Shown here: piece after piece, positions 1 to 64,000 of the stretch
Position numbering within the stretch: position 1 is the stretch's first letter
Layout: each line of letters starts with the position of its first letter
NCBI GenBank assembly: GCA_003194525.1
Contig: NBIV01000028.1
Span: 124,001 to 188,000, forward strand
Length of the DNA stretch: 64,000 bases
Origin: Gracilariopsis chorda
Lineage: Eukaryota > Rhodophyta > Florideophyceae > Gracilariales > Gracilariaceae
Direction: 5' to 3'
The notes under the pieces: model-generated
What the model saw: the letters and a program-made list of their open reading frames with translations, nothing else
Databases searched by the model: none
What the model was told of the DNA's origin: nothing
Position numbers and translations under genes: made by a program

Positions 1-5
1 AAGCC

Positions 6-1838
6 GTGAATGCTGCAGAAGAGCCTATTACCGAGGTCGAACCCATTAATACGCAAAATATCGAGGAAGATGCTCTTGTCACACCATCTCAGATGCAAGT
101 TTTGCAGCCGCAAACAAGTTTATTAAGCGAAAATGCACCTGTCCAATCAACTGTGATTCACGGTCGTGTGTGGGAAACCTGTACGACGTTGAGTCCTCTG
201 AATGGTTGTATGCAAATGCATCAGTGGAAAGTGGGTGGCCCAGCTGGAGATTTTATCTCACCGCGTCATGTTTCTCCAAACATGAGTGCATTAGATTTAT
301 TTCTTTGGATGTTCCCTATGCAGCATTTGCAGTTCATAGTGAACAGAACAAATGTTCGGTTAGAAAGCAAAGACGTTCGGAGGACTTCAGGGGGAGAATT
401 GCTCAAATTCTTTGGAATTCTTATCCTCATGACTCGCATTGAGTTCTCTAACAGACGGGATCTTTGGAGCCTCGAGCCTTTTTCTAAGTTTATTCCTCAG
501 CCAAATATTGGTCTTGCGATGTCACGGAACAGATTTGAAATGCTTAGAAGTTCAATATGCTTCAGCGGAAATGGTGTGACTGAAGAGCAAGGAATCGCGC
601 GTTGGTCCTTCGTAACAGATTTTGTGAAGGCAATCAATGACCATCGTCGGTCTTTTGTCACGCCATCACATGCCTTATGTGTTGACGAAGGAATGTCACG
701 ATGGTACGGATTAGGCGGTAATTTGATTGATGTCGGGCTTCCGCACTATATGGCATTAGACAGAAAGCCGGAAAATGGTCTTGAAATGAAGGCCGTATGT
801 TGTGCACGAAGTGGCATAATGCTGAACATTGAGCTCAATATGGGTGCAAATATTCCGGAACAAGTTTTTGATTCTGATAACGCCCATGGAACGGCAGTCT
901 TACTTCGCTTAGTGCAACCATGGTTTGGATCAGGACGGTTGGTATGTGCGGATTCCTTTTTTGCGTCTGTCAGTACAGCGAAAGCATTACTAGAAAAAGG
1001 TTTAAGGTTTACTGGAGTTGTCAAAAATGCTACTCGTGAATATCCGATGACACATCTCTCCGAAACTACTTTATCAGACAGGGGAGATTTTGTATCTATG
1101 CTATCGAAAGGAAGCATTATCAATAATGATATAATGGCTGTAATGTGGATGGACAGAGAAAGAAGGTATTTCGTATCAACCTCTGGCACGGTTAGTCCTG
1201 GCTGTCCTATAATTCGAGAAAGGTGGAGACGGGAGGGAAATATTTCTAAGAAAGTGGAAATGGAGGTCGCAATTCCCGAAGTGTGTGAAGAGTATTACAA
1301 AAACTGTTCAATGGTCGATCGCCATAACAGATGCAGACAAGATGATCTGAATCTGGAGAAGAAAATTGAAGTGAAAGAGTGGTCATTTCGAGTGAACTGC
1401 TCTCTTTTATCGATTTGTATTGTGGACGCCTGGAAGTTGTACAAAGCCGCAAATGGAACCCGAAACATGAAAAGTCCGCACCACTTCTATTGCCAATTGG
1501 CTGATGAACTAATTGAGAATACATGGGATACCACAGGTCTAATGAGCAGAGATGAGCAACAATGTGAAAATGATCATGAGAAGCCAATGTTTGCAGGCAC
1601 TGGCTTGCATTTAATGCAGACGAATAGAAGGAGAAAAAACAAGGATGGCAAGATTACAAAAGATTTATATCAAGGACGGTGCAGTTTCTGCAAAGGTAAT
1701 ACAAAGTCCAAGTTTTTATGTTCTGGGTGCTATATCAGAAAAGAAAAAGAAGTGTTTTTATGTCACACTGGTACTAATAGAGATTGTTTTATGAAACACA
1801 TTGAAGAGTGTCACGGTATAATGAAGTTCAGAAGCTGA
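6..1838 (+). CDS. piggyBac-type transposase (5' end possibly outside window)
   Basis: Cut-and-paste DNA transposase of the piggyBac (DDE_Tnp_1_7) family. The N-terminal block around residues 93-185 (LDLFLWMF, LLKFFGILILMTRIEF, RNRFEMLRSSICFSG) is typical of the family. The probable catalytic Asp triad is D227 (CVDEGMSRW), D316 (CADSFFAS) and D438 (SMVDRHNR). The tail (about 563-600) has a Cys-rich finger, CSFCKG...CSGC...CH...C...H, like the C-terminal cross-brace finger of piggyBac proteins. About 610 codons are uninterrupted, so the element looks recently active. The frame is still open at base 3 and begins with GTG, so the true start is probably left of the window, and the left terminal repeat cannot be seen. 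What is seen: family motifs and an intact frame. Inferred: catalytic competence. No TTAA-flanked right terminus was identified. Confidence 0.88.
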   Translation: MNAAEEPITEVEPINTQNIEEDALVTPSQMQVLQPQTSLLSENAPVQSTVIHGRVWETCTTLSPLNGCMQMHQWKVGGPAGDFISPRHVSPNMSALDLFLWMFPMQHLQFIVNRTNVRLESKDVRRTSGGELLKFFGILILMTRIEFSNRRDLWSLEPFSKFIPQPNIGLAMSRNRFEMLRSSICFSGNGVTEEQGIARWSFVTDFVKAINDHRRSFVTPSHALCVDEGMSRWYGLGGNLIDVGLPHYMALDRKPENGLEMKAVCCARSGIMLNIELNMGANIPEQVFDSDNAHGTAVLLRLVQPWFGSGRLVCADSFFASVSTAKALLEKGLRFTGVVKNATREYPMTHLSETTLSDRGDFVSMLSKGSIINNDIMAVMWMDRERRYFVSTSGTVSPGCPIIRERWRREGNISKKVEMEVAIPEVCEEYYKNCSMVDRHNRCRQDDLNLEKKIEVKEWSFRVNCSLLSICIVDAWKLYKAANGTRNMKSPHHFYCQLADELIENTWDTTGLMSRDEQQCENDHEKPMFAGTGLHLMQTNRRRKNKDGKITKDLYQGRCSFCKGNTKSKFLCSGCYIRKEKEVFLCHTGTNRDCFMKHIEECHGIMKFRS

Positions 1839-3149
1839 CGAAGATGTCCACAACCTTGTCAACCTTCGTTTTTTATATTAAAAATCTATGTTTAAATGCA
1901 AAAGTTTACAATAAGTTCATTTTACCTTTAACCCCCTACTAATTCAATCTGCGTTATTTAGACTTGCTAGATTATTTAAACTCTATTACGAAACTGCCTC
2001 TTTAACAGATGTCACCGTATTCTTTCTGCTGTTCAAGTGGGTGTTATAAACGTTCTGAGAGTTTAAAGATATTTAGAATTAGTCGAGCTCCCGAAGGAGT
2101 TTTGGAGTTTTATGAAACTCAGCGAGGTTCGAACTCATGTTTTGCTGCTCGCATGTGACCTGACGACCACTGAGCTGCTGTTATGGCTCAATGGTCGTCT
2201 TCTACAAGTACTTATAGTTGAAAGACCACCCGGTAGGCCATGTTTCAAGTTCAAAATTTGAAATGTGGGGCCATGCGGATCAGATTTCAATTTTTTTTTT
2301 AATTTTGCGTGCCGTTGCGCTGACCTCATATGAGGTCAAAATGACCTCATATGAGGTCAGCGCACCGGTCCGATAGACAATAGAGGTGAAGGCATGGATC
2401 TGTGACCTTCGCCCTGGGCTCGCCTCCCCTCTGCCAAGCGCCGTTGTACTCTGCACCCCTGGTAAGATACGGAGTCCATCCCTCCTCTTCTGTGTCCCCT
2501 GGTTCCTTCTTTCGCGGCCAACGTGGCGCAAAGTCAGTATCTCTCTCTTTAGCCCCGAGCAGAGAAGCGCGTCCAATATCTCACTACTCACTCATTCCTA
2601 CATCGCTGAGCCTTTGTTCACGCACATGACGTGCGGCTCTCGAGCTAACATTGGCACCCATTCTTGCAGATTACAAGAAAGCTATCGCCGACTCGATCAC
2701 GAGCGTGTTATCAAACGTTTACCGTATTTCTTGCTTTGACGGTGTTTGAACGAACAGCGTCGTCATCATCCTCGAGTAATACACGGTAAAGGTAAGATTA
2801 CGAAGGGTGAAGAGTAGTGTCTCTTTGATTACGTGCCTTTCGCCCAACAAAAGGGCCACTTAACAGAAACGCACAGCCTTCCTTTCTCGGTAAGCTCGGT
2901 TTACCACCATCATGGTCCAGAATCCACGCCTCAACGTGAAACAAAGTGAAAGGTTTATCAATTTAACGTTGTCTTCCGAGACAGAGGCTCGATCTTGAGG
3001 CCAGCAAGGGAGGTTACCCATGTCAAAGATTGGCAGTTTTGAAACGTGTACAATATAGAGACAATAGAGCAAGATGATGATCTCAATGCGCCAATCCATC
3101 TCGCCATCGACTTCCTCCCCTCCACGTCCGTCCCCACTCCATCAAAACC
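1839..3149. other. AT-rich spacer between piggyBac transposase and PsbP-family gene
   Basis: No convincing gene. It contains the repeat end described separately near 2.2-2.38 kb. On the minus strand at about 2120-2190 there is a stretch resembling tRNA A and B boxes (CAGCTCAGTGGTCG and GAGTTCGAACCTCG). It does not fold into a full tRNA and is more likely part of the repeat. The short open frames here have no recognisable protein features. Confidence 0.5.
2240..2377 (-). repeat. Inverted copy of the 18.2-kb MITE end, with doubled palindrome
   Basis: Read on the minus strand, this stretch starts at TGTCTATCGGACC and runs through a GACCTCATATGAGGTC palindrome, an A-run and a CATGGCC block. It matches 18239-18378 almost base for base. 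Here the 16-bp palindrome is present twice (2323-2338 and 2343-2358) instead of once. It lies downstream of the piggyBac transposase, so it may be that element's right end or an independent MITE. The partner terminus is not visible in the window. Confidence 0.75.
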
Positions 3150-3973
3150 ATGCCAGCCTTCATCCCATCCCTCCCACTAAAAATTCATTCAGCCTCCCCA
3201 AGAACAAGTACCCACAAATCTCGTTCACTGTTACAAGCAAGCCATCAACCCATCAACAACACACCATGCAAAAGCGCACCTCCATCTCCCTCCCGCCGCA
3301 AAGCTCTTCAGTACCTCGCAGCAACACTCATAACAACGCCCGCACTGCTACAACATAGCGCCGCACTCGCTGCATCATCGCAGAAAGCATCGGTCAAACT
3401 CGGTCCGATCGAAGAAAGCGATGCTTACGGATACTCCTTTGCAACCCCTCCAGAAGGCTGGTCTCGTTCCACAGCCTCACTTTCCTCCTTCCGTGTCGCG
3501 ACCGTCTTCCTTAACGAGGCAGACGGTGACTCCAACATTAATATGGTCGTCACACCAGTCGCAGGAGATTTTCAAAAAACTCACTTCATTCGGAACTCTT
3601 GAAAACGTGCTCGTAAGTTTCTCCCTTTCCGTCCCTTTGCATCCCTCCAACAGTCACCCGTTTCAAGCGCAAGTACTAATGATGTGCATGCTACTCAAAA
3701 CACACGAAACAGCAAACTATCGTCCCCAAACGCGGCAAGGATATCGAAGGCGATTTAATTTCCACCAGAACAGATACGGAGAAGAACGCCTACGTGATCG
3801 AGTACACTATCACCTCAAAAGGCGTCAAGAGGCATTTGCTCACCGTTTTTTCTCTTCAGCCCGGTCGATATCTGCTAACCCTCACAGGGCAGGCATTGGA
3901 AGACAACTGGGCTTCCAGCGAGCCTGTTCTAAGAGCCGTCACGGAGTCATACAAGCTTCGAATCTTAAACTAA
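3150..3973 (+). CDS. PsbP-family thylakoid lumen protein (2 exons)
   Basis: PsbP-family protein, a group of luminal proteins that support photosystem II or its assembly. Residues 1-75 are a Ser/Arg-rich plastid transit peptide followed by a twin-Arg hydrophobic segment (SRRKALQYLAATLITTPALL...AALAA), typical of Tat import to the lumen. The mature part starts near GPIEESDAYGYSFATPPEGW, a PsbP hallmark. Exon 1 ends at 3612 (ENVL) and exon 2 starts at 3713 (QTIVPKRGKDIEG). The 100-nt intron has GT/AG ends and an ACTAAT branch-like site. Exon 2 runs through YVIEYTITSKG and LLTVFSLQPGRYLLTLTGQA to LRILN and a stop at 3973. Within exon 1 the frame changes at an A6 run (3574-3579): one A fewer restores GDFQKLTSFGTLENV. 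A sequencing indel is the simplest explanation. Whether this is PsbP proper or a PPL/PPD relative is unresolved. Confidence 0.85.
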
Positions 3974-4243
3974 GAAAACATCATTGATTACATTTTTATG
4001 AACACGTAAAGAATCCTCATCGAAAGATAAAGCTTTTGGTAGATGTAGCTGCCAACCTCCAACAACCACAACGAATCCATGAACAGCTTAAGCTCCAGAA
4101 CTCCCATCACAACCAAGACGCAAAGAAACACAAAAAAAAGGCAGCGCGACTACGTCGAAAAACGCCCCTGGATCCATCCAAAAATTCACAAGGAACAGGA
4201 ACAGACAAACAGCGGGAACAACAGCAACCACAAAGGGCAGGAG

Positions 4244-5236
4244 TTAATGAGTCTTGTGTCGCGAGTCAGCCGCCCACTTCTGAACGAGTTGGTCCATCTC
4301 AATACCAACCATAGCATTTCCGAGGTCCTCCGACACTTCGGCGAGCACCTTGGGGTTCTTAAAATTGGTAACAGCCTTCACAATGGCTTCAGCCCTCTTC
4401 TTAGGGTTATCACTCTTAAAAATGCCACTTCCAACAAAGACGCCGTCCATACCAAGTTGCATCATAAGCGCAGCATCAGCGGGAGTGGCAACGCCTCCAG
4501 CTGCAAACTGCACAACTGGTAACCTTCCCAATTCCTTAGTACGTCTGATAAGGTCCAATGGAGCACCAATCTCCTTCGCAAAGGTATACAACTCATCATC
4601 TTCCATGTGCTTGAGTTTACGAATGTCAGCGTTAACCAGTCTGGCATGTCGAACAGCCTCGACAACGTTTCCAGTACCAGCTTCGCCTTTAGTTCGAATA
4701 AAAGCCGCCCCTTCGGCAATTCTTCGCAGCGCCTCGCCAAGATTACGACAACCGCACACAAAAGGGACCGCGAAGTTGTGCTTATTCACGTGATGAAGGT
4801 CATCAGCAGGTGTGAGCACTTCACTTTCATCGATGTAATCAATGCCAATAGCCTGCAAGATCTGCGCTTCCACGAAGTGTCCGATGCGAATTTTGGCCAT
4901 GACGGGGATTGAAACAGATTCTTGAATGGTTTTAATCATGGACGGGTCGGACATGCGAGCGACTTGACCGTTTGCACGAATGTCTGCCGGAATTCTCTCC
5001 AGCGCCATCACGGCACAGGCTCCGGCCTGTTCGGCGAGTTTTGCTTGCTCGGGAGTTACGACATCCATGATAACGCCGCCCTTGAGCATCTGTGCGAGGC
5101 CGACCTTCGTAGCATAGGTAGAAGTGTTAGCGACGTCTGCATGGGACACAGCCGGTGCGGGCTGAGTAGAAGCGAAGGATGTGCCCGGTAAGTCGTGGGC
5201 GGTGTCGTATGCATGGCCATTTCCGTTAGCTGCCAT
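4244..5236 (-). CDS. PDX1: Pyridoxal 5'-phosphate synthase, PDX1/PdxS subunit
   Basis: Synthase subunit of the DXP-independent vitamin B6 pathway. It makes PLP from ribose 5-phosphate, glyceraldehyde 3-phosphate and ammonia delivered by the PDX2 glutaminase. The 330-aa length fits the family plus a short N-terminal extension (about 35 aa). Visible motifs are GGVIMDVV (substrate Asp), [10 protein letters not shown] (Schiff-base Lys), [29 protein letters not shown] (second catalytic Lys), and the phosphate loops [13 protein letters not shown] and [12 protein letters not shown]. The frame is intact and single-exon. The next gene upstream, a cyclin on the same strand, ends 272 bases before this start, so each gene has its own promoter. 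The protein is expected to act in the cytosol; no plastid transit signal is obvious. Confidence 0.97.
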
Positions 5237-5507
5237 TGTTTACCGAGGTGGGGGTTGAGGGGCTGGTGTGCAACTGAGAGGTGAATGGGGAGAGGTCGAG
5301 GTGGTGGAAGGAAGGGGGGGTAGGGAGATGCGGGGCTTAAAAGAAGGGTTGAAGAAGGAGATGGACGGCGCGAATCGGTGGCGCGGAGATTGGCCACACG
5401 GAGTGCAACCGACGGTGAGCGAAGATGAGGCGCAGCGCTTGAACCGGCGTGCAATACGTGGACAGCGCCGGTGCCAGCGCATCACGGCGCGCGAGGCTGT
5501 GTGTGGT

Positions 5508-6731
5508 TCAAGTGCATCGACGCACATGCTGCGTCGGTTCCGCCGCCTCATCCGGGTAGGCGGACGATGTAGACGACGGTGACGACGATGATGATGAGGA
5601 GGAGGAGAAGGAGAGTTCGCCGCCGGGCTCCGTCTCGTCGGCGAGTGGGATTATTGGGGCCGCTTTGCGTAGCGACGCGGGACGAGAGGGAACGTTTAGC
5701 GCGCGCGTTAGTAGGCGGGTGAACTGGACGGTGGACGGCACTCGTGAGCCGCAGTAGTGCGCCGGCGAGTGTTCTGGCCATTGTTTGAGCAACCAGCGCG
5801 TGGGATGTTCAACAACGTCATCAAAAAGTTTCAACCACTTGTTCCAAATATGAACGGCTGCGTGCAAAGTGTCCGGCGATTGCATGCGCGCCTGAACGGC
5901 ACGTTGCGCAATTGAAAGCGCGTGTCGAATGGGGATGCGAAATGCTTGAAGGCACATTAAGACGGATGCGACAGCAATACATCCCGGTGATCTCCACGTG
6001 ATTTCGGCGTCCAATAAGGCGACATGCGTGAGGAAGTGCGCGAGTTTGAGGGCCGGGCCGTGGTGGTTGGGCGGGAAAAGCTGGCGTATCAGCGGTGGAA
6101 CGGTCGCACTTGCGGTGGGAACGTTGAGATTGAAATTGAGGGTTTGTAGAATTGTGTACTCCATGTCGAGAACCATGCTGTGTGTGGCGGAGCGATCGCA
6201 CATGGCAACGCTCTCTGCGACGGTTGGAGCTTCACACTCGTGCATTTTGCACGCCAGCATGAGGCATACCACCGCCACAAGCTGCACGGAAGCGCGGGTG
6301 ACGTGCGTCTTGGACAGCATTCTGTCCAGGTAGTTTATGGATAGGGAGAGAGTGTGGGCGTTTGCAGCGTATTCGGTGGCCACTTCCATCATCCAGTCGA
6401 CGACGATTTCGCGCACGTTGGCGTCGATGTGCGCCTGCTGTTGTTGCTGGATGCGGAGAAAGTTGTGCGGCAGTTGAGAGGCAAAGTTGAGCGCGTTTTG
6501 GGTGATGAGAAGCTGCAAGTGTTGGGTGGTGCGGGGCTGGGAAACACGGGTGTGGCGGGGGCGTTTAGAAGGCGGGGCATCTGTGGTTCGGGGGCGTTTG
6601 CGGGATGCGGCTTGGACGGGGTGCAACGCGGGCGGAGGAGACGTGGGGGAGGACGGCATGCGAGTGGGCGGGGAGGGTGGGGGAGGATGCGAAGGCGGCG
6701 GGGGGGGCAGGGTGCGCAGCGGAGCGGCCAT
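5508..6731 (-). CDS. A/B-type mitotic cyclin
   Basis: Regulatory subunit of a cyclin-dependent kinase. After a Pro-rich, low-complexity N-terminus (1-70), the cyclin N box follows at about 95-215: REIVVDWMMEVATEY (the MRAILVDWL-like helix), LSINYLDRML, VQLVAVVCLMLACKMHE, VLDMEYTILQTLNFNLNVPTA. A cyclin C-type helical domain follows (FLTHVALLDAE...PGCIAVASVLM...), then a Ser-rich tail (about 375-390). The Lys and Glu that contact the kinase are present in ACKMHE and in the helix-1 region. The layout resembles A- and B-type cyclins more than D-type (no LxCxE). No clear destruction box (RxxLxxxxN) was found in the N-terminus, which is unusual for a mitotic cyclin. Single exon. Subtype assignment is uncertain. 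Confidence 0.88.
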   Translation of the reverse strand: MAAPLRTLPPPPPSHPPPPSPPTRMPSSPTSPPPALHPVQAASRKRPRTTDAPPSKRPRHTRVSQPRTTQHLQLLITQNALNFASQLPHNFLRIQQQQQAHIDANVREIVVDWMMEVATEYAANAHTLSLSINYLDRMLSKTHVTRASVQLVAVVCLMLACKMHECEAPTVAESVAMCDRSATHSMVLDMEYTILQTLNFNLNVPTASATVPPLIRQLFPPNHHGPALKLAHFLTHVALLDAEITWRSPGCIAVASVLMCLQAFRIPIRHALSIAQRAVQARMQSPDTLHAAVHIWNKWLKLFDDVVEHPTRWLLKQWPEHSPAHYCGSRVPSTVQFTRLLTRALNVPSRPASLRKAAPIIPLADETEPGGELSFSSSSSSSSSPSSTSSAYPDEAAEPTQHVRRCT

Positions 6732-7114
6732 GGCAGGTGGTGCTGCTGAAGCTGCTACAGCTGCTACGGGGCGGGGGGCTATGCCACGTCTTTGAATTGA
6801 GGGCGCGGGCGCGCGCTTTTCAGTGCAGACGGCGTCACGAGAGAGTGCGCAACGGAGCGCTCTTTTTATACGCGCAGAAGTGAATGAAAGCTGCGCCGCT
6901 ATCTACAGTATCTCTCCGCTGCCACGGTCGTGAAGTTTGTCGCAGCGCTTTGGTCCTCCGCGCTGTGCCCGCCCGCGTCGGCGCGCAATTGCCCGCGGCT
7001 GTCCCTTGGCGCCAAATGCAATGCCGCTTTGCACCGCCGCTAATTTGTTTTATATCTCCTATCACCAAACGGTGCCTACCGCTGTACCGATGTCACCGCC
7101 CGTTCGCGGGCGGT
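6732..7114. other. Cyclin upstream region
   Basis: This is the 5' region of the cyclin gene (minus strand) and the 3' flank of the sulfotransferase gene. It holds a TATA-like box at 6861-6870 and G/C-rich sequence. No other gene is supported. Confidence 0.5.
6861..6870 (-). promoter_or_regulatory. TATA-like box upstream of the cyclin gene
   Basis: On the minus strand the sequence reads TATAAAAAGA, about 130 bases upstream of the cyclin start codon and surrounded by GC-rich DNA. This is a plausible core promoter element; the transcription start is not known. Confidence 0.5.
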
Positions 7115-7984
7115 TCATGCGGAGGCCGTCGTTGTCACAAAGTTGCAGTTGTGAATCCAGCAGCGCGATCGAGCACCGGCTCGAATCCACTCTTGTTTGT
7201 GGATTTCCTCGTAGTGCAGCGTCACGTAAGGCGTATTGTGTGCGTCCAACATCTGCCTAATCGATTTGAAGTAGCGCCCAAGTCTTTCCGTATGTTGCTT
7301 CAGCTGTTCGCCACTCTTTTCGTCCCGCGCTTTCTCCCCCTCCATCTCGCCCTCAGAGCGGTTGCTAGGTTTTGCCCGCCTCCAATCGCCCTCTCGAGCC
7401 GCGCGTTGAGCCGAGACAAAAGTGTGTGTAGCGTTTCGTCGCAGAACTATCACCTCGATGCCACCCTTGTTAGCCGCTCGAATCAGCTCCTTCACGCGCC
7501 TTCTGTACCGTGCAAACTGTCCCGGAAACAGCTTCACCGTCGCGTTGCGTCGGACATACTGCGTTAATTGCGCTACCGTCGCGTGTTGTAGAGGCCCCTT
7601 GAATATGTGCCACGGCTCCGTTAAAGCGAACACATCTTCAATGTAGTAAGACCCGGTTGTGTACTTGCAGCCGTCTATGCTGTTTGTTAGCCACGTCGTT
7701 CCATGTCGCTCGGCGGATAGTATCAGCGAGTGCTTGCATCGAGGCCTATGTTGTCGCTCCTGTTCATGTTGTTGTTTGTTGGCCGTGTTCCATCTTGCTC
7801 CGGCCATGATGCGCGCCTTCTGCGACGGTCCGTGCGCTTGCGTTGTTGACAGTAGCTTGAAAGACGCGTACCACACTGTTACAGTTATTGCAAGCGCTAG
7901 AGCAGCAGATCGCACAACGGACGTAGCGCTTCTTGCACGTTTGGGAGATTCTATCATTTGGGCTTTTGCACGCACGATGAGCAC
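7115..7984 (-). CDS. Golgi-type sulfotransferase, type II membrane protein
   Basis: Probable PAPS-dependent carbohydrate sulfotransferase. A short basic N-terminus precedes one membrane anchor (about 23-46), giving type II topology as in Golgi sulfotransferases. The 5'-phosphosulfate-binding motif is seen in LILSAERHGTTWLTN and the 3'-phosphate-binding motif in VIVLRRNATHTFVSAQRA. A late YVTLHYEEI segment matches the usual strand before the C-terminal part. The protein is short (289 aa) and ends soon after this segment, so the C-terminus could be truncated or continue through an unrecognised intron. Red algae make heavily sulfated wall polysaccharides, which gives a plausible role; the substrate is unknown. 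Confidence 0.72.
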   Translation of the reverse strand: MLIVRAKAQMIESPKRARSATSVVRSAALALAITVTVWYASFKLLSTTQAHGPSQKARIMAGARWNTANKQQHEQERQHRPRCKHSLILSAERHGTTWLTNSIDGCKYTTGSYYIEDVFALTEPWHIFKGPLQHATVAQLTQYVRRNATVKLFPGQFARYRRRVKELIRAANKGGIEVIVLRRNATHTFVSAQRAAREGDWRRAKPSNRSEGEMEGEKARDEKSGEQLKQHTERLGRYFKSIRQMLDAHNTPYVTLHYEEIHKQEWIRAGARSRCWIHNCNFVTTTASA

Positions 7985-8189
7985 GGAGCTGCACTACGTC
8001 GTCTCGGCAGCACCGAACCCCTTGTGTACCAGCTGCGGGCAGTAGCCCCCTGCCGCATGATGATGGAACTCAAAGAGGTACGCGTCCTAAACTGAAACAC
8101 AGTGGCTGCTTTTAAGCAACGCCTCAATTCAAAGCTGAATACACACATAGTAGCACATCATTTACAAGATGCCCAGACAGGCACGGCAG

Positions 8190-10892
8190 CTACAAGTCGG
8201 CGTGCTGCACCACGTCAGCACCGTGCTCTTTAGCCCGTCTCCTTGCGCGCCGTCTGGAAAGAACGCGCGCTTGCAGCGCCCAAATACGCGCCAGTTGGCT
8301 TCCCTTATTCTCGCCCGTATCCGACGCGCCGCCTCCAGCGCCGCCGTCTCCCTTAGATACACTTTTCGCGCGCCCACTTCTGGACCGCCATCGCACAGCG
8401 CTGTGCACTCTCCGCGTCGACCGTGACGCCTGAACGCGCGCGGCGCTGCGTTCAGCTGTCTCCACTGCGCACGACAAGGTACGCGCCAAAGATTCTGTCG
8501 CGTGCACCTCGCCAGCGCGCGCGCGAAGAGTGACTGCGGTAGTTGCCGACGTTGGCGGCGACACGCTGGCGTTGAGAGTGCAAGTCGATACATCCGGTAC
8601 GGAGGATGTTCTCCGCACCCACGAGGCGTGCTTATCCTTCCGCTGCGGCTGAGGCGTGCTGCGATCTGATTTGGAAGTAACTCCCTCAGCACGGTCAGTG
8701 CCATCGCCGGGAGGTTGTTCTTGTCGTCGACGACGCGAAATAACTTGACGAATGGTCATTTCCTCCCACCCCTGTCCGTCCTCCTTCGCCCGTTTCATGC
8801 GTCGACAAATGATAACATCTCCATTGTCAAGCACCTTTTCGGCGCGCACCTTGATGCGCCGGATGACCACATGAGTGCTGCCATCTGCACGCGTCTGCTT
8901 GATTTTTCTCTCAATCGTGACAAACTCGTCGCGCTGCTGTAAACGGCGCCGATTTTCGTTCTGTGCACGGCCAATGGAATCGGTGGCGCGAGACATGTCG
9001 TCATCGTGTACGTCCACTTGCTGCTGCTTGTGCTCCCTCGCTCCGCGCGCCTCGACACCGCAGCCGACTTGACTATCTCCCGCAAAGTGCACGCTCTTCA
9101 CACGCGCACTCGCACTCGCACTCGCACCGCCACCGCCGTTGCTGACGTTATTGCTTGCTGGCGGCTGTTCCTTCTGTTCGCGCTCACCAGTGCTCGCCGC
9201 CGCGCTCGATGCGTTCACCGCGGCCTCAGTGGAGACGGTTCGTTGCCCGTTGTAATTACCACCGCGCAACTGCTTGGAAACTCGTTTCCGCCAATGCGAA
9301 ACCGGGGCCGATTTTGCACGCTGCATTCGTACAACGCCCTTACGCTCAGCAACAGCCGCCACGCCACGCTTTTGTCGTCTCGAACTTGCCGTCGAGATGC
9401 TACCCCTCGCACCACTCTGTTGAGTGCTTGAGGAGTGATCATGATCCTCGCTGTCCTTCCGATCGGACACTTTTTCCTTCCTACCAAAACTGCGCAGGCG
9501 ACCAACGCGACCGAAGCTTCTCGAACGCGTGATGAGTCCATTTCCGAAACTACCATAACGCTGCAACCGTCGACGTCGAGACGGTGAGGAGCCATCATTG
9601 AACTTTTGTTGCACCACATACTGCTGATCTATAGCGGCGGCGCGTCGGTCTTCAAAATGCGGTTCGCCATGACGTTGTTCGTGTTGCTCCTCGCCACGCT
9701 GGGTGAGGGCGGCAACATAAGCCGCATGCGAATCTCTGCGGCCGAGTTGCGAAGTGGACGCATTGAGCTGAGCGTCGTGCAGAAAAGCGCGCGCGCATAC
9801 GCGATCATCCACGGTGGGTGCATACGGTGAGAGCGGGGCGTCCGACGAGCACGGGGTGACACTCTCCGACTCGGGAACGTTGGCCACTGAGATTTGCTTC
9901 AAGGCGGTCTCATTTGCGGACTCGAGACTGCTGGAGTCGTCCGTGCTGAGCACGTGGGGTCGGGGCGGAATGGACGGCGCTGCAAGGGCGTGCGTTGTGT
10001 GCGAAGTGGACTGATGCGAGTGCGCAGCCGCGGTTGGTGGCGGATTGTTGTGCGATACGGCGGAGCTGGCGCTCTGCTCTTGCGCGAATTGGGCGGCGTG
10101 CAGTGCGCGCAGGGTGCGGCGGCGCGGCGGAGGCGGCGCTGGGGGCACGTGGCAAGGGGCGCGCACGCGCGCTAGCAGCGCGGTTGGCAGGCTCGGCGGC
10201 GGCGGCGCGGGCTTGAGCGCGGTGAGATAATCGGCTTCCAGCAGACGCATGAGCTGCGATTTGGCGGCTTCGAAGAGGTGGCTGGTGACGGAGTCATCGA
10301 CGACGCCGAAGCTCTCCCGGGCGGACAGGCCCTCGCCGGTGAGGAATCGCTTGGAGCGCGTGAAGGAGGAGGAGCGTGGAACTGACGGCGAGGCGACTTT
10401 TGAGGTGGGCGTGTTGGGGACGCAATGACGGTCGACGGGGTCGGGGGTGGATGCGCCATGCTGGCGCGGGGGGGGGGAGGGGGTGGGGGCGGTGCGGTTT
10501 GGTGATGGTGGAGCTACTGACTGTTCGGGGGGGGGAGGGGAGGGGGGCGGAAGGAGTGCGCCATGTGGCGACGGTTGCTGCTGCTGCGCGCGTTTTGGTT
10601 GGCGGTGACGGGCGTTGACAAGGTGCGGAAGGCGCGCCGTGCGTACGTGTGCGTGGGCGTGGGCGTTTGGTGTCGGGGCGCGCTTGCCGTGTGCCTTTTG
10701 ACACGCCGCCGCTGTAAACGGGGCGTCTTTTTTGGCGGTGGCCGCTTTGAATTTTTGAAAGCAGATGTTTGGTGTTGGCTTGCGCTCGCTTTCCGGCGTC
10801 TCCGTGGCTAGTGGCGAGTTGGAGCGGTAAAGTATGTAACTTAGATATCTCGGGTTTGGGCAGCTCACGTCATGGAGGCGGCGTCTCGACAT
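8190..10892 (-). CDS. Large disordered Pro/Arg-rich protein, function unknown
   Basis: One long uninterrupted frame (about 900 aa from the Met at 10892; the frame itself continues to 10955 inside a minisatellite, so the inner Met is preferred). Composition is mostly low complexity: Pro runs (about residues 130-190), Ser/Arg-rich blocks and poly-Gln. Two stretches look folded. One is a helical segment, GVVDDSVTSHLFEAAKSQLMRLLEADYLTAL, followed by Pro-rich sequence. The other is a mixed-charge segment encoded near 8.72-9.01 kb (FVTIERKIKQTRADGSTHVV, RRIKVRAEKVLDNGDVIICR, GWEEMTIRQVISRR) with a regular strand pattern. No family is recognised. It may be a cytoskeletal or signalling scaffold, but that is only a guess. 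Length, lack of stops on this strand and the conserved-looking islands support it as coding. Confidence 0.6.
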   Translation of the reverse strand: MSRRRLHDVSCPNPRYLSYILYRSNSPLATETPESERKPTPNICFQKFKAATAKKDAPFTAAACQKAHGKRAPTPNAHAHAHVRTARLPHLVNARHRQPKRAQQQQPSPHGALLPPPSPPPPEQSVAPPSPNRTAPTPSPPPRQHGASTPDPVDRHCVPNTPTSKVASPSVPRSSSFTRSKRFLTGEGLSARESFGVVDDSVTSHLFEAAKSQLMRLLEADYLTALKPAPPPPSLPTALLARVRAPCHVPPAPPPPRRRTLRALHAAQFAQEQSASSAVSHNNPPPTAAAHSHQSTSHTTHALAAPSIPPRPHVLSTDDSSSLESANETALKQISVANVPESESVTPCSSDAPLSPYAPTVDDRVCARAFLHDAQLNASTSQLGRRDSHAAYVAALTQRGEEQHEQRHGEPHFEDRRAAAIDQQYVVQQKFNDGSSPSRRRRLQRYGSFGNGLITRSRSFGRVGRLRSFGRKEKVSDRKDSEDHDHSSSTQQSGARGSISTASSRRQKRGVAAVAERKGVVRMQRAKSAPVSHWRKRVSKQLRGGNYNGQRTVSTEAAVNASSAAASTGEREQKEQPPASNNVSNGGGGASASASARVKSVHFAGDSQVGCGVEARGAREHKQQQVDVHDDDMSRATDSIGRAQNENRRRLQQRDEFVTIERKIKQTRADGSTHVVIRRIKVRAEKVLDNGDVIICRRMKRAKEDGQGWEEMTIRQVISRRRRQEQPPGDGTDRAEGVTSKSDRSTPQPQRKDKHASWVRRTSSVPDVSTCTLNASVSPPTSATTAVTLRARAGEVHATESLARTLSCAVETAERSAARVQASRSTRRVHSAVRWRSRSGRAKSVSKGDGGAGGGASDTGENKGSQLARIWALQARVLSRRRARRRAKEHGADVVQHADL

Positions 10893-10908
10893 GCCACGTG
10901 CGTCGCAG

Positions 10909-11076
10909 CTCTGTGTGTCTCTCTCATTCTCTCTCGCTCTGTGTGTCTCTCTCACTCTCTCTCGCTCTGTGTGTCTCTCTCATTCTCTCTCGCTCTGTGT
11001 GTCTCTCTCACTCTCTCTCGCTCTGTGTGTCTCACTCACTCTCTCTCGCTCTGTGTGTCTCTCTCACTCTCTCTCG
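10909..11076. repeat. 28-bp CT/GT-rich minisatellite, six copies
   Basis: Six head-to-tail copies of a 28-base unit that begins CTCTGTGTGTCTCTCTCA. Copies differ only at one or two positions (ATT versus ACT, TCTC versus TCAC). The array lies just upstream of the start of the long disordered-protein gene on the minus strand, where it would read as a GAGA-rich tract in the promoter or 5' leader. Confidence 0.95.
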
Positions 11077-11978
11077 CTCTTTCGCTGTACATATGTATCT
11101 GCGCAATCAGAGCCAACCTTTCCAGTACTCGTTTCCAGTACACGTGCCGCGCTTTTAAGCAACCAACTGTCCAATCGCTTGCGTTTTGCCGCGTGTCCTT
11201 TTCCTACTGTACTCGTTGATCCTTTTTGCGCGCTCCTGCGCGAAAAGCAACAGCGCTCATTTAATGGGCGCCTCTCATATACAACGCGCGCGCTGTCGAG
11301 GCACGCACATGTCCCGCGCTCAACTGCGCCGCAGCGGGCGGAAAAAAAAAAAAAAAAAAAAAAAAATTTACACCGCGCCCTCCACAATCTTAACTCTATC
11401 TCCCCGCCGCGGAAGCGCGAGCAGGGAGGGGTGCTGTACAGCTACGTGAACGTCACTTATCGTTACAGCGGTCGATATACTACTCTCCATCGTCACGTCT
11501 GCGCAACGTTATGCTGCACTGCATCTCTCGCTGACATACAACGCCACAACACGCGTACGCCCAAGTGTGTCTTTCTGTGCACAATGATCGAATCCACCCG
11601 TTTCACACTTTTTGCTTCCGCCCTCCTCCGCAGTGCCACGCAAAAAAAAAAAGCCACCCTCCCCCCGTCCATTGGCACATTCCGAGAACAGCTCATTATT
11701 AACCTCCAAAACAACCATACGCCGTATTTATTGCTCTCACCGCCCGCGTGGCGCCATTCTACACGGCGCACGCGCTCCACACGCACGCGCCTTTTTTCCG
11801 CACAGCGCCTTTTTGCCCCCTTTCGCGCACATATGCGACGCATTTGTGCCGCTTGTGCCGAAACACATCTTCTTATTTACAGTGTTGCTGCAGTGTTGCC
11901 GTGTCGTTGGTACAGTTGTGCTTGTGTCATTCCGCAACCGCAAGCCCATCCTGCCGGGCCTCGCCTTTCATTCATTTT

Positions 11979-12033
11979 CACTCACGTACGCGCATCCGCA
12001 CTACAGTTTAGTGCGGATGCGCGTACGTGAGTG
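11979..12033. repeat. Perfect 25-bp hairpin with 5-nt loop
   Basis: Bases 11979-12003 are the exact reverse complement of 12009-12033, separated by CAGTT. The stem is GC-rich and includes GTACGCGCATCCGCAC. It could be a foldback element scar or a structured RNA; nothing next to it decides which. Confidence 0.9.
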
Positions 12034-15000
12034 TAGTCACTGCACATCGCGCGCCCACCTTCTCAACTGCCGCTCAGCGGCAGTCAGCCATATCTTCTCA
12101 GCAGCGCGTACCGCTTCGGCGTCTTTCCCACCGCCACTTCACCATTGCTCGCAACTTCACGAAAGCGCCGCCTTTTCTCGCTTCAACATGCTCGTTGTTT
12201 GCTTGTGAATGCATCCGAACATGTCCAACTGTAACGGTAACCCCCCCCCCCCCCTTTGCTCATCTTTCACCTATCCCCACAGCGCGTTGCCAACGCGTCT
12301 CTCTGCTCCCCACCCTATACTTCACCACTTACCTTCTCGTCACTCCGCGAGCTGCAACACTATCATCACCTCACTTGAAATCTATTCAGTGGCAACGCAA
12401 ACTCCTTCATTGCCGCCATAATCAACTGCTTCGTTGAACAAAACTGCCGCCACTGCTTGCAGTACCACAGTGCGCTGTACAGTATGTATCGATGAGCTGT
12501 ATCCGACCCCTGACAAAACCCACCAAACGCTCCTGTCCCCTGTTTGTTCGCATGCTTGTTCATGCCACTTCGTGCTTCACGCTCCTCGCCGCCCGCCAGA
12601 TTTTTCATGCAGCTCTACAGGGCAACCCTATAAAATTAACATTACATACTCTCGCAATGCGTAGGGTAAACAACTAACCCTTTACAGTACCCTTGAGTGC
12701 GACAAACAGCTTGTTAGAATATAACGAACAACACTTTCACACTTACCCTTCATGCACTTGTCACACTCCCTACTAGCCCCGATTGTTTACTCTCACACTG
12801 CAGCTTCTGACTTGGCCTTCTCCCATCTTTCAGCACTTTGCACAACGTATGCACATGGGGTAGCCCGTGCTGAACAAATCAGATGCCGCACAAAACCTCC
12901 TGTTTATCCGAGATGGTTCGCATTGTTCTTCACCATACTGCTGTACAACAATCTCTTCCAGCTTCAACCAAAAAGAGTTCATTCTTCATGTCCTTTCGAG
13001 TTAGTCAGTATTTAGTAAAATTTACTAACAAAACACTATTTATGTCCAGTGTCTAAGTGATACAAAAGACCACCTGCTAGTAGTAGAGACCGAAAAAGAC
13101 ATCACGCCTTCGAAATCTTCTGTTTGCTCAAGAAAAACAGTTTCTCCGCGAAATCAACACAATAAAATCACCCCCAGTTGCCTTTTCTGAAACACATCAA
13201 TCAAACTATTCGCCAGTCCCTTCTGCGCCGCCCGAGTCGCTCCACGTTCACATACTTTCTCATAACATACCCTTATTCTTGCAACTGTACCCTTGTATGA
13301 TACCTTGCTCAGCACGGTCTTTTATCTCAATTTCGTTTTTTATATGACACACATTGCTGGAAATAGCGTTCCTCATCACAATGTTTGCTGGTCTGACTGG
13401 GGAGGCTTGTCCCGTTTCGGTTCTTTCCTAATATCTTATGTGCGGCCACATTCTTAATTAAGGACCACAACTATTTGTACGACGCATTGATAGAGAAACG
13501 TTGCTCGTACGTTGTTTCTTCCAAGTAGATATGCTTGGGTGACAACGACATCTCCTCCAACTGATGTATCGCAGCTCCGCAACGAAAATCACGATGGTAA
13601 CTCTATGTTGCGTACAAAGAATGCGTCTGTTAAAGCGTCTCTTGACGTCGATTCGGAGAACCAAACGGTTCAGTAGGCAGACGTGTTTAAATAGCTTAGT
13701 AATTAGCATGCCTATAAGAAGTTACGATAAACCACTTTCTTCAATAATTTTTGCGGGCATCCTTGAGTACGCAAAATGCTACACTGTGCTGGCCTAGTGG
13801 GGAGCCAGCGACACTTCAGAAGCATTGTTTGTGAGGCCCAAAGATAGCGAAAGATCTATTCGGTTTGACGAAACAGCGTTGAATTGAAAAGGAGCAACAT
13901 CAAAATGCATCTTAATCTATCGCGTCATCGAAACTATAGCGGAGATCACGACACAAGAACCGTCTGCGCCACAGCTCAGGAGTGACACGCTCGCAGTTTA
14001 TCTGCATTGCAGGCAAAGGCTTGGGGTACAACGGCACCAGTTTCACCAAGCAACCGCTTGCCGTTGAGACAATACAATGAATCTAGTGGGTGGGTCGAAT
14101 CTGCTTGCGCGGCTTTATTCTTGACGGCACGAATAAAGAATTGAGAATAATTGAAATTTTCACCTGTTCTTGGGATGAAACGCCTCACGTGGGACTGCTC
14201 TAGTCTGGTTCGTTTACCTTTGTACCAACTTTCCCAAACCCGAGACGAAAGCTGTCACGTTCACGCGAGAACAGATAAGGCGCTTCTGAGCTATAACACT
14301 ACGGGACGTGGCTTCAAGTGTTACGACACAGCGCTCGATCCACTTCAAAACAGAAACGAACGCAACTGTCTTCGTCGTACCCTTGTACATCAACCTGTCT
14401 CGTGCAAGACAGTGGGGCCCTGCTCGTGTGAAAACCAGTTTTCTGATTGTTTCGATTCCCTGGCACTGCCTTTCTCAATAGATGTCCGGTACTTACCCTG
14501 TGACTTGAGTTCGGCGTTCAGTCTTCACGAAACGCCAAGCTACCAACGGTACGTTGTTGTGACAGTGCTAGGAAAAAGCAGCGCCCTTTTCATGTCTGAC
14601 TAAATCTGCCTGCCCACAATCACCTAGTCATGCGTTTTTCGTCCCAGTTAGTCAAATCAAGTCGTGATTCGTCACCAACGAATTGGAGCCGCCAAGCCAT
14701 AATCAACTTTACTTATGAGATGCGAGTTGCTAATCTGTTCTTCTTCTCGCTACTTTCATGAGGGTGCCACAAAAACTCCGGAGCTTCTTGGGCGCATTAT
14801 CGTGCTATGAGACACAGGAGGGGTTTCAATTTCTGAATGTCTACAAGATCGGATTATCTCCGTCATTTCTAATGTTCCAACAGACAGTGAGTTACGTTGG
14901 TTTCCGCCAAAACGACAAACATCTCTGAACAGACGTTCTTCAGAAGCTGTAGATGCCTGAACTGAACATGTCGCACGAGCGATTCGATTGAAACGAACTG

Positions 15001-15510
15001 GACTAACTAGTCCCGTACATTCCCTTTACTCATTCCGAAACATTTAGGCAATGTTTGGCTCTTCCCGACCCTTCTGTTCCACACTGCAGCTGAGCTCCCT
15101 GATGAACAAGCGAAAGACTGCTTAATTCTTCAAAGCGTTTTGCCAGAGATTTGTCGAACTCGACGATCTCCCGTATAACAACGTAATTACATGTCCTTGT
15201 ACTGGTTCTTCGCCTCCTAGCTGAAAGGTAAAAACTCTAAACTGCATTCATTGACGTCAAGAACGGAAGTGGCACGAAACAACAAAACCCGACTAGGCTC
15301 ACAAGGGGCACAGGTACAGCATATCCAAAAGTACTAAACATCAAATGATTTTCTGGTGATAGACCCGTGTCCTCCGGGCACCTATTAGCAGAATACTCAG
15401 CCGAACCTTCTCATGTGTGTCCAAATCTTTCCTTCATGCAGTCCGCGATGTAAACGGCCACGTTTCGACCTTGATGCTTTTCAAGCGTATTAGAACGAGC
15501 TTTATTGCGT

Positions 15511-15514
<4 letters not shown>

Positions 15515-15549
<35 letters not shown>
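15515..15549. repeat. (TG)n microsatellite
   Basis: Uninterrupted TG dinucleotide run of about 35 bases, directly followed by the MITE fragment that starts at 15554. Confidence 0.95.
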
Positions 15550-15553
15550 TTAT

Positions 15554-15654
15554 GGGCACGTGCCTCTAATTCCAAGGCAACGGTATCGCTTTCTACAAGT
15601 AGAATGCTAATTATCTATTCGACATCTAAATTCCCCTAATAGACCCAATCGCAT
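15554..15654 (+). repeat. Fragment of the GGGCACGTGCC MITE family
   Basis: Starts GGGCACGTGCCTCTAATTCC and continues to AATAGACCCAAT. It aligns over about 100 bases with the reverse complement of the right end of the complete element at 36372-36650, with scattered differences. Only one end of the element is present here. Confidence 0.7.
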
Positions 15655-16178
15655 CTCCATTTGGCTTCCTCATCCGGCGTAACTTTGTAGTGTTTTATAA
15701 CCTTTTCGGAAGGTCGGCACACCTCAACGGGCGGAACTGCATGTGCCCTGAGCGGGACTCGGTAGTACCTTGCAGCGGTCTCTCACCATATACAACGGTA
15801 TCCAGCGCAAAGCGATTCAGCATCGAGATTCCAGATGGGCTACGAAAACTTTGACGCCCGTTGCGTTGTTTGTCAGCAATGGCGATCTTGCACGACAAAG
15901 AAGTGCTGTGATCATAGTTATGTCCTTTTTTCATCATGATCTACAGATAAGGATACGCTTCCAACATTTGACCTATCATGCGTGTTCTTACGCCCCGCCT
16001 GCAGTGTAGAGAGTTGCAAAGAGCTTCTGAAGTAGTCGCGTAGCCGGTGAGGGCGAAATTGTTTTGTCTGCCTCACGATGGCATGCAACTCACTGTACTT
16101 AGAAGAGCACTAGAACGAACTCAGCTAAAGTATTATGTTGCTTAGTCGTCAAATGAAGCAGAACATTACGTTCAATGT

Positions 16179-16469
16179 TCACCTTTTGAGCGACGGACTG
16201 TACAATAGACAATATATCACTATTTGGGTGAAAAAGGCTATCATTACATCCAGCCTGAAGTGCCAACGAGTTGGAATGTCATGCTTCAGTCGCTGTATCT
16301 GATCTTTTGTAACATCCTCTTGCGACTGCTTTTTCAGCAACTGCCGCGCAGCTTTCGGAAGGTGATTGAAATGTTTGGTGACCATGTTCACATGCCCCAT
16401 CGCTTTTTCACACAAGGATCTATATTGAAACACATCTTTGACAGGGGAGTGCAAGTGTATGACAAACAC
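16179..16469 (-). pseudogene. hAT-family transposase remnant
   Basis: A 96-codon frame containing AMGHVNMVTKHFNHLPKAAR, LLKKQSQE and HDIPTRWHFRLDVMIAFF. The D-[IV]-P-T-R-W block with its upstream helix is diagnostic of the middle part of hAT (Ac/Tam3/hobo) transposases. Nothing of the BED finger or of the C-terminal dimerisation domain is evident in frame next to it, so this is a decayed fragment of a DNA transposon. Confidence 0.65.
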
Positions 16470-16582
16470 ACTGTATTGATATAATATAGTTCGTCAGCAA
16501 TTCCACAGCTAAGGTTGTCGCACCTTCATCGTCGCTTGTTGCGCCAAATATATGGATGCCATTGCCACAAAAGTGGGGCTCT

Positions 16583-16702
16583 ATAATAGACACTTCAAAT
16601 AACTGTGAACAGACCTATAATCAAGGAGAGAATCTTGATCCTCTGATCAAGATTCTCTCCTTGATTATAGGTCTGTTCACAGTTATTTGAAGTGTCTATT
16701 AT
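16583..16702. repeat. Perfect 58-bp inverted repeat, 4-nt spacer
   Basis: The arms 16583-16640 and 16645-16702 are exact reverse complements around CTCT. The outer end reads ATAATAGACACTTC. It lies just upstream, in the minus-strand sense, of the hAT remnant. Perfect identity means a recent origin or a foldback assembly artefact. Confidence 0.95.
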
Positions 16703-18010
16703 GTTTAAGGTTGATGTTGGAACCTTTTTAAACCAGTCCTCGTCCAAAAAGTCCCATGTCATTCCCAGAACCGATTCACCAAGAGCAGCCCTCCATGCAT
16801 CTGCGTTCATGCTTCCTGTACTTACCTCGCTAACAGACTCGCGTAGAAGAGAACAGACACCTGATAGGTGCTTAGAAGATGATGCTCGGGAGGATCTATG
16901 CTACAAAAGTCAACTCGACCTCTGTATATCCACCATTCCTCGTCGTAGTGTTGAGCGCTTTCGTGAGAGAGGCGATTCCGTCGCACGAGCACACAAAACT
17001 GATCCAACTGAGATTAAAAATTTGATATCAATCGCTGTCGAACGCAACTAAACATATGTCCAAACGCTTGTAGATATCTTGAACAAGCTAGTGATTGACT
17101 TGCACATATGGTTCCGACCCCACTGTTTGCTTTTACAACGAACTTCGGATTGTATCGCACTCCGTGGAACGTGGGACGCGTTTAGTCATTATAAATTCTG
17201 ATAGAGGGTTGGATGGTTACTCGGATAATGGGAGTTTATGTTTGAAGTTGAAAGTTTCTTACTGGCTGCACCAACGGAAATCACGAACCGCACATCGAAC
17301 TGACTCTTCACACTGATGCTGTCTGAATGCTCCATATTGAAGATTTGATCTGCGTTCCGACCGATATCCGCTATCAGATCTTGGACATTTTTGGCGATTT
17401 TCTAATGTGCTATGAGCTTCCGAACAGAGTCTTGATGTACACAAACAAAGGTGGATGCTTCTTGTTCGGTGGTTCTTTCTAGATCGAGATTGTGATCCGA
17501 GAGAGACGTTACCAGCTTGCGTTTCGACACTATTGCGAATATTAGCACTAGATGATTCAAAACTGGAGACGTCAATTTCATTTCTGGACTAGTTGTGGTA
17601 GGTGACATGAGTTCTTCTGAATAAATACACTACGCTATTTCAGCAATAGTGAGGAGATTGCCGAGAGAGGAATTCTTCAATAAGGGCTCTTACCACGCTT
17701 TCGGATTTAGTGGCGTGCGCTCGTAAGCATACATACATACAAACTACGGTGCTACCCTCTATCCCATATCTACCCAAGGGTATATCTGTACACCCACCCA
17801 AAGAGCACACAGGCTAGACTTGTTTTTTGTGGTACCGTTGGTACAGTACGTGATTGTTTGAATCAGGGGTAGAAGGTTACCGCTACCCTTGGTAAGCTGG
17901 TTCCACTCTACGCACGGCCGGGGCATTCTGCGTGAGCTTACCTTTGCTGACATCTAAACCGTACTGTATTCTACACCAACGTGGCATAGCAGCAGAGGAC
18001 GAATCTATGT

Positions 18011-18107
18011 GGGTCTGTAGCTCAATTGGAAGAGTGCCACGGGCGGTTGCTCCTTTGGGCGGTTGCTCTTAGGTGGTGGGTACTGGGATCGAAGCCCAGC
18101 AGAGCCT
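18011..18107 (+). tRNA. Putative tRNA-Lys(CTT) with an intron at an unusual site
   Basis: A cloverleaf can be drawn by hand. The acceptor GGGTCTG (18011-18017) pairs with CAGAGCC (18100-18106), six of seven pairs. The D arm is GCTC/GAGT and the anticodon stem GCCAC (18036-18040)/GTGGT (18073-18077). The loop CTCTTAG (18066-18072) gives anticodon CTT. The variable loop is GGGTA and the T stem is a perfect CTGGG/CCCAG around ATCGAAG. A Pol III-like TTTT follows at 18110. Bases 18041-18065 must be removed. That insert contains one unit of a 16-nt tandem duplication (GGGCGGTTGCTCCTTT) and would sit between stem and loop, not at the canonical 37/38 position. Weak points are the G-G acceptor mismatch and the missing base 26. 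A tRNA-derived repeat remains possible. Confidence 0.42.
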
Positions 18108-18232
18108 TCGTTTTGGATCTTCTGGCGTGTGACGTGTAAAGGGTTAGATTGCTACCCTGTCTGTACTGGTACTGCAGTGGTAACGAGAAGCGCGTCCAGA
18201 TCGAGATAAGGGCCCGCTGCAACAGCATACAA

Positions 18233-18610
18233 CTAGTGTCTATCGGACCAGTGCGCTGACCTCATATGAGGTCAGAGCAACGGCACGCAAAATTAAAAAA
18301 AAAATTGAAATCTGATCCGCATGGCCCCACATTTCAAATTTCGAACTTGAAACATGGCTAACCAGGTGGTCTTTGAACAAAAAGATCTGTGGACGGAGCC
18401 ATTGTGTACGAATGTTTTTGACGATAGTGCTTGATGTGACAGCTACGACTGTTGGTGATGTGTTGTGGACATGGTTCAGCGCTGCCGGCGTAGAAGACAT
18501 GATGAGAAGATCAAAGTGAAAAAGTTTTTGGAAAAGTTTTAAGGTTTTGATAAAGTTCTAGAGTCATTAATATTGACCTCATATGAGGTCGCTGGTCAGA
18601 TAGACACTAG
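18233..18610. mobile_element. 378-bp MITE with CTAGTGTCTATC terminal repeats
   Basis: The left end CTAGTGTCTATCGGACCAG is mirrored by the right end CTGGTCAGATAGACACTAG with one mismatch. Both ends carry the palindrome GACCTCATATGAGGTC slightly further in (18259-18274 and 18575-18590). The inside encodes no transposase. The left 140 bases recur in inverted orientation at 2.24-2.38 kb. Target-site duplication is unclear; CTAG or TA are candidates. Confidence 0.8.
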
Positions 18611-18628
18611 CGTCCGCGAGAGCATGAT

Positions 18629-19806
18629 GTGCGGCAGCTCCAAGAGCTGCAGGCCAAGTCGAAACGAATGGACTGGCACTCCTCGTCTTTGTGCTTTACT
18701 CCGGCTTCACCATTGCTGTGCCGATTTGCGGATCAAAAGTTTCGTCCTTTTACGTACTCATCCGCGCTGGGAATATGTAGAACACCACCAGCTCCAGACA
18801 GGTCTACTAGCCTTGTACGTCATGTCCACAAAACACAAATTTGTCCAAACTTAACGACCAAATGTACAGAAGATCTTTCCGCGTTCGCCCCAGGAACGAC
18901 AACACTGCTGCTGCAAGTCTTTGCAAATGCTGAGAGGTTGGCAGCTTGGACGCAAGAATGGCTTGGAGAGTATATTTTTAGTTCGCAAGGAACTCTTCCG
19001 ATCCCAGTATCACAGGTTACTAATGAAGAAGAAGTTCAGCTGCTCTTTTATTCTGCTGATCTCGAAGTTCGTGGCATTCTTGCCATCAGCACTGAGTCAG
19101 AGGGCTTGAATTCAGCGAAACTGCGCGTAACGTCTTCATCTCGTTTCATTAACGAAGCTGGTAAATATACATCAACCCTTCCTGGTGAACGTCGCATTAT
19201 TCGAGATCTATTTTCTGGAGTGAGAGAGAGCTTCGAGGGAGTAAACGTGTTGTACAAACCGCGGTATTTCAGACTTCGAAAACAAATGCTATCCAAAGGC
19301 AACCCATCAGTTCATGTCACTACACTTGTCTGCGAAGTACGCAATGCAACGCGGACACAGGTCGTGTCATTTTTGCACAACTGGGCCTTTGAAACACAGT
19401 TTGGGGCAGAGGGGCTTTCTCTGGCAAATGTCACTCTTCCACCTATATCTGTTTTTACGTTTTCGAACGGTGTCAAGGTGCGCACACAGGAATCGTTGAG
19501 CGCCGAGATCATTGCTCACGTGCGGGAAAAGGGTATGGTTATTTCTCGTCAGGCAGAACCACTGGATCAAGACGATCTCAATCAGCTACGTACTTATTCC
19601 CCTCGCACAATAGTTGTCGTATCAGCGACATACCCAGAGAAGGCAGGCACAAGAGCGGTCATGAGAAGGTATAGTTCTCTCTCAGTGCGTTTCTGTGCTT
19701 TAACGAATCGTTGTGCAATTGCTAACTGGTTTATCGTTTCAGTCTTTCACTAAGTTTATTTCGACGTTATCCAAACACACGCATTCACGCATCCTCGCGA
19801 TCCTGA
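18629..19806 (+). CDS. Unknown protein, possibly organelle-targeted
   Basis: A long frame begins 18 bases after the MITE. The first 85 residues are rich in Ser, Arg and hydroxylated residues and could be a targeting peptide. The rest is a regular mixed alpha/beta sequence with no recognised family (for example LLLQVFANAERLAAWTQEWL, VQLLFYSADLEVRGILAIS, KPRYFRLRKQ). Read straight through, it ends at 19753 in a poor tail. A better model splices GTATAG (19670) to TTTCAG (19742), giving VMRSLSLSLFRRYPNTRI and a stop at 19806. The stop lies 40 bases from the convergent neighbour's stop. The intron is inferred only. Confidence 0.6.
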
Positions 19807-19845
19807 CTAAGCCAACGTTCCTGTCCTGCTCATTCCGTGAGCAAC

Positions 19846-21078
19846 TCACATGACCGTGACACTGACAACCTTCGAACTTGCTGCTATGTACAGAACGCCA
19901 CTATCATACGACACCGTTGTAGGCCCAGGCGGCAGAGCTGCTCGTATCCATGCCATTGGAGATTTTTCGCTTGTTGCTCGTCCAGAAACGTCAAAGACTG
20001 CAACTCCGTCTGCGACCCCTACATACAACCTATTTCTTTCGTCAAGTACGATGTTCCCAAGAATACCAGAGAAGAAGGAATGCTGCCAGTTATGAAGACT
20101 TGACGTCCAGTCGTAAATGACGACAGGATCCTTGGCTACTAATCTGTTACGTCCATTCGTTTTTTCGTACTCGATTGCGTACTCGACGATGCATGGTTTC
20201 CGCGGAGAAGCTACAGAAACAAGAAGGCGATTGTCTGATGTCACCGCCACTCCGGATGGTCTGTCCAAGTCATTAACAAGCAACAACGGCTCAGGACTTT
20301 CCGCTTCCCCACTTTGGAACGCTAGGATATCAAGTGCCGGCATGTAGTACACGGCTTGTGGCAGAGTAGCACCCGGAGGTTTGTCCAACTTGCGATCAAA
20401 CTCATCGATACTCTCAACAAGCCCAAAGTATGCATCAGAAAAGAAAATGTTTCCACGCGCATCAACAGCGAGCGAGTTTGGTGCGTTGAACCGAGTCTGA
20501 TTCCACATGCTGGCCAATGAGTTGACTTGATAAGTGGGGTAGAGCGTTTGACTACTTGCAGCAAGTGTCAAGACTCCAACATCCCGAGCAGCGTGGCGAG
20601 TCACGAGCATGCTGCAATTGCCCTCTGCACAGGAGTATGGCGCTATGGATGATATACCTGGTCTGAGCAACGAGGCGGCATGGGTTTCATTCAGCGCCGC
20701 TCCAGAGTTAGAAATCAATGGCAACGGCATTGGTGCGTTCTTCGGCAAGAAGAAGCATTGGTTTGTACTATGCTCGCAAGTCAAGAGCCCGGAAAACGGG
20801 GAAGGCAGAGATTGGATTGCGTTGACATGTCGAAAAGTGGAAGACGATGGAACAATATTATGAAAGACATCGCTGCCATTGGATGATAGTTGAAACGCTT
20901 CCAAATCCGAGTGTGCTGAACTATGTACCAACTTGAGAATGAGAGTTGCGATTAGGAGTGGTACTCCGATAAGGGTCAATGATATAACATTGCGAGAAAT
21001 AGGCTTGTAATCAATTGGCGGTGTCGGCAGAAGTAGCGACAACAGATGTGCGCTCATGACATCAGAAAAGCTCCCCAA
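19846..21078 (-). CDS. Membrane-anchored SGL/NHL-type beta-propeller protein
   Basis: Single-pass membrane protein with an SMP-30/gluconolactonase or NHL-like six-bladed propeller. A hydrophobic anchor lies at about 29-50 (NVISLTLIGVPLLIATLIL) after a short N-terminus, giving type II topology. Blade-like repeats are seen: RFNAPNSLAVDARGNIFFSD, LDRPSGVAVTSDNRLLVSVA, SGILGNIVLDERNRLYVGVA and TTVSYDSGVLYIAAS. Metal-site residues of true lactonases (Glu/Asn/Asp pattern) cannot be assigned with confidence, so enzymatic activity is open. Several Cys and N-glycosylation sites in the propeller fit a luminal or extracellular location. Frame intact, 410 aa. Confidence 0.7.
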   Translation of the reverse strand: MGSFSDVMSAHLLSLLLPTPPIDYKPISRNVISLTLIGVPLLIATLILKLVHSSAHSDLEAFQLSSNGSDVFHNIVPSSSTFRHVNAIQSLPSPFSGLLTCEHSTNQCFFLPKNAPMPLPLISNSGAALNETHAASLLRPGISSIAPYSCAEGNCSMLVTRHAARDVGVLTLAASSQTLYPTYQVNSLASMWNQTRFNAPNSLAVDARGNIFFSDAYFGLVESIDEFDRKLDKPPGATLPQAVYYMPALDILAFQSGEAESPEPLLLVNDLDRPSGVAVTSDNRLLVSVASPRKPCIVEYAIEYEKTNGRNRLVAKDPVVIYDWTSSLHNWQHSFFSGILGNIVLDERNRLYVGVADGVAVFDVSGRATSEKSPMAWIRAALPPGPTTVSYDSGVLYIAASSKVVSVTVM

Positions 21079-21526
21079 TTCTTAACCTTACCAAAAGACG
21101 GGAGGATGATGGGATACAGGTTCAACACATTGAAGGACAATCGCGTAGACTTGGTGTGCACCATCTTCCCTTTTACGGAGGACAGCGGCAATTTGTTCTG
21201 CCGCATCATGGTTGGGCCGCGGCTCTGGACCCTAATACGGGCGTGGTCGTTTACGCAAATGCAGACTGTGATGATAACTATGAGAAACGACCTTTGTGCG
21301 AAACAAGGTACGGCCGTTAATTGAAATATATACAAAACCATTGAGCGCATTCCGTCCCACAAAACAGTTCATGATCCTTCCCCACGGGTTTCACAAGTTT
21401 GAAGCTTGGCCGGGTAATCTTTACCATACTCCGCAACGCATGCACTCTTCTGATATCACGCAGCTCTTGTGAAAGCGCAGCAGCTCCCAAAAAACAAAAC
21501 GTCCAAGCCTCAAACAACACAAACCG
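21079..21526. other. Intergenic region
   Basis: Upstream of the propeller gene and downstream of UTP7, both on the minus strand. No gene or repeat recognised. Confidence 0.5.
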
Positions 21527-23167
21527 TCATTTGTTCCGGACAAAGCGTTGCAGCGCGTCCGGCAAAGGCGCACTTCCAACACCCCCTGGAGCAAAACCAG
21601 CCTTCTTTTCATTCAAATCACGATCCCGAATACTTTCAGCCAGTTTCGCTGTTCTCCGTCGTTCCTCAAGTGCACCCTGAAGGCGAATCTTTCTAGCTTC
21701 ACCAGCACTGGTTTGAATCTTTTTAAGTCGTTTTGAAATCTTGCTTCTTCCCTTTTGCTTCTTCTTCAGAGCGCGCCTTTGAATCTTGTCAAGATTGGCG
21801 CGATTTTGTATTTCTCGAATTTCGCGGACCCTCTGAACGGGGTCTTTATCGACGGTACCTACGTTGGATGGATCCAGCATGATTGTAGCCGGCGGTAGCT
21901 TGTCAATGAGCGTTCGGACTTCGTTTTGTCGCCGTTGTTTTCGGGTTTCATACGGGTTGGGAGCACGGGTATCAAAGGTAGGTTCACCGGCACCAGGCAC
22001 GATCATATTACGCACACCAGTCTCATGACAGACAGCAAGCACGTCTTCAAAAGGACAGAATTGCAACGAAGTGATGCGATTCCCAGAATAAGTTTGTCGC
22101 ATATAGGGCTGCGAACGTTGTTGAGTGACAGATAAACCATAACTTTTTGAAAACGGTGACCAAATCTGAACGGTGGCTCCAAAGCTAAGTGCAACAAGTT
22201 GACGTTGTGACACACAGAGAGCGGACGGTGATGCCGGTAAATTCGTTTCAAACAACTTACGAAACGTTCGTAAATCCCAAAAACATAGTCTGGCGTCCTC
22301 GCCAGTAGTGACCATCCAGTTTCCATTCTGAGCTACAGCGACATGATTAACTGATGATCGATGTGTAAACATTCGCGCTAAAGGACGGTTTGACAATGGG
22401 GACCACATGGATACGACGCCAGATGTATGTGCGAGATGCACGACACCGTTCGAATAGTTTACAGCGGCGTTTGTGGCGTTGTTAAGACGGAGTTGTCTGG
22501 ATGCATAGTCACATTCAGAAAGCACCTGTCCGGTGGAAGTATCCGTGTACACAAGACGACCGTGGGGGGCGGCCTGAGCTGACGTGGAGGCTAGCAAGAG
22601 ATGATGCGGTAGAAACACAAGGTTATCTGGTTCTCTGTGAGTCCTAAGCGTGTGTATCTGCAAACCCTGAGCGTCATAAATGTACACAAAGTGCTTTTGA
22701 GCGAGCGCGAAAAACGAATCATCATGCAAGAAAGCGGCAGAGCGAACGGTTTCATTGAGGGTAAGTTCGGATCGAAGTTTTAGTGAACGCCAGTCAAAAA
22801 GCGAAACATGACCAAGACGGCTGGCGATCAACATGGATCGAGAAGATCGTGAGAACAATGCGGAATGATATGGAGCCAGTCTAGACTGTGAAAGGTCAAG
22901 ATGAAAGTGTGCCTTTGCCTGGGTGGCGAGGTCGATGTGCGGTTTGAGCTGCGCTTGGGTGAAGTGGTAGGTGTGCTCCAGGTCGGACTGCGGCTGCAGA
23001 AGTCCGGGCGCATCGGAGTGCAGCACGGTGGCATCGCGGTTAGCCTTGCGCGTACGAATGACATGTTCAACGGCGTCATTGGCGCGTGCGACGCGCTTCC
23101 GCGTCGTCGGTTTGACGGCGTCCAAGTCCGTCTGTCGCGCGCGAAGGCGGCGCGCAGAAGTTCCCAT
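21527..23167 (-). CDS. UTP7: U3 snoRNP / SSU processome WD protein UTP7 (WDR46)
   Basis: Nucleolar WD-repeat protein of the small-subunit processome, needed for 18S rRNA maturation. After a basic N-terminus the WD blades are recognisable: HSALFSRSSRSMLIASRLGH, VHLAHTSGVVSMWSPLSNRP, FTHRSSVNHVAVAQNGNWMV, TGEDARLCFWDLRTFRKLFE. The BING4CT region follows: PYMRQTYSGNRITSLQFCPF, EDVLAVCHETGVRNMIVPGAGEPTFD, then NPYETRKQRRQNEVRTLIDKLPP. A Lys/Arg-rich tail (ALKKKQKGRSKISKRLKK) is a nucleolar signal. The start is taken at Met 40 of the open frame (MGTSARRLRARQTDL). An upstream Met at 23284 is in frame but lies in sequence resembling 5' leader. Single exon. Confidence 0.93.
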   Translation of the reverse strand: MGTSARRLRARQTDLDAVKPTTRKRVARANDAVEHVIRTRKANRDATVLHSDAPGLLQPQSDLEHTYHFTQAQLKPHIDLATQAKAHFHLDLSQSRLAPYHSALFSRSSRSMLIASRLGHVSLFDWRSLKLRSELTLNETVRSAAFLHDDSFFALAQKHFVYIYDAQGLQIHTLRTHREPDNLVFLPHHLLLASTSAQAAPHGRLVYTDTSTGQVLSECDYASRQLRLNNATNAAVNYSNGVVHLAHTSGVVSMWSPLSNRPLARMFTHRSSVNHVAVAQNGNWMVTTGEDARLCFWDLRTFRKLFETNLPASPSALCVSQRQLVALSFGATVQIWSPFSKSYGLSVTQQRSQPYMRQTYSGNRITSLQFCPFEDVLAVCHETGVRNMIVPGAGEPTFDTRAPNPYETRKQRRQNEVRTLIDKLPPATIMLDPSNVGTVDKDPVQRVREIREIQNRANLDKIQRRALKKKQKGRSKISKRLKKIQTSAGEARKIRLQGALEERRRTAKLAESIRDRDLNEKKAGFAPGGVGSAPLPDALQRFVRNK

Positions 23168-23548
23168 CGCTGCGGCGCTGACGCGGAAGCTCTGGGCGCA
23201 CGTCGTCGTCACCACGCTCGGCGCTGCTTCTTCGCTCCGCCGTTTCGTTTCGGCGCACAGCGAGACCACGTGGACACGCGGCACAGCCGCACTATTCTAT
23301 ACTTTGTAATGATTACAGTGTAATCTCCACGTGCGCTGTGCTCAACAGAAACCCTACACGTGGAGCTGCTGGCGGCGCTTCATTGGGTGCGCCCGCGACT
23401 TGGTCATGTGCACATTCGCAGGCGACGCAGATTATCTCATCGATCACACGCTGTGCGAGCGCATATCGAAGCGCACCAACACGCGAAGCGATTGCGCTGG
23501 CGACTCGAAGCGTAACCCAAGCCCCACTTCCACCTTCATCAACCCAAC

Positions 23549-24658
23549 ATGACCGCATTCTTCGTCACCACTCCCGTCCTCCTTCCCCCGACTCGCATAC
23601 CTAAACCTTCACCCCATCCCCCTCGCCTGCTCACTCCGACCAAGTCATCCCCGTCTCGAAGCACGTTTTGCATGCTTGCCCCGTCTACGTCGCCCGCCCC
23701 ATCGACCAGCACGCAGCGCAATCCATCCGAAACAACCGCAACTCCCACGCTCGCCTCGCTCGCGCCCCGCGCCCTGCTGCTGCTCGTCGCCGCCATCTGG
23801 GGGACCAATTTCCCCGTCGTGAAGCATGTACAAGCCACAGGTCTACCCCCATCCCTCTGCGCCTGTGCCCGCTTTACCTTAGCCTCTCTAGCAACGCTGC
23901 CCTTCGTGCAGGACATTCGTACCTACCCCCGCCATTTTTTGCTCGACGCCTGTACAATAGGCACTTTTGTTTTTGCAGGATACTTCACGCAGGCGTTGTC
24001 ATTGAGCGGGCCTCACGCGCATGCATCCACCAGTGCGTTTTGCTGCGCGCTGGCAGTTATCGTCGTCCCAATACTACAACGTTCAAACATTTCACTCTTT
24101 ACAGCAACTCGAAAGCAACAACCTTTGCAGACCGTTCTCATCCCTGCTTTATTGGCGCTCACCGGTGTCTCCATACTGGAAGCCGCAAACGGACTTCCTT
24201 TCGGTATCAATGACATATTCGCTCTTTTACAAGCCGTGGCATTTGCCTCAGGCTTCGCGCTCAACGAGCGTGCCACAGAGAAGTATCCACATCATGTAGC
24301 CGCTTTATCCGCCGTACAACTTGCGGTGATAGCCGCTTTGTCCTCGTTGTGGGCCCTCACCGACGCCGGATCCATAGCAATATCAACAACTTTAACAGAC
24401 CTTGAGCTCAGCGCATGCACAGCGTACACCGGATTCATTACCACCGCCCTCGCCGTCTGGCTGCAGAACGTCGCCTTGAAACGCGTACGCGCTACGGAGA
24501 TGGCTGTGCTCTTGTCCACGGAACCGCTTTGGGCAGCCATGTTTGCGGCCATCATGTGCGGGGAAAAAATGGGTGCCAGTGCTGTCATCGGCGCCGCCTT
24601 CATTCTCTCAGCATGCATATCTCGCGTCTTCATACCGTCAAATCGGGTCACCCATTAG
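23549..24658 (+). CDS. EamA (DMT-superfamily) transporter, probably plastid membrane
   Basis: Drug/metabolite-type permease. The first 70 residues are Pro/Ser/Thr-rich, fitting a transit peptide. About ten membrane segments follow in two EamA repeats. The first repeat begins ALLLLVAAIWGTNFPVVKHV; the second includes DIFALLQAVAFASGFALNERATEKY and ends EMAVLLSTEPLWAAMFAAIMCGEKMGASAVIGAAFILSACI, the typical final block. The substrate is unknown. Plants and algae use such carriers for metabolites or amino acids. Frame intact; its stop lies about 40 bases from the convergent neighbour. Confidence 0.85.
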   Translation: MTAFFVTTPVLLPPTRIPKPSPHPPRLLTPTKSSPSRSTFCMLAPSTSPAPSTSTQRNPSETTATPTLASLAPRALLLLVAAIWGTNFPVVKHVQATGLPPSLCACARFTLASLATLPFVQDIRTYPRHFLLDACTIGTFVFAGYFTQALSLSGPHAHASTSAFCCALAVIVVPILQRSNISLFTATRKQQPLQTVLIPALLALTGVSILEAANGLPFGINDIFALLQAVAFASGFALNERATEKYPHHVAALSAVQLAVIAALSSLWALTDAGSIAISTTLTDLELSACTAYTGFITTALAVWLQNVALKRVRATEMAVLLSTEPLWAAMFAAIMCGEKMGASAVIGAAFILSACISRVFIPSNRVTH

Positions 24659-24700
24659 CCGAAAGTGCATTCAAAGCTCAGCCTGTCGTAATGGCGTGTT

Positions 24701-25819
24701 TTAGCTTTCGGCCAATGTTGCATGTCTTGCGCGTTGGATGAGGTAAAAGGCCAACCCGAGGAATGGAACCAATGTGGATTGAATCGCTGTTCGTTTCATG
24801 CTTTCACTGCGCCATGTGCGCCGATTCGCATCGTCTCGAACTAGCCACGACTGGAACAGTGAAAAAGTTAGTACGTCCACTCCGAAGGAATATGCCAGAA
24901 TGTTTGAAGAAAAAATATGTTTGAAGGAGCTGAATCGGGTCATCAGGTCACCGAATTCGGGGCGTGCGAAAACTGCCCATACGGCAGAAGCGCCGAGTAC
25001 GGAGAGACTGAATATAGGGAGGTAGATGGACTCGCCCAGCTCCTGAAGAGCGGTTGAAGGAGGGAGTAGGTTGTCTGTCGGCTTGGCTCTCAGAATCAGA
25101 TATGGGAGGTAGAAGATGTTGGTAAGGAACGCAGTGGCTATGAGAAAAGGCTGTGCGGGCAGAGATGACTTGCGTGGCGGATTGTCTTCTGAAACGAAAC
25201 CGAGTAGGAGCAATGCCCATGCGACGATGACGTGAAAGATGCCCTCAAGCATCGGGTGAAGCGTGGGTGCTAGTTGAGGGAACATGATTGGGGTTACATA
25301 GCAAAAATTTAGTGACAGTTGTAAAGCTTGTTGTAAACTGTCTTGGATCGAGATTGGTCCGGTGGGTGATTGCATGAACAAATGATGCATGTAAACGATG
25401 TAGACGACTGTCGGAGGGGCGCGCCAAAGGATTTCGGGTATAGACGATTTGCTTAGAGGGGATTCGGAATTGTCTTTTGGAAGCAAGTTCGCTCTTGGCC
25501 GAACTGGTTTCTGTGGAAGCACTGAAGGGATGGGTGGAGTCAAGCGCTTGACTCCGATGGTATGTTGAGGTAAGCTCTTGAAGAAAGTGGTCGTGACTTG
25601 TACGAACGTGCATGGCTCCATGGCGGAAAATGTTGGAAGACGGGTGTGAAATGGAGAACGAAACGCATATGAGATGGAGATTGACGGCGGTGACCTTTGT
25701 GAGTTGGAGAAGGTCTGCAAGCTACGGTGGGGCGAAAGAAGGAACTTTGGCGTGCGAAGAAAGCGTCTTGCGCTGTCCACGTGACAATGGTACAGATGAG
25801 AGCCAAAATTTTGGAGCAC
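24701..25819 (-). CDS. Multi-pass membrane protein, probably plastid
   Basis: A frame of 372 codons (or 306 from the Met at 25621). The N-terminal 120 residues are Ser/Thr/Arg/Pro-rich and lack acidic residues, like a transit peptide. About six or seven hydrophobic segments follow, including TVVYIVYMHHLFM, GIFHVIVAWALLLLGFV, FLIATAFLTNIFYLPYLI, IFSLSVLGASAVWAVF and STLVPFLGLAFYLI. The segment SNILAYSFGVDVLTFSLFQSWLVRDDANRR resembles uncharacterised membrane proteins of algae, plants and cyanobacteria, but no named family is certain. It is head to head with HCF136 (171 bases between the outermost starts), so a shared promoter for two plastid proteins is likely. Confidence 0.65.
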   Translation of the reverse strand: MLQNFGSHLYHCHVDSARRFLRTPKFLLSPHRSLQTFSNSQRSPPSISISYAFRSPFHTRLPTFSAMEPCTFVQVTTTFFKSLPQHTIGVKRLTPPIPSVLPQKPVRPRANLLPKDNSESPLSKSSIPEILWRAPPTVVYIVYMHHLFMQSPTGPISIQDSLQQALQLSLNFCYVTPIMFPQLAPTLHPMLEGIFHVIVAWALLLLGFVSEDNPPRKSSLPAQPFLIATAFLTNIFYLPYLILRAKPTDNLLPPSTALQELGESIYLPIFSLSVLGASAVWAVFARPEFGDLMTRFSSFKHIFSSNILAYSFGVDVLTFSLFQSWLVRDDANRRTWRSESMKRTAIQSTLVPFLGLAFYLIQRARHATLAES

Positions 25820-25989
25820 CGTTTCATGGGCGAAGCGTCTTCAATCGATGCGGCAAAGCGCTGATTTCATGGACTGCGGCCGTCTACGCTCACCTCAGTG
25901 GCCACGAAGTGCTCTTCGAGATTACGGCTCCGAGCTAATTTGGTTGCACTTTCACAGCACCTTCCCGCACCTCCTATCCCCCCTCAGTC

Positions 25990-27267
25990 ATGTCATCGCC
26001 CACAGCTTCGGCTTCATCCAACATCATGTTGCCGCAGTTCTTTTTCGTCTCGTCCGTGCCATTGCGCGTCACCTCTTTCTCAGCGCGGCTCCCCAGCGCA
26101 TCCGCCAAACGCCGTCATGCCCATCGCACAGCGCGTGCGTCAATGTCCGCCCACAAATCCGACGCCGCTATCAAACTGCCAAGACGTACATTTCTTTCAA
26201 CCACCGCGCTGGCAGCACTGCAACTATCCGCCACGCCCGCCAACGCAGAGCGCGTCCTCACGCCTCCGGCGTGGCGTCAGGTGGACTTGGACAGTTCTGA
26301 AACCATATACGACATGGATTTCTCGCCGGTAGATCCGGCGCACGGCTTTTTGGTCGGGTCGCGCGGCACGGTGGCGGAGACATTTGACCAAGGGCAGACG
26401 TGGGAGCCACGATCTTTTGCCCGACTCGATGCCGATGAAGAGCTTAATTATCGTTTTGAAGTGGTGACGTTCCGCGGTAAGGAGGGCTGGGTCATTGGAA
26501 AGCCATCTCTATTGCTGCATACTACCGATTCGGGTAAATCGTGGGAGCGCGTGCCACTGAGTCCAAAACTGCCCGGGGAGCCCGTGGCAATCACCGCGCT
26601 AGGCCCTCAGAAAGCTGAGATGACGACGAATGCAGGCGCTGTATACGTGACCGAAAACGGCGGGCGGAATTGGAAAGCGCAGGTTCGAGAAACAATTGAT
26701 GCGACTCTAAACCGCACGATTTCGTCGGGAGTGACGGGCGCCTCGTACTTTACAGGGTCGATTATTCAGGTGCTGAGAGATGCGTATGGAGCGTATCTTG
26801 CAATTTCGTCTCGAGGAAATTTCTTCCTCACTTGGAAACCGGGGCAGGAGTTTTGGATTCCGCATGCGCGCGATTCATCGCGGCGAATTCAGTCGATGGG
26901 GTTTGTAAGCAACGACGTGAACGAGGGGGTGTGGATGGCGACTCGTGGAGGCGGTCTGGCGTTTACTGACAAGCAGCCCGACTTGGAGAGCACGGATCTG
27001 CTCAAGTTCAACAAGGTGGATATTCGATCTGGCGGATATGGCATTCTTGACGTGGCTTTCAGACCGGGTACTTCTGAAGCTTGGGCGGCGGTGGGAGGCG
27101 GCACTTTGTACTATTCGCAGGATGGCGGTAGAACGTGGAGACGGGACGATAAGACGGGTAAGGTTGGAACGAATATTTACCGTATTAAGTTCTTTGATAA
27201 GGATAATGGATTTGCGTTGGGCGCTAATGGAGTGGTGCTGCGGTTTGACGCAAGTGGTAGCGTGTGA
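25990..27267 (+). CDS. HCF136: Photosystem II assembly factor HCF136 / Ycf48
   Basis: Lumenal seven-bladed propeller that binds newly made D1 and is required to build the PSII reaction centre. The presequence is bipartite: a Ser/Arg-rich plastid transit peptide (1-60) and a Tat signal (KLPRRTFLSTTALAALQLSATPANA). The mature protein starts near ERVLTPPAWRQVDLDSSETI. BNR-like repeats are clear: GFLVGSRGTVAETFDQGQTW, GWVIGKPSLLLHTTDSGKSW, AVYVTENGGRNWKAQV, GTLYYSQDGGRTWRRDD, NGFALGANGVVLRFDASG. The 425-aa length fits the plant protein including its presequence. Single exon, intact. Confidence 0.96.
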   Translation: MSSPTASASSNIMLPQFFFVSSVPLRVTSFSARLPSASAKRRHAHRTARASMSAHKSDAAIKLPRRTFLSTTALAALQLSATPANAERVLTPPAWRQVDLDSSETIYDMDFSPVDPAHGFLVGSRGTVAETFDQGQTWEPRSFARLDADEELNYRFEVVTFRGKEGWVIGKPSLLLHTTDSGKSWERVPLSPKLPGEPVAITALGPQKAEMTTNAGAVYVTENGGRNWKAQVRETIDATLNRTISSGVTGASYFTGSIIQVLRDAYGAYLAISSRGNFFLTWKPGQEFWIPHARDSSRRIQSMGFVSNDVNEGVWMATRGGGLAFTDKQPDLESTDLLKFNKVDIRSGGYGILDVAFRPGTSEAWAAVGGGTLYYSQDGGRTWRRDDKTGKVGTNIYRIKFFDKDNGFALGANGVVLRFDASGSV

Positions 27268-27494
27268 TACAGACGTTGATTGGGTATGTTGCGACTGTGG
27301 GGGACGGGGGATGGGGCGTTGGTGTTTGGGTGGCGGCACTTGCTGTGAGGGTGGCGATGGCACCCGATGGCGGTATACACATGAGGTAAAGTGGAGCTGG
27401 TAAAAATTGGTTGTTTCGAGAGTGCCTGATGGCGGCGTTGCAAAGGTGTAGAGTGTTGAATAGTAATGTGGCAAGTTGGACACGAACAGAGACA

Positions 27495-27926
27495 TCAACT
27501 CTTCGGCTTCTGAGTACCAGGTTGCGGTTGATTGGTCTTCGGAACGACGGCGTGGTCAGCGCCAGCGTTAGTAGAGTCGGCAAAGTAGGGCGGTTTCTTA
27601 ACAGTGACGCCGAATTCACGCAGCGCACTTTCAAGATCCTCCATCGTGAGGACGAGTTTCATGTGCTCGCGGCCTTTCTTGGGGGCGGGAGTGGCGGCGA
27701 GTCTCATTCTGGAGCGGGCGATAGACTCGTTTGCAATGTCTGCGACGAACTTCTGCGTGGCCAGGGCGACCAGACGACGGACTCGAAGGTCGTCGGTTTG
27801 AAACCCGGCGCGGTTTAAGTAGTGCGTTATTAGACTATCCGGCAGCGTTGGGGTGTAGTTGTGCAGGCTGTTGATGAACTTTTCGAACTCTTGTCGCTCT
27901 TGCGAGTCTGCCATGGGGTGGTCCAT
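27495..27926 (-). CDS. TAF10: TFIID/SAGA subunit TAF10
   Basis: Histone-fold subunit of TFIID (and SAGA), part of the RNA polymerase II pre-initiation machinery. The core reads FEKFINSLHNYTPTLPDSLITHYLNRAGFQTDDLRVRRLVALATQKFVADIANES, matching the TAF10 signature (the YTPxxPD motif and the helix after DLRVRRL). It is followed by an RMR basic patch and a second block, LTMEDLESALREFGV. The start is placed at MDHPMADSQE; the frame runs upstream to 28016 through Arg/Pro-rich sequence that looks like leader. It is divergent from the putative zinc-finger gene at 28312, with about 385 bases between starts. Single exon, about 143 aa. Confidence 0.93.
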   Translation of the reverse strand: MDHPMADSQERQEFEKFINSLHNYTPTLPDSLITHYLNRAGFQTDDLRVRRLVALATQKFVADIANESIARSRMRLAATPAPKKGREHMKLVLTMEDLESALREFGVTVKKPPYFADSTNAGADHAVVPKTNQPQPGTQKPKS

Positions 27927-28311
27927 TGCGGCGGGACTGGTGACGCTCTTTTCGCAACGCGGCGGACGGCTGGAACGTTCTCGCGGGTGGGGATGTTTTC
28001 CCGAAAGGGCAAGCACGCGCTCGTTGAGAGCCGCCTACATCGCACCATCGTCGTCGTGGCCACGAGGGCCACGTGGAAGTTGTGGCGCCAGCAAAGCAGC
28101 CGTAGCAGCAGAAACGCGCAGCCTTGCCAGCAGCGGCGCAGACGCGCCATTTCAGACGATCGCTCCGAACTTCCCCTTCGTCACGAAGCGAAGTGACGAG
28201 TTCTCCTCGCTCTTCTCCCGCTTGTGACGATGCGATCGTGCATGCATCGACGCGAAATCTGACCCGCACCTGTTCTCCCCCCCCCTCCCACCATCCACCA
28301 TCCGCCCGCCA

Positions 28312-29313
28312 ATGGCGCGAAACGCAGACACCCCCGCCGCAACTGTCACCAAGGCCTCCGACGCTGAAGATGACGTGCTTAAGAGGTATTGTCCGCTGCT
28401 CTGCGCCCATTCTGAAGACCGTATTGTCTCTCAACCCGCGCAACCTTCCCTCGCTTCTACAACTGCTTCCGCCGCCACTGTCAAACCGTTTTCACGTCTT
28501 AAGAAGCGCCGCAGACTTCATCCGCCTTTGCTGCCCTCTCTCGTTGCACACGACGTCGTCTCCCGCCTTGTCGACGCCGCCACCGTGCATTACGACGCCA
28601 AAGTCGCCGCACAATCCGTCATAGACTCTGTTCTCAACGCCGTCTCCCAACGCTCGCTCAACGCAGCCATTAAATCCGGCGCTTGTGATGATCACATTCC
28701 CAGCATCATTACAAACTTGCCCACTTTCATAGCAGGGCTCGCTAAGAACGGATACTACTATGGCATGCATTACTGTCGTCCGCACGTACGTCGAACCAGA
28801 TATTGTCTCTCCGCCCGATTACGCTGTCTCAACCACATTGAACCGTGGAAATGTACCGCCGCATTCACTGCAAAATTGCGCTCAGACAAGTCTGTATGGG
28901 AGACCAATGGCGTTTTGACGCACACTCATTTACGAAATACCGGCATGGCACGCTCTGGAAAGGAGCGCTACCATGCCATTGTCAGTTCTTTGAAAAGTCG
29001 ACTTCCGAGAGGTGAACGGCTTCCATTTTTGGAACAGCTTATTCCACCAGAGTTTCGTCCAAAGCCCAAGCATACCAACCCAAAAGACAAATCCCGGTCG
29101 CATGCTGCGAATCCGAATCTCCCCGTTGCCAGAGCTAGACCGCTTGCTCCCAGGGGTCTTGTCCCTTTACCGGTCGTTGTTCCCCGCCTTCCTTACGTTA
29201 TGCAAACGCCTAATGGGCCGGTTTTGGTCCTCCCACAGCCTCCTCCTCACGTGCCCCCGCAGCGACGAACCATCGCTCCGCAATCGAACCCCGCTACCGG
29301 GAAAGAGAGCTGA
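28312..29313 (+). CDS. Putative FLYWCH/WRKY-type zinc-finger protein
   Basis: A 333-aa protein that I do not recognise as a whole. The middle (about 140-200) has RYCLSARLRCLNHIEPWKC, TAAFTAKLRSDKSVWETNGV and LTHTH. This W-x-C ... C/A-rich strand ... H-x-H arrangement resembles the compact WRKY-GCM1/FLYWCH zinc-finger fold, with RC/WKC and HTH as possible metal ligands. The C-terminal third is Pro-rich (PRGLVPLPVVVPRLPYVMQT, PQPPPHVPPQRR), as in transcription regulators. A basic KKRRRLHPP segment near residue 64 could be a nuclear signal. The domain call is by eye and uncertain; an alternative is a domesticated transposase DNA-binding domain. It is divergent from TAF10. Confidence 0.5.
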   Translation: MARNADTPAATVTKASDAEDDVLKRYCPLLCAHSEDRIVSQPAQPSLASTTASAATVKPFSRLKKRRRLHPPLLPSLVAHDVVSRLVDAATVHYDAKVAAQSVIDSVLNAVSQRSLNAAIKSGACDDHIPSIITNLPTFIAGLAKNGYYYGMHYCRPHVRRTRYCLSARLRCLNHIEPWKCTAAFTAKLRSDKSVWETNGVLTHTHLRNTGMARSGKERYHAIVSSLKSRLPRGERLPFLEQLIPPEFRPKPKHTNPKDKSRSHAANPNLPVARARPLAPRGLVPLPVVVPRLPYVMQTPNGPVLVLPQPPPHVPPQRRTIAPQSNPATGKES

Positions 29314-30012
29314 TTGTAATCGCTCTTCTTTGTTTTTGTTTGAGTGCTTCTCTATTAAGATTTCTCACGCCCCACAACATCACGCTTGCGAATCGTATCG
29401 TCTTGTGCATGCTGCTGCGCCTGCGCTTGTGCGAATGTGCGCTGTGTGTGGGTAACGCTAAGCGAACGCTCTGCTCAAGGGAATAGGCACACGCAAAACT
29501 AACGACGTTTGGTTTGCGCCGCGTCGCCATTCTCATACTCTTCCCACTGTTTCAGACAGTCGAACAATACTTATATTCGAACGAATTCCTTTGCGGATTA
29601 TCCTGCATTGGGACAAACCGCCATCTGTGCTGATCCCTGCTGATTGTTGTACACTCAGCTGTCTATGGGTTCTTCCGCGCGCCATTGCAATCAGCCTCGT
29701 TAGTGTCAGTCCCGGTGCTCGTTCCGGTGCTCGTTGACTTTGTGTTCCAGTTTTTATGTCGCTTAACACGCCCAAGTTTTGATGGTGGAGTGCGCTCGAA
29801 CGTGCTCTCCTTCCTGTCGTTTGTACGCAACCCCATGCGCCTCTCAAGTTTTGTTTAGTATGTCCTTTGATTCCGCCACGAGTCATGAGCGATCGCGAGC
29901 CTACATTGGCAAACCACTGCATTTGTTCGACCCCGCGTGTAACAAGTACTTCCTAAAGGAAGGCGGACAGGCTTTCGCGTTGAGCTTGTCGCTTGGCCAG
30001 CTTAATTCGACG
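29314..30012. other. Spacer between convergent genes
   Basis: The 3' flanks of the zinc-finger gene and the DUF1826 gene. The minus-strand open frame at 29533-29922 has no protein-like features. Nothing else recognised. Confidence 0.5.
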
Positions 30013-30660
30013 TCATCCCAATTGGTCGAATTCTTCAAGTTTGCTTTCATCCCAACAATCAGTCTGCACTACGAGTCTCAAGTCCGTCCCACCAACAATC
30101 GGAGAGCGGTGCCAAACTGCCTCTTGCCATTTTTCGTCCACTCCGCCACCTTTCATGAATAAAACGTCGCCGCTTTGCAGTTCGAGCACTCGACCTTCTT
30201 GACGTGCCACACAACCAGGTCCGATCAACGCGCAGATTCCGCGAAGTTTGACTTTGTCAACGTGCCATTTCGGACATGGCGTACCGCGGATTAGAGCAAT
30301 GCGCCCTTTCACCTTGTGTTCTCCACAAATAGAACTGTGTATAACTGCCATGTCGCACAAGATGTCAACGAGAAACCGCGGGATGTACCAGTATCTGGAG
30401 TCAAGTGTAGCCGTATCGTCATCAATTTCTATTGGAATGTTTCGTGTGTCCCAAAGAGGAAGGCAACGTTTTATGGGTTTCGGAACAAGCAAGGGACGGA
30501 AGGCAGACCGAATCACCGTCAGGTTGTCCGTGCTTGCGGGTGCGGTTCGGCTGAACAGCTCGGTTGAAAGAGTTTTGCAATACGCCAGAGAACGATCCAT
30601 TTTGCGAGAATTTCTAGTCGAAGCTTGAAGCTTTATGGGTCTTGTAGACAGAGTTCTCAA
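30013..30660 (-). CDS. DUF1826 family protein
   Basis: Conserved protein of unknown function also found in proteobacteria and other algae. The family core is clear: KRCLPLWDTRNIPIEIDDDT, YWYIPRFLVDILCDMAVIH, then KGRIALIRGTPCPKWHVDKVKLRGICALIGPGCV, LELQSGDVLFMKGG, AVWHRSPIVGGTDLRLVVQTDC. The H-x-D ... H-R-S-P arrangement recalls a cupin-like or 2-oxoglutarate/Fe(II) oxygenase metal site (His and Asp in WHVDK, His in WHRSP), but activity is unproven. The length (about 195-215 aa) fits. The alternative Met at 30600 is also possible. No targeting peptide is certain. Confidence 0.8.
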   Translation of the reverse strand: MRTLSTRPIKLQASTRNSRKMDRSLAYCKTLSTELFSRTAPASTDNLTVIRSAFRPLLVPKPIKRCLPLWDTRNIPIEIDDDTATLDSRYWYIPRFLVDILCDMAVIHSSICGEHKVKGRIALIRGTPCPKWHVDKVKLRGICALIGPGCVARQEGRVLELQSGDVLFMKGGGVDEKWQEAVWHRSPIVGGTDLRLVVQTDCWDESKLEEFDQLG

Positions 30661-31976
30661 CGCCAGTTTTTGAGAATGCTGCGATTACTTTGTAGTTACT
30701 CAACAATGATGCGGTTGGCGTTCTCCTCGGACGAACTTGGTCATTCGTCGTTGACCCACCCCAAGCTTGAACCGGCCTCACGCCAAAGTGTGAAAGTTGG
30801 GAGGTTTTCCCTGAAATAAATAATTGTGTGGCTGCAGTTTATGGGAGGCTACCCATTGTGCGGGTTGTACCAATTGGTAGTTTCATTGGATCTGCAATCA
30901 CCGATATGTCTCCTACAAAGCTGGGACAATGTCCCTATCTGTTCAAAACCTATACGAAGGTCGAACACACGAGACGATTAACCATGTAGCGAACTTCGCT
31001 TCGTATACATCCGAAAGTTTTGGTCTTCGTTAGAGCCTCTTTGCTAAACACAACTGTCTGTGGTTCATTTGTTGCGTAGGAGGCAGGCACTCCCCGGAAA
31101 GCCAGATTGCGTGTACTAACATCCCTTTTGTTTCACATGGGGCACCTGCATATCTGCAAGATGTACATATTGATGAACTCGCGTTTAGTCTCGGTGTTGT
31201 GAATGTACAGGATGCGTGCAAATGTTGTGGACGCATGCTACTAATTCCGAAAACGTGGTAGGAATCCCTATCAAAGAATTTCTTTAGGGGTTTTTATTCC
31301 AATGTATCTTGTCACTCCTATACTATCTCTGCTACTCAAGAGTCCTTTCTTTTCCCTTGCAGACGTAAAAACGTCTCACCGAGACTTGGAGCGTTTTCTA
31401 CACCTCATAACAAAGTCTCCAATATATGTTTTACATGCCCATAAAGAGCGCCAACACACCTTCAGCTTTCCGTGCGTTCGTGTTTGTCTGTAAAAAGCCT
31501 GGCCACTCTCTACAACGCTTGTGGCGGTTCGGTCCTGAAAAGACACCCGCTAAGCTCTGCATCAACAGGAGGCAACGGGCACGGCTCTAGAAGGAGATCT
31601 TGCCAAGCTTTTTTTCCTCCAGTAGACTCTTGGGTCACAGGTGTCGTGGTGTACCCCTTAACCGACGATCTCTAGTAGAGGATGAATGAAGAGGTGAAGA
31701 AAAGAAGGCAATAGTCATCGGAAACGAAACGCTCCGGCGGTTGAAGACACCTACGGGACCTAATACTTTCTTCGTATCATATGTAGCCCGGTGAGCGTAG
31801 CACGGCTGCTGGTTTTTAGTTCGTGGCTACGGTATAGGAGTGAGTATTGTAGGTTGTTGGGGTTCTTCGCAAACCCCCGCGCTACGAGGAATTAATGTAT
31901 GCGTGATCGTAAAAGAGAGAGAGAAGTCCGCACAAAAGAGGCTCACGCAGGACTATTTCAAACAAAATTATCTTCT
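30661..31976. other. Gene-poor spacer
   Basis: No supported gene. A motif GTGAGCGTAGCACGGCTGCTG near 31791-31811 recurs, slightly changed, near 33364-33384. Otherwise no structure recognised. Confidence 0.5.
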
Positions 31977-32600
31977 TTATTCACCACGATCCTCCCAGTG
32001 CCCTATACCGAGCGCCTTTGTGAGGGGGAATGGCAGTGTCGTCCAAACTTTGTGGCGTTTGGCTTCACTCTTGTCAAGCTCTTGCATCATCCACGCCCTA
32101 CGGGCTGCTTCCATGTCCGGGTTGTAAGGCTGGACTCGAGCACGACCCCGGGCATCATTATGTTGCGATGCGGAGCGGCTCTTTTGAATGAAAGGCCGGC
32201 GGTCGAGCCAAAATGCGCTATCGCTAGCAACACTTTTCTCATCTGAAGAGCGCTTTGCGCATTGATTGTCAATGCGAGGAGGTTGGGTTTTGGGTTCTTT
32301 CTGAAACATAATTGTGCTGTTTCGAAACCATGAAAACCTCTTTAACCTCCTTATAAATCTCCTCTTCCTTATCTTTCCGTCATTGGATCCGTAAGAACGC
32401 CTTACTGTGGCAATGAATTCCGTTACGGGCTTCGGCTTCACCTCATACTCCTTGAAGATGAGCATTGGATGATCAAATGCGTCCGCCGGTACCTCCTTGG
32501 TTCCCGTTGCCCTAGGCCCTCTCCCCATGAACAAAAGGTTGGCATACAGCCCAATAGCGACTTCCAAACATTGCCTCAACATTTCCTCGTGTTTCTGCAA
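31977..32600 (-). CDS. Hypothetical basic protein
   Basis: A 207-codon frame with even composition, rich in Lys and Arg (KIRKRRFIRRLKRFSWFRN), without membrane segments or a recognised domain. The N-terminus (KHEEMLRQCLEVAIGLYANL) and C-terminus (NPDMEAARRAWMMQELDKSEAKRHKV) look helical. It stands alone in a repeat-rich region, so it may be a minor gene or a transposon relic. Low certainty that it is expressed. Confidence 0.35.
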   Translation of the reverse strand: MQKHEEMLRQCLEVAIGLYANLLFMGRGPRATGTKEVPADAFDHPMLIFKEYEVKPKPVTEFIATVRRSYGSNDGKIRKRRFIRRLKRFSWFRNSTIMFQKEPKTQPPRIDNQCAKRSSDEKSVASDSAFWLDRRPFIQKSRSASQHNDARGRARVQPYNPDMEAARRAWMMQELDKSEAKRHKVWTTLPFPLTKALGIGHWEDRGE

Positions 32601-33774
32601 ACTTGACGTGAGTGAAACTTGAACAGCAAAAACGGTGGAACGATGTGTGCGTGTTCAACTGCATGCAAAGTATTGCAATGCTTCGAGAGACTTCGCTTAT
32701 ATAGCCGCGGAACCGGACACGAAAGATATGGATAACAGTTCCGTACGTCTTGATGAATTCCAATTACAGGCTGGAACGTTAGTTTCGCTGACGAAACCAG
32801 AAGCAGGTGGCCTCAGCTTCCAGCACAGACAAACGACTGACAATTCGGACAGCACTCGAACTACGATGCGTTCTGGCTATGATACGCTTCGCAAATGAAA
32901 CTAATTAGAAGCTGGAACGCTATGTTCACTCACGGTACTGAGCGAAGGCAGCCTCGGTTTGGGACAAGACTGACAATTCGAACAGTACTCGACGTATGCA
33001 TGAATGCGTTTCTGCTATGATGGGCTTCCTGAGAGAAACAAAATTCGAAATGGAACGTCCAATCTTGGTTTGGGACAGAGAGGGACAACAGATATTTGTT
33101 GGAGAAGATCTTGATGAGCTCGCAACCCAAAGTTCCGTGACGTTGAGATCATGGCTGTCATTTCGTAGCCGTTGTGAAGTAGGCACGAATAGCGGCGGCT
33201 GTGGCACGATTGGGCTACCGGCTCGGAAAACGTATTAGGAAGTACAGGATGAAGAAGTGGAAGAAGCAACAAGAAGGTAGGTATCACTAGCGAAATGCGT
33301 CCGGTGTCAAGACTTCCTGCAAGAGTTTGATTTCGTTTTGGCTTTAACCTGTTGTACTAGCCTGTGAGCGTAACACGGCTGCTGCAGATGGGTGCAGGAG
33401 AGATGCAGTAGCCATCGGCTACAACCGGGCAATGGTAACTAAGACCAATCACAGGAATGCCAGGGTTCTTAGAAAGTGCTTTATCCCGTCGGAACGAGGC
33501 GACTTGAGATACCCAGTTACAACACAAGAAGGATCACAGCAATAGAAGTGTTATAGAAGTAAGATGGAAGGAACTACAAGAAACCCTGCAGTGCATTCAG
33601 AATAAGGAGCACAGCCCTTACGCAACGACGACGACATGGTTCGAACGGCTTTGAACAAACCTTTTGCAATGCGATCCAGAAGTGTATTTCTAGTCTTTTT
33701 TTCAATGTACGCGGAAGACATTTACCATTATCGGTGACGCGTAGCAGGTAAATGCAGATCTTTCTATTTCGGGA
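32601..33774. other. Spacer with diverged ~140-bp tandem repeats
   Basis: Between about 32771 and 33060 a unit starting GCTGGAACG and containing GACTGACAATTCG occurs twice, with a third partial start near 33051 (ATGGAACGTCC, then TTGGTTTGGGACA). The units are diverged and contain stops in translation, so they are probably old duplicated coding or satellite sequence. No intact gene. Confidence 0.5.
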
Positions 33775-33948
33775 TAACCCTCACTGTGGGGAAATTAGAC
33801 AAATGGGGAAATTGTAAAACACGTCAGAGCCACACATTCACCTATTCTCATTCCTCTTTATACTCATGATTAACAGCTTGTTCACACATCTTTCCACTCC
33901 CAGCAGTCCTACAGATAGTTCCACATCCTCACTCCTCCCGTCCACAAC

Positions 33949-34623
33949 ATGCCACAATCTATGCGTCAGCAGACAGCTCGCCTCGAAAAAAGCAAAGCTA
34001 AACGAGAAAAGAGTCAAAATGCTCGAAAAGAAGCTCTCGAACTTCTCCAGAACCAACAAAAAGTTGCGAGCGTAGCTGCCACATGCAACCTGTCAGCGTC
34101 TATTGTTTATCGCATTCGCAAAGCCTGGAAGACCAGTAACACTTCATTGCTACAGCGACTCCTTAACCCTGTCCTACACCATGCCGGAAGACCTTCTGTT
34201 TTAAACACAGAAGAGCAAAAGATGATTGTCAAGCGAATTGAACATGCAGGTGAGAGAGGTTTTGCATTAGACATAAATCATATCAAGCGATATATGGGAG
34301 AGATAGCAAGCGACGGGCGCAAATCTTACAAGAACAACCTTCCATGTGATGACACAGTACGCACGTTTCGAGCCAGAAATCGGGAAATCACAGTCCGAAA
34401 GTCAGAGAACCACTGCCACAAATACTTCTTAGGAGAAAACATGGACCATGTACGCACTTTAGTAGACCACCTGAAAGACTTAAAAAAAAACATCCAGACA
34501 TGTTCGAAGATCCTAACAGGATATGGAATCTTGACGAGACGGCAGTCAACGCCACCTATGGAAAACGAGTCAGAGTGTTTACAAGCGCTCGGAACAATTC
34601 AGGAGGACGACGCCACAATATAA
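33949..34623 (+). CDS. Pogo-type transposase, N-terminal frame
   Basis: DNA-binding half of the transposase. The N-terminus is basic and helical (ARLEKSKAKREKSQNARKEA). A helix-turn-helix follows: VASVAATCNLSASIVYRIRKAW (residues about 45-66). A second HTH/CENPB-like region includes GRPSVLNTEEQKMIVKRIEHAGERGFALD. The sequence continues to FLGENMDHVRTLVDHLKDL. At an A9 run (34482-34490) the true reading moves to the next frame (KHPDMFEDPNRIWNLDE). After that this frame reads nonsense to its stop at 34623. Confidence 0.8.
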   Translation: MPQSMRQQTARLEKSKAKREKSQNARKEALELLQNQQKVASVAATCNLSASIVYRIRKAWKTSNTSLLQRLLNPVLHHAGRPSVLNTEEQKMIVKRIEHAGERGFALDINHIKRYMGEIASDGRKSYKNNLPCDDTVRTFRARNREITVRKSENHCHKYFLGENMDHVRTLVDHLKDLKKNIQTCSKILTGYGILTRRQSTPPMENESECLQALGTIQEDDATI

Positions 34624-35807
34624 AAGATAACGGTGCGCATGTTACGGCTGTTATTGCAGCTTCTGCATCCGGTCTTTATGCCCCGCCCCTCTTTGTAGCT
34701 GCAGGAAAGAAGGTGATGCCCGGTTGGAAAAAGAATATTGATCATTTAGACGCCCACAAACTCCCTTCGGACCTTCGCTGGATGTGTGACAAGGAATGGC
34801 TTCCAAGGGATACGAAAATTTCTACGACTGCAAAAGGGTCAATGACAATGGACCTTATGCCAGACCTCGTTAAGCACTTCAATACGTTTGTCAGAAAGAC
34901 AGTACTACCAGAGAAGCTCGTTTTGTTGCTGCTTGACGGGCACAGTTCAAGACGAGGGGAGGAATGGATTCTGTACTGCCAAGAGGCCAATATTGTTGTA
35001 GTTCAACTTCCTGCCAACACTTCTCATTTCCTTCAGCCATGCGATTCTTCAATTAACAAGACCTTCAAGGAGAGAACCAGAGAAGTTAGGGACATTTTAG
35101 TACGAACAGGATTATACGGTAACGCAAATATCGCTTTTAAAATCAAGCTTGGAGTGGCCGGATATATGTCGCTTACCAGTCAAATTGCAAAGCAAAGCTT
35201 CATAAACACTGGAATGTGGCCCATGGAATTTCAGTTCTTCGAAACCTTGCGAAGAAGACTCAACAACCAAGTTCGAAGCTCAGCCTCCAACTCAAACGGC
35301 TCGATAGAGTCACTACGAATGACCAAAAGAACGAGTGACAGTGTACTCTTTTCTAGAATTAAGGCCATTGTGCAAAGAGAACCATGTGCTATGCAAGCAC
35401 TTTGCATGAGTGAGCAAACGCTCCAGGAGAATCGCTCAACGCATCGAATCCTGTGGGAAGCTGCACCTCTTCAAGCCCCTGTGCGCGGTGTGCGAAAAAG
35501 CGCTGCCCATTCATGCGGTGCACCAGCGTCTGTACTCACCAACAGAGGTGCAATGAAGGATGTATCGAACATTGAACGCGTACGGATGACCCAAGCCGAT
35601 GGTGTGCGTAAATATAATCGGTCTGTGGCTCATGCAGTGCTTGAAAGCAGCATGGAGTTAAACAAATGGGATGTCAATGCGGATGACGATATCCCAATAA
35701 TGACGGCGTGGAGACAACGCCGGCTGGTGCTGCGCGGGATTGGGAAGGAAAACGAGCCGGCGGCGAGCGCCGCCGGCGCTCTGTTGGATCTTGCGAAAGG
35801 TGGATGA
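34500..35807 (+). CDS. Pogo-type transposase, catalytic DDE frame
   Basis: Catalytic half, DDE_1 superfamily endonuclease. First Asp in IWNLDETAV (about residue 12), second in LLLLDGHSSRR, third in LQPCDSSINKTFKERTRE. These are the spacing and context of pogo/Tigger/Jerky transposases. VTAVIAASASGLYAPPLFVAAGKK lies between them. The C-terminal region after NTGMWPMEFQFFETLRRR is divergent and probably flexible. The frame is intact over 435 codons. It lies one base out of phase with the N-terminal frame, joined at an A9 run, so either an assembly indel or a young inactivating slip separates the two. Confidence 0.85.
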   Translation: MFEDPNRIWNLDETAVNATYGKRVRVFTSARNNSGGRRHNIKDNGAHVTAVIAASASGLYAPPLFVAAGKKVMPGWKKNIDHLDAHKLPSDLRWMCDKEWLPRDTKISTTAKGSMTMDLMPDLVKHFNTFVRKTVLPEKLVLLLLDGHSSRRGEEWILYCQEANIVVVQLPANTSHFLQPCDSSINKTFKERTREVRDILVRTGLYGNANIAFKIKLGVAGYMSLTSQIAKQSFINTGMWPMEFQFFETLRRRLNNQVRSSASNSNGSIESLRMTKRTSDSVLFSRIKAIVQREPCAMQALCMSEQTLQENRSTHRILWEAAPLQAPVRGVRKSAAHSCGAPASVLTNRGAMKDVSNIERVRMTQADGVRKYNRSVAHAVLESSMELNKWDVNADDDIPIMTAWRQRRLVLRGIGKENEPAASAAGALLDLAKGG

Positions 35808-36110
35808 TGTCGGGAGTGGCAGCGGGCGGTAATCTAGAGTTCGTCGAATTTCTCCAGGTGCGTTTTGAAAGGAGTGCAGTGAAAATTGGAACGCGTAAAA
35901 CCTACTTGTTTCAGGGCCTAGATGAAGATTTATGCTGTCCAAAATCCTTGTCGAATTTCCCCACTGTGAGGGTTAACGGCTATGAACGTAGTACTGTACC
36001 ACTACGTTCTCCGCAACCTGCACCTGCAGTCTGCGGTCAGCGCGCCTTACCAAGGCGTAGCTGTCGCCTAAGGGTGGGCGGAGTGGGGATAGAGCAGCCG
36101 CAAAGTGTCC

Positions 36111-36247
36111 AGAGGAGCGGAGCGGATCGAAGCTTGTCGGAGCCGACTGCGAGCACGGAGGCGGCGCCAGCGGCCTATATTGTTTACTCCGTGCTCACGC
36201 TGGCTCCAAACTGTTTCTCAGATCCATTTCGACCGCTCCGCTCTACT
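36111..36247. repeat. Imperfect foldback repeat
   Basis: AGAGGAGCGGAGCGG at the left and CCGCTCCGCTCTACT at the right are reverse complements apart from one base. The inner parts GGAGCCGACTGCGAGCACGGA and TCCGTGCTCACGCTGGCTCC also pair. It looks like a short foldback MITE. Confidence 0.6.
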
Positions 36248-36275
36248 AGACTTTTGCTTCAGAATTCACTCTCAA

Positions 36276-36320
36276 GCCAGATCAGCATGCGCCCGTACTA
36301 CGGGCTCATGCTGATCCGGC
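36276..36320. repeat. Hairpin with nested arms
   Basis: GCCAGATCAGCATG pairs with CATGCTGATCCGGC (one mismatch), and inside it CCCGTA pairs with TACGGG around C. The structure would be stable in RNA or as a cruciform. Function unknown. Confidence 0.6.
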
Positions 36321-36371
36321 TTTGCGAGGTGTGCCCGTCTTCCTCTCACGGCGGAAGTTGATTGGTTTTAA

Positions 36372-36650
36372 GGGCAGTGCCACTAATCCGAGGCAATGGT
36401 ATAAACTTCCAGTATGTAGAAGGCTATGGGCTACAACAACTTTGATTCCCACCGAGTAAGGGAAGCGAAATGGACTCGCAACGGGTCTCTAAGAGAGATC
36501 AACATCCAAGCATACACTGCGAACTACTATCTCAGATCATAAATAAATCTATTGGGTCTACTGGGGGAATTTAGCCGTCAAATACATGATTAGCCTTCTA
36601 CTTCTTCTAGGAAGAAAATACTGCTGCTTCGGAATTAGAGGCACGTGCCC
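36372..36650. mobile_element. 279-bp MITE, GGGCACGTGCC family
   Basis: The ends are inverted relative to each other over about 50 bases with mismatches: left GGGCAGTGCCACTAATCC, right (reverse complement) GGGCACGTGCCTCTAATTCC. The right end is closely matched by the fragment at 15554. It has no coding capacity. The parent transposon is unknown. Confidence 0.65.
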
Positions 36651-36982
36651 GTAATCCCACTCGTAGCGAAACCCTACGACAACATTGAGAATCGCTCGGT
36701 TCCTGTCTTCCAAGCAAAGACGATCAGGACACTGGACTGCCCTGCTACGATATGATGAGACAGACTCGAATACGCTTCAGCTTAAAACGAGCAACTATTG
36801 TAGTTGTGCGATTCTAATTTGTTTGAACCTCTTAGGTTTCAACAAGAGATTCTTCTATGTTTTACAAAATGAACTTCTACCATAAAACTTCGTACAAACT
36901 GCATCCAGCAGGGAAATAGAATACAATGTTCTTCTGGTATGATGCAGAAGCGGAGCGATCGTCAAAGAAAGGCTCGTAAAAC

Positions 36983-39547
36983 CTAAACATGCAAACAAGT
37001 GGGTCCACGTGGGAGGACCCTGTGCCAGAAGGCACTTCCATTCCTAAGAAATTGACTACAAAACGGCAATACATAACCAAGATTATGATCCAGCCATCGC
37101 AACGGCCACATCATTATGTGGGCGAGAACCGGGTCCAAAGAAGATGTATACGTGCTCGTAATTACTGGCTGTCCTTTCCAAAACACTGCCATAGAGCCAC
37201 TTGACGTCTGGGGATTGTACAGACCTTTCATAGATACGTGCCCAATCTCAGTTACAGTGGTCCATTCGCCCGGATATGAGGGATTCATATGTAGTAGAGA
37301 TATCCTATCCCCGACTTTGACGCTCTCTGCAGTGAGAAGGTTTCCATTGACAGGTAAGTAGTGTTTTGCAGAGATTGGCAAGGCCCCTGAGTTGAAATTA
37401 AGAAGCACAAAGCTTGACATCACATCTGGATTGGCATGGGCAAACAGCAACACTCTTGAGTATTCACCTTCCCCATCACGAATATAATCTCCGACTTTCA
37501 AGTCTTGCAATGCCTTAAGAGTCCCGTCTGCAAGCAGGACCTGGGCTAAACTTGGAAAGCAAGCGGAATCATCCAACACCCCTGTAGTAGTTGTCTCCGT
37601 CGAGTTCGTGGATGCAGAAGGAGATACGCTGGCCGATGAATTTGTCAAAGATGGAGATGCGCTGGACGAGGGTGTGGCGCTTGCGCTGGGCGATGGTGCA
37701 GCGTTTGAGTTATCTTCAATTGCTTGGTCATCTTCGGAATCTGCTTCGTCTCCATCGGTCTTTACTGGTTGTTGACTGTCGCTTGTTGTCGGAGACGCCG
37801 TAGGTTGAGGCTTGTCTTCAACCAGATTTTCGTTTTGAGATTCTCCACCTCCCGGTTCTGGAATAGACTGTTCTTCCGAGTTGTTCTTGTCATGGACGGT
37901 TGAGTTCGGGCGTTGTGGATGTGGAGACGATGCATTGTGGGTTGCATTGTGGGTTTCTGCGAGTGGTATTTTTGCGGGATCTGTACCACCTAAGGGGGTA
38001 AACTGCTCACATGTCGGTGCGAGGAGTTCTATGGCCCTTCTGGATGCCGTATACGTGCACACCTCAAGATTGGATGTTGCATTTCGTCTAAATAGATGCA
38101 TGGTAACTGACTTCTTCTTGAATGCTTCTTCTCTCAGGATGGTTTCCCACTGTTGAGTATCATTAATCAGCTCCTTCATAAATATACTATTCGAAAGTTG
38201 GTGAAGGATGTGAAACACTTCCAATAGAACGACCACATCTTCAGTAATATTCATAGATCCACAACTCGACCCCCCCTTGAAGTTCATAACAGCCCGCATG
38301 CCTTCGAGACCAGTCCCTTGTTCAAGCAGTATACGCCGTTTGGTCTCAAAGGTAAGAACTTTCGGTAAGAATGAGCGAATTTCGGGACGTATCTCATCAA
38401 AAAGCTTCTCAACAACTCCATGAAACATGAGGTTTCCCAACTTATTGCTCCTTAACATATGGTCTCGATCAGAAACGATATCCTCAAGTGAGTACACTTG
38501 CTTCTTTGGACATCTCTGTCCTTCCCACAAAATCGGCATGGGCATCGTATCGACTTCTTCCTTCTGCGGAATACCCCCGTCCACTGGTCCTTGGGTTTGA
38601 CGAACTTTCTCCCCATTCATATCGGATGCGGGCAACAACGTTATATTCTTTGGGAAGTGAGCAGAGCATGGGCATAATTGCCTCAGATCGATTTGCGACT
38701 GCAAGAGTTCTTCCACGTTGATCTCTTGAGGATGGTTACCACCATAGTCTGCTCCTTCGGAGGCACTTCCATTTGATGCACTTTCGTATATCCCATTGGA
38801 TATCTTTTTGTAAATCAGTGCGACCATTGCGTCAACATCTTTCTCCTTCAGGTAAATACAAGTTGTATCGTTGATACCAAGGTAAAGATAATACTTCGAG
38901 TGTATGCCGTACTTCTCCGGTTCATAGTGCTGCCCCGGATACGTGACTAAAAACTGATCAAGGAGCATTTTGACTTCCATGAAAGACATGAATGTTTCAG
39001 GGAGAGCCCCTACCTCACCACATGTAACGGTTTCATTTGGTATGACACCGTGGAAAACCGTAGAAGGCAGTTCACCATCAGGCTTCAGATTCGTTGGGTA
39101 GGGATGGATATATGTATGGTTGGTGGCTTCGGGTTCGGAAGAACATTGGTAATCATTCACTTTAAGGTCTGTATCGTACACAAGATCCAAAACACCATTA
39201 ACGACTGGTGTCAAACGGGCAACTTCGAAGAGCGCAGGGCACTCGTCCCCTTCAACACTTGGCAGGATGCTTTTCATGAGCTCTGCGCTATTCAAGTTGC
39301 GGTACTTCCCCGGTAAGAAATCCTCGGCCGGATAGAGACCAGGCTCTTTCTCGTTTGAATGGTATGGGTCGTCGGGTTCAGGCGGGCGTGTTGCAGAGAG
39401 TCGCACACTGGATGTGTTAACGAACGCCTCTCTTTCTCGTTCTGGCAAGCGATATACATTGTTAGTTACCGATTTGCTGTTGATGTGCATGAAAACAGGA
39501 GTCATCAACGCGACTAGCAGCAGCATGGTGAGTAACCGACTAGCCAT
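36983..39547 (-). CDS. Secreted protein with C-terminal Hedgehog-type Hog (Hint) domain
   Basis: The start is the Met at 39547, followed by a signal peptide (MASRLLTMLLLVALMTPVF); the frame is open 47 codons further but that part looks like leader. Residues about 25-560 are an unrecognised extracellular region with many Cys and N-glycosylation sites. A Ser/Thr/Pro-rich linker (about 560-660) leads to the Hog domain starting at Cys663 (CFPSLAQVLLADGTLKALQD, LKVGDYI). The SAKHYL block stands where Hedgehog has TxxH. GLYNPQTSSGSMAVFWKGQP aligns with the Hedgehog GAYAPLTxxGT block. STYTSSLDPVLAHIMMWPLR aligns with SCYAxxxxHxxAHxxxxPxR, but the Hedgehog Cys is Thr. Known family chemistry is thioester formation and autocleavage before the first Cys. 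Whether it cleaves, or attaches a lipid, is inference. Intact, about 854 aa. Confidence 0.88.
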   Translation of the reverse strand: MASRLLTMLLLVALMTPVFMHINSKSVTNNVYRLPEREREAFVNTSSVRLSATRPPEPDDPYHSNEKEPGLYPAEDFLPGKYRNLNSAELMKSILPSVEGDECPALFEVARLTPVVNGVLDLVYDTDLKVNDYQCSSEPEATNHTYIHPYPTNLKPDGELPSTVFHGVIPNETVTCGEVGALPETFMSFMEVKMLLDQFLVTYPGQHYEPEKYGIHSKYYLYLGINDTTCIYLKEKDVDAMVALIYKKISNGIYESASNGSASEGADYGGNHPQEINVEELLQSQIDLRQLCPCSAHFPKNITLLPASDMNGEKVRQTQGPVDGGIPQKEEVDTMPMPILWEGQRCPKKQVYSLEDIVSDRDHMLRSNKLGNLMFHGVVEKLFDEIRPEIRSFLPKVLTFETKRRILLEQGTGLEGMRAVMNFKGGSSCGSMNITEDVVVLLEVFHILHQLSNSIFMKELINDTQQWETILREEAFKKKSVTMHLFRRNATSNLEVCTYTASRRAIELLAPTCEQFTPLGGTDPAKIPLAETHNATHNASSPHPQRPNSTVHDKNNSEEQSIPEPGGGESQNENLVEDKPQPTASPTTSDSQQPVKTDGDEADSEDDQAIEDNSNAAPSPSASATPSSSASPSLTNSSASVSPSASTNSTETTTTGVLDDSACFPSLAQVLLADGTLKALQDLKVGDYIRDGEGEYSRVLLFAHANPDVMSSFVLLNFNSGALPISAKHYLPVNGNLLTAESVKVGDRISLLHMNPSYPGEWTTVTEIGHVSMKGLYNPQTSSGSMAVFWKGQPVITSTYTSSLDPVLAHIMMWPLRWLDHNLGYVLPFCSQFLRNGSAFWHRVLPRGPTCLHV

Positions 39548-40558
39548 ATTGGGTTGTTGCAGTGTTTCTTTCGAGCCAAGTTGATAATGCTGTGAGATAA
39601 CGTTAAAAGACGTTTGAGATGGATATTGAAAGGTGAGAGCTCTGCGCTTCTGCGATATGCTTATATATTGGTCAGGAACACCGAACACATTGGCGATACA
39701 GATGTAAAGCTAGATGTATCCGCATGGCGAAAAGAGCGAAAATGGACAATACTCTGTGCATTCTACTCGGGGGTTATCGTTGTTTCCGAATAAGTATTAT
39801 GTTGTCATTGCAGTACATCTCTGAAGGCCGATAAGCTTCTTAATTCGTCAATAGCTTCCCAAACTGGAGTACTGCAGACATGTTCTATGCTACCTGTTGT
39901 ATAAAAACGGCCAGCAGAGTATCAGAGGAAGCGGAGAAAGAGGTTTGCTGGCGTTGATACCGAAATGGGTCAATCGTTGTAACTCTACCATTCTGCCCCA
40001 TTCGGTCATTTCGTTCCACTTATGAGCTGTCATACTTGTGTTGCCTGCGGTTACAGCTTCTCGGGGACCTTGTAATCCATCCAAGTTGCCGAAGGTAGGC
40101 GTTTCGGGATGCGTGATACAGTAGGCCTGCAAATCTATGTCGCATAATTGAAGCATCCTAAGGACTGTGCGCGTGGAGGCATTGCGGATTTTCGTCTTCC
40201 ACTCTTGACGCGCCAAGACGTGATAGACATGGAAGGATGCATCGTGGTCTACCGACGGTAAAGGGTTAGATTATTGCTAAAGGGATTGTTAAAGGGTTAT
40301 AGGGATACCGTTCGTAAGGTGGTTGCCGTCGAACCAGAAGGCCCCAAGTTCTCGCTTTTCCACAGTATTTTTTTGCAGGCAGAAATAATCAGTAAAAAGC
40401 TCTTTTCAATTTCCTTCCAGTTCCAATGCACTGTTTGGTACTTTCATGTTGGAAGGCCGCAGCTTGCAGCATCGCTCATCTTCAAAGAATCCCCTGGCCA
40501 AGAAAACAAGGTTTCCACGACCAGCGATAACTACCAGGATTCAGAACAGAGCGAAAAG
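39548..40558. other. Hog protein upstream region and spacer
   Basis: On the minus strand a TATATAA-like box at 39661-39667 lies about 115 bases upstream of the Hog protein start. A minus-strand frame at 39890-40216 reads like protein in places but has no known domain. GGTAAAGGGTTAGATTA at 40258-40274 belongs to a short dispersed motif. No gene supported. Confidence 0.45.
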
Positions 40559-41287
40559 ATGGAGTCCGTCATTGCTCTGGAGGGTGATGGATTTGTGATC
40601 ATCGCAGCAGATGTGTCAAATGCGCGATCCATCGTTGTTATGAAGGACGATGTGGACAAGATCCGAGTACTTGACGATCACAAACTGTTTGCAGCGGTCG
40701 GTGATCCCGGCGATGTGTCAAAGTTCTTCGAGCATATTCAGAAGGATGTCAAACTGTACAACATGCGCTCAGGAATCACCATATCCACCGCTGCCATGGC
40801 AAACTATACCCGCGGTGAGCTTGCTAGGTTTTTAAGGTACGTCTCGCGCAAGTAAGGTTCTCAAAGTATCCACGTCTCTAACTCAATGAGGAATGCTCTA
40901 CACAGGCGTTCACCTTTTCAATGCAATGTCGTCATGGCTGGGTATGACCCGGCGCCCAATGGAGCCGGTCCATCTTTGTACACATGTGATTATTTGGGAA
41001 CTCTTGCCAAGCTCAAGTTTGCGGCGGAGGGATATGCGCAATACTTCGTTTTATCAACCTTAGATCGCTACTGGAAGAAAAACATGTCTGTGGAGGATGG
41101 ATTAGCTGTTATTAAGAAATGTATCGCAGAAGTGCAAACGCGTTTCGTTGTTAGTCAGCGTCGGTTTGCTATTAAGGTGGTTAGCAAGGATGGCGTCAAG
41201 GTTTTGGAAGCAGCTGACAGCACTACTCCAGGGAAAAAAATGGATGCCATGGAAACAGAAGCACCTGCGCAAACGGTCAGCGCATAA
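40559..41287 (+). CDS. PBD1: 20S proteasome subunit beta-4 (PSMB2/PBD), 2 exons
   Basis: Non-catalytic beta subunit of the 20S proteasome core. Starts MESVIALEGDGFVIIAAD, the beginning typical of PSMB2 (no propeptide, no catalytic Thr). Family blocks: IVVMKDDVDKIRVLDDHKLF, VGDPGDVSKFFEHIQKDVKL, YNMRSGITISTAAMANYTRG, VVMAGYDPAPNGAGPSLYTCDYLGTLAK, AAEGYAQYFVLSTLDRYW. Exon 1 ends at 40836 and exon 2 starts at 40906. The 69-nt intron has GTACGT and ACACAG ends and a CTAAC branch motif, and splicing restores RFLRRSPFQCNVV. About 219 aa, slightly longer than the human protein because of its C-terminus. The start was chosen by family comparison; an upstream in-frame Met at 40274 is ignored. Confidence 0.95.
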
Positions 41288-41564
41288 ATTGTTTTGTGTG
41301 TACTCTTGTACTCTGTTGATAGCCGCAAATGCTGACGATTAAAGCTTTGGAAGCAAGTTTGCGAAGGGAATCTTCCTCTTCCGCATTATGCCAATCGAAC
41401 GGTACTGATGCGGGGTGTTTAGATTGAAATTAGTAGAGTCTGGACTCTTGAAAAAGAGCGGAACTAGCGCGTTCTATGTACAGCAGATAGAACGTATCCT
41501 GAACATAGCTTGCCCCGGTCGGTGAGTTGCCGAGGATGCTGTGAGTATGATAGAGGTTCTCGAA

Positions 41565-43292
41565 TCAGAGTGCTTCTTCACCGAAGTGTTCATTGGTTTC
41601 CTGTTCGGCGAGAAAGAGATGTCTTACTTCCTGGTCACCATCGAGGTTCGCTGTTGCTCGCGCAATACCTACTCTTGCTGAGAACCATGCCACGAAAAAG
41701 CGCAGCCTTCCTGAAATGGCCCGAAGAGATCGTCTGCTAAACAATGAACCGCGCACGATTTCTCCATGTATCCGGGCTGGTTTGCGACATCTGGGACAGG
41801 TTGCATTTGTTAACAGCCATTGGTCTAGGCAACTTGAATGGTAGGAGTGCCCACAGGCCAATCTTCTCAGATATTCTCCTTCCTCAAAGGTACATAGACA
41901 TACTGAGCAGCACACGTCACCAGTAGCGCCGAGTGCGGCAGTCTCACTCTTCGTGAACACGAAAGCTGGGAACATCGCATTCACTTCAGCTTCGGAAAGC
42001 CTATCCCGTCGAGACGAAGTGTCTTCGGGTTGGCGACGTGCAACATCGAAAAACTGTTGCCGAAATACGCTAGCCCAGATTGAAACGCAAACAACCATTG
42101 TCAATAATATCAGCATGCTTAATAACATGGGCAGCAGTAAGAGGTTGAGACCGAATTCCCAGTGCTGTTGGCTACTTGATGGTGGACATAACCTCTGTCC
42201 TTCCCTTGGATATCTCTTGACGCATGGGAACGCAGTGACCACCACTTGAACACTCGCATGTGCAGACACGAACGCAATATTTGAAAGGTGAGAATGGCCA
42301 CGGGTAAGCCACACCGTTCTGTGCATGTTATATACGCCGACGTACAGAACCTCGCCCTTCTTCAGACCCGTTCGTACAACTCTTTGCACCGTACTTCTTG
42401 CCATTACAGCGTTGCGATCTGCAAACACCCAGTCGTAGATAGAAGGTAGAGGGGTCCCTCTCTCTAGCTGGCTTCCTTGCTCACCAAGACGCTTCGCAAA
42501 TAGAATGGGCTGCGCACCGATAAGATTACTCGAGCTTGAAACTTGCATCTCGACCGCAACGCTTCCGTTTTGGGGCACGACATAACTAAAGAACAGCATT
42601 TTCTCACTTGGTACATCAAAAGGTTTATCCGATAAAGGTTTGACGGTATGTTGGCAATAACGGCCTCCATATCCATGTTGACAAACACATTGATTCGCAA
42701 TGCACGCACCTCGCCCTGCACATTTTGAACGCCCCGGACCATAAGGACACACATTCTCTGGTACCTTGTGTATCGATATGCGGATGGTAGCGTTCAACTC
42801 GTTCTGAACAGTTGAATTATGATTGAGAAGACGCAAGAAGAGAATTTTCGTAAAGCTTGGAATGACGAGGAAATGATAGTTCCGTCTAGTCCAAAACGCT
42901 TCGAAGTCCCCGAGCACTGCTTTTCGTCTATACGGATGCGATGGTGGGGGTGTTTTGACAAACGATGCCAACAATAACGGGTCAGGCTGGAGTTCAAAGT
43001 ACTTTGAAGGCTCGAACCAGGCTTCAACGAGCAAGGCAATGTTTTGGCTACTGTTTGGCGGTTGCACGGCGAAGGTTAGCGAGTGGCCTGGTTCTACAGT
43101 GGCATTGACAGACTTGGGCGATGTAGATGGTACAAACGTTCCGAGCTCGATGGGCGGGGTGGAGCGATAAGGGAAAGGGCTATGCGCCAGAGTGGGAGGG
43201 CTGGCCAGGAAGAGCATCAAGAAAAGAGGCAATCTCCTGGTGACTTCGCGACAAAACGACCGGCGTGACGCGGGCGCGGGAGCAGTCGACAT
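41565..43292 (-). CDS. RING-H2 E3 ligase, type I membrane protein with EGF-like domain
   Basis: A signal peptide (about 18-36: TRRLPLFLMLFLASPPTLAHS) is followed by a long lumenal/extracellular region with N-glycosylation sites. This contains an EGF-like module (182-213: CPYGPGRSKCAGRGACIANQ, CVCQHGYGGRYC). One membrane span lies at about 380-405. The cytosolic RING-H2 finger (462-502) is CSVC...LACGHSYHSSCLDQW...CPRC, with all eight ligands present. A basic tail follows. The layout recalls PA-TM-RING or GOLIATH-type ligases, but the ectodomain is EGF-bearing instead of a clear PA domain. Its likely role is ubiquitination of membrane or secretory cargo; the substrate is unknown. Single exon, intact. 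Confidence 0.87.
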   Translation of the reverse strand: MSTAPAPASRRSFCREVTRRLPLFLMLFLASPPTLAHSPFPYRSTPPIELGTFVPSTSPKSVNATVEPGHSLTFAVQPPNSSQNIALLVEAWFEPSKYFELQPDPLLLASFVKTPPPSHPYRRKAVLGDFEAFWTRRNYHFLVIPSFTKILFLRLLNHNSTVQNELNATIRISIHKVPENVCPYGPGRSKCAGRGACIANQCVCQHGYGGRYCQHTVKPLSDKPFDVPSEKMLFFSYVVPQNGSVAVEMQVSSSSNLIGAQPILFAKRLGEQGSQLERGTPLPSIYDWVFADRNAVMARSTVQRVVRTGLKKGEVLYVGVYNMHRTVWLTRGHSHLSNIAFVSAHASVQVVVTAFPCVKRYPREGQRLCPPSSSQQHWEFGLNLLLLPMLLSMLILLTMVVCVSIWASVFRQQFFDVARRQPEDTSSRRDRLSEAEVNAMFPAFVFTKSETAALGATGDVCCSVCLCTFEEGEYLRRLACGHSYHSSCLDQWLLTNATCPRCRKPARIHGEIVRGSLFSRRSLRAISGRLRFFVAWFSARVGIARATANLDGDQEVRHLFLAEQETNEHFGEEAL

Positions 43293-44038
43293 GATGAGGA
43301 GGATGGGTCATGAGCCGGGCGGACGGATTGAAAAGATTTTGACGGGGCGGGTGTGATTTGATAACTTGAGCAGTCGGATTGGTAGGGAGTGGAAACCTAT
43401 GTAAGGAGGAAGGGAAGAGGGCGACGTTGGTGTTGTAGGCGGTATGAGATTGTTGCCGCAATTACTTTCAGCAAGTCCAAAGAAGACCTTTTTTTTGCGT
43501 TGCAGATTTTTCTTTTCGCAGTGCACTTCAGGTGCGAATGCATTGCATCTGCCACTGGTGGCGAACGGTTTCCACGCATTACGTCAGCACAGCGTGGTCG
43601 CGAGAAAAATATCCTAGCAGTCCTATCTCATAGAGAGCAATCGCTGCTGTGGCGACTACACGCGCCGACCATCTTTCGCCGCCTTCCTTCAGCCTCAGCC
43701 CCTCGATTTCTACTTCAGACGATCAGGCCAAGTTCCTACCAGTATGCTCCTTGGGCGTTGTTGATCATGTCCCTTTGTTGTTGAGTCATGCTCAGCGCCA
43801 TCACCAGCTCCGCTCACGTCAGATATTGCCAAAGACAGAGGGCTACACGAGCAAAGTGATTTATTCTCCACCACTACACAATAACTCACTCTAGAGGGTC
43901 CACCGGCCTACTCCAAAAAGTCTTGCACCACAGATTGTGCCTAGCTCGTGGCGTAGTTTCTTTTATAGGCGCTGCACCTCACAATATTACACAATTACGC
44001 AATCAAACAAACGGCCATCCGATGAAGAACGTAAAATC
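43293..44038. other. Spacer between RING gene and RFC1
   Basis: The 5' flank of the RING gene and 3' flank of RFC1, both on the minus strand. No gene, RNA or repeat recognised. Confidence 0.5.
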
Positions 44039-46374
44039 TTACTTTCGAGATGTACGTTTCTTGCCGCGAGGTGTACTCTTCGCTCCACGGCCACCGCCAC
44101 CACCTTGACCTCGACCTCGGCCTCGACCGCGACCTCGCCCACTTCTCGCCGTGCTAGTCTTCGCTCCCGTCTTGCCCTTGGCGCCTTTCTTTGCTTGCTT
44201 CGCGCTGAAGTCATGGACGAAGTCCTCGTCCTCACTATCCGCCTCTTCCTCCTCGTCGTCAAGCCCAACATCGTCATCCACAACAGCCACGTCCTCCCCC
44301 CGCCCACAACAGTGCTTTTCTTCGCGGACGCCGCTGTGTCCGCCGTTTTCACCCCAACACGACATCCAGTAACCGTGCTTCGCGCATGGGTTCCGGCATT
44401 ATACGAGCGCGTGAACGAACTCTTCACTCCCCCTCTGATATTCTCCATCGGGCTACGTCCCTTTCCATACACGCCGCACTCCAGAATATCGATCCAGTCC
44501 GGGTCACGTTCCAGATAATAGCAGTCCAGTCGTTCGGTAACCTCATCAATACCAACCTCACCAGACTGGATTAGCGGCGTTGCAAGACATGTTGTTAACG
44601 CTGGGATATAATCCAGCCGGAAACTGCGTGTAGATCCGGTACTGGTCTTCACTGCCTTGATCTTCATCTCCAGCCCTTGCACTATTCGCTTCCACTTGTT
44701 CCCCTTCGAAATGTTGCCCAGAAGAGAGGGGAACATGAGCTGTCCGCTAATGCCGCCAGCAACTAGTGTTCCCGGTCTCAGAGCTGACAGCACCGCACCA
44801 GTAGGCATCAAATCCCATCTTTGCTGGCCTCGAACCAATGCATTACACAGGTCACCTTCCGAAATGCTCTCAGCGGCATCAGCAAGGGCGCTCAACGACT
44901 GGGAAGCAGCCATCGTCTGTAGATAATTCTCTTGAATGAACAGAGGAATGAGATCTGCATCGGTGAAATAACTGTCTGTACGTGCAATGAGAGAGTTTGA
45001 AGAACCGTCAATCCCGGGGCTGAAAAACCCTCTAGCCAACTCAAACACGGACTTTTGTATAACCGTCTTGCCTTCCACCTCCAGCCTCTTCTTAACGTCG
45101 CCAAAGGAAAGGCTCGGTGAAGTGGTGCGCCACGCTTGCAAGAGATTAATCATTTGTCGAATATCGCCGTTACAACCTTCTGCCAGTTTCACCAAGGTCT
45201 GGTCCTGTATAGCTCGAAACCCTTCCTTCCGAACAATATCAACAAGTCGGGAGGTAACCTGCTTGGTCATAGGTTTTCTGAAACGAATCTTAAAGCAGTT
45301 ATTCGCCAATGAGCGCATATTGGACGATGAGTCGTCGTTGGCAATGCAGATGATAGGCACCTTTGATTTCTTGATCATTCGAATAAGTTCCTGTGAACCA
45401 CCTCTGTCACCGCCACTCATACCGTCTACTTCATCCATGATAAGAGCCTGTCCTTGTGGATATGTGGATTTCTTCTTGCTCTTGCCAGAGATGCGAAAGT
45501 ACTTGGACATTGTATTAGCAACCATAACAGTTTCGCCCAAATTTTGCACTCCTCCTTTATTGCGAACGTCAGAGGCGTTGAACTCATGAGGCTCAAATCC
45601 GGCTTCGCGGCACACGATGTGCGCAGCGGTGGTTTTGCCAATACCAGGCGGTCCAACAAGCAATGCGGCTGCATAATCAGTATCGGATCTATCCTTCAGT
45701 TTTCGACTGTGTCCATCTCCGTACAAAAACTTACGCTTCCAGCCAGCGAGCCAAGCAGAGAGATCACGCACAGCTTTCTGATTGGCGACCAACTCGCTCT
45801 TGGTGGTGGGCTTGTACTTGTCGACCCACAAAGCGGACGAAGAGGTTGCAGCCGATGGTTTGGCTCGCTTCGAGGAGGTTGCAAAAGAAGAGGACTTGAC
45901 ACGGGTTGGAGTGCGTGCTGGCTTCTTTTCGGGTTCAGCCGCCGGTTCTGCTTGCACAGGCTGGTCCACAACGCTCATCGGGTGTGGTTGCTGGGGCCGT
46001 GAAGCGCGAATCATATCAAAAAGAGTGTCTTCATCGATAGAAGGGATGGACTTTGCCTTAACCTTAGCCATTTTAGAGGCGCCAGGTTCAGTGCCAACGA
46101 TGGCATGAGTGACCTTTCCACTGACAGCGGACACGACTCGGGCGCCGTACTCTTTGCAAAGGTCTGTACATTCTTCCCTGAGAAGCGAGTCTAGGACGCC
46201 GGTGATGACGAAGACCTTGCCGGATAGACAGTTGGGCGCGCCGACTGGCAGCGGTTTATTGCCGCGGTTGGGCGGGTCGTCTGTGCGGGGGACCCAGCGC
46301 GGCTTCTTCGGGGCTGGTTGGGCGGCGGTATCATCTCTGCCGCCGAAGGCTCCTGATGAACGCTTCTTCGGCAT
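44039..46374 (-). CDS. RFC1: Replication factor C large subunit RFC1 (frame shift at a G6 run)
   Basis: Largest subunit of the clamp loader that places PCNA on DNA. A BRCT domain lies at about 50-125 (GKVFVITGVLDSLLREECTD, GARVVSAVSGKVTHAIVG). The AAA+ module has Walker A 241-249 (GPPGIGKTT) and Walker B 311-318 (LIMDEVDG), then a sensor region (PIICIANDDSSSNMRSLANN). The RFC1-specific C-terminal domain runs to WIDILECGVYG. Near the end the frame changes at C6 (plus strand 44296-44301). One extra base gives EDVAVVDDDVGLDDEEEEAD followed by an RG-rich and basic tail ending at 44039, typical of RFC1. Without it the frame runs on to 43987 through an unlikely Arg/Val tail. A sequencing indel is most likely. 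The N-terminal extension is short compared with the animal protein. Confidence 0.93.
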
Positions 46375-46932
46375 GGCGATTGTTAAGCGTACGACCGGTA
46401 GCGCGGTTGAGAAGAAGGCCTTCGCGCCACGATCTGCGGTTGAAGACTACCCTTGTATGCATATAAGATATGATAAGAGCTATGCATGCGCACTGTCTCG
46501 GGTGCACGGTATGCACTGCATTCGGAGCCGGGCAGGCGGTCGCGCGAGCCCCTTTTTGGCGCGAATTACAAACCGCCCCGCTAAATTGGAAAGCAACTAC
46601 CGGCAGATGCCACGCCGCGCGTGTGCCGCGCGGCGCGGCGCTGAATCATCGGCGCGGCGCAGATGATTCACGACGCCAGAAACGTGTCAAGCCACGTGCC
46701 CACGAGTCGCGCAGACCAATCTGAGACTTGCACATCGCCGCGTGGCACACACGGAGTGTCCAAGTCATACCCGCCCCAGCGGCATCTAGAGAATGCGCGT
46801 GCGCCATTAGCGCGCCGCGCCAGCTCTTAACGCGCTCACCCGTGCTCGCAACCGCTCTCCACACCGTCTCCTTCCCCATCGCTTCCCACACGCACCATCC
46901 ACCGTTTCCCCCCCTCACCCCTTTCGAACGCC
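46375..46932. promoter_or_regulatory. Shared promoter region of RFC1 and tetraspanin-like gene
   Basis: A 558-base spacer between divergent starts. It is GC-rich, with a small inverted repeat TGAATCATC/GATGATTCA (46642-46650, 46662-46670) and an AT-rich island around 46455-46485 (TATGCATATAAG). No open frame of note. A bidirectional promoter is inferred from position. Confidence 0.45.
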
Positions 46933-48096
46933 ATGCCTTCTAAGAAGATCACCACCAAGAACAAGTCCGCCAGGGACAAGTCCGTGCACACCTCCGGGAA
47001 GAACAAGCACCTCACCCGGCCGGGCGGCTCCAAGAGAAGCGCGCAGAAGACTATCTCGAAGAGCAGGAAATCGAAGTCAACGCACCGAAGCCCGGCGCAC
47101 ACTTCATCGCGCTCTCGTACCGCCAAAGCACCCAAGCCATCCCGCTCCAGGAGGACTGCCCGACACCCGTCATCGTCGTTAGGTCCCGGTCCGGCCGACC
47201 CGGTGACCATTATCATTCTCATCATCCTAGGAATCTCCGCCATTGTGCTCTTCGCATTAGGTGTCTGGTTACTAGCTTCTCAGAATGGGTGGCCGCTCGG
47301 TCTGAACAACACCGGAAACACCAACTGGACGCGCACCATTTCGTACGGAACTGCGTGTGTGGTGCTTTCGCTTCTGTTCATCCCCATAATCATCTTCGTC
47401 GTTCTGGACGCCGCCGCTAAACGAGGCTCGCAGGCGCGTGTTACACGGCTTGTGGTTCTGTTTTTGTGTGCGTTTTGCATACTTATATTGCTGCTCATGT
47501 CGGTTACTGGAGTGATGTTTGCCGCCAATCGACCCGGCTTCATCGCCAGTATCATTGAAGACGCTTGGACCAAGACCGTTTTGGGATCCAACACGGTTAA
47601 GGACGCCTGTGATATTCAGTCCAAGTACGATTGCAGAGGGTGGAAAACCAACTCTTGTCTCAACTGTAACCCGACCCGAAACGGGGTGTATGCCAATTGT
47701 CAGGAGTTTCAAAAACTGGTTTGCCCTCGTTGCGCACCGCCGATTCCGATTGCCGTGCCTGCAACGACGCAACCCCAACAACCGACCACCACTGCTCCTG
47801 TTACCGTGCCGACCAACCCTAGCAGCGGAGACGCCACTATAGAGGGCGTACAGCCGAACCAGGATCAGTTAGTGCAACGCATGTTGTCAAGAATGGCGAA
47901 ACGAGTATCGTCCTTGCGCAATGTGGCGCGACAAACCGGGACGCAGACTATCCAGAGGGTGCGCGGATGTCGTTACTATGTGCTGAGAAGATATCGAAGG
48001 TTCTTCATTCCCATGACTGTATACACTATCTTTTTGTTGCTGCTGTTGCTGGTGCTGTCGTACAAGGGCTGCGTCGACTCTGCGGGGCGTTGCTAA
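46933..48096 (+). CDS. Tetraspanin-like membrane protein with long basic N-terminus
   Basis: Four membrane segments (about 91-114, 137-160, 172-196 and 356-376) with a large loop between the third and fourth, the tetraspanin layout. The loop holds Cys in CDIQSKYDCRGW and SCLNC, then C...CPRC. The DCRGW element stands in place of the CCG motif and lacks its first Cys. The loop continues with a Thr/Pro-rich stretch. The N-terminus (1-85) is exceptionally long and Lys/Arg/Ser-rich, unlike ordinary tetraspanins. The C-terminus is short (SYKGCVDSAGRC). It probably organises membrane microdomains. The family call rests on topology and Cys pattern. Single exon, intact. Confidence 0.68.
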   Translation: MPSKKITTKNKSARDKSVHTSGKNKHLTRPGGSKRSAQKTISKSRKSKSTHRSPAHTSSRSRTAKAPKPSRSRRTARHPSSSLGPGPADPVTIIILIILGISAIVLFALGVWLLASQNGWPLGLNNTGNTNWTRTISYGTACVVLSLLFIPIIIFVVLDAAAKRGSQARVTRLVVLFLCAFCILILLLMSVTGVMFAANRPGFIASIIEDAWTKTVLGSNTVKDACDIQSKYDCRGWKTNSCLNCNPTRNGVYANCQEFQKLVCPRCAPPIPIAVPATTQPQQPTTTAPVTVPTNPSSGDATIEGVQPNQDQLVQRMLSRMAKRVSSLRNVARQTGTQTIQRVRGCRYYVLRRYRRFFIPMTVYTIFLLLLLLVLSYKGCVDSAGRC

Positions 48097-48912
48097 CGAA
48101 AACAGCCAGTAGGCGTGTGATTTTTTTGGGCTTGTTGTGTATATAGTTTTAGTGTGATGGAGTGTGTGGTGGTACGGGGTGGGCACTGAGCTATGTGCGG
48201 AATGTGGTGGCGGCTGGCGCGTCGAAGAGATTTGTATTGTTTGTTCGCAGTAGCTTTTCGGTCTGATACACACACACAGTGTTTGTTGTCTTGCATTAAA
48301 CACATGTGTCTTAACTCGAAGCTCTGTTTCGTTTCGAGCTACATGTTGCCGCTGACCCGCACTGCGCGCCAGCAGCTGATGATCTGGCACTGCATCACGC
48401 TGCTCCGCTCGCTGTGCGCCTTTCTGTTGCTGTAAGCACGCCATCCTGTCAGCGTTGTGTGCCACTGACACCGTGACATGTGTGCCGCGATTGTGCCGTG
48501 TCGCGCTGCACGACGTGCGTTGTGTCATCTTCCCTGGCACAGCGTGGACCTGCCTGCCACCGTCGGTGAACTCCCATCGCACCAGTCCATGCTTGACGGT
48601 TTATCGCACTCCACCACACTGTTGCTCTTTTCTCAACCATTCCGGTCTTGCGTTTGATTGGCTACTCGTCGTGCAACAGTGCGATAAGCTCCTTATATCG
48701 AATAGACTCGAGCATGCTTTCGCGTCACTCGAAGCGAAAACTGGTATATTACGCCCCTTCGCGTGCCCCGCAGTCCGCACTCGTTCGTCAATGTAACTCA
48801 TACAAATACATCCTCCCGCCTGTTCGCAAAACGTTGCTCTGCTTCTATTCAGCTCCGCTCTTCTCTTTCACACGCCTGACCCGTCCGTCGCGTTCTTCAC
48901 TACTGCGAAAGC
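48097..48912. other. Spacer upstream of HisRS
   Basis: The 3' flank of the tetraspanin-like gene and 5' region of HisRS. Open frames on both strands lack protein features. No RNA gene recognised. Confidence 0.5.
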
Positions 48913-50328
48913 ATGGCGCCAAAAATCTCTGCAAAGCCGCCAAAAGGCACCCGCGATATTCAGCCGGAGGCCATGGCCGTCCGAGAGCACGCCTTCGTCA
49001 ACATCAAACGCGTATTCCGTAATCATGGCGCAGTTTCCATCGACACCCCCGTCTTCGAGCTGAGAGAGGTGTTGCAGAACAAGTATGGAGAAGACTCTAA
49101 ACTCATCTACGATTTATCCGACGACATGTCCAGTGAGACGGGCGAGAAACTTTCGTTGCGTTACGATTTATCCGTCCCGTTTGCTAGGTACATTGCCACC
49201 AATAATGTGGCCACCATTAAGCGATTCCACATCGGAAAGGTTTACAGACGCGATCGACCGGCCATGGAACGCGGGCGCTTTCGTGAGTTTTATCAGTGCG
49301 ATTTTGATATTGCGGGCGCTTATCCTGCTATGGTCGCTGATGCGGAGGTGTTGGTCGTTATGATGGAGATGTTTGATGCACTGGCTGACACCAGTGAGTT
49401 TCATCAAAAGCTGTTGGGTAACTATTGCATCAAGGTTTCGAACCGCCTTATTCTGGATGCTATATTGAAGGTTTGTGGCGTTGCAGACCACAAGTTGCGA
49501 ACCATTTGCTCGGCGGTGGACAAGTTGGACAAGATGAGCTGGGAGCAAGTTCGGGATGAAATGGTTGTTGAAAAGGGGCTTGACGAAGCGGTTGCAGATC
49601 GAATCGAACGCTTTGTCAAGCTCCATGGCGAGCCTTTGAAGGTTTTGGACGCTTTGAGGGCGGACAGCGACTTGACTCAACTCTGCGCTGATGCCATGGA
49701 TGACATGGAAAAGCTTTTTGGCTTGGTGCAAGTTATGAGGGACGGCATGCCGCAACGGCTCTCCTTTGACATCAGTCTTGCGCGCGGGCTGGATTATTAC
49801 ACAGGCGTCATCTTCGAAGCGGTGTTGATGGACCGTGGCATCAATCTAGGATCCATCGGTGCGGGTGGACGGTATGATAACCTTGTAGGAATGTTCAAGA
49901 AGAACAGCATCCCGTGCGTGGGCTGTTCATTGGGTATTGAACGAATTATGAATCTAATGGTTAAAGCGGCGGAACAGCAAGCCAAGGCCAACTCCAAGCA
50001 AGGAAATGGCACCATCAGAGCGGCTTGCACTCAGGTAATGGTCGTTTCGCAAAAAGGGTGCATGAAAGAGCGTATGCAACTGTGTGCCGAACTGTGGCGA
50101 AGTGGCGTCGCCGCTGAGTTTTGCTACAACGAGAACTGGAACACTGGAAAGCAGATTACTAGTGCGCTGAAGAACATGGTCCCGTTGGTTGCGTTTGTTG
50201 GGGAGGATGAGTTGGAACGGGGCGAAATTGTGCTCAAGCATCTTGCTAGTGAGCAACAACGCGCTGTTCGAAGAACGGATCTAGTGCAAGAGATTCAGGA
50301 GGAACTGGATCGTGGCGCGGGAGTGTAG
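48913..50328 (+). CDS. HARS: Histidyl-tRNA synthetase, cytosolic
   Basis: Class II aminoacyl-tRNA synthetase charging tRNA-His. Starts MAPKISAKPPKGTRDIQPEA, where KGTRD is the family start. Motif 1 region: FRNHGAVSIDTPVFELREVL. Motif 2: KRFHIGKVYRRDRPAMERGRFREFYQCDFDI. Histidine-binding motifs: ARGLDYYTGVIFEAV and GGRYDNL. Motif 3: PCVGCSLGIERIM. The anticodon-binding domain follows (TQVMVVSQKGCMKERMQLCA...). 471 aa is the normal length without a WHEP extension. No clear organelle presequence, so cytosolic. Single exon, intact. Confidence 0.97.
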   Translation: MAPKISAKPPKGTRDIQPEAMAVREHAFVNIKRVFRNHGAVSIDTPVFELREVLQNKYGEDSKLIYDLSDDMSSETGEKLSLRYDLSVPFARYIATNNVATIKRFHIGKVYRRDRPAMERGRFREFYQCDFDIAGAYPAMVADAEVLVVMMEMFDALADTSEFHQKLLGNYCIKVSNRLILDAILKVCGVADHKLRTICSAVDKLDKMSWEQVRDEMVVEKGLDEAVADRIERFVKLHGEPLKVLDALRADSDLTQLCADAMDDMEKLFGLVQVMRDGMPQRLSFDISLARGLDYYTGVIFEAVLMDRGINLGSIGAGGRYDNLVGMFKKNSIPCVGCSLGIERIMNLMVKAAEQQAKANSKQGNGTIRAACTQVMVVSQKGCMKERMQLCAELWRSGVAAEFCYNENWNTGKQITSALKNMVPLVAFVGEDELERGEIVLKHLASEQQRAVRRTDLVQEIQEELDRGAGV

Positions 50329-50609
50329 AGTTTTTGCGCTTTGCAACGTTATGTATGAAGGAATTGAATAACTTTGCGACGGCAAAGTGTGAAGCGTGTG
50401 GCCCACCAGCGCCGCCTGTTCATGCAAAATGCACGCCATGCAGCCGTAACTTTATATGTAATACTGACGTGCGCACTGCTGTATCTCCACTGCACCTGCG
50501 CACCGCACACTCCGCACCAGTGAAGCTCATGCTCAGGCCCCTTCATCTCCTTCCGCGCGCCGGCTCCCTCGCAATTTGAGCCATTCCGTTCCGCCGTCGC
50601 ACTTTCATC

Positions 50610-53163
50610 ATGAGTGCGTGCGTCAACTTTCCGCCTCTTTCCGCTCTTCCCACGGCCAATTCTCTGAAATGCGTCTTGTTCCTCACCCCATCCCCACTTC
50701 TCCGTTCTAACCCACGCTCCTTCAACTCATGGTCGGCTGTTCGACCTGTGCATCAGCGAGTCTCGCGCATCAATTCTTCATCATGTCGCCGTTCACAGCA
50801 TCCAATTGTTGCAACGCCTCGGGCTACTGCTGCCCAACCTGCGCAGGTTGAGACAGGTAAACAGCCTACCAAGCAATCTGATTCTCTCCCAAAGTTTTCT
50901 CCACGCCTTGCCCAATCTTCGCTCAGCGCTCTGGCGCAGTACTACGCCACCTTATGTCGCACGCAGCCCTTCATAGCAACCCGTCTCGTATTCTCAATAA
51001 TATCTATCATAGCTTCGAAACTCATCGGCATCACCGTGCCGTTTCTGTTTAAACGTATCATAGATACTCTCATGCAGCATTCCACACATCCCTCCCCGCA
51101 AACATTTCATCTGGCAGTTACGGCAATTCTTCTTCACGGCGCTGCACGCATGTTGGTTTCCGTATCTCACGAGCTTCGCAGTTGCGTCTTTGCAAAGGCT
51201 GGTCAACGTGTTGGACGAAGTATCACCGCTGCGTCATTTGCACATCTTCATTCTTTGGAAATGGCCTTTCATAATACCGCAAGAACTGGCGCAATTACGC
51301 GTGTTGTGGATAGGGGGACTAGAAGCGTGCTTACCATATTTCGAGGCCTTATATTTGCGTTCATGCCTACCTTGTTTGAGCTTCTGCTCGTGTGTGGCGT
51401 CCTTTTTGCACGTTTCTCGATCTGGTACGTCTCGGTTGTCCTCGTTACCTTTGCGCTCTTCATATGGTGGACGCTTTTTGTCAACGACAAGTTGGGCAAG
51501 GTTCGCATGGAGATGAACACCGTTGAGAATGACGCGTCTGCGAAACTCACCGATTCGTTGTTCAACGCAGAGGCTGTGAAGTCCTTTGATAACGCCGAGT
51601 ACGAACTACAAAGATATGATAAGGTGCTCGTCAAGTACGAGCAGAAATCGATCGAGAATGAGTGGTACTACGCTGCGCTTAACTTTGGACAGGGCTTTAT
51701 CTACACGGCAGGCCTCACTCTTGTCCTTCTTCAGGCTGCCCAGGGTGTGGTTGCTGGCACAACTACCGTTGGCTCAGTCGTCATGCTCGCCACTATGTTG
51801 CAGCAGTTGTGGGTTCCTTTGAATTTTCTGGGATGGCAATACCGCGAAGTGAAACAAAGCTTGATTGACATGCAAAACTTGTTCGATGTTCTGAAACGAT
51901 CGACGGGCATTGTGGACGCTCCCGATGCCACTGATATCGAGATTGATGGTGGCGAGATCGTCTTTGATAATGTTACTTTTGAGTACCCTGAACCCGATGA
52001 GTCACTGAAGTTTACGAGGAAGCTCCAAGAGGAAAAGCGTGAGGAGAACGGAACTAGTTCCTCCAAAGATCATCGACGAGTCGCTCTTAACCGCCTTAGC
52101 TTTAGAGTTCCTCCCGGAAAGAGTCTAGCTTTGGTTGGCTCCAGTGGTTCCGGGAAGAGCACTGCCACTCGACTGCTTACTAGGTTGTATGATCTTACAA
52201 GCGGACGCATTCTTATCGATGGGCAGGACATCTCTAAGGCATCCATGCAATCTTTGCGCCGCGTTGTCGGTACTGTTCCACAGGTACGCCAAGTCCCTTG
52301 ACGCACAAATCGATTGTATCGCTGTCTCAATACTGACTCGTCGTCTTGTCGATAACCTTCTGCAGGACACTTCCCTTTTCAATGGTAAGCTATGTTCACC
52401 AGACATTTGAGATCTTATACTGTCTTTGTTGTCTGGCCCACTGGAGTAATCTAACCCTTGCTTCTATTCTCCGCCTTGATCTTGCACAGATACCATTGCC
52501 TACAACATCAGGTACGGACGACCATCCGCGACAGATGAGGAAGTCGTTGCTGCCGCCAAGGCTGCATCGGTTCACGACGTAATCATGCGAACAACACATG
52601 GATACGACACAATTGTGGGTGAGCGAGGTGTGCGACTATCCGGAGGGGAACGACAACGACTCTCGGTGGCGCGTGCCTTTTTGAAGGGTAGCCAAATCAT
52701 TGTGGAGGACGAAAGCACTAGTGCCCTCGGTAAGTTTGAACAGCATGCGTCCATCCCGAATCCTGACTGTTTCCATCGAATCTAACAACTATTACGTCTC
52801 TACACCTGCATGTCAGATACACTCACGGAACTGGAGGTTTCGAAAGCACTGCAACGACTTGGAGTGAACCGAACGCGTATCATTGTCGCCCATCGTCTCA
52901 GTACCATCATGAATGTGGACCACGTTGTCGTTTTGAAAGAAGGAAGGAAAGTAGAGGAAGGTACTTTCTCTGAGCTTATTCAGAAAAAGAACGGTATCTT
53001 CAAGGACATGTGGGAAAGACAACAGAAGAAAGACGAAGAAGATGCTTTGATAGACGCGCCTGAACTGGTGTTTGAGAGAAATGGAATACGGTATAATGGA
53101 GAAAGCACTCGACGAGCAGAAGGTGGCGATCTTCTTCGAGGTGAAGTTCCGCCGAGAGGGTGA
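50610..53163 (+). CDS. ATM1: Mitochondrial ABC half-transporter ATM1/ABCB7, 4 exons
   Basis: Half-size ABC exporter of the inner mitochondrial membrane, needed for cytosolic Fe-S cluster assembly. The N-terminal 100 residues are Ser/Arg/Pro-rich (targeting). The membrane domain includes [11 protein letters not shown] and [41 protein letters not shown], a strong ATM1 signature. The nucleotide-binding domain has Walker [10 protein letters not shown], the signature LSGGERQR, Walker [13 protein letters not shown] and IVAHRLSTI. Exons: 50610-52283, 52366-52384, 52490-52729 and 52817-53163. Exon 2 is only 19 nt but is needed for phase and for DTSLFNDTIAYNI. All three introns have GT-AG ends. About 759 aa in total. 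The Walker B Glu before the catalytic Asp-Glu is an uncommon residue. Confidence 0.95.
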
Positions 53164-53515
53164 AGTATTAATATTGCAAGCGATTCAATTCGAACTGTAA
53201 ATAGCATGGAGGCTTTGCAAGGCAAAGATGGGCTGTCCCTGTGATCTTTCTGCGAAAGGCAGGATTGCTTTTGCTTTGTTCAAACGCTGAGTTTATGGAC
53301 TATGAAATCACAGGATTTAAGTGTCTGAGTGTGTATCATTCTTTCCTGGATGCCTAGAACTAGGCTGCGTAATTGTCGCTAAAGCCCAGTCAGGTCTTCG
53401 TCAACAATCCAAACCATTTTTCCGTAGATTACATATATATGAATAACGATGGTACATCTTGATCTCTTTATCGTCGTTTTGTTGTCACCTTGTGTACCAG
53501 ACGTTTGAGTAATGT
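53164..53515. other. Spacer between convergent ATM1 and GH1 genes
   Basis: The 3' flanks of both genes. Nothing else recognised. Confidence 0.5.
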
Positions 53516-55033
53516 TCACTCTTTCCTTCCTGAAGGCTCTTCTGGAGGAATGGAAAGGATGTTAGAGGCCGTAAGTCTCTTGTACCACTCTACAGCAGGT
53601 TTGGGGATTCGCTCTAGTGTGTTGTAGTCGACATAGAATAACCCGAAACGCTTCTCATAGCCAAATTTCCATTCAAAGTTATCCATGAGCGACCACAAGA
53701 AATACCCGCGAATATCTGCGGCATCCTCTTTTGCATTCAGTGCTTCATGCATCGCACGAATATACCTATCATAGTATTCGATGCGTAGCCTGTCTTTTCT
53801 CATCTCTTCTATCGTTGATTCTTTGGAAGCAAGTCCATTCTCAGTTACAATTATTCCCCCGGGTGGTGCGTATCGTTTCTGGATGTACAGCAGCAACTTC
53901 TGGAAACCAGACGGAACAACAGACCAACCCATATCAGTTTTCTTCCATTCAGAATCCCAGGCCTGTTTCGTGCCCCTGTGTTTGTAAAATGATGGTCCGT
54001 TGGCCCTTTCCTCTTGACTCATCAAGCCAGCCCCGTAGTGCGTTGAGTAGTGATTCAGACCAAGGAATTCAGAGCTGCCCTTCAACAAAGTCTTCTCAGC
54101 AGTGGAAAAAGCCGGCAACAGTTCTCCAACCGAATCTCGCATAGAATCCGGGTAATCGCCGAAGTATATGGGATCGGCGAACCACCCCAACTCGAAATCC
54201 ATATCTCTTTGCGCACTCTCTATGCATTGTGGATCAGTCGGGTCCTTTGGTTCTGCCCAGTCCGTGTTGAGTGTTATTCCAATAGTTCCATGCTGAGAGC
54301 TCTTAAATTCCTCGCGGTATACTTGTACAGCCTTTGCATGTGCCAGAAGCAGATTGTGGCCTGCTTTATATACATCGACGCCTGGTTTTGGTTTTTTCCC
54401 GAACTTTGGAGACAGACCGGGCGCGTGCTCCCCAGTTTCATGCCCCAGTAGGGCGCTACACCATGGCTCGTTCAACGTAATCCATCGGGTTACCCTGTCT
54501 CCAAACGCTTCAAAGCATATACGAGCGTAGTCGGCGAACAGATCAGCTATTTCTTGGTCACCTGACCAACCACCGGTTCTCACTTGGACTGGAATGGGTA
54601 GGTCCCAGTGGTACAGAGTTGGAACAGGCGTAATTCCATTGGAAATGAGTTCGTTAATGAGTCTGTTGTAGAACAGAATTCCTTGGGTGTTCTGACAAGG
54701 GCGATTGCTATCGTCCCACTTCTGAATACGAGGCCAAGCTATAGAAAAGCGGTAGTATTTGGTGCCGAGCGACTTGATGAGTTGTACGTCCTGCTGAAAG
54801 CGATGATAGTGATCACACGCAGTTTCTCCCGTATCACCATTTGCAATATTTCCTGGCACTTCACAAAAAGCATCCCAGATGCATGGTGTTCTGTCAGTCT
54901 TTCCAGCACCCTCTATTTGGAACGAGGCAGTGGATGTCCCCCACATAAAACTGTCGGGGAACTTCATGGTGCTCTCCGCCATGACAGCTACCGTGTCTTG
55001 AGAGAAAGGATCAAAAATACTGAACAAGAACAA
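53516..55033 (-). CDS. Glycoside hydrolase family 1 beta-glucosidase
   Basis: Retaining beta-glycosidase with a TIM-barrel fold. N-terminal GH1 signature: FPDSFMWGTSTASFQIEGA. Acid/base Glu in RWITLNEPWCSALLG, nucleophile Glu in GGIIVTENGLAS. Other family blocks: ACDHYHRFQQDVQLIKSLG, YYRFSIAWPRI, FLGLNHYSTHYG, DIRGYFLWSLMDNFEWKFGY, RFGLFYVDY. About 490-505 aa, the family norm. The start may be the first Met or MAESTMKFPDS (54982); the extra N-terminal stretch is weakly hydrophobic and not a clean signal peptide, so cytosolic action is likely. Substrate could be cello-oligosaccharides, floridoside-type galactosides or glucosides; not decidable here. Intact, single exon. Confidence 0.95.
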   Translation of the reverse strand: MFLFSIFDPFSQDTVAVMAESTMKFPDSFMWGTSTASFQIEGAGKTDRTPCIWDAFCEVPGNIANGDTGETACDHYHRFQQDVQLIKSLGTKYYRFSIAWPRIQKWDDSNRPCQNTQGILFYNRLINELISNGITPVPTLYHWDLPIPVQVRTGGWSGDQEIADLFADYARICFEAFGDRVTRWITLNEPWCSALLGHETGEHAPGLSPKFGKKPKPGVDVYKAGHNLLLAHAKAVQVYREEFKSSQHGTIGITLNTDWAEPKDPTDPQCIESAQRDMDFELGWFADPIYFGDYPDSMRDSVGELLPAFSTAEKTLLKGSSEFLGLNHYSTHYGAGLMSQEERANGPSFYKHRGTKQAWDSEWKKTDMGWSVVPSGFQKLLLYIQKRYAPPGGIIVTENGLASKESTIEEMRKDRLRIEYYDRYIRAMHEALNAKEDAADIRGYFLWSLMDNFEWKFGYEKRFGLFYVDYNTLERIPKPAVEWYKRLTASNILSIPPEEPSGRKE

Positions 55034-55207
55034 GGCGACAGAAAAGATAGGAGAAATGTCGATGAGTAGATCTTCGACAGGTCGTGGTAAATACCAGATG
55101 GTCCATGAAGATCTGGGCGCTAAGAACGCATATTATGTACTAAACGTGCACCGTCCGTCTTCTTTATTTTGGGTTCAATATGTCTGATTGCGGCATACTG
55201 ATAGAGG

Positions 55208-56310
55208 TTTTTTCTTTTTATGAGAAAACCCTCTCTCTCCTAGCTAGGAAAGGCTAACAACTTCTGTGGCCACTGGCGGACTATCTCCGCCAGAGTCTTA
55301 CCTTTTCTCTCTGCTGCGGCAGGAAGCTCGCGTCTCCTAGAATCTGTCCGCTTGTGACAACGAAGCACATAGTGTTCAGCGCTGTTGATAGCGTGCGCGT
55401 TACAGTCACATTGTGATGGTTTCCCTTCTATGTAGCTTGCAACAGGGTGATGCTTCGGCGTATGTCCTACATAGATCTGAGACACTTCTGCTTTCCGCGG
55501 CGATATGATGTTTTGTTGTTCTTCTGGGACATCATTGATCAGAGGCTTGGCTCTAGAGGCAGCCATTATTCGTGTCTTGGCGTCCTCAAAGAAGACCGGT
55601 ACTTTGACTTGATCTTTCAAAGGAGTGCTCAAACCTTGCTTTGCAAGGCTATCCACCCGTTCATTCTGCGGAAGGCCGCAGTGCCCGGGTATCCAAGCGA
55701 TATCAACGAAACAGCCTCTTTTGTCGGTGATGGAACTTATTATTCGTGAAACAGTTTGTAACGAAGAGGGTTGCTGTCGAAGCGAGCTCTGCAATCCATC
55801 TACCATACTTTTGGAGTCCGTTGCCAATCTGATTCGTCCTTTCCATCCTTCTTCACATCTTTGCAAAACCTTTTCAAGCGCGTGTTTTGCAGCGGTGACT
55901 TCTGCTGTGAACGAGGACACTTCCACTCTAGCCGGGAATGTGGCATGTTCTTGTTCAAGACTGTTCTCGTCTCACGAGATAGTGTAGGCTGCAGCTCCTA
56001 CCTTCTTCAGAGAAAGGAGCTGGTATCCCAATTTATGCCCGTCTGCATCTAGTATGATCTGGGAATCCAGATAGGAGTAGGCCATGACAAATTCATCATC
56101 ATAGTATACCACCATGTCTGGCATTCGGCGATGCCGTTCATAAAACTGGCGGCACTGAGGGTGTGCTGTCATAGATTTGACAAACTTCCTAGCGCTGCCT
56201 GTAAACCATCCATCCGTCCACTCTACCGCAATTCGAGATTCCGTGTTCTCTGGTTGTCCTGATGGCTCTCCTACCGAGCCATCGCTCCATATTTCGCCCG
56301 TCCGTCATAG
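55208..56310 (-). mobile_element. 3' fragment of a non-LTR retrotransposon (RNase H and Cys-rich end)
   Basis: The main frame (55240-55926) has an RNase H domain: FTAEVTAAKHALEKV (catalytic Glu), RIRLATDSKSMVDGL (Asp), DIAWIPGHCGLPQNERVDSLAKQG. The typical LINE end CDCNAHAINSAEHYVLRCHKR follows. Upstream in the same frame, beyond a TGA at about 55979, the first catalytic Asp appears in IWSDGSVGEPS (about 56290). An unusually long stretch lies between it and the Glu, containing AHPQCRQFYERHRRMPDM and KLGYQLLSLKKVGAAAYTIS. An A-rich tract after the stop (55208-55221) may be the tail. No reverse transcriptase is present, so it is 5'-truncated. Confidence 0.65.
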
Positions 56311-57670
56311 CCCGTAGCTGAGCGTTGATCCTTAGTTATCTCCCGAACGCCAACCCTGACCAAAAAAAGTTCAAGCATCTCTCGATTTGAAGTTTAATGA
56401 GACCAAATGCATTCAACTCCAACGGAGAGAAGGACACGAAGTCTCCAAAGTCACATTTCAATCTGGTCCAGATTGAAATGTGGAAGCAGCAAGTGTCTAT
56501 ATCCCATGAAGCAATGGTTCTAACTGAATGGTTTTAGATTCAGGTACGTGGCCACTCCGAAGTCAATCAGTTCCATCTACCGATTCCAAAATTAATCGTA
56601 GCGCGACAGACATTCGACCGTTGTTGATGCAACACAACTAGGCTAGACCTACCAAGGTCAAAGGGTTACGTGGAGCAACGAAGGCAATAGCTGGTCTACA
56701 TTAGTTTATACGCTGTGTGATGTTTACAAGCTCGTGACTGAAAAGCCTCTAATGCCGAGAGGAGCGCTCATGTTGCACTCTTTGTGCGCACAACGGATCA
56801 ACCAGTGGCAGAGGGTGCAAACTTGAGACAGTGTGCATACGACGGTAAGAGGTAGATTGTTACCGCAGTTGTCTTGGTTCTATGAAAAGTGCATCTCGCG
56901 CGGCTACACGCAACTCACGTCCAGTCCTGTGTTATCGCGAAATCTCAAGCTAGCACATGAGCATTAGTGAACAGACGTGTGAGTAATCCATTGGGGGTAG
57001 CAAGCAAGCAGTACATGGTGTTGCCTCCTCCGATAGGGTTGGCGACTGCCGTTTGATTACGGCTGCCTCCAAATCCAGAAACCAACAATACACAGAGCCA
57101 TGGGTGAGCAGTCTCACACCTCTCCAAGACTTGATGATTAATGCTCTCTACGAATTACAAACTCACATTGACCTCATGACGGCGCAGCTAAAAAAAAACC
57201 AGAATACAAGCGCAACAACAACGAAACAGAGATCAGTGCGACCGAGATGCACGCTGCGTAGATAGTAGAGAGACTGAAACGTCGGAAGAACAAAATAAGT
57301 GCAAGCAGATAGAAAACATTATTCCGCTGTATATACACCAGGCTTGGGCCATACAAACTGCATGCGCAGGGCGCTCAAAGGAAGGGATGAATACAAGCTA
57401 TGCGCATTCACAAAAATGAACAGCAAACCACAACTTGGGGAGTGAGTGTATCCGCGCCATCCTCCCTAATCAGTAGCGAAACCAAAGCCAGTAAAAGAAC
57501 AAAATGGATGAGGTGACACCTTCACAACCACAGAGCGAGAAAGAAGCACACAAGAGGAAGCGCGACCAACACAAACGCAACTAGAAATAACGGGGTAGCG
57601 CCACCTCAACATTGGAAAAAAGGAAAAAAAGAACTCAGATCCGCAAGGAAGCCCATTACCGAAATGCGAG
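56311..57670. other. Gene-poor spacer
   Basis: No supported gene. A minus-strand frame near 57174-57356 is hydrophobic by composition but lacks other support. GACGGTAAGAGGTAGATTG near 56843-56861 is a weak match to the short dispersed motif seen near 12.67, 18.13 and 40.26 kb. Confidence 0.45.
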
Positions 57671-59266
57671 CTAATCCAGATCCGTAGCTGCCCTCGACCC
57701 TCCTTTCCCCAGCGACAGTTCAGGAACAGCATGTTGCGGAGGACGACTCCACATCTTAACACCGCCTACAGCATCGGCAGTGAACACACCGCCGTCCAAG
57801 AACCATACATCCGTAAGCGGTTCGCCATGCGCTACATGTGCTACAAGAGGTTCGACAAGCGGTACCTCCGCGCGTCCCGGCGCGGGAACAATGAGCGGGT
57901 AATGAGGTTCCGGATCTTGAGTATGTCCTCTAAGTCTGGAGATCTTGCTCTGACGTCTCTCGCCATTAGACATGCCATTGGTTTCGCGATACGAGCGGCG
58001 CCTGGTCATGGAGTTGCGTTGAGGGTGGTGCAAAGTCTCGAGATCAAAGTCCCATAACAAGAGCTTGGCATCCTGGCCCGCGCTACCCAATCGATAGGTA
58101 CCCGGTCGATTGCAAGCATGATCCCAAGCGACAGCGCTGACCCAGGAGGTGTGTCCCTCGAGGCGTGCCACTAATCGCTCCTCACTCGGCGAGAAAATGG
58201 AGACGAGATCATCCTCTCCACCAGTAGCGACATACTTGCCATCCGGACTCCATGCAACGCACAAGAGGGCGCCAAAGTAGGATCGAAAAGCGATTGAGAT
58301 GTGTTGATTGTTAAAGTGAATGATACGCAAATAGCCATCACGAGCAGTTGTAGCAAGTGCAGAAGCGGAGTCGGGGTTGATGGATGGGGCAAACGAACAG
58401 TCGGTAAGGGAGGTGCGTCCAATGTGCAAGACAGTGGCAGGATTACTGCGCTTGCCCTTAACATTGGTGACGTGGACGTCATGCAGACCGACTCGCAAAC
58501 GCTCACGGTCAGGACGTTCATCTGCTGCAACGGCTCGCGCATTGTCGTCGGGGCGGAGTGCGGAGGGCTTCATTCGGTCGTCGTACACGATGAGGGCGCC
58601 ATCTAAGTGCAAGGAGAGAAACTTGTGTGCAGAATTGGGTAACCATTTGACGGCTACGACTCGGGAGGAGCTGAGGGAGCCGTCCTTGTTGTAGACGCAG
58701 GATTGGGGTAGAGAAGTAGTGGCTCTGCGACGCTCGGATAGATCGGGGTAATACACAACCTCGCCGGAAGCGGTGCCGACTAGAAGTCGGAGGCCGTCGA
58801 CAGCTGTGATGGCGAGGGCGGTAGGGGTTGTGCGGATGGCTAGACTGAAAAGCTCTTCAGTTGGGTTTGCGACGTCGAGAAGGTAGACGGTATCGGCGGC
58901 GTTATAGGCGAGGACAGCGGAGGGAGTGGAAGGGGAAGTTTGGGCAGGTTGAGACGGTGGATGATCATCATCAGCAGCGAACTTGGCGGTGAGGGAAGTA
59001 AATGCGGTAAGTTTGCGGAAGCTGAAAAGGGGTTCATGGTCTGGATGGTCGGGGGGTCGAACGGCGGCATCAGTGGCGAAGGCGAGTTTAGTGACGGTGG
59101 GCAGACCGAGAGGGCCGGGGAGTGGGGGGGGGGGGGGCTTTGCGGGGGGTGGTGGAGGGGGACGGGGGGTTGGGGGAGGAACGTCGGCGGACAGCTCGTA
59201 ACTGCCTTCGCCGGGGACGGTGAAGCGAGCGCGAAGGCGGCGCGGCGGCGACAGCAGCGCCGACAT
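57671..59266 (-). CDS. WD-repeat protein of the WDR20/CreC family
   Basis: WD40 scaffold related to human WDR20/DMWD and fungal CreC, which bind and activate USP12/46-type deubiquitinases. Start at MSALLSPPRRLRARF (59266); the frame continues upstream through Arg/Ala-rich sequence that overlaps the divergent gene's leader. After Pro-rich stretches, diagnostic blocks follow: DGLRLLVGTASGEVVYYPD, LPNSAHKFLSLHLDGALIVYD, TARDGYLRIIHFNNQHISIA, RSYFGALLCVAWSPDGKYVATGGEDDLVSIFS, EGHTSWVSAVAWD, YRLGSAGQDAKLLLWDFDLE. A last blade is HGEPLTDVWFLDGGVFTADAVGGVKMWSRP. The YFGxLLCxxWSPDGKY block is specific to this family. Single exon, about 531 aa. Confidence 0.92.
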   Translation of the reverse strand: MSALLSPPRRLRARFTVPGEGSYELSADVPPPTPRPPPPPPAKPPPPPLPGPLGLPTVTKLAFATDAAVRPPDHPDHEPLFSFRKLTAFTSLTAKFAADDDHPPSQPAQTSPSTPSAVLAYNAADTVYLLDVANPTEELFSLAIRTTPTALAITAVDGLRLLVGTASGEVVYYPDLSERRRATTSLPQSCVYNKDGSLSSSRVVAVKWLPNSAHKFLSLHLDGALIVYDDRMKPSALRPDDNARAVAADERPDRERLRVGLHDVHVTNVKGKRSNPATVLHIGRTSLTDCSFAPSINPDSASALATTARDGYLRIIHFNNQHISIAFRSYFGALLCVAWSPDGKYVATGGEDDLVSIFSPSEERLVARLEGHTSWVSAVAWDHACNRPGTYRLGSAGQDAKLLLWDFDLETLHHPQRNSMTRRRSYRETNGMSNGERRQSKISRLRGHTQDPEPHYPLIVPAPGRAEVPLVEPLVAHVAHGEPLTDVWFLDGGVFTADAVGGVKMWSRPPQHAVPELSLGKGGSRAATDLD

Positions 59267-59474
59267 GGCCGTGGGCGCGCGCGGTGGGGCATTGCGTTTT
59301 CGCGTCGTCGCGCTTTGCGTTCCGCGCTTTCTCTTCTGCTGCGCCGCGCGCGCGCGCGTGCAGACGCGCCGCGCAGCTGCGCCGCCTGCGCGCGCGCAGC
59401 TGCGCCCCGTACACCTGGACACGTGGCGCGGCGCTACGCTCATCTCTGTGCTTGTGTCGTTGTGCGCTTCTCCT

Positions 59475-59516
59475 CGGAATGCATTCGGTGTGCATCTCCC
59501 CGGAATGCATTCGGTG
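59475..59516. promoter_or_regulatory. Two copies of CGGAATGCATTCGGTG in a divergent promoter
   Basis: The 16-base sequence with a palindromic core GAATGCATTC occurs at 59475-59490 and 59501-59516, 26 bases apart, between WDR20 and the DUF1995 gene. The second copy overlaps the proposed DUF1995 start codon. It may be a transcription-factor site; the spacing is compatible with two faces of the helix. Function inferred only. Confidence 0.45.
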
Positions 59517-60404
59517 GCGTTCGTTGCGGCTGCCGTCGTTGCGCGTCGCTCTCGTGCGCGCCTGCGGGTGGCCAAGTGCCCGGACGCGGTGGGCGCGCCG
59601 CGCGCGCGCGCTCTGCCGAGACGGCGGCTGCGAGGCGCGCCGACGTGCGTGGCGGAGGCGCGCGGCGAAGCGCGCGAGGAAGCGCGCATGCCGTCGTCGC
59701 TTTCCGACGCGTGTGGGCGCGCGGCGCGCGCGGCGCTGTCCGCGGCGGCCGCGGGGAAGATGAGACTCATGGTTGAGCTCGACCCGTCCAGCGGCGACGA
59801 GACTTACACGCTGCTGAAACGCTCCGTGCCCATCGCCCGACAGATCGCGGAGAGCGCTGAGAGCGACGTGGGTGAGGGCGTGCTGGTGCTGTTGCCGGAC
59901 GCCGGAACGGCTGCTCTCGCCAGAAGGGACTGGCGAAGCGAGTGTACACTGCGCGTGGGCGCGTTGGACGATGCTGTGCAACTGCACGATGTGAAGCTTG
60001 TCATGGTTGTGGCACCGAGCGCAAGTGAGGTTGGGGCGCTTGTGCGTGTGGCGCAACGCGCTGTGGAAGATGGCACACCGTTGATGATGCTCAACGCAGA
60101 CCTGGTGGACATGGGTGTCACTGGTTTATCGCTCAATGCTCGCCGACTACGCGCGCAGTTAATCGACTCGTTTGAAAACGCCTTCATGCTGAGAATGGTG
60201 CGCGGCGGAGTGCTGCTACGTCAGTGGCCGGGCGATTGGAGTGTGTGGGGCGAGAGTGGCGACGATGGATACCGCTTCGTCAGCAGTTTCGAATCCATTC
60301 CCGATGCGGACGCGCTGGACGGCGCCTTGTTCGCAGGCGGCGACGGCTCTGAGGGCGTTCTGTCCAAGCTGCAACGCTTCCTGAGAACGTACATGAAGGG
60401 CTGA
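59505..60404 (+). CDS. DUF1995 family protein, probably plastid
   Basis: Conserved protein of cyanobacteria, algae and plants. The domain begins at MPSSLSDACGRAARAALSAA and GKMRLMVELDPSSGDETYTL. It continues with VLLPDAGTAALARRDW, KLVMVVAPSASEVGAL, MMLNADLVDMGVTGLSLNAR, FMLRMVRGGVLLRQWPGDW and a final YRFVSSFESIPDADALDGAL. The Arg/Ala-rich 60 residues before it fit a transit peptide, so the start at 59505 is preferred. The frame is open further upstream (to 59220) but would then overlap the WDR20 gene head to head. The molecular role is unknown; plant relatives are plastid proteins. Single exon, about 299 aa. Confidence 0.75.
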   Translation: MHSVAFVAAAVVARRSRARLRVAKCPDAVGAPRARALPRRRLRGAPTCVAEARGEAREEARMPSSLSDACGRAARAALSAAAAGKMRLMVELDPSSGDETYTLLKRSVPIARQIAESAESDVGEGVLVLLPDAGTAALARRDWRSECTLRVGALDDAVQLHDVKLVMVVAPSASEVGALVRVAQRAVEDGTPLMMLNADLVDMGVTGLSLNARRLRAQLIDSFENAFMLRMVRGGVLLRQWPGDWSVWGESGDDGYRFVSSFESIPDADALDGALFAGGDGSEGVLSKLQRFLRTYMKG

Positions 60405-60847
60405 GCTGCTGTCACCCGTGTACACGTGTGCTCATCGTTTAAAAGCTCGTCGCGCCTTTTTTGGCAGCGGCTGCGTTGCGCAACAAACGTTTTTAGACGC
60501 GTTCCGCCGTGGCACGGCTGGCGAGAGCGACGCGTGCGTCGCGCGTGCCGCGCCGCGCAGCGAGTGGCGAAATAAAACTGCCGTATGGTACACGTGTGAC
60601 GCGCACCGTCTCAACTTCCTCACCCTTGTAACTTTTACTTGGTGTTCGTCTCGCGCTGCTCCGTAGCCCGCCCACTCCACGTCATGCTTCTCTTGTCCCG
60701 ACTTGCAATGTCGTCTTCGTCCCCGCCGCCCTGTAGCAGCATGTCCCGCTATCCCCGTTCGCAACATGTGCTATAAAGAGCCCCGCTTTCAAATGCCCCC
60801 CCTTTCCTCTGCACATTCCTAACACGCCGTGCGTTTCGTGTTTCGTC
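60405..60847. other. Ammonium transporter upstream region
   Basis: Non-coding, GC-rich, between the DUF1995 stop and the transporter start. The TATA-like box at 60772 is the only landmark; short open frames on both strands are not supported. Confidence 0.5.
60772..60778 (+). promoter_or_regulatory. TATA-like box of the ammonium transporter gene
   Basis: TATAAAG about 75 bases upstream of the start codon and surrounded by GC-rich sequence. Position and isolation make it a likely core promoter. Confidence 0.55.
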
Positions 60848-62297
60848 ATGGCGCTTGCTGATTACTTCTTCTCCGCAAATGGTAATACCCATTTCAATGC
60901 CTCCAAGGTCGCCACCCAGCTCATCGATTTGCTCGCCGCAAGGGATGACCACGAAACCGCTCTCAATACCATGTTTGTTCTCTTCTCCGGCTATTTGGTC
61001 TTTCTCATGCAATGCGGTTTCGCAATGCTTACAGCCGGCTCCGTTCGTACCAAGAACACAAAGAACGTGCTCCTGAAAAACGTCTTGGATGCTTGTGTCG
61101 GTGCCATGGCCTATTATCTCTTTGGCTATGCTTTCGCATACGGTCCCGGTGGCGATGCGCCTGGCTTCATCGGCTCTGGCAATTTCGCCTTGTCCAGCTT
61201 TGACGGCGAGCCGTTTTTCAGACTTCACCACCTGGTTCTTCCAGTGGGCGTTTGCAGCTACGGCCGCTACCATTGTGTCCGGTTCCGTCGCTGAGCGTAC
61301 CTCGTTCTATGCTTACATGGGATATGCATTCTTCCTCACCGCATTTGTGTATCCGGTTGTGTCGCACTGGGTTTGGCATTCCACCGGTTTTCTCAGCACT
61401 CTTCTGAATCAGGGAATGATTGACTTTGCGGGCTGCTCTGTTGTTCACATGGTCGGTGGCTTTGCCGGCTTGGCCGGCGCTATCGTCGTCGGACCGCGTT
61501 TCGGACGATTCAATTCGGAGGGCAAGCCCATGCCCATGCCGGGTCACTCTGCCACTCTCTGCACGCTCGGTACCTTCCTGCTGTGGGTCGGATGGTACGG
61601 TTTCAATCCGGGCTCCGCTCTCGGTATCACAGGCGGTCTCAATGCCACTGTTCAGCGATGCGCCGTGACTACCACCATTTCTGGCGCAGTTGGCGGTATC
61701 ACCACTCTTGTTCTGAAGAAGCTTTTGGATCATTTCTTCGATCTTCTCTCCGTGCTTAACGGCATTCTTGCCGGATTGGTTGCGATCACCGCTTCGTGCG
61801 CTTTTGTTGATGTGTGGGCTTCGGTCATTATCGGTGCTATTGGCGCCTGTGTGTACGTTGCTTCTGCTACGCTTTTGCTGTTCTTCAAAATTGATGACCC
61901 GCTGGAGGCGTTCCCGATTCACGGCGCTACAGGCTTTTGGGGATGCCTCGCTGCTGGTTTGTTCAATCGCAAGGCAGCTCAGCAAGTTGCCGGATTTGAC
62001 AGGCCTTCTGCCGGCGTCATTGACGGAGACGCCAAGCTGCTACTCGTAAACTTTATCGGCTGTATCATCATTATCTGCTGGGTGCTTGCCCTGTTGGTGC
62101 CGTTCTTCCTTCTTCTCAAATTTGCGCGCCTCCTCCGGATCTCGCAGGACGAGGAGTTGATAGGAAACGATATTTCAAAACACGGTGGCGTCGCATACCC
62201 GGAAGACCCGGTTGACGCTGCCGCTGAAGCGGCTTCAAAGGAACTTGACTCCATGGTTATGGACCCCACGGCGCCGCATGATGTAGATAAGGTTTAA
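60848..62297 (+). CDS. AMT1: AMT1-type ammonium transporter (frame shift at a T5 run)
   Basis: Plasma-membrane ammonium channel/transporter of the Amt/Rh family, with about 11 membrane segments. N-terminal signature: [22 protein letters not shown]. The frame moves at T5 (61214-61218); one T fewer gives [33 protein letters not shown], the expected family block. Family signature [20 protein letters not shown] with the first pore His, and [18 protein letters not shown] with the second. The cytosolic tail includes DDxxx-like acidic and Ser/Thr sites ([14 protein letters not shown]). Total about 482 aa, the family norm. Because everything else is intact, an assembly indel is more likely than a pseudogene. 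Confidence 0.94.
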
Positions 62298-64000
62298 AGC
62301 TTTCCTTTTTTTTCTTTGCTCAGCGTGCGGCTTTATTTCTAACTTGCTAACTCGTTGCCGTGGCGTTTGTGGTGTTGGATATAGCTGGCTTGAGTTTCGC
62401 TTTGACTGCAGTAAAGAGCGCGTTTGTTCGCAAGCTGCAATTTCGACGCAGCTGTGGAGCTCGCGCTTCGTTCGTTTTGCGAGGTATCCAAGTCGTAGAT
62501 GCCACCTTTCGTACGCGAGTTGGCTTTTATTGAGAATGATTCTCCCTTGAAACTGCACTTGAGGGCTGCTGTGGAAAGTGCACTACATCATATGCACATG
62601 ATATGCGGTTTAGGGAACGCGATGCAAGTTGAAGGTGCTTGGAATGAACAAGTGCTTTTTTGAGTAAACGCTTCTAATCGGTACAGTTGTGAGAACACGT
62701 ACAAGTTTGTCACGAAGAACGGAGGATCCATGTACTACAATGAGCTGACAAAGACCTCCGCTGACAGACTTCAGTATCCCAAAGGTCGCGTAGTATCCCT
62801 ATTTAAGTAAACCCAAATCCCCCTGGAGACCAACACGGACTCCCGGCAGATTCCTGTGCCAATTGTATTTGCTCGTGACGGAGGTCCCCCTACACTGCGC
62901 CACTATGAACTTCTCTCACTTGAAAGAAGCCCACGCGACAACAGTACAGAATGTTTCTTGCTGTCGGCTCTGAGCAGAAAGACAACTTATCTTCTCTGGA
63001 TTCGGTCGTTTGGTGGGGTACATAGTCTACTGTAGGAGTAACGCTTCTCTCTCTTTAAGACGTGATGGTTTCACTTTTGGCCCTCCACAGCGGTGACTTG
63101 ATTAGCTTTGTGTATTGTGTTTCGCTTGCTTGTTTTTCTGTTCCCGTGCACCGATCGGAAAAGTGGGACATAAATGGTATGGCAGCGACTGTTGACTCGG
63201 AGCTCTATGATGGTGAATCGAACAGAGCTATTCGATTCACAGTTGAGAAACAGCGCACGAGCTTCGTCAAGGGGCCATGTGTGTGTGTTTTGTGGACGCG
63301 GCTGAATTGCGGGGGCATGGATGACGTGTTCATGGTGCACTTTGTGCCAGCAGTAGCACGGTGAAGATTGTTGCAACCGCAGTTACGAAGATGACCTGGC
63401 CCGTGAACGCATAGGACGGAAGCGACGATCAAAAATAGAGTGAGGACGTTTGGAATAAAGGAGGTTTGAACGTTCAGGTTGAGAGGCTGTACGATGCACA
63501 ACGTGGAGCAGGCTGGACGTTGGCCAGACTGTGGAGGTGTTGGGTACGTAACGCTTTTGTGTACGCTTGGAGCAGCGGGATGTTGCGTGGAGTGTTAAAA
63601 TAGGCGGCGGGGTCTGGGAGGTCGGCTGGGGTGAACTTTAGTTGCAGGCAAGTGGGGAGAGTGGACGCGAATGTGAGATTTCGCGTAGCTTGGCGAGCGG
63701 GAAGACGGGCATATGTTGAAGGCGGATCAGGTTGGGGCGCATTGAGGCTACACGCATGAACGACATGGTAGTACTGTACGTAACGTAACTGGGTGCAACT
63801 TTGTGCAGTGTTGGTGCTGTTTTTGTTTTACAGTCACGATCCAGTAGGATGGTGCGCATGAAAGTACGACACGGATGAGCTAAGGTTGAGTGTTCTGTGA
63901 AGTGACGTGATAGTACGTATGAAGTTTGGCATGACGATCGCAGGACTGGAAAGGAAAGCAAGGTGTGAGAAGTGGCGAAGGGAGTGCATGGGCGGAAGCA
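62298..64000. other. Ammonium transporter 3' flank and gene-free end
   Basis: No recognisable gene, RNA or repeat. The longest frames (about 100 codons at 63062, 63205 and 63638) lie on both strands and show no domain or targeting features. A gene beginning beyond the right edge may use part of this as promoter. Confidence 0.45.

Follow-up and report, generated by a model that had tools for sequence, protein, structure and literature searches.

The covalent attachment of cholesterol to a protein has been described as singular to Hedgehog (PMC7242414). Metazoan Hedgehog proteins (Drosophila Hh, human SHH) have a signal-peptide-like start, a Hint domain with a nucleophilic Cys and an S/T-x-x-H motif, and, in the first SRR helix, the HPR motif, all of which recur in the red-algal protein described here. 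In contrast to its metazoan counterparts, this protein has no Hedge domain detectable by Pfam, a His in place of the Asp base, a Thr in place of the SCYA Cys, an Ala instead of a Gly at position -1, and no HWY motif. The His has a parallel in the engineered Drosophila Hedgehog D303H/D46H (PDB 6TYY), which carries at the general-base place the residue that the algal copies, known from sequence alone, have naturally; the engineered protein stays active and its sterol range is wider (Zhao et al. 2019, via the review PMC9163320). The nematode warthog, groundhog and quahog proteins join lineage-specific secreted N-termini to a Hog domain and form an expanded family, as is the case in Gracilariopsis chorda. 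Pfam, by which alone the two groups were set apart, finds none of the nematode N-terminal families in the protein under study or in 16 scanned paralogues.

The red-algal Hog proteins reported by Burglin in 2008 (PMC2362128) are alike in having a Hog domain that carries motifs J and K, a replaced SCYA Cys (Ser, Thr or Asp), and upstream regions without known relatives. That set comprises a few ORFs per species, with six ORF fragments in Gracilaria changii, whereas we report a complete gene, 38 near-complete domains and a shared four-Cys domain. Since red-algal Hog proteins with the SCYA Cys replaced were described in that work, the kind itself was already known, as the first-pass annotation of this DNA had said of Hog proteins lacking a Hedgehog signal domain. 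What is new, in a group of algae where Hog was known, is a large, uncharted family of predicted Hog proteins with a consistent variation at the predicted catalytic base and a partly explained ectodomain. In the open-licence literature, outside which most subscription journals lie, we found no work on the chemistry of red-algal Hog proteins, on Hog together with Dispatched in algae, or on a natural His at the general-base place.

A predicted secreted protein with a C-terminal Hog domain

The window, a stretch of 64,000 nucleotides of G. chorda DNA (contig NBIV01000028.1), contains on its minus strand, at 39547-36983, a single intact ORF of 854 aa with zero internal stops, which starts with the ATG at 39547 and ends with the stop codon at 36985-36983. 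The translation opens with a signal-peptide-like stretch, judged by eye (MASRLLTMLLLVALMTPVFM), and a linker of 143 residues (41% Ser+Thr+Pro) separates the ectodomain from the C-terminal part, which comprises 192 residues from Cys663 to the end of the chain. The features are as follows.

36983..39547, minus strand: whole gene of the predicted secreted Hog protein, stop codon included (ORF; homologue P0003 of like architecture)
39476..39547, minus strand: signal-peptide-like N-terminus, residues 1-24 (hydrophobic run in the translation, by eye)
38786..39316, minus strand: ectodomain half 1, residues 78-254, a divergent copy of the four-Cys domain with C103, C135, C176 and C230 (hhalign)
37991..38716, minus strand: ectodomain half 2, residues 278-519, Cys-containing and conserved in four homologues (alignment)
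37562..37990, minus strand: linker, residues 520-662 (composition)
37142..37561, minus strand: Hint domain, residues 663-802 (Pfam PF01079; alignment to 6TYY)
37559..37561, minus strand: Cys663, which is predicted to be the nucleophile in the N-S acyl shift (Cys in all own and database copies covering the site)
37436..37438, minus strand: His704, where Hedgehog has its general base Asp303 (D46) (alignment to 6TYY; family counts)
37361..37372, minus strand: Ser726-Ala-Lys-His729, the TxxH motif (family alignment)
37151..37153, minus strand: Thr799, where Hedgehog has Cys400 (SCYA) (family alignment)
36986..37141, minus strand: adduct recognition region, residues 803-854, containing motif K as well as LPRG close to the C-terminus (alignments)
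37097..37120, minus strand: H810-x4-P815-x-R817, with the spacing of hSHH H374/P379/R381, first SRR helix (alignment)

The coordinates, residues and motifs given in the first-pass annotation were right: the ORF and its length, the 192-residue Hint part, the runs GLYNPQTSSGS, STYTSS, LAH and WPLR, the Thr in place of the SCYA Cys, and SAKH for TxxH are all found in the translation. The many Cys and glycosylation sites that it mentioned amount to 13 Cys, ten of them in the ectodomain, and 16 NxS/T sequons. It did not include two features, namely His704 at the place of the general-base Asp and the H810-P815-R817 motif.

The Pfam Hint profile (PF01079), a search proposed in that annotation as a check, matched the protein with an E-value of 4.2e-16 and 59.6 bits, far above the curated cut-off of 29.7. 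With an E-value limit of 1, a search of PDB sequences returned four matches, of which the top three were Hedgehog (2.2e-6 to 3.9e-5), with the Hedgehog Hint domain 6TYY as the best (2.2e-6), and the fourth was an intein endonuclease (E 0.58). The protein has a Cys at the first Hint position, S-A-K-H as its TxxH motif, and both motifs J and K together with a C-terminal ARR (GLYNPQT...STYT, LAHxxxxPLR; the naming of these runs is our own assignment). Because of the Pfam and 6TYY matches and the existence of an 880-aa homologue with like architecture (P0003), the C-terminal domain is, as judged from its sequence, of the Hog kind, far beyond chance. A Hedge signalling domain was not found in the protein by Pfam at E up to 1.

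An AF2 model of the full protein, built from four sequences, reached a pLDDT of only 32 and was set aside; a model of the paralogue P0006 displays the Hint horseshoe fold. In a fold search with the latter, Hedgehog ranked above intein structures, the listed rows being taken up by the Hint part. An intein or a bacterial intein-like element would have the Hint fold in common with a Hog domain, and inteins do fill the remainder of the paralogue's fold list; their position under Hedgehog there, together with the Pfam match, the order of the PDB matches and the motifs, makes this identity extremely improbable, and supports the earlier assignment to Hog rather than to a generic intein domain.

Conservation of the catalytic residues

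We searched the G. chorda genome (91.3 Mb, 1081 contigs) for Pfam Hint and found 41 places, corresponding to 38 near-complete domains, the window copy included, plus three fragments; the neighbourhoods of the remaining 40 places were extracted and aligned with the window gene. The presence of 38 near-complete Hog domains within one genome is new. For comparison, we used a database set of 73 proteins (P0003-P0075), which includes P0006 as an own paralogue; this set was chosen by similarity to the algal profiles among the matches listed, and counts over it are therefore not a survey.

All 40 own copies that cover the first Hint position have a Cys there, as do 72/72 database proteins. The Ser/Thr of TxxH is found in 39/39 own copies and 72/72 database proteins, and the His of this motif in 38/39 (the exception is fragment L047) and 72/72, respectively. 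At the place of Hedgehog Asp303 (D303/D46), all 39 own copies covering the site and all 73 database relatives have a His. This consistent replacement of the Hedgehog general base, seen in all copies examined, is, on the alignments, a new feature of the predicted active site; the main text of PMC2362128 does not contain the word histidine, and its alignment figures may show the residue. The place of the SCYA Cys is more variable, with T 27, S 5, C 5 and A 2 among 39 own copies, and T 69, C 1 and E 1 among 71 database proteins. The residue preceding the Hint Cys, Ala662 in the window protein, is A in 12, V in 10, S in 6, T in 3 and K in 2 of the 38 copies, and L, I, E, G or M in one each. In ten of the 38 copies (among L009-L045), an unbroken run of at least four Asp, counted by eye, falls within the eight residues that precede the Hint Cys (e.g., DDDDDDDVCFP), where cleavage is predicted.

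The Thr at the SCYA place and a -1 residue other than Gly would fit a domain that has lost its activity and persists as a folded remnant or as a binding module of an uncut protein. However, the nucleophilic Cys, S/T-x-x-H and His46 are all kept in 38/38 near-complete own copies, as well as in the database relatives covering them, and the retention of these residues across diverged copies argues for selection on catalysis. We consider an inactive domain to be improbable.

The putative sterol recognition region

H810, P815 and R817 have spacing identical to that of H374, P379 and R381 of hSHH, and the HPR motif is thus present, while Met813 occupies the place of F377. The full triad is found in 26/39 own copies and 62/71 database proteins. 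No HWY motif, which in hSHH lies in the second SRR helix, occurs within the 37 residues that follow R817. Replacement of H374, F377 or R381 of hSHH by Ala strongly reduces processing in cells, P379A gives less protein but does not affect the processed share, and each HWY residue changed to Ala reduces processing; in simulations, H374 lies close to the hydroxyl of the sterol (PMC7242414, PMC7906309). With regard to available sterols, the main ones in Gracilariopsis persica, a member of the same genus, are cholesterol and 22-dehydrocholesterol (PMC3813141).

The explanation that in our view best accounts for these observations, with a probability of roughly 0.55, is that the gene encodes a secreted precursor that would process itself before Cys663 in a Hedgehog-like manner, with a sterol becoming linked to the ectodomain. 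In this scheme, Cys663, aided by S726/H729, would attack the carbonyl of Ala662 in an N-S acyl shift; the C-terminal region with its HPR motif would bind a sterol; and His704, in the stead of Asp, would activate this sterol, which would then displace the thioester. The glycosylated ectodomain (about residues 25-662) would be released carrying a C-terminal sterol ester, which would tether it to the membrane or the wall, and a Dispatched-like transporter may release it from there. Self-processing of the protein is plausible, and the cleavage itself we regard as very probable, while a sterol is only somewhat favoured as the nucleophile and the part assigned to Dispatched is tentative. The proposal of Hedgehog-like sterol transfer builds on the catalytic Cys, S/T-x-x-H, the His at the general-base place and the HPR motif. 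Counting against it are the Ala at -1, where Hedgehog has Gly (Gly in 1/38 copies), the Thr in place of the SCYA Cys, given that mutations of this Cys400 in Hedgehog inhibit both steps (PMC4695875), the absence of HWY, Met813 at the place of F377, and the incompleteness of the HPR triad in 13/39 own copies.

Alternatively, the Hog domain may cleave itself with water, or with some molecule other than a sterol, as the final nucleophile, in which case the ectodomain would be freed unlipidated or with another adduct. The missing HWY, the Met and the shortness of the C-terminal region are all compatible with such an outcome, and the adducts of the nematode Hog proteins are likewise unproven (PMC2362128). 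Nevertheless, the three HPR residues keep exactly the hSHH spacing, and the His at the general-base place, present in all copies examined, is not obviously needed for simple hydrolysis; we therefore judge a water or non-sterol nucleophile unlikely, though deserving serious consideration. Self-processing with a sterol adduct is, as predicted from its residues, the likeliest of the mechanisms considered for the window protein. The first-pass annotation held the chemistry of such proteins to be largely uncharacterised; this chemistry now seems less open, as the residues and the HPR motif point to a predicted Hedgehog-like sterol transfer, although HWY is missing. A role of the released ectodomain in the wall, in adhesion or in signalling is plausible, and we have no preference among them.

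The ectodomain

A database search with the ectodomain gave at least three other entries among 7995 scored candidates, with identities of 73% (P0003), 38% (Gracilaria domingensis) and 33% (Agarophyton chilense). In the own genome, a search at E up to 1, with seven candidates scored, returned the self-match only.

Sixteen of the 38 Hog proteins have in common a domain, picked by eye, of ~150 residues in which four Cys are invariant (CP, DGxxC, RxCG, CxY). Pfam gave zero matches to it in the 14 members scanned (L027 and L037 were left out). A profile of the 16 copies matched 31/73 proteins of the database set, the weakest at 3.8e-8, and no additional own copy at E up to 10, the window protein included. 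When half 1 was cut out, however, hhalign aligned residues 78-254 with the four-Cys profile over 140 columns with a score of 45.7, an E-value of 4.7e-7 and a probability of 92.6. The maximum of 200 column shuffles was 16.1, the reversed profile scored 11.3, and 18 of the 21 other paralogue ectodomains (L021, L022 and L030, whose Hog domains lie inside short ORFs with possible upstream exons, were left out) reached at most 16.7. Half 1 scored 44.2 against a larger profile of 42 sequences, and single sequences from the four homologues scored 29.0, 17.4, 25.0 and 32.9. With the whole ectodomain as one template, the score was 45.5, the E-value 6.7e-6 and the probability 4.7. On these profile comparisons, half 1 is a divergent relative of the four-Cys domain of the 16 paralogues, and the relation is a distant one, since an ordinary HMM search misses half 1 and the probability falls to the value just given when the whole ectodomain serves as template. 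The earlier statement that the N-terminal part belongs to no recognised family thus holds for Pfam but is incomplete with regard to residues 78-254.

The order of Cys in half 2 (CP ... WEGQRC ... SCG ... CTY) resembles, by eye, that of half 1. Residues 278-519 scored 17.2 against the four-Cys profile over 8 aligned columns, inside the shuffle range (maximum 19.7), and we dropped the idea of a second, tandem copy; retries with the larger profile, with half 1 added, with separate halves and in global mode brought no improvement. An alignment of 28 full-length proteins placed two Cys from each half on the single domain of the others, which we judged to be an artefact of global alignment. The ectodomain of L033, the nearest paralogue of the window gene in the Hog tree (95/95), has Cys in a similar order, and was also considered as a relative; profiles gave no match.

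The Hog family and its partner domains

Besides the four-Cys domain, a Pfam scan of 27 of the 38 Hog proteins revealed trypsin in one, fasciclin in three, Temptin_C in one and pentapeptide repeats in two. One paralogue (L024) is a 100% match to P0006, whose database name is Warthog protein 6 [Gracilariopsis chorda]. In a Hog tree of 42 rows, from which the fragments L046, L047 and L048 were excluded, the three fasciclin genes group together (98/88), and the distribution of four-Cys genes needs 5 changes, at least 2 of which are forced; 19 of the 39 inner branches are open. Two pairs of genes, L038 and L045 (pentapeptide repeats) and L018 and L043 (a Cys-rich FFPCH type, by eye), have like ectodomains and Hog domains that are ungrouped in the tree, with long branches there. 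These pairs are possible domain swaps, and independent swaps are suggested rather than shown, given those long branches and the number of open inner branches.

In this genome, the Hog module would act as a general C-terminal lipid tag on varied ectodomains, be they four-Cys (half 1 of the window protein among them), trypsin, fasciclin, Temptin_C or pentapeptide repeats. Given ~38 Hog genes in the genome, seaweeds may use the module widely in this way. The 38 near-complete domains, with their catalytic residues kept and His for Asp, provide a way to ask whether sterol-protein linkage is a wider and older eukaryotic habit, and His-type Hog domains could serve, as they stand, as tools that accept a broad range of sterols.

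Dispatched-like and Patched-type genes

Animal Dispatched exports sterol-linked Hedgehog. Two G. chorda loci have sterol-sensing/Patched domains (L050 and L051). The first encodes, at 2339-5341 of L050 (G000:C24:80338-83340), a 1001-residue Dispatched-like RND protein with a sterol-sensing domain. Among solved structures, DISP1 is by sequence the closest to it (4.8e-47, against 3.8e-17 for NPC1 and 5.2e-14 for PTCH1), and in the alignment with DISP1 the first-repeat GADD and the second-repeat Asp line up. Zero NCBIfam models scored above their cut-off with this protein; Patched came first, with 64 bits against a cut-off of 1120, and no Dispatched model was among the matches. The database entry P0076, "Protein dispatched-like [Gracilariopsis chorda]", matches a gene of the same genome, and at least 62 database proteins at E up to 1e-60 are relatives among the matches listed, including ones from Chondrus crispus, Agarophyton chilense, Pyropia vietnamensis and Timspurckia oligopyrenoides. 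The second gene, at 1871-4854 of L051 (G000:C139), is of the sterol-sensing/Patched type and is read in two overlapping frames of 508 and 528 aa, which points to an intron or an assembly shift; among solved structures, its first part is nearest to Patched (3e-8), followed by NPC1 (2e-6).

From the animal system, we infer a link between the Dispatched-like protein and the Hog proteins, and this transporter may have cargo other than Hog products. With such a gene at hand, the ancestral export partner becomes a testable question. A further-reaching and doubtful scenario is that red algae practise Hedgehog-style secretion without Hedgehog, in which dozens of natural-His Hog proteins would esterify varied secreted proteins, such as proteases, fasciclin adhesion domains and Cys-rich proteins like the window protein, with algal sterols, and a Dispatched orthologue would release them. 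If this reading is true, the combination of Hog and Dispatched would predate animal Hedgehog signalling and be independent of it.

Neighbouring genes in the window

A transposase-like ORF at 34353-35804 on the plus strand (DDE_1, E 8e-16), which we take to be pogo-like, ends just over 1 kb from the stop codon of the Hog gene, and another at the start of the window (6-1835, plus strand; DDE_Tnp_1_7, E 2.5e-50) is presumably piggyBac-like. The upstream neighbour of the Hog gene (41568-43292, minus strand) encodes a RING-H2 protein (E 2e-11) that also has an EGF-like stretch, weak and below threshold. The window also contains a glycosyl hydrolase family 1 gene at 53519-55033 on the minus strand (E 7e-151); on the plus strand, 25990-27264 is a YCF48-type photosystem II assembly gene.
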